DNA of 64,000 bases, from positions 10,327,305 to 10,391,304 of the forward strand of contig NC_092120.1 in the NCBI RefSeq assembly GCF_045679555.1. The letters are read 5' to 3'. The first letter of the stretch is position 1, and each line of letters begins with the position of its first letter. The position numbers and the translations under genes are program-made. This document shows, piece after piece, positions 1-64,000 of the stretch. The DNA is from Salvelinus alpinus. Its lineage: Eukaryota > Chordata > Actinopteri > Salmoniformes > Salmonidae. A model generated the notes under the pieces. That model made no database searches. It was not told the origin of the DNA and saw only the letters and a program-made list of their open reading frames with translations.

Positions 1-121
1 TCTGAGCCACCTGATATCTCAGCTGTCACACTATTGCCTCTAGCATTTTTCCCATGTGACATTTTATTATTCTCTTCCTTTTCTTTGTATGGCGCCTCCC
101 TTCATCTCATCTCTCTTTCAG

Positions 122-3101
122 GTGTGGTCACTGCCAGCAACTAGCCCCAGAATATGAAACTGCAGCAACAAAACTAAAAGGGACAGTGTCTTTAGCTAAA
201 GTGAGTATACTAGTTTGTCAACACACATACCCCAAAGGATGCATTGTATTTCCTTGCATTCAGATTAGTTACAATCCATTTGTTCAAAATGTGTAACTTT
301 ACACTTTTTTCAACAGTTTTTGTTCCACAGGATTGGTATTGCTTTAAAATGTGGGGGTCAACTGTACATGATAGCTGTGTCACTTCTCTTATATTTTTGT
401 TGGTGAATTGAGATCAGTTCCCACAGTAACTTTAACATCAGGGCTGCTTCTGCATACCACCACTCTGAATGCACTGCTATTTAACGGTATATTGATAAAT
501 GGTTTCTGTAATTCCCCCCAGGTAGACTGCACAGTGAACTCTGAGACGTGTGGACGTTTTGGGGTCAATGGGTACCCTACACTCAAAATCTTCCGCAATG
601 GAGAGGACTTTGCTGCTTATGATGGACCCAGGAGTGCAGGTGGCTACTTTAAAATCATTGCTGTTCTGTTTTGTGTTTTAGTGTATGCATGACTCATCTA
701 ATGTTGTCCCATGTTCCCATAGATGGCATTGTGAGCTACATGAAAAAACAGGCAGGTCCCAGTTCCGTTCCTCTGCACAATGAGAGAGACCTGGATGCAT
801 TCGTCAACAATTTTGAAGCCAGTGTAGTTGGTGAGTTCACTTTATTAATCACAGCCAAGTATAGATCCTTTAGTCTATTGAAATAAAGCAATTGCATACA
901 TTTTTTTGTTTTTTAAAAAATTTATATTTTTTGTGAACTATTTGAGTGACTTATATTCTCCCTCCCTGCTGTCAGGTTTTTTCTCAGGTGCTGACAGCTC
1001 TCAGATGGCTGAGTTTCTGAAGGCATCTAGTGCCATGAGAGACAGCCACCGCTTCGCCCACACTGCAGACCTGAGCCTGGGCCTCAAACACGGTGTGGAA
1101 TCAGAGTATGTGCTGTAGCTCCCCTTACATATAATCCCACCTGGGTTCTGAACCTTCTGCCCTCTGGTCACTAGACTATGAGGGCACATTAGTTGGATAT
1201 GACATCATAGATTATTGCCAAGTAGTAGTACCTTATAATGATGTCACAATCCTCGTGTCTCTCTTAACCAGCACGGTGGTGCTCTTTCGGCCCCCACGAC
1301 TCAACAGCAAGTTTGAGGACAGCTTGGTCAAGTCTGATGAGGCTGTCTCGACCGCCTCTCTCCGTCAATTCATCAGAGATAATGTGTTTGGGCTGTGCCC
1401 CCATCTGACTGCTGAGAACAGAGAGAACATGAGGGGACGGGACTTGCTGGTGGCCTACTACGACGTGGATTACCTCCGCAACATCAAGGGCACCAACTAC
1501 TGGAGGAACAGGTGAGAGCTGCTCTCCTTTCAGAATCACCTTTATTCGCCAATTACATTTACACATACCTGGAATTTGACTCAGTGAAATGGTGCTGCCA
1601 TCTATAGACAATATACAGATAGAGGAATTTGCACAAAGTCTACATACAATATAAATAAGTAAGCAAAGAACTCTACATTATATGCTGATTTACAGTAAGG
1701 ATATACAATTTACAGTAGGAATTTGTCAATCTATGCACAGGGAGGGATGCTACCGTGACGTGTATATGTAGTGTTGTGCAGAGGTGTACAAAGTGCAATT
1801 GCAGTATAGTTTTAGGTTTTACAGAATGATGATGGCATGGTGCAAAGTCACATAGTCCCTATGAACCTGATGGTGAGGGCCACAGCACGGGGGAAAAAAC
1901 TGCTCTTACCTGATACCTTCCTCACTCTTTTTCTCTCTCCATCACTCTTTCACTACCCCTTCTCTCTCCCTAGGGTGATGAAAGTGGCCACTCAGTTCCA
2001 GTCTCAGGGGCTGAGTTACGCTGTGGCCAACAGGGCTGAGTTCCAGGAAGAGCTGGAGGAGGAGTTTGGCCTGGGGCCGTCCGACGGGGGAGAGCTGCCT
2101 CTCATCACCATCAGGAACAGGGAGGGCCACAAGTACAGCATGCAGGAGGAGTTCACGTGAGTTACAATAACACATGACCATCACAGACCCTTATGCAGTC
2201 TAGCCAGCTTTCACACTGCTCATCTGTCCGTCCGTTGCAGACGGGACGGGAAATCCCTGGAGAGGTTCTTGGAGGACTACTTTGCTGGTAAACTGAAGAG
2301 GCAGGTCAAGTCAGAGGCTGCTCCCGAAAACAACGACGGCCCAGTCAAGGTGTGCGGAATAGAACCAACAAACGTTTGTCGCTTTCAAAAATGTTAGGAA
2401 GACATTTAAACAAAACCCTTTTGCCTCTGCAGGTGGTGGTGGCGGACAACTTTGAGGAGATAGTGAACAACCCTTCCAAGGACGTACTGGTGGAGTTTTA
2501 TGCACCCTGGTGTGGACACTGCAAAAGCCTGGAGCCAAAATACACAGAGCTTGGGGAACAGGTGAGGTTCACATCTGCAAGTGTTGCTTAGCTGGTTTTG
2601 AAAGTTACAAACCATCATCCAGATGCTCATTATTTTTTTATTCTTCATTACAGTTGTCTGCCGACACCCACATTGTTATAGCAAAGATGGATGCCACTGC
2701 TAACGACGTTCCTCCATCCTACGATGTCCAGGGGTGAGCCTCTACTTCTTATGTAGTTTGATTTTTGTCTATTGTCTATGTCTACTACTCTGTAATCTGC
2801 TATTTTAATCTCATCTGTTGTTGTTCTTCCCAGTTTCCCCACTATTTTCTTCGTCCCAGCAGGACAGAAGGACCAGCCTCGGAAATACGAGGTTAGACTA
2901 CAACACCACTTTTCCTCCTCCAAAGGACATGGATTAAATAACACGTAATGCTCTGTAATCAATATTCTGATACATTCCTTCACGCTTTTAACCATCCGTA
3001 TCTGTCAATAGGGTGGCCGTGAGGTGAATGATTTCCTCCGCTATCTGAAGGAGGAGGCCACACATCCCCTTGTCCTGGGCACTGCCAGAGAAGACTTGTG
3101 A
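122..3101 (+). CDS. pdia3: Protein disulfide-isomerase A3 (ERp57), 5' end outside window
   Basis: This is a thiol oxidoreductase of the ER lumen that forms and reshuffles disulfides in glycoproteins, working with calnexin and calreticulin. Coding exons that keep one frame are 122-200, 522-639, 723-830, 976-1105, 1272-1511, 1974-2156, 2241-2349, 2433-2561, 2654-2733, 2834-2891 and 3012-3101; all have AG/GT borders except the last, which ends in TGA. The first exon opens inside the CGHC active site of the first thioredoxin domain. The b and b' domains follow, and exon 2433-2561 carries the second site ([14 protein letters not shown]). The protein ends in REDL, a KDEL-type ER retrieval signal (human PDIA3 ends in a similar tetrapeptide). 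Signal peptide and start codon lie upstream of the window. No frameshift or internal stop was seen. Identity rests on the order of domains and near-colinear family sequence. Confidence 0.96.
1536..1905 (-). repeat. Probable LINE 3'-end fragment in a pdia3 intron
   Basis: The intron between coding exons 1272-1511 and 1974-2156 holds sequence resembling the 3' flank of a fish LINE in reverse orientation. It has the pattern of short AT-rich stretches with 'atacaatttacagtagga', followed by a segment reading 'cctgatggtgagggcc' near 1868. This parallels the 'gtctgatggccttgag' segment of the LINE near 17309. The family and borders are uncertain. Confidence 0.35.
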
Positions 3102-3556
3102 GAGCGCAATTGAGAGAAAGAAAGAAATGAAATGAACTATGAGGGAGAAAAAGGAGCCACCCATTGCAGCCCACAGTTTCAGACCAGAAGATCTCCTACC
3201 TTACCAGCAACACTGAATACTAATAACATAGAGGACTTCTAAATTAAACAATCAGCAGTTTTTTCTTGGAACTTCAAAAGAGTAATGTTCTCAATGTGAG
3301 AGGATGGAGCATCTGCAAGTACATGTGCAGATTGGCTTTGCCATTAAACTGGTAATTTGATGGTTGCGATTTAATATTCCCAAGAAAGGCATCTAGTGTA
3401 GCATCCTTGACTCTGAGTAAGGTACCTCAGTCAGACTACTGATAAATGTAGAAAATGAAGAATTATGTGCAACAGTGTTTGCGAAGTTGCTTACAGGTAC
3501 AAAGAAAAAAGTGTCTGCTAAGCAAATAAGTAAAAATTGAATCAAATACTGATCCA
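3102..3556 (+). other. pdia3 3' UTR and downstream sequence
   Basis: AT-rich non-coding sequence follows the pdia3 stop codon. An ATTAAA hexamer near 3342 is a possible polyadenylation signal. No ORF of note was seen. Confidence 0.5.
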
Positions 3557-3945
3557 GGGGCCTCCCGAATGGCGCAGCGGTCTAAGGCACTGAGGCGTCA
3601 CTACAGACCCGGGTTCGATCCCGGGCTGTATCACAAACGGCCGTTATCGGGAGTCCCATAGGGCGGCGCCCAATTGTCCCAGCGTCGTCCGGGTTATGGG
3701 AGGGTTTGGCCGGGGGGCTTTACTTGGCTCAACGCGCTCTAGCGACTCCTTGTGGCTGGCCGGGTGCCTGCAGGCTGATCTCGGTTGTCAGTTGAACGGT
3801 GTTTCCTCCGACACAATGGTGCGGCTGGCTTCCGGGTTAAGCAAGCGGGTGTTAAGAAGCGTGCTTCGGAGGATGCATGATTCAACCTTCGCCTCCTGAG
3901 CCCGTTGGGGAGTTGCCGCGATGAGGGAGAAAAGGGGGGTAAAAG
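3557..3945 (+). repeat. tRNA-derived SINE, SmaI-type family, diverged copy
   Basis: It begins with 'ggcctcccgaatggcgcagc', then a tRNA-like A-box/B-box region with 'gggttcgatcccgggc' near 3610. The body shared by the other copies in this window follows ('ggcggcgcccaattg', 'tttcctccgacacaatggtg', 'ggcttccgggttaag'). It ends in a purine-rich tail near 3945. It lies between pdia3 and cct3. The apparent ORFs inside it are by-products of the repeat. Confidence 0.85.
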
Positions 3946-4800
3946 GGACCGAGTTTGGGAAACTGATTTAGCAGACACTTATCCATTTTTGTGTGAAAAT
4001 AGGGTGAAGACTACTGAAGCACTATGGACAGGCTTAGATTTCAGTTTGACTTTTATGTCAAGCATCTCACCTGCTCTTCTTGAGGAGCGGCAACCTTAAA
4101 GTTTGAAATGTCCCCTCATTGTACTGAATTTATCACATTGAACTCCATTTGATTTTTACTTACTATAATACACTCCATCACTCTTTTGTTTTGTGTTACA
4201 TACACAATATATCACATAATCCACATGTTAGTACGTTTTATTAGACATCTGTTTATTTGTTATCAAATTACAGTGATATTTATTGGTATTATTTATTTTT
4301 CATGTAACTATACATTCTATCAGCTAGCCCCTCTTCTGAGATTAATGTTTTACATCAAATTTGACTGTTACATCTCATTTAGCTTTTTATTTGTGTAACT
4401 ACTGAAATAATTTGAGGTTTCTTACATGAAAAGAGAGTTATCAACTTGAAGATCGGGCAATGTCCAATGCATGTGTATTATTTGATAAATAACAAAGACG
4501 TCACAGAATGGGCTTGTTTCTTTCTGGACTACATATCCCAAAATGCAATACATGCGCGTGTAACAGTGATGAAGGTTATACGGAATTATGCACTGCCCAC
4601 AGTTCCGTTAAGAGCACCAAATGGTCAGGCTAGTAAATGTAGTTAAACGTTTGAAGATACAGGTAGCTTTAAGACTTCATGCACATAATTGATACCACAG
4701 AGCTATTAATTTATTGGGTTTCTATATATATGTACTGCGACATTTGATTTGATAGGGTAATCATACGAGGAAAACAATATTAACTTGAAGATAGCGCCCA
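3946..4800. other. Intergenic, no gene seen
   Basis: AT-rich sequence between the SINE and the cct3 promoter region. Only short ORFs without recognisable content are present. Confidence 0.5.
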
Positions 4801-4961
4801 CTGGCGACTTCCTCTTTCGTAGTCACGCAGATTGGGTTGTACGGCTGTTCATCAAAATTTCCTCGTCCTTAATTGGTCATTTTTTGCCCAGCCACAAACA
4901 AGCCTTTCCTTTTGCTGCGTTTGAGAACTTGGTAGCCGGTTGATCAACGCACGCTGCCAAA
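4801..4961 (+). promoter_or_regulatory. Probable cct3 promoter and 5' UTR
   Basis: This is the 160 bp upstream of the cct3 start codon. It contains an inverted CCAAT box (ATTGG at 4872-4876) and no evident TATA box, as expected for a housekeeping gene. The transcription start is not determined. Confidence 0.4.
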
Positions 4962-7900
4962 ATGATGGGAAGACCAATCGTCGTGTTGAGTGAGTGATTT
5001 AAAAAAAAGTTACAACATTTATCAATTATTTAAATTACAGAAGTGTTTTAAGTGTATTTTGCTACATTTGTGAGCTTTTTCATTCATGCGATGTGATGCC
5101 CCGGGTTCGGGCCTAGCTAGCCGGTGATGTCTCGGAGTTGTGATAGTCATGCTGCGTAGTTAGCGGAACAATCAACAATAAACTTTTATCCAATTTGGGG
5201 AATAAATAGGGATGCTGTTCTGCTAGCGTTCTATTTGGTAATGGTAATTTTTAATGGATGCTAGTTTGCTATCTGCCTTACTAGCTAGATTTAAGGTGAG
5301 CTATTTCTCTGGTGTCTCCTCGTTTTTGGGGATGGGCTCAGTATCTGGTTCGGGGCAGTGGCAAAACGGTAGCTAACGATGGTGCAGACAATCTTGCAAA
5401 TGTAAGTTCAGAAAAATACTATTAACTATACACTTATTGGCCTACAATTTGTCAGTCACGTTGCCAAATACACTGTACAAACCGCAGCATCATGGTCAGT
5501 CATTTTGAGCGTCGGCCAAGTTAAGAGACCCTCTGTCACTACCTCAATTATCTTCTCTCTTCAGGCCAGAATATGAAAAGAGAGTCTGGACGCAAGGTTC
5601 AGAAAGGGAACATCGGTGCAGCAAAGGTAAAGATGACACACCTCTCCGACTTCCCATTACCACATAATTTTCTTTCTGACTTTTGTTTAAACATGAGAAA
5701 TTCCTGCAGCCTTACGAAGTCTAATTTTACAGGCAATAGCAGATGTCATCAGAACATGCCTGGGACCAAGAGCCATGATGAAGGTTTGTACCAAGACACA
5801 ATTCCTGGCCCTTAGATACTTAAATCCTAAAGTGATGCCAAAATAGAACTGTCTTAACCGTTCCCCATCTATTAACAGATGCTGCTAGACCCCATGGGTG
5901 GCATTGTCATGACCAACGATGGCAACGCCATCCTCCGAGAGGTGAGGTTTCTGCACTACATTTCCCATCAGCACACTTGCACTGCTTTGGAAGATGGTGA
6001 ATGTAAACAAATTCAGGTCTGTTCAAGTTACCTTTCCTGTAAACAAACACAGATCCAAGTGCAGCACCCGGCAGCCAAGTCCATGATTGAGATCAGCCGC
6101 ACCCAGGATGAGGAGGTGGGAGACGGCACCACGTCAGTCATCATCCTTGGTAAGTCGCCTGGTAGTGGAAGTATTTCATTTCACTCCATTGACATGGAAA
6201 TGACTGAGATCCAGTCAACTTCTTCAACATTATGAATGTTGTCTTTTGAGCTTCAGGCTATTTAGGATTGGATGTTGTGGCACTCCTACTCTGAGAGGGC
6301 CATGTTGATTCTTATGCATCATCAATCGTCCTCTAAGCTATTGTACTGAGTGTGCACATTTTAAAACAGCTCTTGGTTAACATTCCTTTTCAATCTTTGG
6401 TCTGGCTCTAGCTGGAGAGATGCTGTCTGTAGCAGAGCAGTTCCTGGAGCAGCAGATGCACCCTACAGTCATCATTAGTGCCTACAGACACGCCCTGGAC
6501 GACATGCTCGACATGCTCAAAGACATCAGGTATAGATTGCATTCACCTACACACTCAATTCTCCCTCGCAAACTTTTACACTCCGTTCTATTGACCGACT
6601 GTCTTTGTTCCCTCCCAGCACCCCGGTGGATGTGAATGACAGGGCACAGATGCTGAAGATCATCAACTCTGCCATCTGCACCAAGGCCTTGAGCCGTTGG
6701 TCTACCATGGCGTGTAATATTGCCCTGGATGCTGTGCGCACTGTGGAGTTGGAGGAGCACGGACGCAAGGAAATCAACATTAAGCTGTACGCCAAAGTGG
6801 AGAAGGTAAGCTTTAACGTTTGCGTGTATGCGTTAAATGTCTTGCAGTTACAAGATTGACATCAGTGACAAAGGTGTGGTCATTGGGAAAATGACACACC
6901 AGGTTGGTTGATTCCTCGTGGTTTTGCCATGGTTATAGGTGCCTGGTGGCTTCATTGAGGACTCATGTGTGCTAAAAGGCGTGATGGTCAACAAGGACGT
7001 CACTCACCCCCGCATGCGCAGAATGATCAAGAACCCCCGCATCATCCTGCTGGACTGCTCCCTGGAGTACAAGAAGGGCGAGAGCCAGGTATTGAAAACG
7101 CGTGTACAGTCATCCACACATGCGCACAAATGCATTACCAGCACACATATGCAGTATAAGCATAACAGTAGCAGGTACTAGCCAATAAATGTTGTGTTCC
7201 TATGCAGACTGACATTGAGATCACACGTGAGGAAGACTTTTCCAGGATCCTTCAGATGGAGGAAGAGTATATCCAGACGATTTGTGAAGACATCATCCGC
7301 CTCAAGCCAGACCTCATCTTCACTGAGAAGGGCATCTCAGGTACTAAGCACACACTATGTAAAATTCTCTAGAAACTGCTCTTAATCCTCCAAAGCTCCC
7401 CCTGCACTGACCAGAGAAACTAATCTCTCCACTCATCTCCCCAGACCTGGCACAGCACTATCTGATGAAGGCCAACATCACAGCCATCCGCCGTGTCAGA
7501 AAGACTGACAACAACCGCATTTCAAGGTAAGGTCCATTCCACAAAGTATTCTGAAGATGTGATGACTATTAATCCTTTTAAATTGTCTGTTAACTGACTA
7601 TTAACGCTGATATCATTATCCTCTTTCTCAGGGCATGTGGGGCTCGCATCGCCAGCCGTACAGACGAGCTGCGTGAGGAGGACGTGGGAACCGGCGCCGG
7701 CCTGTTTGAGATCAAGAAGATTGGAGACGAGTACTTCACCTTCGTCACAGAGTGCAAAGACCCCAAAGCCTGCACCATCCTGCTGAGAGGAGCCAGCAAA
7801 GAGATATTGGCTGTACGTAACAAGTTACCCCTCATGCACAAAGAATATGGCAAGATGTCTCCGTTACGGCAGAAGCAGCTCATTTTCAGGCAGACCATAA

Positions 7901-8895
7901 CCAGACGGGATGAATGATCCTCATGGTATGCTCTCACTCTCAATGCTTCATTGTGGATCCAAACAAAGTGTTGATAATGTGTTTCTCTGTCCCTCAGGAG
8001 GTGGAGCGTAACTTGCAGGATGCCATGCAGGTGTGTCGTAACGTGCTACTGGACCCATCTCTACTCCCTGGAGGAGGGGCGGTGGAGATGGCTGTGTCCA
8101 AGAGGCTGATGGAGCGTTCCAAGACCCTGACCGGGGTGGAGCAGTGGCCCTACCGTGCCGTGGCCCAGGCCCTGGAGGTTATCCCCCGTACACTCATCCA
8201 AAACTGTGGAGCCTCCACCATCCGCGTGCTCACCTCTCTCAGGGTACGTGTGGTTACTCTAAAATATGCACCTTTGTCATTTTGTTGGGCACAGCAGAAT
8301 TGTTTTATTAATCTTACCCCCCTCTGTAGGCCAAGCACACCCTGGAGGCCTGTGCATCATGGGGTGTGAACGGAGAGACTGGCACCTTGGCAGACATGAT
8401 GGAGCTTGGCATCTGTGAGCCGCTGGCTGTGAAGGCCCAGACTTACAAGACTGCTGTGGAGGTAAGAGGGGCCAATGGGCTGCTGTTGCAGATATATTTG
8501 ACAAGAATATCACTTTCAACAAATGTTTGAATGTTTAAAAAAATATTGTAAAAGGCATGGATGAATTCTGTGTTACTTTGTCTGTAGTGAATGCAGTCAG
8601 ACACCATGCAAGAACATTTTCACTTCTACTACTCTAAAGGATGAGTGCTTCCCAGTGCCTTATCTCCTTCACATTAAAGTGAATACAATGAAACTCAAGA
8701 GCACATTTAGTCTATTTTTGTTTTATGATTTGAATAAACAGTCAAAGGTTTCAGTGAACCCCACTAATGTAATTTTGGTCTCTTCTTGCCTTTCAGACGG
8801 CCATCTTGCTGCTCCGCATTGATGACATTGTGTCTGGAATCAAGAAGAAAGGTGATGACCAGGCTGGAGGAGGAGGAGGACAGGGAGCTGAGTGA
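4962..8895 (+). CDS. cct3: T-complex protein 1 subunit gamma (CCT3)
   Basis: It encodes one of the eight subunits of the cytosolic TRiC/CCT chaperonin, which folds actin, tubulin and many WD40 proteins using ATP. Fourteen exons keep one frame: 4962-4989, 5565-5626, 5733-5783, 5879-5941, 6053-6149, 6412-6529, 6619-6805, 6939-7088, 7208-7340, 7445-7526, 7632-7812, 7998-8243, 8330-8461 and 8797-8895. They total 1629 nt, or 542 residues plus stop; the human protein has 545. Visible group II chaperonin motifs are [26 protein letters not shown] (ATP-binding loop) and [10 protein letters not shown]. The start ATGATGGGAAG encodes MMGRP, matching the family N-terminus, and exon 1 carries only nine full codons. 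The C-terminus is glycine-rich after KKKGDDQ. No disruptions were seen. Confidence 0.98.
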
Positions 8896-9501
8896 AGATG
8901 GGGGGGAGGAAAGGAATGGGTTGGTAGACCAGTGGGCAAACAGACTGTGGTAGTGTAGAACAGCCTACTGTTCTCTTTTGGGATGCTATTTTCCAAAAAA
9001 CATTGTTTGGCCTGGATTGTCAACCATGTATGTGTCTCAATAGTCAAGCGTACGCCGTAGCCATGTGTTTTTGATTTGCTATAAAATTCTAATCGAATGC
9101 TGTCTGACTCACTCAGTTCATTGTCTCTTGTCATGGCAGATTAAATAAGTATCTATCATGAGTATTGTTTATAGCACTGTAGTACCCAGTTAAAGTGAAA
9201 ACAGGTTCAAATTTTTTGAGCCTTTTTAAGGTTAGGTTTCTCAACGGGCAACCGCCATAAAATATCCTCTTCAGCTTTATTAAAGTTAAATGCATGGGAA
9301 AAAAACATTGCATTTCACCACATCATATTGAAAAACAAGATCTGAGTACAGATAATAAAATATGACTTCTGGTTATGTCAAAAGGTTCTATTTTTATCTG
9401 GGCCATAACTCCCATCCCTGACTGTGTTGAATAGGCCTTTAAGGAAGTCATAAAACCCTGCAATAGGTCAACTTTTTTTACTGTTTAACTTAACAAAAAT
9501 A
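8896..9501 (+). other. cct3 3' UTR and downstream sequence
   Basis: Non-coding sequence follows the TGA. ATTAAA at about 9141 is a plausible polyadenylation signal. Nothing else is recognisable before the Tc1 element. Confidence 0.5.
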
Positions 9502-10869
9502 CAGTACCAGTCAAAGGTTTGGACACCTACTCATTGCAGGGTTTTTCTTTATTTCATTGTAGAATAATAGTGAAGACAACTATGAATCATGTAGTACCAC
9601 AAATCAAAATATCGTCACCCTTTGCCTTGACAGCTTTGCACACTCGGCATTCTCTCAACCAGCCTCATGAGGTAGTCCCATAGAATTAATTTAAATTAAC
9701 AGGTTTGCTTTAAGTGTTTCTTATTTTAACATTTTTATGGAATTTCTTTCAATGTGTTTGAGCCAATCAGTTGTGACTAGGTAGGGGTGGTCATAAGGAA
9801 GCTAGCCCTATTTGGTTAAAGGCCAAGTCCATATTATGGCAAGAACCACTCAAATAAGCAAAGAGAAATGACAGTCCATTACTTTTCCATGAAGGTCAGT
9901 CAATATGGTAAATTTCAAGAACTTTGAAAGTTTCAAGTGCAGTAGCAAAAACCAAGCCCTATGATAAAACTGGCTCTCATGAGGACCGTCACAGGAAAGG
10001 AAGACCCAGAGTTACCTCTGCTGCAAAGGATAAGTTCATTAGAGTTACCAGCCTCAGAAATTACAGCCCAAATAAATGCTTCAGAGTTCAAGTAACAGAC
10101 ACATCTCAACATCAACTGTTCAGAGGAGACTGTGTGAATTGGGCCTTCATGGTCGAATTGCTGCAAAGAAACCACTAAAGGACAATTAAAGACTGGCTTG
10201 GGCCAAGAAACATGAGCAATGGACATTAGACTGGTGGAAATATGTCCTTTGGTCAGATGAGTCCAAATGTGAGATTTTTGGTTCCAACTGCCGTATCTTT
10301 GTGAGACAGTGTAGGTGAATGGATCTGCATGTGTGGTTCCCACCGTGAAGCTTGGAGGAGGTGGTGTTGGGGTGCTTTGCTGGTGACACTCAGTGATTAT
10401 TTCGAATTCAAGGCCCACTTAACCAGCATGGCTATCACCTAATACTGCAGTGATACGCCATCCCATCTGGTTTGGGACTATCATTTGTTTTTCAACAGGA
10501 CAATGACCCAACAACACACCTCCAGCTGTGTAAGGGCCATTTGACCAAGAAGGAGAGTGATGAAGTGCATCATATGACCTGGCCTCCACAATCACCTGAC
10601 CTCAACCCAATTGAGATGGTTTGGGATGAGTTGGACCGCAGAGTGAAGGAAAAGCAGCCAGCAAGTGCTCAGCGTATGTGGGAACTCCTTCAAGACTGTT
10701 GGAAAAGCTGTCAAGGCAACGGGTGAAGATATTTTGATTTGTTAAAAACACTTTTGGTACTACATTATTTGATGTGTTATGTCATAGTTGTCTTCACTAT
10801 TATTCTACAATGTAAAAAATAGTAAAACCCTTGAATTAGTAGGTGTGTCCAAACTTTTGACTGGTACTG
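9502..10869 (+). mobile_element. Tc1/mariner element, degenerate (family with CAGTACCAGTC ends)
   Basis: The ends are inverted repeats: 'cagtaccagtcaaaggtttg' on the left and 'caaacttttgactggtactg' on the right, with TA at 9500-9501 and 10870-10871. A decayed Tc1 transposase runs from the ATG at 9836 to about 10726. Fragments show the N-terminal helix-turn-helix region and, near the end, VFQQDNDPTTH and [18 protein letters not shown]. The first catalytic-Asp region is in another frame, so several indels separate the pieces. The copy cannot encode an intact transposase. Confidence 0.9.
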
Positions 10870-10871
10870 TA

Positions 10872-11277
10872 CGTGTCAACAGACCGTACAAGTGCATGGA
10901 TTCCTGGGCTTCGTCTCTATACGCTGACCTGAGAGGACCATTCAAAGCAATATGAAGGGAGTCTTCTTTGTTGACTCATCTGGCCAGTGGCTCAGAATAT
11001 GAGAAAAGGGAGCAATGAAATGCCATTTCAAGGTGTGCCTTTCCCTGCCCTGTACAGAAGCATATGGCAGCGTACCAAAAGCCTCAATACACCCTAATAA
11101 AAAAACGTCCCCTCATATTCCTTGATGGATACTTTTTAAAGCTTGTTCACCTACCAATGTAAAGGAGATGAGAAAACACTTGACCTGTTCTAGACATGAA
11201 TTATATCTGCAACACTGAATATATCTGACCCAGATCTCCAGGATCAGGCCAGTAGAAACAGCGGAAGAGTGGTGTTG
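10872..11277. other. Intergenic, no gene recognised
   Basis: Unique-looking sequence between the Tc1 element and the candidate minus-strand exons. It may contain 3' UTR of the minus-strand gene proposed at 11278-11714, but no polyadenylation signal was assigned. Confidence 0.4.
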
Positions 11278-11714
11278 TCATCTCTGGGCTCTCTCTCCAG
11301 TCTCTGGGTCGATACCGCTGTCCAGCTCTGGAGAGAAAATCAGCACGTTACTCATCATTACAAATCAATGAAGGTATTAGCATCTGTTAAATTTTTCAAA
11401 CTCTTCAACAGTGTGTGAGTATTTATCCTTTGATTTAGCTTTTTGAGCATGATATGACTTTTTAAAACCTACGCACCTGTGTCTGACACCGTTTAATTAA
11501 GGGGAAAAAAACTCAACAGACGGCACCCGCTGTTAAGTGTGTTGACTCACCCATGCTGGCCTCACTGGATGCTGCGGAGGGGAGGCGTCTGTGCTGGCAG
11601 GCAGGCTGGAGGTTGGGAACCAGAGGCCCTGGAGCCAGTACAGAGGATGGGGGGAGATTCATGACCCCCGTAATAGGAGCTTGGGGTCGAACCACCTCCA
11701 TATCCACGGCTGCT
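11278..11714 (-). CDS. Possible last two coding exons of an unidentified minus-strand gene
   Basis: Reading the minus strand, an open segment (11714 to 11551) ends at ATGG followed by a consensus donor (gtgagtc). After an intron, 'attttctctccag' precedes an exon (11327 to 11278). Joining them keeps a frame (intron after codon base 1) and yields ...SSEASM then ELDSGIDPETGERAQR and a stop. Two frames are open in the upstream exon: one contains PITGVMNLPPSS, the other RGYGGGSTPSSYYGG and ends in its own stop. Only the first splices cleanly into the downstream exon. The gene was not recognised. The position between cct3 and tmem79 corresponds to the human GLMP locus, but the residues do not look like GLMP. 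It may be a pseudogene remnant. Confidence 0.35.
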
Positions 11715-12368
11715 CTCAGCGGAGGGCCAGAAAAAGGGACGTGATCAGTGATGTGAGAAGTACAAAGTATAAACTGAGCATACCAAACATTAGAAACACC
11801 TTCCTTGGACTCCATAAGGTGTCGAAAGCGATCCGCAGGGATGTGGGCCATGCCCGCTTCAATGCTTCCAAAAGATGTGTCAAGTTGGCTGGATGTCCTT
11901 TGGGTACTGGACTATTCTTGATACACATGGGAAACTGTTGAGCGTGAAAAACCCAGCAGTGTTGCAGTTGTTGACACAAACCGGTGCGCCTGACACATAC
12001 TACCATACCCCATTCAAAGGCACTTAAATCTGTTGTCTTGCCCATTCACCCTCTGAATAGCACACATACACAATCCATGTCTCAAGGCATAAAAATATTG
12101 TTTTAACCTGTCTCCTCTTCATCTACACTAATTGAAGTGGATTTAAGGGATCATGGCTTTCACATGGATTCACCTGGGGTCTCATTTATAACCGTTGTGT
12201 AAATTTCACACTAAATATCTCTGTGTGTGGCATTTCTGAAAAGACTGAGCACGTACAAAAATAGAGATTTATAAACTTGGTGCATGCCATACCATACATA
12301 CGCATCTTTCTGTTATAAATCAGACCCATCCTGAAAATGTGCACGTGAACATGCATTACAATTCTGCC

Positions 12369-12900
12369 TGAAAGGCCTCCCAAGTGGTGCAGTGGTCTAA
12401 GGCACAGCATCGCAATGCTTGAGGTGTCACTACAGACTCGGGTTCGATCCCAGGCTGTGTCACAGCAGGCCGTGACTGGGAGACCCATGAGGCGGCACAC
12501 AATTGGCCCAGCGTCGTCAGGGTCAGTGGAGGGTTTGGCCGGTCGGGATTTCCTTGTCGCACCGCGCTCTAGTGACTCCTTGTGGCGGGCCGGGAGCCTG
12601 CGAGCTGACTTCGTGCACCTGCAAGCTGACTTCGGGTGCCTGCAAGCTGATTTCGGGTGCCTGCAAGCTGATTTCGGGTGCCTGCAAGCTGATTTCGCCA
12701 GTTGGACAGTGTTTCCTCCGACACATTGGTGTGGCTGGCTTCCGGGTTAAGTGAGCAGTGTGTCAAGAAGCCGTGTGGCTTGGCAGGGTTGTGTTTCGGA
12801 GGACGCATGGCTCCCGACCTTCGCCTCTCCCGAGTCCATAAGGGAGTAGCAGCGATAGGACAAAACTGTAACTACCAATTGTGGAGAAAAGAGGGTAAAA
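12369..12900 (+). repeat. tRNA-derived SINE, SmaI-type family, with internal tandem expansion
   Basis: It starts 'ggcctcccaagtggtgcagt', has the tRNA-like B-box 'gggttcgatcccaggc', and shares its body with the copies at 3557 and 13376. It differs by an internal 21-bp tandem array (12594-12698). It ends near 12900 in an A-rich tail. Confidence 0.85.
12594..12698 (+). repeat. 21-bp tandem repeat, five units, inside a SINE
   Basis: Five consecutive units match 'gtgcctgcaagctgatttcg' plus one base. The last three are nearly identical and the first two differ at a few positions. Because the unit is a multiple of three, all frames stay open, which explains several spurious ORFs here. Confidence 0.92.
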
Positions 12901-13375
12901 AGTACATCAAAAACATTATACAAAAAATGTTGCCTGAAAAATGCCCATTCATGGTGACAATAGAGCCCTTATATTCTGTATACTTTGGAAGTATTAGAAT
13001 TAACCCTTGGCAGTCTTCTAAAGGAAATAGCAATAGCAAACTGGATCAAATGTCTTTGTAGATGACGGCAGAATGTTAAACTTTTGCAGTGAAATATGCT
13101 GTAAACCTAGTCTATCGGACAGACAAAAAGTTTATGAAAGACAACAATTGTAAATTGTGAATTATATTTAATAGGGCCTAATGTTTTGCATTGACTTTTT
13201 CTCAAACCTATGCTTATGCTGCACTGCCCAAATTCTGAAACATTGTCTGCTTACAGTGGTAGCCATACACACTTCAATGCAAAATATCAACAGTCTGTTC
13301 ACCTGTATGTTATAAACCATGCTTCCTTCCTGATGCATTGCGTAAAATACTTTAAATAAAAGCGTATCTACTAGG

Positions 13376-13880
13376 GGGCCTCCCGGGTGGCGCAGTGGTC
13401 TAAGGCACTGCATCGCAGTGCTAGCTGTGCCACCAGAGACTCTGGGTTCGAACCCAGAGGTCCATGGGGCAACGCACAATTGGGAAGGCACAATTGGGAA
13501 GGTCCATGGGGCAACGCACAATTGGGGAGGTCCATGGGGCAACGCACAATTGGCCTAGTGTCGTCCGGGTTAGGGAGGGTTTGGCCGTTAGGGATGTCCT
13601 TGTCTCATCGCGCACTAGCGACTCCAGTGGCGGAGTGCACGCTGACCAGGTCGCTAGGTGTATGGTGCTTCCTCCGACACATTGGTGCGGCTGGCTTCCG
13701 GGTTGGATGCGCGCTGTGTTAAGAAGCAGTGCGGCTTGGTTGGGTTGTGTTTTGGAGGACGCATGGCTCTCGACCTTCGTCTCTCCCGAGCCAGTACGGG
13801 AGTTGTAGCGATGAGACAAGACAGTAACTACGAACAATTGGATACCACGAAATTGGGGAGAAAAAGGAGGTATAAATAAT
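13376..13880 (+). repeat. tRNA-derived SINE, SmaI-type family, near full length
   Basis: The head 'ggcctcccgggtggcgcagt' contains a SmaI site (CCCGGG). The B-box region is 'gggttcgaacccagag'. The body includes 'ttcctccgacacattggtgc' and ends 'cacgaaattggggagaaaaa' before an A-rich tail. A short segment containing 'ggtccatggggcaacgcaca' is present in three imperfect tandem copies at about 13462-13552. Confidence 0.88.
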
Positions 13881-15306
13881 ACAATTTTAAAAAGCGTATC
13901 TAATAGGCCCAATTGACCCTTTGCTGGCAAATTTGCTGGCAAATTCCCCTCCACTGGCAAAATCCCCTCACAATGATCTCAAACTGTGTTTTTAATACAC
14001 ATCACCTTGCTAATCAAGAAACTCTCTGGTATGTTGTAGTGGACTGTCATAACAATTGCATCACAGGAACCTGGTAAAATGAAGGCTAGCCACTGGATGG
14101 CTGAATGCACTGTCAGCCAAAGTTAGGCTACTAACCACTTTTGGCGCTAAATAGTTCTCTCAAATCGACTCCTGATGTCGACAGCAGATGAGAGTTATAT
14201 TCATAACATGGGTAACTGGGTAACTACCTAAGACTAGCTAGTACATAAAAACAAATATATATATATATTAACTCGCTAGCTGGCTAGTCTTCGCAACATT
14301 CGGTGGTCAATAAGACTGAGTTAATTAACAAACAATGTAACAAAACAGGCTCTGCATTTGAGGAATCTAGGGCTGTCCCCGAGAAAAAATAATCTTGGTA
14401 GACCAAAAGTCATCTGTTCTTTTCGATCAATGGATTGGTCTCCCCAAAAGATTGTGTATTTTTTCATATACAGACACATCCTATGTGTTTTAATAAAATC
14501 AACTATATGCATTGAGCTTGTCTCATGCTTTAAGCGCACTGTTTGATGAAATAAGACACAAATGACTCAAGAGGGAGAAATCAAGATAACTAGAAGAAAA
14601 AAAACTTAACCTGGCCCGACCATCCTCCTGGCTTTTGTAGATTCTGCCATTACTCTCCTGAAGTTGCCGGTAATAGGCTACACGAGGAGTCTGCAACCTT
14701 TCTCAAATGCTAATACCGATCTGGTGCCAGTTATGGTTTTCATATGCACATTTTCGTGAAACAGTTTCATTTCATTTATATTCATATCTCAAAATCATTG
14801 CCATGTGGTTAATCAAAATTCTATCCAAATCTAAATGAAAATGATACAAATCTATAAGGTAACTTCTATTGCCATATGTAAAAATAGCCTACATAAAGCC
14901 AACAAATAAAAACATTGCAGCCTGCAATTAGAAAATATCCTTATATAAATAAATATCCTATAAATCACATTGGCTAAGTATTGCCTCACTTCGCTGTGCA
15001 CCTCTCAAATTTTGTAACAATGCGTAGCGCTCCATATAGCTCTGCATTGACATGATTGGTTGAAGATAGGTCGGGGCGGAACGTCCTGTATAAACACAAA
15101 CTCACTTCCTTGACAACAGCTCTGCTCTGCTAAGCGCATGAAGTATGAAAGCCCTGATGTCTGCAGAGGCTGCATCACAGTAAATGCTGTAAGGCCACTT
15201 CAGATGTCAGATTGACCATGCAAAGCCTTTGAGTCTCAGCCTCCGCAATGGATTGGTTCACTGAGATGACAGGAGTCTCGTGTGCCATACAAATAATATA
15301 TATATA
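13881..15306. other. Interior of the nested DNA transposon, no gene seen
   Basis: AT-rich sequence with an (AT)n run near 14257-14270. No ORF resembling a known transposase or host protein was recognised. Confidence 0.4.
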
Positions 15307-16925
<1,619 letters not shown>

Positions 16926-16974
16926 TATATACACGTATTTGCTATGGCTCAACTAAAAAAGCCATAAATTAAAA

Positions 16975-18290
16975 ATTAAAAAATTGTATTGGTCACATAC
17001 ACATGATGTTATTGCGGGCATGGCGAAATGCTTGTGTTTCTAGCTCCAACAGTGCAGTAATATCTAACAAGTAATATCTAACAATTTCACAACAATACAC
17101 ACAAATCTAAGGAATGTAATTAAGAATATATAAATATATGGATGAGCAGTAGAATAGAATAGAATACAGTATATACATATGAGATGAATAATGCAAAATA
17201 TGTTAACATTATTAAAGTGACTTGTGATCCATTATTAAAGTGGCCAGTGATTTCAAGTCTTGTATATAGGCAGCAGCCTCTAATGTGCTAGTGATGGCTA
17301 TTTAACAGTCTGATGGCCTTGAGATAGAAGCTGTTTTTCAATCTCTCGGTCCCAGCTTTGATGCACCTGTACTGACCTCGCCTTCTGGATGACCTCGCCT
17401 TTTAGGTGCCAAGCCAAATTTCTTCAGCCTGTTGCGCCTTCTTCACCACACTGTCTGTGTGGGTGGACCATTTCAGTTTGTCAGTGGTGTGTACGCCGAG
17501 GAACTTGAAGCTTTCACCTTCTCCACTGTGGTCCCGTCAATGCGGATAGATGGATGCTCCCTCTGACGTTTCCTGAAGTCCACGATCAGCTCCTTTGTTT
17601 TGTTGACGTTAAGTGAGAGGTTATTTTCATGGCACCACACTTCCAGAGCCCTCACCTCCTCCCTGTAGGCTGTTTCGCCATTGTTGGTAATCAAGCCTAC
17701 TACTGTTGTGTCGTCTGCAAACTTTATGAACTTGATGATTGAGTTGGAGGCGTGCGTGGCCACGCAGTCATGGGTGAACAGTGAGTACAGGAGGAGGCTA
17801 TACCCTTGTGGGGACCCTGTGTTGAGGATCAGCGAAGTTGAATTGTTGTTTCCTACCTTCAGCACTTGGGGGCGGCCTGTCAGGAAGTCCAGGACCCAGT
17901 TGCACAGGGCGGGGTTCAGACCCAGGGCCTTGAGCTTAGTGATGAGCTTGGAGGGTACTATGGTGTTGAATGCTGAGCTATAGTCAATGAACAGCATTCT
18001 TGCATAGGTATTCCTCTTGTCCAGATGGGATAAGGCAGTGTGCAGTGCGATGGCGATTGCATCGTCTGAGGATCTATTGGGGCGGTAAGCAAGGCGATAT
18101 GATCCTTGACCAGTCTCTCAAAGCATGATGACAGATGTCCCACCAGGGCGCGATAGTCATTTAGTTCAGTTACCTTTGCTTTCTTGGTTACAGGAGCAAT
18201 GGTGGCCATCTTGAAGCATGTGGGGAGAGCACACTGGGATAGGGAGAGATTAAATATGTTTGCCCAAATTTTCTGGGGTGGGGCTTAGCG
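16975..18290 (-). mobile_element. LINE fragment (RSg-1/L2-like), 3' part of reverse transcriptase and 3' UTR
   Basis: On the minus strand, open segments at 17473-17997 and 17958-18209 encode reverse transcriptase pieces: [48 protein letters not shown] and [26 protein letters not shown] is the catalytic box in its fish LINE form. The 3' UTR extends leftward to about 16975. The copy is 5'-truncated and frameshifted. Confidence 0.88.
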
Positions 18291-19139
18291 AAGGGTCAAT
18301 TAAATGAGAGATGCGCATGGTAATTTGTTGTAGGCTATGGATACTTCGGGAATATGAACCCATCATGGCCAGAAAAGGTGACACATTTATCCTGCATTGG
18401 TTATGAAAATATGGATTGTGTATAAATGCAATATTGTCTCCTCGAGAAATGTGAAAGTACAGTATTCAGAAGTAACCTACAACCACCTGTTCCACCGTTA
18501 ATAAACTGCACTTTGGATCAGATGGCATAGAGCAAAATACTTGAAATAGCTTATCTATTTACTACTATGAAGTGGGTCCAATTCAACCAGAGATGGGACG
18601 AATGGTATCCTTGTTGTAGACCTATGCTACCTCATGAGTATGAAAACATCACAGAAAAGGTGAGGAATTTATTATGCAATGATCATGGAAATTAAATAAA
18701 TAATAGCTTTGGAAATAAATGGCTATTTCTAATTATTTTCAAATGCAAAAACAAACTAAATAGATTTCTCTCTTCTCACTAAGGGCAAATGATTGCATCT
18801 TGTTATTAACCTGTTTAACCTGTTCATATCCTCCATTTGCAGAAAATACTAATCTACTTGCCTGCTTGCAATGCAGTACTTCAACTACTATAAACTGTGC
18901 TTACGCATGATCTAAAGTTTGTGGGAAGGTGAGCACATTTTCATGTCAAATTCAGTTTTTATAAATGCCAACTTTTGTGTGAAAACTGGCACACGCATGT
19001 TTAATTTCCATAATCATTACATAATAAATTCCTCACCTTCTCTGTGATGATTTCATACTCGAGGTAACATAGGCCTTTTATTTTGTATTCTTTTTTTACT
19101 TCAGTTTATTTTAGTAAATACTTTCTGAACACCTTTTTT

Positions 19140-19240
19140 CTCAAAACTGCATTGTTGGTTAAGGGCTTGTAAGTAAGCATTTCACTGTTGTATTCGGCGC
19201 ACGTGACAAATCAAATTTGATTTGATTTTTTATTTGATTT
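19140..19240 (+). repeat. LINE/SINE 3' tail fragment
   Basis: It contains 'taagcatttcactgttgtat', 'tcggcgcacgtgacaaatca' and a TTTGATTTGATT tail, the common 3' end shared by salmonid LINEs and HpaI-type SINEs. Only the tail is present. Confidence 0.7.
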
Positions 19241-19339
19241 GGGGTCTATTTTGTACATTCACAAGGTTTATAAAATGAGGCCCCTGGTCAGTCTGTCATG
19301 AAAAGAGCAGTTGTTCTTAATGTTTTGTATACTCAGTGT

Positions 19340-22300
19340 ATGGCTCTGTGAAGCACTTCCCAACAGCGTACATTCTTCCTTACTTCAACAAAACAATCCC
19401 TGATGTGACAAGCTAAATAGGTGAGAGCAATGTTCCCAAAATATTGCTCCCATTTATAATAGGATTATCAGCGAGATCGAGAGAGGTAACCTCTAATACT
19501 AATAATAACCAGTAACTACCATATCAAGGCTCCTGATAAAGGAGGTCAGTTAACTATTAGCCTTTGGAGACCATTCAACAAGACATTTGGAAAGATGGCC
19601 ATGCTAGTGTTTTAATGGTCTTACCAATAGGGTCCTGTGATTGGTGGGGACGGTAAATAGACTGATAGGAGGGAGGGAGGGGCTCTACATAGATGGTGCT
19701 GATAGGTCCGGTTTTGGATGCAGAAATGTGGTGCTTACTGAAGTCTCCCCAACACACCCCACCACCAGCCGAAGATGTGGCTGTAACATCTGCCAAATGG
19801 AAAAAGTTAAAAGACAATTAGGCCTAAGTATCAATACTCTGAAGTGATTTCCTCTCCTTATCTAATTTCCTTCATCTGCACTGATGTGAAATAACTGGAC
19901 TGGTGAAAGCAATTTTCAGTAGATAGCTTAATAAACGATTGTACTTCAAATGATTGTCAGATCAGTCCAGCTGAAGGAGAGCAGGAAGCATGCAGGAAGC
20001 CTTTTTACACTGCTGACATGCACACACCCTGGGCACCCAGCTCTTGACAGCAAGTGCAACTGAAGTACTTGACAGGAGGTGTTGAGGTGTAGGCGTAGAC
20101 TAGTGCGGGTACTTTTGAACAGGTATGCCAATCCTGATGGACAAGTCTTAAGCAACCACATGATAGTTGGGACTAAATGTTGCCTTGCTACTTTGGCCCC
20201 CAACTTCCTCAAAACTGTCGCAAATAATGGAGGAGCATCAGCATTGGCAATTAACAACACTGACTTATTTTTTTACTTATTTTACTAATTTACTTATTTT
20301 AAAGCCACAGTCAGATTTCCAGTAATTTCAACTAATGCAATATAGCCTACCCCTTAATTTGGAAGAATATGACTTATTATTCATAATTTGATGAGTACAG
20401 TAGTCTTATCATAATAGAAGAACATACTACTCCATTGTTTATGTTTATGTTGACATAAAATGTATACTGGTAAACAAATGATGTAATGTTTATCTTCTAT
20501 ATTGTTATTCCTTCAGCACTATTATAATCGTGTTCGCATGTGGAAAAATCTTTCCCTAGCAAAATAATTGCTCCCTTGATATACACATTTTATAGTGTAG
20601 CCTTTATAGTAAATAAAACTTTCAAATGTAATATTATTTATAATAGGCCTACCCCTAATGTATTATCAGGCTAGAGCATTTAGGCCTATAGAGCCCACCA
20701 AACAAATTCAATAGACATTTTACTGTCAAATTCAAACAGTGCAAGGCCGACAGGGATCTATGAAGTGTCAACTTCAATCCTAACTTCCTGGGTGGTATAA
20801 TTTGTCTATGGGTTAATTTTAGGCTATATATTTGTATCCATCAATTCTTGAAAACAATCATGTTCTTACCGTAACACCTGTTTTTCCTAAATTTCCACAA
20901 TGGACAATTTTCTTTGATTCGAAGCAGACACGCTCCGTGTTTTCTTCTAGCTGGGGCAGCTGCCATGTTTTACTCGTCTTGACCCTTCACTTCGATAACT
21001 TTAGTGGTAAATACCCCTGGGGTACAGATAAGATAGGCCTACTTTGAAACTGACGTGCAAGGGGTTGCTTTCTTGTAATTCCGAACCCAGACTTCCCTGT
21101 GGCCAGACCAATAAATAAACGAGAAGTGTGGGTGGACGTGAACAATATTTGACCTCCGACAAAAATGGGAGCCGTTAGTTCAGTCAAAAAGTGTAGTCCT
21201 CTCTCATATGCTCGATGTTATGACGTCTTCAAATCAACTGGGAACTCGGAAAAAAACCGGTCATCCAACTCGGGAATTCCAACTCGGGCCTCTTTAGAGC
21301 TCTGACTTTCTGACGTGAAGATCCCTGAAGTCATGATTTAACCTAGTATTTTTCAGAGTTCCCAGTTGTTTTGAACAAGGCAATATGCTCCATTCATAAC
21401 CAAGTGGGAAGGTAGTAATTACCAGTTGTAGCGTTGTAAATACCAGTTGGATGCATTCACATGCCTTGAACTCGTTGACAAATGCCGGATGGCTAATGGC
21501 CAACAAGCTGCGTCAACCATAAATTAAAGTACAGCTATCATACTTGTAAACAAATTATAGTTATCAAAAAACATATCAATAGATAGCTTTTTTATAAATA
21601 ATGTTTTGTTACATTTAACTGCCGAAAATTCTGTTATCAAGGTCATTTTCTTAGTAGGTGAGGCCAGAGGTCAGCATGTGGGTGAAGTCTGCGATCGGGG
21701 GTGATAGACGAGTTTCCCACATAGAGATAGAGGCCTCTTGTGACCAAAAGCAAGTTTTAGCATGGGCAGCGCCATTAGGATTTTCACCATTTTGAAGTAG
21801 TCAACTGGGTGGGACTTACTACCCGTTAAGGAAAGATTGTATATTTCCATCCAGGTCATCAGCCAATGAATTACACTTGTGAGCAAACATTTCATAACTG
21901 CAGGTGGACAGTACATTGCCAACCTTGGCTTTATACCTGTTCAAACACACCCCAGGTGGCATGTATGCACCCTTCAGTTTGTTTACCAACTCGTAGTAGT
22001 AGAAGAAAATGTACTACTTCAAAATAGAGATGGCCTCAATGGCGCAGGGCATGCTCTCACAGAAGCCAAAATCTGACCGATACAATGTTGCGTCCTCTAA
22101 CGATCTCTATGGTTTTCCACTAGTAATTACGAGTTGGAGGGGTGTTCAAGTGGATTTCTCCCAGTCGTATGTGATAAATACCACCTTCCCACTTGGTCAC
22201 AACACAGCAATAACACAGTCCAAAAACAGGTGCCCATTCAGAACAACTGTAATGCACAAAGATCTTCCTTAAATGCTTGCTAATTTTTATTGGCAACTAA

Positions 22301-23620
22301 AAGGCTTTCATACCAATAAAAATGTGTCAGCTTCACTAATGAAAGGCCAAATAAAAACATCACTTGTTACGTATAAATTATTTAAAAAAATATATAAAAA
22401 GTTAAAGAAAATCATAAGAATGACAATGATAGACTCTACAATTTGTTTCAGACTGTAATTAGCTAAAGTTTACTTGGAAATGTAGAAAGAAATCAGCGTA
22501 GTTATACATTTTATAGTCTATGCCTGCACTAAAAATCTGATTTCATACATAATACAGTAACAACTCCATTCACAATCACTCTTACAGAGCTGTGCTGTAT
22601 TGTGAAAGGATTCGTTTTCAGAGATGAAGGCATGGAGGTTGGGCCACCTGTGCAGGTAGGTACTTGTTGGACAGGTTTGATTTCTATAACAAGGTTGCCA
22701 TTTTTGGGTGCACAAAAAGCCATGCAATCCACATTCTCCAATAATGAAATGGGTCTCAATGTCAATTTTTGTACTAAATCAATTATCTTAAAATTATTTG
22801 TTAGCTCTTATAATGACATGGCATTGCTAATGTGTGGACGTCCTTTTAAAAGGCAATACAGTAATGGAATTATGAGACAAAATGTCCACTCAGTAGTCGA
22901 TGACCTTATCACAGAACATGATTTTGTGTTTGGTTGTATTGAACATTTTCAATAGGAAATTGATTGACTAGAAGGTCTAGAGGACGTCTTAGTTTTTTCT
23001 CTATAAACCTGATATTAGGTCCCAAATGTCAATGCAATTAATGTAATTAGCCTGTAATACCAGATTCATAACCAAATGCAAAACAATCGATTACAGGATG
23101 CCTCAAGTACAGATAATTGTCAAACCAAACAGTACAGTTCAGCAAATGATTTGTCTGCAGCAGGCCTAGCTAGATATTTCTGAGGAAGGCAATGGTTTGG
23201 TTATTGTAGACACTTCCCCAAGTGGCACAATTCTGTGTGGAACTACAAACTATTTTCATTAACTCTGCATTGAGCCGACAATTGTGATTTCAACATTATT
23301 CCATGGTACTTAACGGACATTCTGTCGATTAGCAGATCTTCTACAGAATGCATTCTACTGTTTCACCAAAGTGACGGTATAATGCCATGCAAGAAGATGA
23401 ATTATAACGTAGAAACTTTCACCAATAACTGTTTGTACATGCTCTATCACTGACTACCACTGCCCAGTCTATTCTACACATCATCAGTGTGGTTTAAAAT
23501 CACACTAGCACAATCCACTACAGTTTACATAGTAACCCTTTGAAAGTTAAATTCTACCAGTTGGTAAAACAGATCCTGTCTCTCTTCCCCATCCTTCCAT
23601 TCCTTCAGCCTTTCCTCCAT
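19340..23620. other. Intergenic region upstream of the tmem79 3' end
   Basis: About 4.3 kb with no supportable gene. Segments around 21240-21450 ('ggaactcgg', 'ccaactcgggaattccaact') and 22110-22210 ('ccaccttcccacttggtcac') are partly inverse to each other and look like the arms of an old DNA transposon. The rest is AT-rich with only short ORFs. Confidence 0.4.
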
Positions 23621-23624
23621 CCTC

Positions 23625-25519
23625 CTATCCCCAGAACCTCTGGCGGGAGGCTGGGGGTTGGTCTTGTTGGTGCACCACATCCTGGGCAAAGATGGTGCCC
23701 CCAGCGTCCATGGTGAAGATGAAGTAGAGATTGGCACCCAGCATGGCCACGGTGGGCAGGAAGGACAGGCCGAAGCCAAAGCCCCGAACACTGCTGCCCA
23801 GTGCAGCTGCCACCCAGTACATCAGCCTGTTGGCACAGAGGAGAGATGGACATTAGACAGATGCAGTTATTTCTATAGTCTGCCCAGACGGCCTTATATT
23901 GAGATCACATGTCATATCGGGATATGACTGACTGGGCACTGAAATTGGACAATAGATTTCACTGCATCTCTCTGGTGTATGTGACAATAAAATAAACATG
24001 TTTTTTTGCATTGTTGTCTCTTTACCTGCCGAAGGCAAAGATGATGGTGAGCAGGGGCACCAGTTTGAGCAGGTCCTGGCTCAGGTAGGGCGCCATTACG
24101 GCTAGCTGCAGGAAGTAGAGCAGAAAGAGGGTGACGGAGTCATCCACATAGCGCCGGTGCACACCCACTTCCCTGGCCTCCAATTCACGCAGCGGCTTCA
24201 CATCCCCCAACCGCATCCTGGAGACACCCAGCACCATCCAGCCTGGGAGGACAATACAAGTGTTAGCTTGTGATGTTAGTGTTGTTGTTCAACCCACCTT
24301 GCTGTTCACACCGGAGTAATTCTGGTAAAGAACATCTGCTGAATGACCAATGAGCCACTCACCCAGTATGATGGGCACCACAGCGAAGACAGAGCAGCGC
24401 AGTGTGTAGACCAGCCTGAGGGGGGCACTGTCCAGCAGTGGGGCATCAAAAGGCAGGAAGACATAGCCCCCCCACACTAGGAGGGGGAAAATCAGAGCTG
24501 CAGTGAACACAGACACTCCCACTTTGAGAGCATCCCTGTTGGTACAGTCACACCCACCTGGAGGGGAGAGGAAAGGAGAGACTTTCTTTTTACTTCAGAG
24601 GGCAGAAAGACTAACAGAAACATTACCACTTATAGATCAGATTACCTCAAATATGGGAGAAGGGGAAGGATGAATTTGCACTCGCAAAACTATTTGAGCA
24701 GAACCGCAGTGGCTGAATGAATTAAGGGAAAAACTAGCAAAGAGAAAGACAGACAATGAGAGAAAGAGGTTGGAAGCCAAAAGACAGAAAGATGAAATGT
24801 TGGTGCGTCTCTTTACATTTTGAGGACCCCCGCTCCACTGGCCAGTCGTGGTAGTAGCCATCAGGCGGGGTTCCCTGGGGAATGAGGAGGAGGCTCTTCT
24901 CTGCGTCCACATCCCAGAATACCTCCCTATCTCTGGGAGACGTCGGAGCGCTAGAGGAGTGTAGGATGGTGACGGATGGGTTGAAGACCTGCGCTGCCTT
25001 CTCAGGCAAAGAGTTCATACCATCTTCCACCTCTATCTCTACCTGCACCTTCTCCCCTCTCTTACACAGCCCTGGGTGCTGCACCTCTCTCCCCATCCAT
25101 TCTTCCTCCATTCTCATTCTCTCTGCTCCCAAATCCAGCCCTCTCTCACTCTCCATCTGGCTTTCTCCTTCGTGAAGAGAGGTGCACATGGAGTACACCC
25201 TCCTCCTCTCTCCCTCAGGGTCATCCCTCTTTCCCCTTCCCTTATCTTCTTTCGCAGTCAATGCACTTCTGTTCTTTGTAGTTGTCTCTACATCCCTGTC
25301 ACCCGGCCATCGCAGAGTGGTAGGCTCCAATTTAGCCGAACTAACCATTTCGTCTTCCTCCACCACTCCTTCCCTCCTCTTTTCCAAATCTTCCCCCAAT
25401 TCTTTAATCACCTTCTCCTCTTCCCCCCATGTTGGGGGTTGGCGTTCAGCAGTCACCCGTCTGGTTTTGGAGGGGCTGTCTTCTAGCAGCTCCAGGTTTG
25501 ACGGCAGGATCTCAGACAT
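23625..25519 (-). CDS. tmem79: Transmembrane protein 79 (mattrin)-like
   Basis: Four minus-strand exons keep one frame: 25519-24817, 24557-24363, 24242-24026 and 23826-23625. They total 1317 nt, or 438 residues plus stop; human TMEM79 has 394. The first exon is a long, highly charged, probably cytosolic N-terminus rich in Glu, Lys and Arg. The remaining exons carry about five hydrophobic segments, among them VFTAALIFPLLVWGGYVF, LRCSVFAVVPIILG, TLFLLYFLQLAVMAPYL, LVPLLTIIFAFGR and LPTVAMLGANLYFIF. A pair of cysteines (CGCDC) precedes the first segment, and the C-terminus is FWG. In mammals the protein acts in epidermal lamellar-granule secretion and has been reported to affect Frizzled receptor biogenesis; its role in fish is inferred. 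The start is the ATG at 25519, the first in the exon. Identification rests on topology, the short C-terminal motif and placement near cct3 as in human 1q22. Confidence 0.85.
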
Positions 25520-26820
25520 AGTTTTTTTTTTAGGTGTTCAAATTCTCCAGACTTCTTCCGTTTGTCTTGGTGAATCTGTCAGTGTGTCTATGCTTGATTG
25601 AGTGTTTTTACTTTGACTGAAGTCACATCACATTGTCTGTTTCTTTCTTTGTGTACCAGCTCTATTGCTTAGATGGTAAACAGCTCTTCTTCACCTACAA
25701 AGAAAAGTACATTTACAGAGTGCACATTCTGTAGGTCTTACATGTCTTCCCACGCAAGAGATGATGCCCCAAATCCGACAAGATGTAACTCCAGACAGCA
25801 TTCTAGTACCATTAATCAAACAATAGTCTCTAAAGTTGAAATTATTCCACGACAGGTAAGGTAAGCCAAGAACGATACGACAAGTAGAATCCCTCCCTGC
25901 CCCTTGCAAACAACGCTCCGCCCAATGCATCTTATTATGGTCTTTACGCATGACTACCGAAGAAAATACGCTTGCAATAGAAAACCACTAAATAAAAAAT
26001 ATTTGAAAAACAAATAGAGTTATAAAGTTGTCTGAATGTGTTAACTGTCCAGATAAATGTTGTACACAGACCTTCAAAGCGCACTCCATATCACAACACG
26101 GAAGTTTCTCATACCAGCGCACTAGATAAAATGTTGGGCTTTCGGGCCACGCAAGAAGGCTGCTAGTTATACAAAGCTAGAAAACACAACTGAAAATACA
26201 TAAAAGTGTAATACTCACCTAACCTCAACGCTTATCAAACAATGAATTTGGGAATTTTATGGAATGTCTCTTACATCGTTTTCCTACTTCTATTGTTATT
26301 GTGTAACAACTTTCAGTGGGTGGAAATTCAGGTGTGTTCAGGTAAATTATTAAAGGGTATGTTGCTAAAAAAACAAACATTAAAGGGAAAGTACGATAGG
26401 AACTGTCAGTATGATCATATTTAGTTCCTTTCGCATTTTCCCTTTAATCTATTATAGATACATACCCTTTAATAATTGAATAATTAAATGTAATAATTTA
26501 ATGTACAAAAAAACAGCAACGTGTGTATTTCAAGCAGTCTTATATGTGACTTTCTTTGGATGAAAATAATTAGTGAGAAATTGTGGATATAGCCTACAGT
26601 AAATGTTTTGTTTCATGTTACGTGTTTGTTATTGGATTGATGTGTACTATTTTACGTATTGGTGTGTACTATTCACCTTATGTTGGTTACCCTTTTTAAG
26701 ATCTAATTCCAAAAGCAATATTGGTTGAAACACAGCCCTGTCACTGACAGAATGAAGTACAGAGAATTCTAAATGTTGGTGTAGGCTACAAGAGGTCTAT
26801 CTATTTAGTTACCTAGCATT
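25520..26820. other. tmem79 upstream region, no gene recognised
   Basis: This contains the presumed tmem79 5' UTR and promoter. Non-coding 5' exons may be present but could not be placed. No ORF resembling a known protein was seen. Confidence 0.4.
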
Positions 26821-27371
26821 TAAAGGGATAGTTCACCCAAATTACAAAATTGCTAATTATTTTCCATAAGCAGTCTATGGACAAGGTATGACAGCAATCC
26901 ATGCTTTGGTTTAGTTTACCTGATATTGTTTCTAAATGCATTTGTGGCACAAATCCCATTCAAGTCATGGGACTATTAGCATTTTTTTGCGCATCATGTT
27001 GAAATAATCTATAAGTGATTTTGATAAGCTTCACAATACATTTTTTATACTTTGTATGATTTGTACATGATGCACAGAAAATGCTTATATCGGTTCCATG
27101 ATTTTAATGGGATTTGTGCCACAAATACTGAAACATTAGCATTTGGAAACCAGGGAAATATGGCACCTTACCTGGAGAAGATGGGCTTGTGGTAATGGCT
27201 GGAGCGGAATAGGTGGAATGGTATCAAATACATCAAACACATGGTTTGTCCTCTCCTCAGCAGCCTCCACTGAAACCAAAGCACTGATTGCTGTCATACG
27301 TTGTCCATAGACTGCTTGCAGGGTAAGGAAACCAATGTGTCATTTTGTAATTTGTGTGAACTACACCTTTA
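26821..27371. mobile_element. Foldback MITE-like element with a nested hAT MITE
   Basis: The left arm 'taaagggatagttcacccaa' is inverse to the right end 'tttgtgtgaactacaccttt'. Further in, 'gcagtctatggacaaggtat' pairs with 'tacgttgtccatagactgc', and 'tttgtggcacaaatcccatt' pairs with 'aatgggatttgtgccacaaa'. The right arm is interrupted at about 27161-27272 by a partial hAT-type MITE ('gcttgtggtaatggctggag' through 'cagcctccactg'). Confidence 0.75.
27161..27272 (-). mobile_element. Partial hAT-type MITE
   Basis: It shares 'gggcttgtggtaatggct' and the terminal 'cagcctcc' motif with the complete MITE at 40357-40524. The left end is degraded, so a target duplication cannot be confirmed. Confidence 0.6.
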
Positions 27372-27699
27372 AATAGGCTAATTAGGCAATATTCCCGCAT
27401 ATAATTTATATTTTTGGGAATAGATTTTTTTTCTGTAACTTCTAGACTACTCTGTTTGATCAATTACTATTGAACACAGCCTAGGTCTATGCATGGTAAT
27501 ACGATTTTATTGTGGATAGCTTCCAACTAATTTCTCTTCAGATTAATCAAATGCCCCAGCCAAACACTTTCCATACCCATCATGGATGATATACTAGAGG
27601 TATTATACATAAATGGCATAATAATTCGTGCACCATGGTGTTATGACCTAATGAAACCAGTAGAGGTCACAATAGCGTTACCTGAACTTTACACACAAT

Positions 27700-27722
27700 G
27701 GGGGGGGGGGGGGGGGGGGGGG
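27700..27722 (+). repeat. Poly-G tract of 23 bases
   Basis: An uninterrupted run of 23 G residues. It is a potential G-quadruplex, but its length is also prone to sequencing and assembly error. Confidence 0.95.
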
Positions 27723-27739
27723 CGAACGTAAACCGATGA

Positions 27740-28260
27740 CATCAATGATGTATATAAACCCTGGATTGCTTATGTTGTGTATTGGCCAGCGAGATGCTTT
27801 GAAGCCACTGGTCGGCCATATTGGCACTCCCCAGAAGAAGCAGCCCTTCATAGGAATTAATGGATTTCTACAGTATTTTAATTAAATGTTTCAAGAGAAA
27901 AAATCCATGTATTTAAACATTTTGTGTAGTGAGGGCTGTAACATTAGAACTTTCAAAAAATTATACTTTAAGGAAAATGTTTTTATATATTAAAAAAATA
28001 TATATTTAGCTCACATAATATAATTTAAAAGTATGCATTAATGTATATTTCGCTACACCCGCAATAACATCTGCTAAATATGTGTATGTGACCAATAACA
28101 TTTGATTTGATTTATATGGAATATAATAAACATGGCAAAAATAAATGTAGACTTTAATAAATGGATTTCTATAGCTCCCCCCAAAAACTTACAACGGTGG
28201 GAGAGTGCCAAGATGGCTTCAAAACAGAGCCACCCTGTCAGTCATCTAGTGCATTTTTAA
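27740..28260 (+). repeat. Interspersed repeat, copy 1
   Basis: It shares segments with 33105-33595, including 'tttagctcacataatataat', 'taataaatg.atttctatag' and 'cagtcatctagtg'. The second copy is interrupted by a LINE fragment. The segment 'tacagtattttaattaaatg' near 27871 also recurs near 29990. The class is unknown. Confidence 0.6.
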
Positions 28261-28716
28261 ATCATTGTCTGACACGTGTCTGGACTCAAGGCTTGCAGGA
28301 CATTTTTGTCTGGTATGAGTGTTATGAAAGGTGAGATTAATTAATTAAATGCCATGCGCTTTGGATCAAATCTATAGGCTACACATAATAATAGTGCACA
28401 GAGGGGCCTGTTTCAAAATACCCTACCACAGTGCGCATCCTCTTATGTTTATCAAGCATTTCCATCCAGGGACGACACTTCTATAACAGCTTTTGTTTAT
28501 TTTCCTATGGTTTCCTAGGGGAGGGTTGGCTTGTATATTTAATCTCTCCTCCTTCGCCTTATTTGGTGCAATGAAACGATTTCCGAGAGAATTGATTATA
28601 GACAGAGCGGGGGTCCTAGAGAACAGCCCAGGGATATTTTAGGCCTAGTCTACCTGTAGGCAGGGCTGAGGAGTAACTGATTACAAAAAAACAGTAACTG
28701 TTATCAGTGACGTTAA

Positions 28717-29774
28717 AACTTCTCTAGGATAGGGGGCAGCATATTCACGTTTGGATGAAAAGCATACCCAAATTCAACTGCCAGCTACTCATCTCCAGAA
28801 GATAAGATATGCATATTATTAGTGGATTATTAGTGGATTTGGATAGAAAACACTCTGAAGTTTCTAAAACTGTTTGAATCATGCCTGTGAGTATAACAGA
28901 ACTTATTTAGCAGATGAAACCCCGAGGACAAATCTTTCAGATTTTCTTTGTTTTGAGGTCACTCTCTTTTCAATGAGATTTCATTGGGAATCCAGATTTC
29001 TAAGGGACCTTCTTGCAGTTCCTACCGCTTCCACTGGATGTCAACAGTCTTTAGAAATTGGTTGAGGTTTTTCCTTTGTGTAATGAAGAAGTACGGCCAT
29101 CCAGAACGAGGGTAACTTGAAGTGTACTGTTAGATAGAGGCGCATGACCAGAAAGCTAGCTACAGTTTGTTTTCCTCCTGTATTGAACACAGATCATCCC
29201 GTCTTCAATTTTATCGATTATTTACGTTAAAAAATACCTAAAGTTGTATTACAAAAGTAGTTTGAAATGTTTTGGCAAAGTTTACAGGTAACTTTTGAGA
29301 TATTTTGTAGTCACGTTGCACAAGTTGGAACCGGTGTTTTTCTGGATCAAACGCGCCAAATAAATGGACATTTTGGATATATATCGACGGAATTAATCGA
29401 ACAAAAGGATCATCTGTGATGTTTATGGGACATATTGGAGTGCCAACAACAGAAGCTCGTCAAAGGTAAGGCATGAATTATATTTTTATTTCTGCGTTAT
29501 GTGTCGCGCCTGCAGGGTTGAAATATGCTTCTCTCTCTTTGTTTACTATGGTACGCTCCTCAGATAATAGCATCTATTGCTTTCGCCGAAAAGCCTATTT
29601 GAATTCTGACATGTTGGCTGGATTCACAACAAGTGTAGCTTTAATTTGGTATCTTACATGTGTGATTTAATGAAAGTTTGATTTTTATAGTAATTTATTT
29701 GAATTTGGCGCTCTGCATTTTCACTGGCTTTTGGCCAAGTGAGACGGTAGCGTCCCGCCTATCCCAGAGAGGTT
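28717..29774. mobile_element. TTAA-flanked DNA transposon, about 1.06 kb, non-autonomous
   Basis: The ends are 'aacttctctaggataggggg' and, inverted, 'aacctctctgggataggcgg'. TTAA lies directly outside both (28713-28716 and 29775-29778). A TTAA target is typical of piggyBac and Kolobok elements; the tips do not begin with the CCC common in piggyBac. There is no transposase ORF. It contains the 29281-29490 segment that recurs at 30094-30303. Confidence 0.8.
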
Positions 29775-30100
29775 TTAACCGCAAAAATATTGTAATTGTT
29801 TTGTATTAGGGTTGTACTATTTGCACTGTAGTTGTATAGGCAGAGCATCATGGGTAATGTGTGTTGAGATGAGCACGTTCATATAAATGGTTGAACTGAA
29901 TTCCTGTTTCCGTCTCATCATTATTGAGTTGTTATAAACACGTGGTTATGAAACCCATGAGACATAACAATAATCAGATTCTACAGTATTTCAATTAAAT
30001 GTTTTATTTTTGTTATCATGGGGACATTATTTAATTTTTAATTTTATTTAACCGTTATTTTACCAGGTAAGTTGACTGAGAACACATTCTCATTTTACAG

Positions 30101-30325
30101 GTAACTTTTGAGATATTTTGTAGTCACGTTGCACAAGTTGGAACCGGTGTTTTTCTGGATCAAACGCGCCAAATAAATGGACATTTTGTATATATATTGA
30201 CGGAATTAATCGAACAAAAGGACCATTTGTGATGTTTATGGGACATATTGGAGTGCCAACAACAGAAGCTCTTCAAAGGTAAGGCATGAATTGTATTTTT
30301 ATTATTTTATTATTTTATTTTACAG
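30101..30325 (+). mobile_element. Retroposed copy of a TTAA-element segment
   Basis: About 200 bp match 29288-29490 with only about six differences. The insert ends in a TTTTATTATTTTATT-type tail. The 9-bp sequence ATTTTACAG precedes it (30092-30100) and closes it (30317-30325). The host sequence around it is another repeat that resumes as 'caatgacctgggg'. A simple tail plus target duplication indicates reverse transcription of an RNA rather than cut-and-paste. Confidence 0.65.
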
Positions 30326-30850
30326 CAATGACCTGGGGAATAGTTTAAGGTCATTGAGGGGGGATGAATGAGCCAATTGGAAGCTGGGGATGATTAGGTG
30401 GCCATGATGGTATGAGGGCCAGATAGTAACATTAGTCATCTCTGAAAATTATACTTTAAAGATGCCCTCCAGGTTTTTTTGTACTTTTACTGTTGAAAAG
30501 CAACATCCCAAATATAAATACAGTAAAGTACACACTGTCACGTTCTGACCATAGTTCTTGTGTGTTTTACTTGTTTTAGTGTTGGCCAGGACGTGAGCTG
30601 GGTGGGCATTCTATGTTGCGTGTCTAGTTTGTCTGTTTCTATGTTTGGCCTAATATGGTTCTCAATCAGAGGCAGGTGTTTTGTGTTGTCTCTGATTGGG
30701 AACCATATTTAGGTGGCTTGTTTTGTGTTGGGTTTTGTGGGTGGTTGTTTCCTGTCTTTGTGTTCGTTTCACCAGAGAGGACTGTTTCGGTTTGCCACGT
30801 TTGTTGTTTTTGTATTTTGTAAGTGTTCACGTTATTCGTCTTAATTAAAT

Positions 30851-32392
30851 ATGTTGAGCACAAACTACGCTGCGTCTTGGTCCGATCCCTGCTACACCTC
30901 CTCTTCAGACGAAGAGGAGGAAGGCTGCCGTTACAGAACCACCCACCAAACTCGGACCAAGCAGCGTAGTAACGGGCAGCAGCGACAGCAGCAGCAGCGG
31001 CCCATTACACAGGACTCCTGGACATGGGAGGAAATTCTGGAGGGTAAGGGACACTGGGCTAAGATTGGAGAATATCGCCGCTCTCGTGAAGAGCTGGAGG
31101 CAGCTAAAGCCGAGGAGCGGTGGTATGAGGAGGCAGCACGGAAGCGTGGCTGGAAGCCTGAGAAGAAACCCCAAACATTTCTTGGGGGGGGTGGCTAAAG
31201 GGGAGTGTGGCGAAGTCAGGTAGGAGACCCTGCGCCAACTTCCCGGGCTTACCGTGGAGAGCGAGAGTACGGGCAGACACCGTGTTATGCGGAAGAGCGC
31301 ACGGTGTCTCCTGTACGTGTGTATAGCCCGGTGCGGTACATCCCAGCTCCACGTATCGGCCGGGCTAGATTGAGCATTGAGCCAGGGGCCATGAAGCCGG
31401 CTCAATGCATCTGGTCTCCAGTGCGTCTCCTTGGGCCGGTATACATGGCACCAGCCTTACGCATGGTGTCCCCGGTTCGCCAGCACAGCCCAGTGCGGGT
31501 TATTCCACCTCCCCGCACTGGTCGGGCTACGGGGAGCATTCAACCAGGTAAGGTTGGACAGGCTCGGTGCTCAAGGGAGCCAGGAAGCCTTCACGGTCCG
31601 GTATATCCGGTGCCACCTCCTCGCTCCAGTCCAGTACCACCAGTGCCAACACCACGCACCAGGCTTCCTGTGCGTCTCCAGAACTCTGTTCCTCCTCCAC
31701 GCACTCTCCCCGTGGTGCGTGTCTCCAGCCCGGTACCACCAGTTCCGGCACCACGCACCAAGCCTACTGTGCATATCCAGAGCCCTGTACGCACTGTTGT
31801 TTCTCCCCGCACTAGCCTTGAGGTGCGTAGCTACAGCCCGCCAGTCATGAGCTGCCCTCCAGTCATGAGCTGCCCTCCAGTCATGAGCTGCCTTCCAGTC
31901 ATGAGCTGCCCTCCAGTCATGAGCTGCCCTCCAGTCATGAGCTGCCCTCCAGTCATGAGCTGCCCGCCAGTCATGAGCTGCCCGCCAGTCATGAGCTGCC
32001 CTCCAGTCATGAGCTGCCTTCCAGTCATGAGCTGCCCTCCAGTCATGAGCTGCCCTCCAGTCATGAGCTGCCCTCCAGTCATGAGCTGCCTCTCTGTCCG
32101 GAGCTGCCTCTCTGTCCGGAGCTGCCACTCTGTCCTGAGCTACCTCTCTGTCTTAAGCTACCTCTCTGTCTTAAGCTACCTATCTGTCATGAGCTGTCCC
32201 TCAGCCCGGAGGAGTTTCCTCAGTCTAGTGGGGACCTTTGTGAAGGTTCCTAGGCCAAGGTCGGCGGCGAGGGTCGCCACTCAAAGGACGCTAAGGAGGG
32301 GGACAAAGACAATGGTGGGGTGGGATCCTCGTCCAGCGCCGGAGCCGCCACCGCGGACAGATGCCCACCCAGACCCTCCCCTAGAGTTTTAG
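30851..32392 (+). CDS. Single-frame ORF of the LTR element, interrupted by one TAA, proline-rich
   Basis: The first part (30851-31198, 115 aa) starts inside the 5' LTR and includes an acidic SSSDEEEE stretch, a Gln/Arg-rich stretch and a charged helix-like region (EYRRSREELEAAKAEERW). TAA at 31196-31198 follows a G-run. The same frame then continues through 32392 without another stop. It contains repeated VPPPRT/SPVPPVP proline-rich segments and a hexapeptide array (31838-32198). The function is unknown; the first part could be a Gag-like remnant. GTG at 31205 is the first start-like codon of the second part, so whether that part is translated is unclear. Confidence 0.5.
31838..32198 (+). repeat. 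18-bp coding minisatellite, about 20 units
   Basis: Fourteen units encode PPVMSC or LPVMSC. They are followed by about six diverged units encoding LSVRSC, HSVLSY, LSVLSY and LSVMSC. The array keeps the reading frame throughout. Confidence 0.93.
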
Positions 32393-32838
32393 GTGGTGCG
32401 TTCGGAGTCCGCACCTCAGGAGGGGGGTACTGTCACGTTCTGACCATAGTTATTGTGTGTTTTACTTGTTTTAGTGTTGGTCAGGACGTGAGCTGGGTGG
32501 GCATTCTATGTTGTGTGTCTAGTTTGTCTGTTTCTATGTTTGGCCTAATATGGTTCTCAATCAGAGGCAGGTGTTTTGTGTTGTCTCTGATTGGGAACCA
32601 TATTTAGGTGGCTTGTTTTGTGGGTGGTTGTTTCCTGTCTTTGTGTTCGTTTCACCAGAGAGGACTGTTTCGGTTTGCCACGTTTGTTGTTTTTGTATTT
32701 TGTAAGTGTTCACGTTATTCGTCTTAATTAAATATATGGGGCACAAACTACGCTGCGTCTTGGTCCGATCCCTGCTACACCTCTTCAGACGAAGAGGAGG
32801 AAGGCTGCCGTTACACACACACTAAAGGGCAAACAAAT

Positions 32839-33056
32839 TCATTCGTGGCACAGCGGTTTAAGGCACTGCATCGCAGTTCCTGAGGCATCACTACAGACCC
32901 AGGTTTGATCCCGGGCATTGTCGCAGCCGGCAGCGACTGGGAGACACATGACGCGGCGCACAATTGGCCCAGTGTCGTCTGGGTTAGGGGAGGGTTTGGC
33001 CGGCCGGGATGTCCTTGTCCCATCGCGCTCTATCGACTCCTTATGACGGGCCATAA
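32839..33056 (+). repeat. tRNA-derived SINE, SmaI-type family, partial
   Basis: It has the tRNA-like head ('cacagcggtttaaggcactg'), the diverged B-box 'ggtttgatcccgggc' and the body up to 'tcgactccttatgacgggcc', where it is cut off. It abuts the LTR element on its left. Confidence 0.8.
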
Positions 33057-33139
33057 GATTTGTCTTTTGTTAAATAAACCAGGTGTGAAATGAGGTGAAA
33101 AGGAGATATATTAAAATATATATGTTTAGCTCACATAAT

Positions 33140-33450
33140 ATAATTTGAAATCAAATCAGATTAAATTGTATTGATCACATACACATGGTTAGCAAATGTT
33201 ATTGCAAGTGTAGCGAAATGCTTGTGCTTCTAGTTCCGACAGTGCAGCAATATCTAACATGTAATCTAACAGTCCCACAACAACTACCTAATACACACAA
33301 ATCTAAGTAAATGAATGGAATAAGAATATATAAATATATGGATGAGCGGCATAGGCTAAGATGCAATAGATAGAATACAGTATATACATATGAGATGAGT
33401 AATGCAAGATATGTAAACGTTATTAGTGGCCTTATTCATGCATTAAGGTG
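33140..33450 (-). repeat. LINE 3' UTR fragment
   Basis: It matches the 3' UTR of the LINE at 16975-17240 ('gcgaaatgcttgtgcttcta', 'tacagtatatacatatgaga'). It is in the same minus orientation and interrupts the repeat shared with 27985-28260. No coding part is present. Confidence 0.75.
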
Positions 33451-33601
33451 TGTGTAATAGAATAAATGAGGCAAAAACTAATGTATACATTAATAAATGC
33501 ATTTCTATAGTTTCCTAAATATTTTCCCAATGGTGGGGGGCCAAGATGGAGGCATGGTGGCTTCAACACAGAGCCCCTATCAGTCATCTAGTGTATATAT
33601 A

Positions 33602-35208
33602 CAGTGGGGAGAACAAGTATTTGATATACTGCCGATTTTGCAGGTTTTCCTACTTACAAAGCATTTAGAGGTCTGTAATTTTTATCATAGGTACACTTCA
33701 ACTGTGAGAGACGGAATCTAAAACAAAAATCCAGAAAATCACATTGTATGATTTGTAAGTAATTAATTTGCATTTTATTGCATGACATAAGTATTTGATC
33801 ACCTACCAACCAGTAAGATTTCCGGCTCTCACAGACCTGTTCGTTTTTCTTTAAGACGCCCTCCTGTTCTCCACTCATTACCTGTATTAACTGCACCTGT
33901 TTGAACTCGTTACCTGTATAAAAGACACCTGTCCACACACTCAATCAAACAGACTCCAACCTCTCCACAATGGCCAAGACCAGAGAGCTGTGTAGGGACA
34001 TCAGGGATAAAATTGTAGACCTGCACAAGGCTGGGATGGGCTACAGGACAATAGGCAAGCAGCTTGGTGAGAAGGCAACAACTGTTGGCGCAATTATTAG
34101 AAAATGGAAGAAGTTCAAGATGACGGTCAATCACCCTCGGTCTGGGGCTCCATGCAAGATCTCACCTCGTGGGGCATCAATGATCATGAGGAAGGTGAGG
34201 GATCAGCCCAGAACTACACGGCAGGACCTGGTCAATGACCTGAAGAGAGCTGGGACCACAATCTCAAAGAAAACCATTAGTAACACACTACGCCGTCATG
34301 GATTAAAATCCTGCAACGCACGCAAGGTCCCCCTGCTCAAGCCAGCGCAAGTCCAGGCCCGTCTGAAGTTTGCCAATGACCATCTGGATGATCCAGAGGA
34401 GGAATGGGAGAAGGTCATGTGGTCTGATGAGACAAAAATAGAGCTTTTTGGTCTGAACTCCACTCGCCGTGTTTGGAGGAAGAAGAAGGATGAGTACAAC
34501 CCCAAGAACACCATCCCAACCGTGAAGCATGGAGGTGGAAACATCATTCTTTGGGGATGCTTTTCTGCAAAGGGGACAGGACGACTGCACCGTATTGAGG
34601 GGAGGATGGATGGGGCCATGTATCGCGAGATCTTGGCCAACAACCTCCTTCCCTCAGTAAGAGCATTGAAGATGGGTCGTGGCTGGGTCTTCCAGCATGA
34701 CAACGACCCGAAACACACAGCCAGGGAAACTAAGGAGTGGCTCCGTAAGAAGCATCTCAAGGTCCTGGAGTGGCCTAGCCAGTCTCCAGACCTAAACCCA
34801 ATAGAAAATCTTTGGAGGGAGCTGAAAGTCCGTATTGCCCAGCGACAGCCCCGAAACCTGAAGGATCTGGAGAAGGTCTGTATGGAGGAGTGGGCTAAAA
34901 TCCCTGCTGCAGTGTGTGCAAACGTGGTCAAGAACTACAGGAAACGTATGATCTCTGTAATTGCAAACAAAGGTTTCTGTACCAAATATTAAGTTCTGCT
35001 TTTCTGATGTATCAAATACTTATGTCATGCAATAAAATGCAAATTAATTACTTAAAAATCATACAATGTGATTTTCTGGATTTTTGTTTTAGATTCCGTC
35101 TCTCACAGTTGAAGTGTACCTATGATAAAAATTACAGACCTCTACATGCTTTGTAAGTAGGAAAACCTGCAAAATCGGCAGTGTGTCAAATACTTGTTCT
35201 CCCCACTG
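33602..35208 (+). mobile_element. Tc1/mariner element, apparently intact
   Basis: It is of the same family as 15307-16925. The left end 'cagtggggagaacaagtatt' and right end 'aatacttgttctccccactg' are perfect inverses over the first 20 bp, and the inverted repeats extend to roughly 200 bp. TA borders both sides (33600-33601 and 35209-35210). At 1607 bp it has the usual length for Tc1 elements with long inverted repeats. Confidence 0.96.
33970..34992 (+). CDS. Tc1-family transposase, uninterrupted, 340 aa
   Basis: This is a DDE transposase that cuts and pastes its own element at TA sites in the nucleus. The N-terminus has the paired-like helix-turn-helix DNA-binding region ([20 protein letters not shown]), followed by a second helical region ([20 protein letters not shown]). 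Catalytic residues are D153 ([11 protein letters not shown]), D244 (QHDNDPKHT) and E279 ([11 protein letters not shown]), with 34 residues between D244 and E279, the DD34E spacing of Tc1. The length equals that of typical Tc1 transposases. No stop or frameshift is present. The start at ATG 33970 follows 'cctctccacaa' and matches the related copy at 15679. Most salmonid copies are broken, so an open frame suggests a recent insertion; activity is not shown by sequence alone. Confidence 0.95.
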
Positions 35209-35214
35209 TATATA

Positions 35215-36785
35215 CACTGCTCAAAAAAATAAAGGGAACACTTAAACAACACAATGTAACTCCAAGTCAATCACACTTCTGTGAAATCAAACTGTCCACT
35301 TAGGAAGCAACACTGATTGATAATACATTTTACATGCTGTTGTGCAAATGGAATAGACAACAGGTGGAAATTATAGGCAATTAGCAAGACACCCCCAATA
35401 AAGGAGTGGTTCTGCAGGTGGTGACCACAGACCACTTCTCAGTTCCTATGCTTCCTGGCTGATGTTTTAGTCACTTTTGAATGCTGGCGGTACTTTCACT
35501 CTAGTGGTAGCATGAGACGGAGTCTATAACCCACACAAGTGGCTCAGGTAGTGCAGCTCATCCAGGATGGCACATCAATGCGAGCTGTGGCAAGAAGGTT
35601 TGGTGTGTCTGTCAGCGTAGTGTCCAGAGCATGGAGGCGCTACCAGGAGACAGGCCAGTACATCAGGAGACGTGGAGGAGGCCGTAGGAGGGCAACAACC
35701 CAGCAGCAGGACCGCTACCTCCGCCTTTGTGGAAGGAGGAGCAGGAGGAGCACTGCCAGAGCCCTGAAAAATGACCTCCAGCAGGCCACAAATGTGCATG
35801 TGTCTGCTCAAACGGTCAGAAACAGACTCCATGAGGGTGGTATGAGGGCCCGACATCCACAGGTGGGGGTTGTGCTTACAGCCCAACACCGTGCAGGACA
35901 TTTGGCATTTGCCAGAGAACACCAAGATTGGCAAATTCGCCACTGGTGCCCTGTGCTCTTCACAGATGAAAGCAGGTTCACACTGAGCACATGTGACAGA
36001 CGTGACAGTTCTGGAGAACGTTCTGCTACCTGCAACATCCTCCAGCATGACCGGTTTGGCGGTGGGTCAGTCATGGTGTGGTGTGGAATTTCTTTGGGGG
36101 GCCGCACAGCCCTCCATGGGCTCGCCAGAGGTAGCCTGACTGCCATTAGGTACCGAGATGAGATCCTCAGACCCCTTGTGAGACCATATGCTGGTGCGGT
36201 TGGCCCTGGCTTCCTCCTAATGCAAGACAATGCTAGACCTCATGTGGCTGGAGTGTGTCAGCAGTTCCTGCAAGAGGAATGCTATGGATTGCTATGGACT
36301 GGCCCGCCCGTTCCCCAGACCTGAATCCAATTGAGCACATCTGGGACATCATGTCTCGCTCAATCCACCAACGCCACGTTGCACCACAGACTGTCCAGGA
36401 GTTGGCGGATGCTTTAGTCCAGGTCTGGGAGGAGATCCCTCAGGAGACCATCCGCCACCTCATCAGGAGCATGCCCAGGCGTTGTAGGGAGGTCATACAG
36501 GCACGTGGAGGCCACACACACTACTGAGCCTCATTTTGACTTGTTTTAAGGACATTACATCAAAGTTGTATCAGCCTGTAGTGTGGTTTTCCACTTTAAT
36601 TTTGAGTGTGACTCCAAATCCAGACCTCCATGGGTTGATAAATTTGATTTCCATTGATAATTTTTGTGTGATTTTGTTGTCAGCACATTCAACTATGTAA
36701 AGAAAAAAGTATTTAATAAGAATATTTCATTCATTCAGATCTAGGATGTGTTATTTTAGTGTTCCCTTTATTTTTTTGAGCAGTG
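35215..36785 (+). mobile_element. Tc1/mariner element, CACTGCTCAAAAAAATAAAG family
   Basis: The ends 'cactgctcaaaaaaataaag' and 'ctttatttttttgagcagtg' are inverses, with TA on both sides (35213-35214 and 36786-36787). It lies 6 bp from the preceding Tc1 element, in a TATATA stretch. It carries a frameshifted transposase. Confidence 0.95.
35539..36527 (+). pseudogene. Tc1-family transposase, frameshifted
   Basis: The coding frame opens at [20 protein letters not shown], a helix-turn-helix region; the initiator codon here is GTG rather than ATG. The first catalytic Asp lies in [11 protein letters not shown] and the second in [10 protein letters not shown]. The frame is lost near 36280 and resumes as [17 protein letters not shown], with the catalytic Glu, running to a stop at 36527. 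A short deletion also appears near 36000, where RDSSGERS replaces the longer basic segment expected in the family. It cannot make a full transposase. Confidence 0.85.
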
Positions 36786-36787
36786 TA

Positions 36788-38994
36788 TATATGTGATCAT
36801 CTGACCACAAGTCAGAGACACCACTATGATGACACACCAAATGTGTTTGATGGATCCTTTTGGTCTTCTTCTAATGCCTCTTAAGGCCAGGCACCACAGG
36901 CTAATGGATTTTTTCTTATTTTCTCTCATCAGACTGAAACTTTACCAGTTTAAAGTATACATAAATAATAACAATATACAATATACTGTATTACAAGTTT
37001 TATTTATTTAAAAATTAAAATATGCAAACGAGTCAAACCGACCTTAAATATGCACTAATTTGCATATTACGGGAATCTATTTTTAAACACATTGCTTCAA
37101 GGCAGAATGTTTTGTTTTGTTTTATTGTGATAAGACACTCAATGGTCAGACTTTTACAGATCAGTTTATCAAAATATTGTCATTTCATTGAATTATCAAA
37201 AAAACACATGTATGATGGAGGCATATTTTTAACATATTTACACATAAAATGACACAATCAAAACGACACAGGATATAAAAAAAGCCTCTGTAAAAGTCTT
37301 GACTATAAAACCTAAGAACCTGTGTGTAATTATAATTTAAAAAAAACCTGTGTGTGAAATAATGGGAATGTCCTTTGAAGGCTGAGAAAAATGAATTGGC
37401 GCACAGATAACATGTCATTTTAAGAAAATGTCCGATAAAGATGGGCTAATGCAATTAAAATGTACTTTCCATAAATATGACCAAGTATGTCACATTAATT
37501 AAACTGTTATTCATATATCACTTCTAAACTGACAAATTAACATCAAAAATACCTCTTACAAATACATTAGCACGTTTAATACATTTGTTTCAAGCAATAG
37601 AAAATATGGTCTGTTGGGCAAATATGCAGTTTTGGGAAAATTCGCATATCATTTTGCTCAATTTGTCACATACAAGGATTTTGTATGGCTGTTGAAATGT
37701 GCAGAACATTAATCAGCTATGCCTGCTCCATATGTAAGGCCCTCGTTGAGTTGTTGCTGGTGACGCTTTACTTTCATGACAGTGTCATGGGACCTGCTCC
37801 TACGCTTGGCAAACTCCATTGAAGAAGCATCAGCTCTCACAACTCCTCTGATTGCTCCAGTGTCAACAAAGTGCTGCCAAGCCAAAATTTGGTCATCACA
37901 TTTGTTATAGCAGTGTCTCCCTCATTGAACGTGTAATGGCTGCTCCGTCAATGCGGCTTTTGCCCACGAAGACAGTTTTGGGGCATCGCGACCATATTAC
38001 AGACATTCATTTGCATTCTGGGTTCGATATTACAGACATAACTGCAGGACTAAATATCAGCATGTTACCCTATGTAAATATTAGCATATCAGCATGTATT
38101 TACTTTATGTAAAGCTAATTTCCACTAATCACATTAGGCTACAGCCCTATGACGCTGTAGGCCCATTTTACAGTCTAATTGTATAGTTCTGTTTTCCTAC
38201 CACTCTTTTTTTATTAACTTTGAATATATTTGCTGGAGCAAGGAAATAAATATTATTTATACACAGCAAGTCACCTGACAATGATGGGCTACTCTCCCTT
38301 TTTATTTACCTGTCATTCTCCTCTCATGTCTCTGATATGAACTGAGACGCAAGGAAGGAATCGTAGGACTTATTTTCTTTAGAGCTGCATAACCAAGTCC
38401 AAGTTCGTGGGCTAAAATAACCATATTCACACATATCAAATGCCACATTTCCCCTGGAGCACTCCTGCAGCCTGGAGGAAGTGTAAACACTCCTCCTAAC
38501 TGCATCACTATCACCTTCACAGTCTGCACATTCTATCATGACTTAATTACCTAATCACTGGTTGGTGAAGTCTATGGTGATTTTCAGTCCAGTGTTTAGA
38601 CACTTAGGCCAAATCAGGTACAGGTTGGTTTATTTGAGACATGTGAAATAAAAGCCACTGTTGTCTGGTTGATCGCTGCTAGTTGTCATCTTCATCTCAA
38701 CTAATTTGCGTCTCAAAGCACTGTTGCGGCCTACCGCCTTTTCCTCCTCAACCTGTACTGTCACTGCCTCGATCGGCGGATCAGGCACGTTTTTTCTTTC
38801 ATTCACTGCTTTTCTCGCATTGGCTAACTGCGACCATCTATTTTATTCACATACTGTCTGTATATTCTTCTAGATTTTCAAATGTAGTCTCTCTTTACGT
38901 TGATTCTTCGCGGGAGATGCTTTCAAACATGGAAGTGGTGTGCGGCACTTGAGGCATTTTAACCAATCAGGTTGCCGTAAGGGCCATTAAATGC
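36788..38994. other. Interior of the hAT-like shell, no gene recognised
   Basis: About 2.2 kb of AT-rich sequence with only short ORFs. It could be the body of the hAT-like element whose ends are at 28661 and 39191, but no transposase motif could be read. Confidence 0.35.
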
Positions 38995-39199
38995 CAGTAA
39001 CCAGTCGCATGTCAGGAAATTTCTAATCTTTTAACACTACGTCTATGGGAAAATATAATCCAAAAGTAACTGAAAGTAGCCTAATCGGATTAAGTTACTG
39101 CGTTTGGGTAATGCAAAATTATGTTGATTACAACGTTGTACAGGTAACTAGTAACTAACGGATTACATTTAGGGTTACCTACCCAACCCTGCCTTTAGG

Positions 39200-40062
39200 G
39201 TACTTTTTTACCACATCACACAGTAGGCTACAACTCCAGTGTACTGTGCAGTAGGCCTATTTGCAAATGGCACGCAACATATCCAAGAAATTGGATTGTA
39301 GTAGACTAATCAGTGGATTGATTCAGGGACACCACAGGCACCTTTTATAGTCTACATGAATATTGGAGTTTAAAAACAATTTAAAGTATGCGAGGGCTTT
39401 CCTTGGTGTATGTCGCGTATCTCTAGCTCCCCTGTAGGCTTGGGTTACCAAAGCGCATTGAAATAAAGGGAGCCGTCGAACCAGTCTGGCTACTACTCTC
39501 TCTCCGGCACGGAAACTGGTTGCTGTTGGAATACGGCACAACCAAATTATTTCATTTCAAGGGAGACACATTTACTTTACATTCGGGCGTTCGTAAAGCC
39601 TACTACACAGGTGAAGAAATTGAAAGTTGTGACACGCCCAACCTCTCATCATAGCTGCGCCCGAGATTATCGTGAATTTATTTGGGTGAGTAGTTTTAAC
39701 TATAACCACCGTCTACAGACCTTTTTCTCAAACGAAAGATGACCCAAAATCCGTTTATTTGAGTAGGTTTATTTATGAGGAGCCATTTCCCTCTTGTCTG
39801 TCTGTTGGTTCCATTTGAGGGAAATCAAGCGATGTTGGCCATAAAAAAAGGGATGTGTAATGTCAAACAAAACCCATGGACGCCGCTTTTACAATGTCAC
39901 AAATTACGCATCAACTTTTCCATTGTCACTTGTTTCAGGCCTGAATGGATGATGCCACGTTAGATTCTATCCTTCACACACAAGTGGCCAAAGCATTCCA
40001 CTCCCCTTCATGTCAATTTTCACAATTGTTTGATATAAATAACCCACTTCTCATTCATGCAC

Positions 40063-40063
<1 letters not shown>
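39200..40063. other. Intergenic, no gene recognised
   Basis: Unique-looking sequence to the right of the hAT-like shell. No ORF or RNA gene could be supported. Confidence 0.4.

Positions 40064-40147
<84 letters not shown>
40064..40147 (+). repeat. (CTGT)n-(CT)n-(CTGT)n microsatellite
   Basis: A compound simple repeat: tetranucleotide arrays on both sides of a dinucleotide core. Confidence 0.95.
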
Positions 40148-40200
40148 TATGGGACATAGCTGTGGTGATACCCTATATGTGTCCTAATCTCTGGGGCTAT

Positions 40201-40638
40201 ACAGATGCCATATCTTAATTTGATCATCCTGTTGCAGTAATGTTCCTGGACAACAGGAAATGCAAACTTGTAGTGTATTCAATGTTTAAAAAGGCTTCTA
40301 AAATGTGTAATTTCCACATGTCAGACTTGGTTTGCCTTAATGAAAAATGTATCAACCACAGGAGGTTGGTGGCACCTTAATTGGGGAGGATGGGCTTGTG
40401 GTAATGGCTTGTGCGGAATTAGTGGAATGGTATCAAACGCATGGATTCCATGTGTTTGATGCCATTCCATTTGCTTCGTTCCAGCCATTATTATGAGCCG
40501 TCCTCCCCACAGCAGCCTCCTGTGGTATCAACCCCTACAAAAAATGTCTATTGATTATAACAATTCCCATTTCCTGTTGCTCCAGGATTATATTCCTGTT
40601 GTGTGAAACAGGCTCAAATTAAGATACAGCATCTGTAT
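40201..40638. mobile_element. MITE with ACAGATG ends, split by a hAT MITE
   Basis: The left end 'acagatgccatatcttaatt' and the right end 'aattaagatacagcatctgt' are inverses. The same family occurs whole at 49534-49787. It is interrupted at 40357-40524. Confidence 0.8.
40357..40524. mobile_element. hAT-type MITE nested in another MITE, perfect 8-bp target duplication
   Basis: The ends 'cacaggaggttggtggcacc' and 'cagcctcctgtg' are inverses. GTATCAAC is present on both sides (40349-40356 and 40525-40532). Internally it is largely self-complementary. There is no coding capacity. Confidence 0.92.
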
Positions 40639-42012
40639 ATGTTTTTCTATTTGGACAGTCAGTCCTTGACAATGGATGTACTGGAGTAGACGTTTTACTA
40701 GTGTTACAGTAGTCTAGTAGTGGACCAGAATAGGTCATGCATATGACATGCAGTCAAATACACATGCACATACACGTACATAGAGTCACATGTACACAGT
40801 CACAAGTTCACACACAAATTAACTTTAAGGCACACCTGGTAATTGAAATGCATTCCAGGTGACTATCTCAACTGTGAAGTAACACATGGAATCATGTAGT
40901 AACCAAAAAAGTGTTAAACAAATCAAAATATATTTTACATTTGAGATAATACAAAGTAGCCCCCTGTTGCCTTGATGACAGCTTTGCACACTTGAGGCAT
41001 TCTCTCAACCAGCTTCACCTGGAAGGCTTTTCAAACAGTCTTGAAGGAGTTCCCACATATGCTGAGCACTTGTTGGCTGCTTTTCTCCCACTCTGCAGTC
41101 CAACTCATCCCAAACCATCTCAATTGGGTTGAGATCGGGTGATTGTGGAGGCCAGCTCATCTGATGCAGCACTCCACCACTCTCCTTCTTGGTCAAATAG
41201 TCCTTACACAGCCTGGAGGTGTGTTTGGTAATTGTCCTGTTGGAAAAACAAATGATAGTCCCACTAAGCGCAAACCAGATGGGGTGGCATATCGCTGCAG
41301 AATGCCGTGGGAACCATGCTGGTTAAGTGAGCCTTGAATTCTAAATAAATCAGTGTCAACAGCAAAGCACCATCACACCACCTCCATGCTTCACTGTGGG
41401 AACCACACATGTGGAATTCATCCGTTCACCTACTCTGCATCTCGCAAAGACACAGCGGTTGGAACCAGAAATCTCAAATCTGGACTCATCAGACCAAAGG
41501 ACAGATTTCCACCGGTCTAATGTTCATTGCTTGTGTTTCTTGGCCAAAGCAAGTCTCTTCTTATTAGTGGTGTCCTTTAGTAGTGGTTTCTTTGCAGCAA
41601 TTGGACCATGAAGGCCTGACTTATGCAGTCTCCTCTGAACAGTTGATGTTGAGATGTGTCTGTAACTTGAACTCTGAAGCATTTATTTGGGCTGCAATCT
41701 GAGGTGCATTTAACTCTAACTTATCCTCTGCAGCAGAAGTAACTCGGTCTTCCTTTCCTGTGACGGTCCTCATGAGAGCCAGTTATATCAAAGCGATTGA
41801 TGGTTTTTGCGACTGCACTTGAAGAAACTTTCAGTTCTTGAAATTATCCGTATTGACTGACCTTCGTGTCTTAAAGTAATGATGGACTGTTTCTCTTTTG
41901 TTATTTGAGCTGTTCTTGCCATAATATGGACTTGGCCCTATTTGGTAAAAAAACACCTTCCTTATACCACCCCTACCTTGTCACAACACAACTGATTGTA
42001 GCAAATGCATTA

Positions 42013-42215
42013 AGAGGCGGCAGGTAGCCTAGTGGTTAGAGCGTTGGACTAGTAACCGAACGGTTGCAAGATCGAATCCCCAAGCTGACAAGGTAAAAAT
42101 CTGTCGTTCTGCCCCTGAAGAAGGCAGTTAACCCACTGTTCCTAGGCCGTCATTGAAAATAAGAATTTGTTCTTAACTGACTTGCCCAGTTAAATAAAGG
42201 TTAAAAAAAAAGAAT
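42013..42215 (+). repeat. HpaI-type SINE
   Basis: The tRNA-like head 'tagcctagtggttagagcgt' and 'gatcgaatccccaagctgac' is followed by 'ctgtcgttctgcccctgaag'. The sequence contains the HpaI site GTTAAC ('ggcagttaacccactgttcc') and ends 'cagttaaataaaggtt' plus poly(A). It is inserted in the 5' region of the minus-strand Tc1 element. Confidence 0.92.
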
Positions 42216-42397
42216 AATAAGGAATTCCACAAATTAACTTTTAACAAGGCACACCTGTTAATTGAAATGCATTCCAGGTGACTACCTCATGAAGCTGGTT
42301 GAGAGAATGCCAAGAGTGTGCAAAGCTGTCAAGGCAAAGGGTGGATACTTTGAAGAATTTCAAATATATTTTGATATGTTTAACACTTTTTTTGGGC

Positions 42398-42615
42398 TCC
42401 AGAGTGCGCAGCGGTCTAAGGCATTGCATCTCAGTTCTTGAGGCGTCACTATAAACACCCTGGTTCGAATCCAAGCTGTATCACAACTGGCCGTGATCGG
42501 GAGTCCCATAGGGCGGCGCACAATTGGCCCAGCGTCGTCCGGGTTTGGCCGGTGTTGGCTGTCATTATAAATAAGAATTTGTTCTTAACTGACTAGCCTA
42601 GTTAAAGGTTAAATA
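42398..42615 (+). repeat. Chimeric SINE: SmaI-type head with HpaI-type tail
   Basis: The head and body ('gcgcagcggtctaaggcatt', 'ggcggcgcacaattggccca') match the SmaI-type family. After 'gggtttggccggtgttggct' the sequence switches to 'gtcattataaataagaattt', 'gttcttaactgactagccta' and an A-rich tail, which is the 3' end of the HpaI-type copy at 42150-42215. Confidence 0.8.
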
Positions 42616-43266
42616 AAAAATAAATATACATTATTACATGATTCCATATGTGTTATTTCATAGTTGTGATGTCTTCACTATTATTCTACAATTTAGAAAA
42701 TAGTAAAAAATAAAAACCCTTGAATTAGTAGGTGTCTAAACTTTTGACAGGTTCTGTATACACGTCACATGTCCTGCCATTGTCTCCCAACAAAGGCATA
42801 GACACAAACACCCTGTCATCAGACTCTTCTCTTTTCAAACTAGCACACATACACAGACACACTGTCATTTCACACATGCATGCATGCACACATACACAGA
42901 CACACACATCCTGGTTTTTTTTACCATATTTTTTCCAATTTGCATCAATGTCAGACAGACATTCAGACAAATGCACCGGTGTGAGCGAACACACACACAC
43001 AGACAGAAAAATTATTGTGAGCCCATAGCCACAGGAAGGTGTTTGGGGGTGCGTAGTTACAGACAATATCCACACTGGGCTGAAGACCAGAGTTACCGCT
43101 TACAAGGAATTGGACATGGACGCATACAAGAAAGCCCGATATGACCTCAGACGAGACATCAAACATGCAAAAGAACAATATAGTAGGAATCCTATTACAT
43201 GGGCTCCAACTCTCATTTTATGTGGCAGGGCTTGCAGACGATAATGGATTACAAAGGGAAATCCAG

Positions 43267-43407
43267 CCGTTTAAAAGTTTTTCTCACATCGGCCATGGAG
43301 AGCGAGATCACACAATAATCCTAAAAACAGGGGCTTTCAGGAAGGGAGCATAAAAAGATTGTGTGATCTCGCTCTCCATGGCCGATGTGAGCAAAACGTT
43401 TAAACGG
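43267..43407. repeat. 50-bp inverted repeat inside the LINE, 41-bp loop
   Basis: The arms 43267-43316 and 43358-43407 are inverse complements with about three mismatches. They include 'cacatcggccatggagagcg' and its inverse. The loop is 43317-43357. A DNA or RNA hairpin of this length would be very stable. Confidence 0.93.
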
Positions 43408-44565
43408 GTTAACAATCACAAGGCCGCCTGCCAGACAGAATACCAGGGTTCGTTCTCAAAGCATGTGCAGGCCAGCTGGTAGGTGTCTTCAGATATTTTC
43501 AATATCTCCTTGTCCCAGTCTGTAATCCCAACATGTTTCAAGCTGACCAACATTGTTTAAGTGACTATCGCCCTGTAGCACTCACATCTGTAATTATGAA
43601 GTGCTTTGAAAGGCTGTTCATGACACACATCAACAACATCATCCCAGACTCCCTAGACCCACTCCAATTTGCATACTGCCCCGATCCACAGATGATGCAA
43701 TCTCAATTGCACTTCACACTGCCCTCTCCCACCTGGACAAGAGGGGAAATAACTATGTGAGAATGCTGTTCCTAGACTACAGCTCAGCGTTCAACACCAT
43801 AGTCCCCACTAAGCTCATCACCAAGTTAGGGACCCTGGGACTGAACCCATCCCTCTGCAACTGGACCCTGGACTTGCTGACAGGTCGGCCCCAGGTGGTG
43901 AGGGTAGGCAACAACACCTCCACCCCGATGTCCCTCAACACAGGCCCACCGATGGGTTTGTGCTTAATCCCCTCCTGTACTCCCTGTTCACCCACGACTC
44001 AAACACCATCATCAAGTTTGCTGACGACACAACGGTGGTAGGCCTGATTACCGGTGACAGTGAGTCAGCCTGCAGGGAGGAGGTCAGAGACTTACCAGTG
44101 TGGTGCCAGAACATCAACCTCTCCCTCAACTTCAGTAAGACCAAGGAGCTGATCATGGACTATAGGAGAAAAAGGGGAGAGCACGCCCCCATCCACATCG
44201 ACAGGGCTGTTGTGGAGCGGGTCGAGAGCTTCAAGTTCCTTGGCGTCCACATCATTAATGACTTAACATGGTCCACACCCACACAGTCGTGAAGCGGGCA
44301 CGGCAGCACCTCTTTCCCCTCCGGAGGCTGAAAAGATTTGGCATGGGCCCTCGGATCCTCAAAGTTCTACAGCTGCACCATCGAGAACATCTTGACTGGC
44401 TGCATCACCGCTTGGTATGGTAAATGACAGCAAAGCGCTATAGAGGGTGATGTGAACAGCCCAGTACATCACTGGGGCTGAGCTCCCTGCCATCCAGGAC
44501 CTTTTATATCAGGCAGTGTCAGAGGAAGGCCCGAATTGCCATAGACTGTTCACTCTGCTACCGTA

Positions 44566-46147
44566 CAGTCGTGGCCAAAAGTTTTGAGAATGACACAAAT
44601 ATTAATTTTCACAAAGTCTGCTGCCTCAGTTTGTATGATGACATTTTGCATATACTCCAGAATGTTATGAAGTGTGATTATGAATAGTGATTGCAATTAA
44701 TTGCCAAGTCCCTCTTTGCCATACAAATGAACTGAATCCCCAAAAAACATTTCCACTGCATTTCAGCCCTGCCACAAAAGGACCAGCTGACATGTCAGTG
44801 ATTCTGTCATTAACACAGGTGTGAGTGTTGACGAGGACAAGGCTGGGGATCACTCTGTCATGCTGATTTGAGTTTGAATAACAGACTGGAAGCTTCAAAA
44901 GGAGGGTGGTGCTTGGAATCATTGTTCTTCCTCTGTCAACCATGGTTAACTGCCCGGAAACACAAGCCGTCATCATTGCTTTGCACAGAAAGGGCTTCAC
45001 AGGCAAGGATATTCCTGCCAGTAAGATTGCACCTAAATCCACCATTTATCGGATCATCAAGAACTTCAAGGAGAGCGGTTCAATTGTTGTGAAGAAGGCT
45101 TCAGGGCGCCCAAGAAAGTCCAGCAAGCGCCAGGACCGTATCCTAAAGTTTATTCAGCTGCGGGATCGGGGCACCACCAGTACAGCGCTTGCTCGGGAAT
45201 GGCAGCAGGCAGCTGTGAGTGCATCTGCACGCACAGTGAGGCCAAGACTTTTGGAGGATGGCCTGGTGTCAAGAAGGGCAGCAAAGAAGGGCAGCAAAGA
45301 AGCCACTTCTCTCCAGGAAAAACATCAGGGACAGACTGATATTCAGAAAAAGGTACAGCGATTGGACTGCTGAGGACTGGGGTAAAGTCATTTTCTCTGA
45401 TGAATCCCCTTTCCGATTGTTTGGGGCATCCGGAAAAAAGCTTGCCCGGAAAAGACAAGTTGAGCACTACCATCAGTCCTGTGTCATGCCAACAGTAAAG
45501 CATCCTGAGACCATTCATATTTGGGGTTGCTTCTCAGCCAAGGGAGTGGGCTCACTCACAATTTTGCATAAGAACACAGCCATGAATAAAGAATGGTACC
45601 AACACATCCTCTGAAAGCAACTTCTCCCAACCATCCAGGAACAGTTTGGTGACGAACAATGCCTTTTCCAGCGTGATGGAGCACCTTGCCATAAAGCAAA
45701 AGTGATAACTAAGTGGCTCGGGGAACAAAACATCGATATTTTGGGTCCAGGGCCAGGAAACTCCCCAGACCTTAATCTCATTGAGAACTTGTGGTCAATC
45801 CTCAAGAGGTGGGTGGACAAACAAGAACCCACAAATTCTGACAAACTCCAAGCATTGATTATGCAAGAATGGGCTGCCATCAGTCAGGACGTGGCCCAGA
45901 AGTTAATTCACAGCATGCCAGGGCGGATTGCAGAGGTCTTGAAAAAGAAGGGTCAACACTGCAAATATCGACTCTTTGCATCAACTTCATGTAATTGTCA
46001 ATAAAAGCCTTAGACACTTATGAAATGCTTGTAATTATACTTCAGTATTCCATAGTAACATCTGACAAAAATATCTAAAGACACTGAGGCAGCAGATTTG
46101 GTGAAAATGTATATTTGGGTCATTCTCAAAACTTTTGGCCATGACTG
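44566..46147 (+). mobile_element. Tc1/mariner element, CAGTCGTGGCCAAAAG family, defective
   Basis: The left end 'cagtcgtggccaaaagtttt' and right end 'aaaacttttggccatgactg' are inverses, and TA lies on both sides. The transposase starts at ATG 44942 (VNCPETQAVIIALHRKGFTG). It loses frame near 45300 at a small duplication ('gggcagcaaagaa' present twice) and has a TGA at about 45612. It then reads on as WLGEQNIDILG and SPDLNLIENLWSILKR. Confidence 0.94.
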
Positions 46148-46345
46148 TACATTGATCTGGTACTGGTACTCCCTGTATATAGCTTCATTCTTTTGTGTTT
46201 TATTTTCTTCCTCTTGTGTTACTATTTAGTTATTATTAATATCTTTAAACTCTGCATTGTTGGGAAGGGCTCGTAAGCAAGCATTTCATGGTAAAGTCTA
46301 CACCAGTTGTATTCAGCACATGTGACAAATACAATTTGATTTGGT

Positions 46346-46853
46346 ATTTAGTGATAGAACTTCCCATGACGGAGTGTGAGGAGTATATAGATGTATTATC
46401 CGACTATTGATTGGAACCCGTTATCATGCCGTACATCACTCATACACAGAAACCCCCAGGCCCTGCAGACGAGCCACATAGGGGCATATGGACACACCTC
46501 TCTGTCTTTCTCTTTTCACAGAATGATTCTCATCTGTGTTGTGGTTAAGCAGGCCCGTGGTTAGTTAGTGTGTGCGTGCTGACAGCACATTGGGGTGTTC
46601 ACTGATAAATGAAGGATATTTCCGGGGATATGTAAATATTTACAGATACAGAGCATGCCTTTGTGCTCCAGCATCAGCATGGAAGGATGTGTGTTGGTGG
46701 TTGTGTGTAAAGAATAATTATTTAGTTTTCGTTGCTAAATCAACAAGCCATAATGGAACATTTGTTAAGCATTCATTAACGTGATGTAATAACATCTCTC
46801 TTACCCATTTAACATTCATAAACAACTTCCATACCTCAGGCAAGGTGATGTCG

Positions 46854-46884
<31 letters not shown>

Positions 46885-47035
46885 TATACAGACACGCAGC
46901 AGAAAATGTCTGTTCTATATAAAACATCCGGATAAGGGCGCTGTCAGTGGCTGCCTTTGTTCAAGTTATCAGTGTTAGTGCAGGACTAACCATCAAACAC
47001 ACACATGAAATGCAAGGAAGCAGTGTAGTAGTTTG
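46346..47035. other. Intergenic, short (CA)n, no gene seen
   Basis: It includes a short CA repeat at 46861-46883. No coding or RNA feature could be supported. Confidence 0.4.
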
Positions 47036-47995
47036 AGTTTTTTTCAATCGCTTTGGTGATCTTTTCATAAGTATGTGGTGCATTTTCTAATCTCTTAGTG
47101 TACAAAACTCCAAACTGGTAAGACTTGTAAAACAGCAAATCTTGAATACAAAATAAAAGGTTTTGAATATATTTTGTTTGGAGACTTTCACCCCACAAGC
47201 ATTGATCCAAAATATATGTTTAGGGAAAGGGGGATACCAGTCAGTTGTACAACTGAATGCATTCAATTGAAATGTGTCTTCCCCACTGAATCAGAGGTGG
47301 CTGCCATAATCGACATCCATGTCTTCGGTGCCTGGGGAACAGTAGGTTAACTGCCTTGCTCAGGGGCAGAACGACAGATTTTTACCTTGTCAACTCCGGG
47401 ATTCGATCCAGCAACCTTTCAGTTATTGGCCCAATGTTCTAACCACTAGTTTACTGTGAAATACCATGAGAACATTGATTTAATCACAAACGCATCATGA
47501 TATCTTCTGAATTTAGTTATTTTAACTAACAGTTCATCTAATAGCAACAAATGCAAGATGCAAAATTGCCCTTTGAATGTAATGTATATTACACTGTTTT
47601 CACGTTAGGCAATACACTGGCACTACCCATAAAAATAGACTGAAAATGTATTTAATTTCTATCCCATGTGTGATCAAATTGCTATAGCGTAAATTTAAAG
47701 GGACTGTTCCCGCGTTCGGGGAGACTGCATTCACAGTAAACGCTGCATATGTCGCCTCAATCAGAAATGACCTTTAAATTTCAATCGCGTTATAGCGCTG
47801 AACTTTCACAATACAAATTTAATTGGGGCCTAGATTTCAATCGTGCTACAGCGCAGATCTTCAGCATTAAGTATTGCATCGAGTCAATTGGAAATGTGCT
47901 TAGAGTTTTGAAACAACTGCCTTTTTGAGGATCTGTTTTGTACTAACCGTTGTGACGTACTTGTGAACATCTCACCAAAGCGATTGAAAAAACTG
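47036..47995. mobile_element. Candidate DNA transposon with inverted ends
   Basis: 'ttcaatcgctttggtgatct' near 47043 and the inverse of 'ctcaccaaagcgattgaaaa' near 47971 form terminal repeats with about 20 matching bases, extending imperfectly to about 45. No transposase is present. A minus-strand SINE is inserted within it. Confidence 0.55.
47228..47460 (-). repeat. tRNA-derived SINE with HpaI-type head and a different tail
   Basis: On the minus strand the head ('gatcgaatcccggagttgac', 'ctgtcgttctgcccctgagc', a GTTAAC site) matches the HpaI-type copy. The body then continues into 'gaagacatggatgtcgatta' and 'ttcaattgaatgcattcagt', which the HpaI copy lacks. The tail recurs in 48122-48200. 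Confidence 0.82.
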
Positions 47996-48121
47996 TAATG
48001 TTATACAAATCATGGGGTTTGGCTGTTTTCTTGTGTTCGTAGCTACGCGAAGTAGGGATGATAAATACATTTGAAAAAATCCTGCCAAACCCCCCCTCCC
48101 CCCAAGCCAACCTAAAACATC

Positions 48122-48200
48122 TGGAAAGGGAAAGGGGGATACCTAGTCAGTTGTTCAACTGAAATGTGTCTTCCGCATTTAACCCAACTCCTCTGAATCT
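48122..48200 (-). repeat. SINE tail fragment
   Basis: 'agggggatacctagtcagtt' and 'gaaatgtgtcttccgcattt' match the 3' part of the SINE at 47228-47460. No tRNA-like head is present. Confidence 0.65.
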
Positions 48201-48534
48201 GCCAGCGACCACTGTTGTGTGGGTTGGTGTGTGTGCCTTTTTCAATTTATGTCCATGTCTGTTTCCATTAGTTTATAGTTTATCTACTTTGGTCTTGCTG
48301 CTATAAGCTTGTCATAATTCTATCTACACACAGAGTTCTGTTTATTGTCCCGGCATTCTTCCATGGTTCCTGATGCTGTCTGGTGCCTTTACTTGCTTCT
48401 ATCTTTGAAATACATTTTAGTTTACCTTCCACATCTGTTCTGTCATCCCTCTTTCTTCCCTCACTTCTACAGAATGCAGTAGCTCTGGAAAACAATCAGA
48501 AAAAGAGTGTGAGGGAGGGAAAAAGAGCAAGACC
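48201..48534 (+). other. Upstream region and 5' UTR of the dapk2-like gene
   Basis: A pyrimidine-rich tract ending 'cctcacttctacag' at about 48473 looks like a splice acceptor. That would make 48474-48534 the non-coding start of the first coding exon and place the promoter exon further upstream. No promoter was identified. Confidence 0.4.
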
Positions 48535-52869
<4,335 letters not shown>

Positions 52870-53815
52870 ATAAGACCACTGGGGTCACTAACACAGCCTC
52901 AGACCACCTCTATCCATCCCACCATGGGGAAATGGAGAGAAGCCTTTTGTGAGTGATGCACCGGTCAACAATACTCTGAGTTACAGAATGACTGACTATG
53001 GCAGTGACAATACGCGTAACGAACACGTGATGTGCAGGTGCCTAAAGCCAGTGTTAGTCCACAGAGTTGAATCTTAATGTCTCAGACTTTGTTCCTGATA
53101 AAACCAGTGTAGTTTACAAACCTCTTCTGTTGCTCTTCACGCCCATTTGACCTAGGTGTAGCCATTTTCTGAAATGTATTTGTCTGTGCCTTTTAAGTTT
53201 GACGCATTTGTTTTCTGAAAATGCCAAAACCTTTGTTTATGTTTGATCGTTTACAGGATAGAGTTTGTCCCACTTATAGCTAACCTCAATTGCAATTATT
53301 CTGCCTTACAATATTATGTGGTTATTATTTAGCCTCTGACACATGTTCTGATATTGTTGACTGCTGTATGCCTATCAAAGGTCAAGACTTTTCCAAACTG
53401 ATTTTATTTAATTTTCTTAGACATATGCATTTTATACAATTAACTAGAAAAAGTACTTGGTAACATACATTATTTGATTGTGTCATAATTTTGATATCAT
53501 AAGTTTATACAGAGCTACTGTACTATACACAGTTATAGCCATGTTTGATATTGTTTGACACTGACATGTGTAATGTAGTCTTAGTGTGTAGAGCCCTTAA
53601 AAGCCTTACCAAACTTTATCTTAGATATACTTTATTGAACATTTCAACTATCTTTGGCTTATGTCAAGGGTCAAATTTATAGTTGTGTTTTTTAAATGGA
53701 AAGCTATTTTATAACCTTGTGTAGGCTTGTTTTTTATATATATAATAATGAGAGTTTAATACTGACAACCAAGTTTTGTGTGATGGTGAATAAAAAATGT
53801 TAGTCTATGATGTTA
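52870..53815 (+). other. 3' UTR of the dapk2-like gene
   Basis: AT-rich sequence follows TAA. AATAAA at 53789-53794 is the best polyadenylation signal. The length is plausible for a single terminal exon. Confidence 0.6.
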
Positions 53816-54098
53816 AAGCTATTACAGTATATACATTTGTTACTTTGAAAGCCCACAATTTTAAAAAGACAGCAGACTATTTGCACTGGGTTGAGTCATC
53901 CGTTTCTGTGACACATGATGTTACCATATTTGAACCATGAGGTCAAGATAGTCAGTAAACTGCAACCTGTATCTAGCTTGATCTCAGTGAACCCAAAGTG
54001 AACATCACAATCATTGTAAAAGTTCATTGTAACAGACAAACAGTTTAGAAGAAGTGAAGCCTACAAACTTCAGTCTTTCAGTTCTTATTCTAAGTGTT

Positions 54099-54255
54099 CT
54101 AAATTGGTTCCAGGCTGTCATCCTCATTCTTATCAAAGGGTGGGGAATTGTTGCCATTTTCCTCTGGGTTTATACAAGGGTATGGCGGTTTTGAAACTGG
54201 GGGTTGAATAGTTGGCACTTCCAAGATGAGCAGGATCCATGGAGTCAGCAGCATT
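54099..54255 (-). other. Possible terminal exon of an unidentified minus-strand gene
   Basis: On the minus strand 'ggccccctctctccaag' is a plausible acceptor ending at 54256. Downstream, two frames stay open for some distance: one gives PTIQPPVSKPPYPCINPEEN and stops at 54099, the other gives TPSFKTAIPLYKPRGKWQQF and stops earlier. No upstream exon was identified and no family was recognised. Confidence 0.25.
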
Positions 54256-54539
54256 CTTGGAGAGAGGGGGCCAAGGAAATAAAGAGCTTTCACACACTGT
54301 AAATTCCTGAATCTGCCCATGCCCTCTCTCCTTCCAATGTGCATCCTACAGAGCGCATGCCCGTTGCCATAGAGGACTCACAAACAGACGCACTCGAGTA
54401 TGCAGAGGTGAGTTTGGTATTAGGCTACCATTAAAACTGAATAATGTAATAAGTATACAGTATATTTTGTAATTCGCACGCACGAACACCCACACATACA
54501 GGTGAGAGGAGATGCGAAACTGAGTAACAGGATACACAC

Positions 54540-54876
54540 TTACGACTAGTCAAGCATTATCGTGGGAGTGGCGACTCATACACAGAGGGAGACAAACAAC
54601 GTCAAACTGGTTTCCTCCTCGAGATCAAGTGACACATGACACGTTACCTGAAGACGTTAGGGCAATTCGGATGGTCTCTGTTTCTTTTTATTCATTGGAC
54701 AAAGTAAAATGTGATTTTTTTAATCACCAAGACTGTGGTAATCTTATAATTTAACGGTTATTATACTGTAGTTTTTCCTGATTAAACCGTGGAAGACGTG
54801 AAAAGCATAGGAGAATCATTGCATCTGCGCGCTGATTTGAAAGTTGGCTATCGCAGCAGGTGCAGCCACCAAACCG
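54540..54876 (+). promoter_or_regulatory. Possible 5' non-coding exon and promoter
   Basis: The segment ends 'gcagccaccaaaccg' directly before a consensus splice donor (gtgagtc at 54877). It lacks recognisable repeats and could be the first exon of the plus-strand gene whose coding exon is at 62374-62630. The link is a guess based on order and orientation. Confidence 0.25.
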
Positions 54877-54989
54877 GTGAGTCATTTGCAAATAATTTAT
54901 AATTTTTTTTACCTGACCATGAACTAAATGTCAGTTAAAAAGTCTAAAATGTAGGTTTAAATTAGACATATTTGTTAAATGTATGTATA

Positions 54990-56030
54990 CTGAACAAAAA
55001 TATAAATTCAACATGCAACAATTTCAAAGATTTTACAGAGTAACAGTTGCTATAAGAAAATCAGTCAATTGAAATAAATTAATTGGGCCCTAATCTATGG
55101 ATTTCACATGACTGGGAATACAGATATGCATCTGGTGGTCACAGATACCTTTAAAAAATGTAAGGGTGTGGATCAGACAGTATCTGGTGTGACCACCATT
55201 TGCCTCATGCAGCAAGACACATCTTCACATAGAGTTGATCAGGCTGTTGATTGTGGCATGTGGAATGTTGTCCCACTCCTCTTCAATGGAGGTACGAAGT
55301 TGCTGGATATTGGTAGGAACTGGAACACGCATTAACACATGCATTATCATGCTGAAACATCAGGTGATGGCGGCGGATGAATGGCATGACAATGGGCCTC
55401 GATCTTGTCACGGTATCTCTGTGCATTCAAATTGCCATTGATAAAATGCAATCGTGTTTGTTGTCCGTAGCTTATGCCTGCCCATACCATAACCCAACCG
55501 CCAGCATGGGGCACTCTGTTCACAACGTTGACATCAGCAAACCACTTGCCCACACGACGCCATACACGTGGTCTGCGGTTGTGGCAGCGGTTGGACGTAC
55601 TGCCAAATTCTCTAAAACAATGTTGGAGGCGACGTATGGTATAGAAATGAACATTCAATTGTCTATCAACAGCTTGGGTGGACATTCCTACAGTCAGCAT
55701 GCCAATTGCATGCTCCCTAAATCTTGAGACATCTGTGGTATTGTGTTGTGTGATAAAACTACACATTTTAGAGTGGCCTTTTATTGTCCCCAGCACAAGG
55801 TGCACCTGTGTAATGTTCATGCTGTTTAATCAGCATCTTGATATGCCACATCTGCCAGGTGGATTGATTATCTTGGCAGGAGAAATGCTCACTAACATGG
55901 ATGTAAACAAAATTGTGAACAACATTTTAGAGAAATAAGCTTTTTTGTGCATATGGAACATTTCTGGGATCTTTTATTTCAGCTCATGGAACCAACACTT
56001 TACATGTTGCATTTATATTTTTCTTCAGTG
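54990..56030 (-). mobile_element. Tc1-like element, internally deleted
   Basis: The left end 'ctgaacaaaaatataaattc' and the right end 'atttatatttttcttcagtg' are near-inverses, bordered by TA. On the minus strand, transposase fragments are readable at 55347-55820 (a helix-turn-helix piece, then [20 protein letters not shown] joined after a deletion). At 1.04 kb it is shorter than full-length relatives. Confidence 0.82.
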
Positions 56031-56032
56031 TA

Positions 56033-56917
56033 TTTTCAATGTGTGTCCTAGTTTATTTAGTCATGGGACATTCAAGGCATCCAGCCAGGTTCCCCAAGAA
56101 TTTTGTAGCAGCCTACCAAGGGGACCATACTTTTCTAAAATGGGTTGGAAATTATATTTATTTCATCATCATGGTTCGTTTGACACAATTTAAATATTCA
56201 AATGACACCATTATCAGACATGACATCTATCAGTATGACGACACATCTGTATCACAGGCAGCCTACTGTATTTACCGTATAACCATTGTTTTTAAACATC
56301 TCAAATTGACTGAAAATATATTTTAAAGAACAAATTAACTGGGACAATGTAGTTTGGTTTATTCAAGTTGTGTTAACAACAGTGACAGAAACATGACATG
56401 TTTCTCCCCATCCTTCCCAAAGGGCTTCATGACTCATAAACTCATGCCTGGTTGGTAGTTAGTTAGGTAATGATTAAAGGTAGACAGAGGTATATCAAGT
56501 GTGCTTGCGTACTTTCAAGTTAAGTATTAGGTGGGTCACAGGAGTCATAAAAACTTCCCAATTGATGGCACTGATGGATGGGATGTTGGGGATGGGAGCT
56601 TTCTTCATGAGCCACAAATATTTGAAGTTAAAAAAAACAGTGAAAAGAGGAACAGGGCCAACAGGAAAGCTCAAGATATATATATATATATAAGGTTATA
56701 TGGACATGAGGTCACAAACATTTTCAGCATGGTTGTATGTATGGTCCCAATAGGCCTATGTAACTCCAGTTAATAAGCTTAACCTTTTAATTAGGCAGAT
56801 TGATACCATGACTTCAAAGGATGCTGGGTAGTACAACACATTGCACATGTGAAGCAACTGTGTAAGAAAATTGGAGTGCATTAGAGCACCCTGAATGTAA
56901 AGCTGGATTAAGAGAGA
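56033..56917. other. Intergenic, no gene recognised
   Basis: Unique-looking AT-rich sequence with a short (TA)n run at about 56676-56691. No coding feature could be supported. Confidence 0.4.
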
Positions 56918-58518
<1,601 letters not shown>

Positions 58519-58520
58519 TA

Positions 58521-59159
58521 CATGTTTGAGGGCTTGAAGAGCGGATGACACGTTCTTCAGAAATAAACTTGACATGCCTGTTTCACCTACTGTTTACATT
58601 CCTGGACAGAGTCCTGTCTATGGTTAGAGATGAGGAATGTGAACAATGGAGGAAGGGGAGTAGAGATCTCAGGGGGAGGGAAGGATAGAGATGGTATATG
58701 GAGAGGGGAGAGACAGTAGATGGCCAGTCATTCAATTCAGTCCTCATGTCTTAAAGCAGATGTCCACAGACTTCCAGTCATCGTGCTAATGCTAGTTAGC
58801 ATTGGCTTCTGAAACTACCTCTAACTTCCTTAATAATGGACAGAGACATAAAAATGGTATCCACAAGTTCATCTGACTCTGGGGAAGTAGATCCCAAAGT
58901 ATCCCTTTAAGACTTTTTGGTTTGTTAAAAGAAAAACTGTTTTCTCAAACATTGTGGAAAAGGCAGATGAATTAAGAGGAATGTGTGAAATGGAAGAGAG
59001 CAAAAATATGAATAGGGAGAAGAAGACAAGGCAGCTAGGCACAGAAGTACAGTGACATTGTTACCTACCTTTAGCCCATGCAGAGGGAGGCACCTGTCTG
59101 TTAATGCACTCAATCACTTCATGGCACATGTATATTTAATCACTCTTGTTTTCAGTCTC
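58521..59159. other. Intergenic, no gene recognised
   Basis: No repeat or coding feature could be assigned with support. Confidence 0.35.
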
Positions 59160-60862
59160 CCAACTCATGCTCAAGACATTTCTTCAGCCTCCTGAGGTTG
59201 AAGAGGCGCTATTGTGGCTTCTCCACCACACTGTCTGGCTAGGGATGCCATCTGGTCCGGCAGCCTTGCGAGGGTTAACACGTTTTAAATGTCTTATTCA
59301 AATCGGCCATGGAGAAGGAGAGCCCACAGTCCTTGGTAGCGGGCCGCGTCGGTGGCACTGTATTATCCTCAAAGCGGGCAAAGAAGGTGTTTAGCTTGTC
59401 TGGAAGCAAGACGTCGGTGTCCGTAACGTGGCTGGTTTTCCTTTTGTAGTCCGTGATTGTCTGTAGACCCTGCCACATACGTCTCCTGTCTGAGCTGTTG
59501 AATTGCGACTCCACTTTGTCTCTATACTGACCTTTTGCTTGTTTGATTGCCTTGCAGAGGGAATAACTACACTGTATGTATTCGGCCATATTCCCAGTCA
59601 CCTTTCCATGGTTAAATGCGGTGGTTCGTGCTTTCAGTTTTGCGCGAATGCCGCCATCTATCCACGGTTTCTGGTTAGGGTAGCTTTTAATAGTCACAGT
59701 AGGTATAACATCTCCTATGCACTTCCTGATAAACTCACTCACCGAATCAGCGCATATGTCGATATTATTCTCTGAGGCATGTCCCAGTCTGCGTGATCAA
59801 AACAATCTTGAAGCGTGGATTCAGATTGGTCAGACCAGCGTTGAATAGTCCTTAGCATGGGTACATCCTGTTTGAGTTTCTGCCTATAGGAAGGGTGGAG
59901 CAAAATTGAGTCGTGGTCAGATTTGCCGAAAGGAGGGCGGGGGAGGGCCTTGTATGCATCGCGGAAGTTAGAGTATCAAATCAAATGTATTTATATAGCC
60001 CTTCTTACATCAGCTGATATCTCAAAGTGCTGTACAGAAACCCAGCCTAAAACCTCAAACAGCAAGCAATGCAGGTGTAGAAGCACGGTGGCCAGGAAAA
60101 AATCCCTAGAAAGGCCAAAACCTAGGAAGAAACCTAGAGAGGAACCAGGCTATGAGGGGTGGCCAGTCCTCTTCTGGCTGTGCCGGGTGGAGATTATAAC
60201 AGAACATGGCCAAGATGTTCAAATGTTCATAAATGACCAGCATGGTAAAATAATAATAATCACAGTAGTTGTCGAGGGTGCAACAGGTCAGCACCTCAGG
60301 AGTAAATGTCAGTTGGCTTTTCATAGCCGATCATTGAGAGTATCTCTACCGCTCCTGCTGTCTCTAGAGAGTTGAAAACAGCAGGTCTGGGACAGGTAGC
60401 ACGTCCGGTGAACAGGTCAGGGTTCCATAGCCGCAGGCAGAACAGTTGAAACTGGAGCAGCAGCACGGCCAGGTGAACTGGGGACAGCAAGGAGTCATCA
60501 TGCCAGTAGCAGTGATCGTGTTTTTCCAGCACGAGTGCTACAGTCAATATGCTGATAGAATTTAGGTAGCCTTGTTCTCAAATTTGCTTTGTTAAAATCA
60601 CTAGTTCCAATAAATGCAGCCTTAGGATATATGGTTTCCAGTTTGCATAAAGTACAGTGAAGTTCCTTGAGGGCCGTTGTGGTATCTGCTTGAGGGGGAT
60701 ATACTAAATGGTCGGCATTTGATTGTGAGGAATTATAGGTCAGGTGAACAAAAGGACTTGAGTTCCTGTATGTTGTTACAATTACACCATGAGTCGTTAA
60801 TCATGAAACTTTCACCCCCACCCTCATGTGAGTGTGTCATTGAGGGTGGTCCTCAGTGTGGG
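59160..60862 (-). mobile_element. LINE fragment (RSg-1/L2-like), region upstream of reverse transcriptase
   Basis: On the minus strand 59275-59742 is open and encodes the linker between endonuclease and reverse transcriptase (KSYPNQKPWIDGGIRAKLKA, SDRRRMWQGLQTITDYKRKT, LNTFFARFEDNT). LINE sequence resumes at about 60520-60860 after an unrelated insert (59975-60510). The copy is truncated at both ends. Confidence 0.85.
59975..60510 (+). repeat. Unclassified interspersed repeat inserted in the LINE
   Basis: It begins 'tcaaatcaaatgtatttata' and includes 'aagaaacctagagaggaacc' and 'gggtggagattataacagaa'. LINE-derived sequence is present on both sides, so it was inserted after the LINE. Its class is not known from this sequence; the borders are approximate. 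Confidence 0.6.
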
Positions 60863-60863
60863 A

Positions 60864-61385
60864 CAGTCGTGAAAAAGTACTCAATTGTCATACTTGACTA
60901 AAAGTAAAGATACCGTAATAGACAATGACTCAAGTAAAAGTGAAAGTCACCCAGTAAAATACTAATTGAGTAAAAGTTTTAAAGTATTGGGTTTTAAATA
61001 TACTTTAGTATCAAAAGTAATAATATAAATTATTTCAAATTCCTTATATTTACCAAACCAGACGTCAGAATTTTCTTGTTTTTTTTTGTATTTAAGGATA
61101 GCCAGGGGCACGCTCCAACACTCAGACATAATTTACAAACTAAACATTTGTGTTTAGTGAGTCCGTCAGATTAGAGGCAGAATGAATGACCAGGAATGTT
61201 CTCTTGATAAGTGTTTGAATTGGACCATTTTCTTGTCCTGCTAAGCATTCAAATTGTAACCAGTAGTTTTGCGTGTCAGGGAAAATGCATGGAGTAAAAT
61301 GTACAATATTTTCTTTAGGAATGTAGTGAAGTCAAAGTACAAGTACAGATACCCCAAAAGTACTTTAAAGTACTTTACACCACTG
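60864..61385. mobile_element. hAT-like non-autonomous element
   Basis: The left tip 'cagtcgtgaaaaagtactca' and the inverse of the right tip 'cagtggtgtaaagtacttta' share the CAGTSGTG hAT-like motif and 'aagtac' repeats. The 8-bp flanks (GTGTGGGA and GTGTCTGC) match at only five positions. There is no transposase. Confidence 0.65.
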
Positions 61386-62250
61386 GTGTCTGCGTGTGGT
61401 TCGGTACTTAGTACCATGCAGGGCTGGAGTCTGTATCAGTGTTATCTAAACCTCATTACATGAAGCATGATATACTACACATAGTTGAAGGAATTCATTA
61501 AGTATACCACCTCCCTACTACTCTCTTGTCTCTTGCTCTCAAAGGCATGCAGCGCACACACACACACACCACCCAGTAAGGATTCAATTTTTAAATGTTA
61601 CATTTTTCAGTTGTCATAAGGAGGCCTATAGATTGTGATGTCGATGACCTTGACAAGACATCACCTTTTAGAGGTTGCTGTGACTACATTATTCAATGGG
61701 CTCTGAGCACAGTCCTACTCTCATACATATGGTATGGATTCCATTTTGTATTTGTTTATGCTCAGCTAGAATAAAGAAGAAGTAGGTCAGCTAGAATAAA
61801 GACCAGGAAGTAGGCAACAATTCCAGGCGTTTGACACACTGCTGTTCATTTGGTTCCCAATGCAGATCATCTTAATGATTCTTCAGGTCTTTATCCTTCA
61901 TCTCATTCTAGGTGTTTAGGACAGTGATGTCAATGAGAGTGCGGCATTTATGAATCAAACTTTTCACATTGTTCTTGTAAAATACAGAAGGTTGAAACAG
62001 GATGTGGCTGCATTTGTGCTTTCACCTTTTCTCTGAAGTGCGCTAGTTGCGGTATCTTTTTGCTTTGACGTGACCTCATCTTGTTTCCATGACAGCATAA
62101 CAAGCCCAACATGCAAACCACCTAGAATGAGTTAACAATTTAGGAGCAACTTGAACTTTTGAACTCCTCCTCAAAATCTAACATGTACTAAATTGTAATT
62201 ATAATCTAATAGTTGATTCTGTAGCTGCCATGAGGTGTATTTTGTAAATA
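61386..62250. other. Intergenic or intronic, no gene recognised
   Basis: A short CA run lies near 61554-61567. It is possibly intron sequence of the gene with an exon at 62374. Nothing else could be supported. Confidence 0.35.
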
Positions 62251-62373
62251 ATGAATTGCAGTGAAAGTATGAATAAAGGCCTTTACATAACATCTGTCCA
62301 TTCTCTCGCACCCTTCCTCTTTCTCTCCCTCTCACCCTTCCTCTCCCTCACCCTTCCTCCCCCTCTCTGCCAG

Positions 62374-62630
62374 ATGATCGCCACACCTCCTCACTCCCCT
62401 CGTCTCCCAGGCTCCCCGTCATATCTGGGAGGCCACTGCGTCCCCTGTCCGGCCCCCCCACCCTCCTCCCCTTGCCCCTCCCCTCCCTCCTCTCCCTCCT
62501 CTGGAGGGGTGACACTACGTCGGACCCCCCCCTCCTACTGTCTCACACACACTCTGGACCACCTCCGCAGGCACAGCTGGCAGCCTGGAGCCATGATGTA
62601 TGGCTGCCCCCCGCAGTACCAGCAACGCAG
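62374..62630 (+). CDS. Proline-rich coding exon of an unidentified gene
   Basis: A strong pyrimidine tract ending 'ccctctctgccag' (62371-62373) precedes an open exon that ends AACGCAG before a gtaggg donor. It encodes MIATPPHSPRLPGSPSYLGG, a Pro/Ser-rich middle and HTLDHLRRHSWQPGAMMYGC. It is flanked by normal splice signals and has a codon composition unlike the repeats nearby. Whether ATG 62374 is the initiator or an internal Met is not settled. No family was recognised; later exons should lie to the right of the window. Confidence 0.55.
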
Positions 62631-62789
62631 GTAGGGGGCGCACTAACGACCAATACTTACTAGTCCAGTGGTCAACAACCCGCTTTAGGTACAAGACTAC
62701 AAGTTGCCCGTAGACACAGATCTAGGATCAGCTTACCTTCCCCAAATCCTAACCTTTATCATTAGGGCGGGGAAACCCAAGACTGACGT

Positions 62790-63405
<616 letters not shown>

Positions 63406-64000
63406 TGAGAGTGTGATAGTGATTTGAGTTAAATGCACAGCTTGCAACTCAACCATGTTCCTGGAGGGCTGCGGGAATTTGGGAGTGAACTGTGTAGGAG
63501 TATGCTTGCTATGTTCTAATATTTGTTTTAGGGATTGGCTGATCTAAGACCAGTACTACCAGTATATAACTTCCCACACATAGAGTCAATGCTGTTGTTA
63601 TCTCTGGCATTCCTGCTCTAACTGCTGGTGTTCTTATCAGTGCTGTTTTAGCTGGCTCTCTCCTACTCTCTTATTTGCTCATCTCTTCTGCTTTTAATTC
63701 ACTGAGCATGGCAATGTTCTTTCTCTTTTCCTGTAGCTTGTCCCTCTCTCTCTCTGCCTTTATCTATCTTTTATCTATCGTTCTTTTTTCCACCCATTTA
63801 TCCAAGATGTTGGCTACAATTTTTCTATTTTTTATTTAAAAATAAATAAGAAATTCACTAACCCCTCCACTCCTCCCCTAACTGGAGTAAACGAATCAAC
63901 AACAACACTTAGGCTTCTACTTCCAGCTTATACATACTATATAAATGTTACGGACACAGTCTATTTTCCAATAGTTATCTTTTGATTGTTTTTACTCCTG
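63406..64000. other. No gene recognised
   Basis: AT-rich and pyrimidine-rich sequence to the window edge. It is possibly intronic to the gene with the exon at 62374-62630. Confidence 0.35.

Follow-up and report, generated by a model that had tools for sequence, protein, structure and literature searches.

An Open-Frame Tc1/mariner DD34E Element of Salvelinus alpinus, Probably a Young Copy from a Recently Mobile Family

Introduction

Sleeping Beauty, as recounted in PMC9777934, was reconstructed from inactive salmonid elements, and an earlier note on the DNA analyzed here, made from the sequence alone, treated the Tc1 elements of salmonids as generally inactive relics. As far as the cited passages go, the literature supports this premise in part. 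Trout Tc1 copies were reported to be transcribed, with seven out of seven cloned ones incapacitated (PMC1192797), and the Group 1 Tc1 elements of fish and lampreys are described as mostly broken and were judged mostly no longer capable of transposition (PMC3516227). SB copies are said to be mostly truncated in salmonids, but more than 100 intact ones are given for a single whitefish, and ZB-like copies are said to be intact in large numbers among fishes (PMC9777934). However, the premise does not extend to every family, as the rainbow trout Tc1-mariner element omyk_TCE_37 (1621 bp) is presented as the most abundant in trout and is called recently active; of 1,072 deletion variants measuring 1610-1630 bp, 1,030 match it above 95% (PMC7959816). 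Active members were also thought possible for DTSsa1, of which one Atlantic salmon copy has a 340-aa frame (PMC2198921); TcMar-Tc1 heads the superfamilies of lake trout in abundance (PMC9291852), and an active piggyBac-like transposon is described from Atlantic salmon (PMC7560756). Since recently active salmonid Tc1 families are already in print, a young open Tc1 copy is of a known kind.

We analyzed one such copy, named L009 (or copy B), in a window of 64,000 nucleotides (C35:10327305-10391304); "the window" denotes this whole stretch, and positions are counted from its first letter. By description rather than by sequence, the 1607-bp L009 is similar in length to omyk_TCE_37 (PMC7959816) and resembles the ZB-like and SB-like DD34E clades of fish, which are given as mostly 1.5-1.7 kb long with a transposase of about 340 aa (PMC9777934). 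With DTSsa1 and Group 1 of lampreys and teleosts it has in common a length of about 1600-1610 bp, CAGT-ending arms of about 200 bp and the frame length of the single salmon copy mentioned above (PMC2198921, PMC3516227). However, six published Group 1 primers mismatch L009 at 27 of 126 bases, a figure that reflects primer sites, which may sit where groups differ, rather than a whole-element comparison (PMC3516227). Set against the published threshold for Group 1, at least 92.5% identity to the consensus, these mismatches suggest that membership of L009 is not supported. The tip and motif letters of L009 were not found in the text of the papers searched. Searches of viral-contig and genome-contig collections with the L009 protein and tip, of phages with the protein and of plasmids with the DNA led nowhere, as did a tRNA scan.

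Materials and Methods

Genome searches covered the assembly that contains L009 itself (2,367,770,401 bases, or 2.37 Gb, in 928 contigs). Two sets of copies were compared. The 53-copy set consists of copy A, a sister element within the window, and 52 full-length loci, drawn from the 40 best matches to L009 among 2596 candidates and from the hits of a helix-turn-helix profile search, in which 150 were scored among 155,633. Ten of the profile loci were chosen for a long listed frame (354-406 aa), one of them being already present as L002, and 5 of 57 loci (L001, L003, L005, L008 and L049) were excluded because they fall short of full length. The C1 sample comprises the first 20 pairs of exact tips lying about 1.6 kb apart on contig C1; this selection skips three shorter pairs (approximately 357, 1297 and 604 bp) and six tips without a partner in that stretch, and by design it contains no copy whose tips are damaged.

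Results and Discussion

The features of L009 and of its transposase are as follows.

33602-35208, + strand: complete Tc1/mariner DD34E element, L009 (copy B), 1607 bp
33600-33601, no strand: TA, left target-site duplication
35209-35210, no strand: TA, right target-site duplication
33602-33799, + strand: left inverted repeat, 198 bp
33615-33625 (outer) and 33789-33799 (inner): direct-repeat core AAGTATTTGAT of the left arm
33627, + strand: private base adjoining the left outer core, T in L009 and C in 52 of 53 aligned copies
35011-35208, - strand: right inverted repeat, 198 bp, 4 mismatches against the left
33970-34992, + strand: transposase open reading frame, 340 aa, ATG start, no stop
33970-34125, + strand: first helix-turn-helix, residues 1-52 (Pfam HTH_SB)
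34177-34389, + strand: second helix-turn-helix stretch, residues 70-140 (Pfam HTH_Tnp_Tc3_2)
34350, + strand: change giving Q127; H in 20 of 20 C1 copies, Q in L009 and L017 only within the 53-copy set
34414-34869, + strand: catalytic domain, residues 149-300 (Pfam DDE_3)
34426-34428, + strand: catalytic D153
34699-34701, + strand: catalytic D244
34804-34806, + strand: catalytic E279

The tips of L009 (CAGTGGGGAGAACAAGTATTTGA) are identical across 23 bp (33602-33624 and 35186-35208), a match that was obtained 0 times in dinucleotide shuffles, and both ends abut TA. Each of the arms, about 200 bp long, carries an outer and an inner direct repeat with AAGTATTTGA in common, which is the IR/DR arrangement of Sleeping Beauty-type elements. 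The last base of the right outer core (35185) is altered in L009, a change common to 8 of the 53 aligned copies, all of them of the L009 lineage. Two N-terminal helix-turn-helix domains precede the catalytic domain, and 34 residues separate D244 from E279, the spacing that defines DD34E elements. The uninterrupted 340-codon frame, the spaced catalytic triad and the exact tips within TA, all of which the earlier note had read from the sequence, were thus confirmed, although what it called 20-bp tips belongs to inverted repeats that are much longer, at 198 bp per arm, and that match imperfectly over that length.

The catalytic residues of Sleeping Beauty carry the same numbers, D153, D244 and E279, as those of L009. 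The Sleeping Beauty transposase is also the top solved-structure match of the L009 protein (5cr4_A, E 3e-86; further structures 5unk and 2m8e), with HTH_SB, second helix-turn-helix and DDE domains in both and an alignment that reaches the C-terminal residue 340, and the arms of both elements have outer and inner repeats. In contrast to these similarities, the L009 protein is clearly diverged, and its family is natural, young and present in high copy number, whereas Sleeping Beauty was rebuilt from dead copies.

Compared with the majority sequence of the C1 sample, the L009 protein has six residue differences (K9R, V98I, S116N, H127Q, A253E and L319V), positions at which the 20 C1 copies have the majority residue with the exception of one L319M. 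Five of the six are each found in 5 to 9 of the 53 copies (L009 counted) at separate loci, indicating that the lineage could still spread despite them, in trans if not by its own means. H127Q is absent from the three closest sisters of L009 and is common only to L017, a more distant copy, in the 53-copy set; together with base 33627 in the left outer repeat, it makes up the private changes of L009 relative to those sisters. The earlier note had named catalytic or DNA-binding substitutions relative to a consensus as what would speak against its reading of this copy. Four of the differences (K9R, V98I, S116N and H127Q) do fall inside stretches matched by the helix-turn-helix profiles, and L009 has N and Q at positions 116 and 127, where all 20 C1 copies, like the Sleeping Beauty chain of the solved structure, have S and H; in the catalytic triad, however, no change was found at D153, D244 or E279.

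L009 has three very close relatives elsewhere in the genome. The copies L009, L010, L011 and L012 lie on four contigs (C35, C10, C9 and C19, respectively), and their pairwise distances are 3, 3, 4, 2, 3 and 3 of 1607 positions; L010-L012 are the copies closest to L009 among the best 40 of 2596 candidates. They form a perfect star, as private differences of 2, 1, 1 and 2 of 1607 sum exactly to the six distances, and a stop has already arisen at codon 261 of L010. The wider L009 lineage (L013-L017) lies at 8-16 differences, with L016 at 12, and nested groups within the lineage received FastTree support of 0.905-0.985. Because only 3-4 of 1607 bases distinguish L009 from three copies elsewhere, it is not an old relic. 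Statements in PMC2198921 that Salmo, Oncorhynchus and Salvelinus split 14-23 million years ago, with 94-95% similarity, imply a rate of approximately 1.1-2.1 x 10^-9 per site per year, which is derived rather than measured. By this rough reckoning, the star would date back about 0.4-0.9 million years, as against roughly 5-10 million for the C1 copies.

Near-identical copies might also represent segmental duplications or assembly copies instead of transpositions. Repeats are hard to assemble, and polishing could make repeat copies falsely alike. In addition, salmonid genomes are described as duplicated (PMC8127823). Against this, the copies lie on different contigs with different flanks. When 900-bp flanks were compared with the low-complexity filter on, no pair among the 52 loci shared a junction-touching same-side flank at high identity, and one flank pair (L006 and L029) matched at 72%. 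Each copy also has its own TA on both sides, as expected of Tc1 targets (52 of 52 flanked full-length loci, L009 among them), the left tip being exact in 52 of 52 and the right tip in 50 of 52. Furthermore, uninterrupted paralogues were found in the window for the sites of two relatives: the site of L016, from the wider L009 lineage, corresponds to 56917-57156 (93%), with TC where the insertion has TA, and that of L051 to 43558-43920 (84%), with one TA. Both alignments cross the junction without a gap there. Further junction-spanning matches include one of L012 to 49545-49727 (77%, with 14 gaps), and an empty site for L009 was not found in the part of the genome compared. Segmental duplication was rejected as the source of the copies since flanks differ among the 52 loci, and we regard duplication or assembly artifact as a very improbable origin of the near-identical copies. 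Near-identical copies at independent sites are the hallmark of a recently active transposon, and the four star copies, which differ at 2-4 of 1607 positions on four contigs and have no high-identity junction flank in common, bear out the suggestion of the earlier note that L009 could be recently mobile. Recent mobility of the L009 family is well supported.

L009 is itself adjoined by a second complete Tc1-type element (window 35215-36785), whose tips CACTGCTCAAAAAAATAAAGGGAACAC are exact over 27 bp and which has TATATA on both sides. Its transposase is split across two frames, with a helix-turn-helix in one and a weak DDE_3 match, below the cut-off, in the other; its CACT ends fit the DTSsa2 and DTSsa7 rows of Table 1 in PMC2198921 by end letters, not by sequence. 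On its left side, L029 likewise directly adjoins the end of a copy of the CACT-type element (compare window 35209-36208). As both L009 and L029 lie beside the end of such an element, the TATATA at its ends may be a favoured target.

The exact 25-mer consisting of TA and the tip occurs 29,361 times in the genome (14,671 forward and 14,690 reverse), and the reversed-pattern control gave 0 and 0 in the same sequence. Copies with both tips exact can thus number no more than about 14,700, an upper figure because some tips are unpaired: of the first 52 tips on C1, 46 pair up, 40 of them as the 20 full-length elements of the C1 sample. The mean distance of these 20 copies from their majority sequence is about 18 of 1607 bases, they differ among themselves by 2.1% on average, and the frame is open in 6 of them. 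In the 53-copy set 44 of 53 frames are open, a value that is inflated and gives no genome rate, given that likeness to L009 and, in part, frame length decided which copies entered the set. Open frames are commonplace in the family of L009. We therefore rejected the open frame as a mark setting L009 apart, and its frequency among the C1 copies makes it weak evidence of competence, a caution that applies to young, large families.

The sister copy in the window is broken, as the earlier note had stated.

15307-16925, + strand: sister copy A, transposase with two frameshifts, right tip with one mismatch

The frameshifts lie near codons 116/117 and 281 of the L009 frame, and copy A differs from L009 at 42 of 1619 aligned bases (the TATATA flanks counted in). 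Across the 53-copy set, changes common to at least two copies comprise 30 nonsynonymous, 10 synonymous and 1 stop, and single-copy changes 53 nonsynonymous, 18 synonymous and 5 stop, where random expectation under an assumed transition weight is 0.70, 0.26 and 0.04, respectively. The pattern of changes is neutral, with no sign of purifying selection on the transposase in this set. A stop at codon 158 (GAG>TAG) was found in only two of the 53 copies, L044 on C3 and L048 on C1, whose flanks do not match. The presence of this stop at two unrelated sites suggests that broken copies have been moved in trans, which would best explain how L044 and L048 come to share it. In the C1 sample, 4 of 20 copies (L062, L064, L073 and L074) have in common a frameshift near codon 162, and two copies have common frameshifts near codons 14 and 171. 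The group of four is possibly a broken subfamily that multiplied; as two of its members are about 4 kb apart, local duplication is also possible.

A second lineage provides further evidence of recent spread. The seven copies L018-L024 show no difference across their 1607 bp. They occupy seven sites, three of them on C8 and one each on C26, C14, C13 and C3, and each has an open 340-aa frame. In a search with L018, full score was reached by these seven only among the best 40 of 2097 candidates, all 40 lying within about 7 differences by bit score; since the choice of the best 40 favours likeness, these matches are no typical sample. At residues 167, 243 and 327, the seven copies read C, N and L, against R, H and M in the C1 majority. 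One of them, L021, lies within a tandem array with steps of about 33 bp.

Taken together, we consider it very likely that L009 is a young cut-and-paste Tc1/mariner DD34E copy of the Sleeping Beauty type that arose in a small recent burst, and that its frame is open mainly because the copy is young, not because it is under selection, while broken sisters were apparently moved in trans. The source of the burst, within a family of the size given above, would now be represented by the four star-like copies L009-L012. Transposase from any intact family copy would bind the outer and inner repeats of both 198-bp arms and excise the element by means of D153, D244 and E279, and the element would then insert at a TA, which is duplicated. 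Which copy supplies the transposase, and whether the L009 protein functions, are matters of inference.

It seems less likely than not that L009 is autonomously competent now, that is, that its transposase and ends work and could move itself and others. Its open frame, full DDE triad and matched tips are consistent with competence, as are the spread of five of its six residue differences to separate loci and the fact that the clade centre, two substitutions away, left four copies. On the other hand, H127Q and the base at 33627 are absent from the three closest sisters, residue 127 is otherwise conserved as H in the C1 copies and Sleeping Beauty, the clade may owe its spread to transposase supplied in trans, and purifying selection was not seen. 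The two private changes fall in or beside functional parts, and we give competence less than even odds. That the L009 protein is instead dead, with a frame open by chance in a copy moved in trans, is a possibility that we entertain tentatively, as one somewhat short of probable. In a simulation without indels, two substitutions left the frame free of stops and with its ATG 92% of the time; open frames persist in 6 of 20 C1 copies despite their much larger mean distance from the majority, and the codon-158 stop is present at two sites. However, the catalytic triad of L009 is unchanged, and the small distances to its sisters exclude an old relic.

Whatever the state of the L009 protein, there may be nearly an even chance that the family still jumps today as a community, in which a few lineages with intact transposase (L018-L024 and the L009 lineage) move both themselves and broken copies, so that the family stays alive without selection on single genes. 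With seven open copies that do not differ anywhere in 1607 bp, and with one stop-bearing copy present at two separate sites, the genome offers a natural system for asking whether a vertebrate Tc1 family still jumps and what share of its movement occurs in trans.

Two further repeats were seen in the window. A fragment at 57705-57878 matches a part of the transposase gene at about 77% identity and probably belongs to a related older Tc1 family. Upstream of L009, positions 31836-32204 hold a tandem array with an 18-bp unit, GCCCTCCAGTCATGAGCT, and higher-order periods of 36 and 54 bp.
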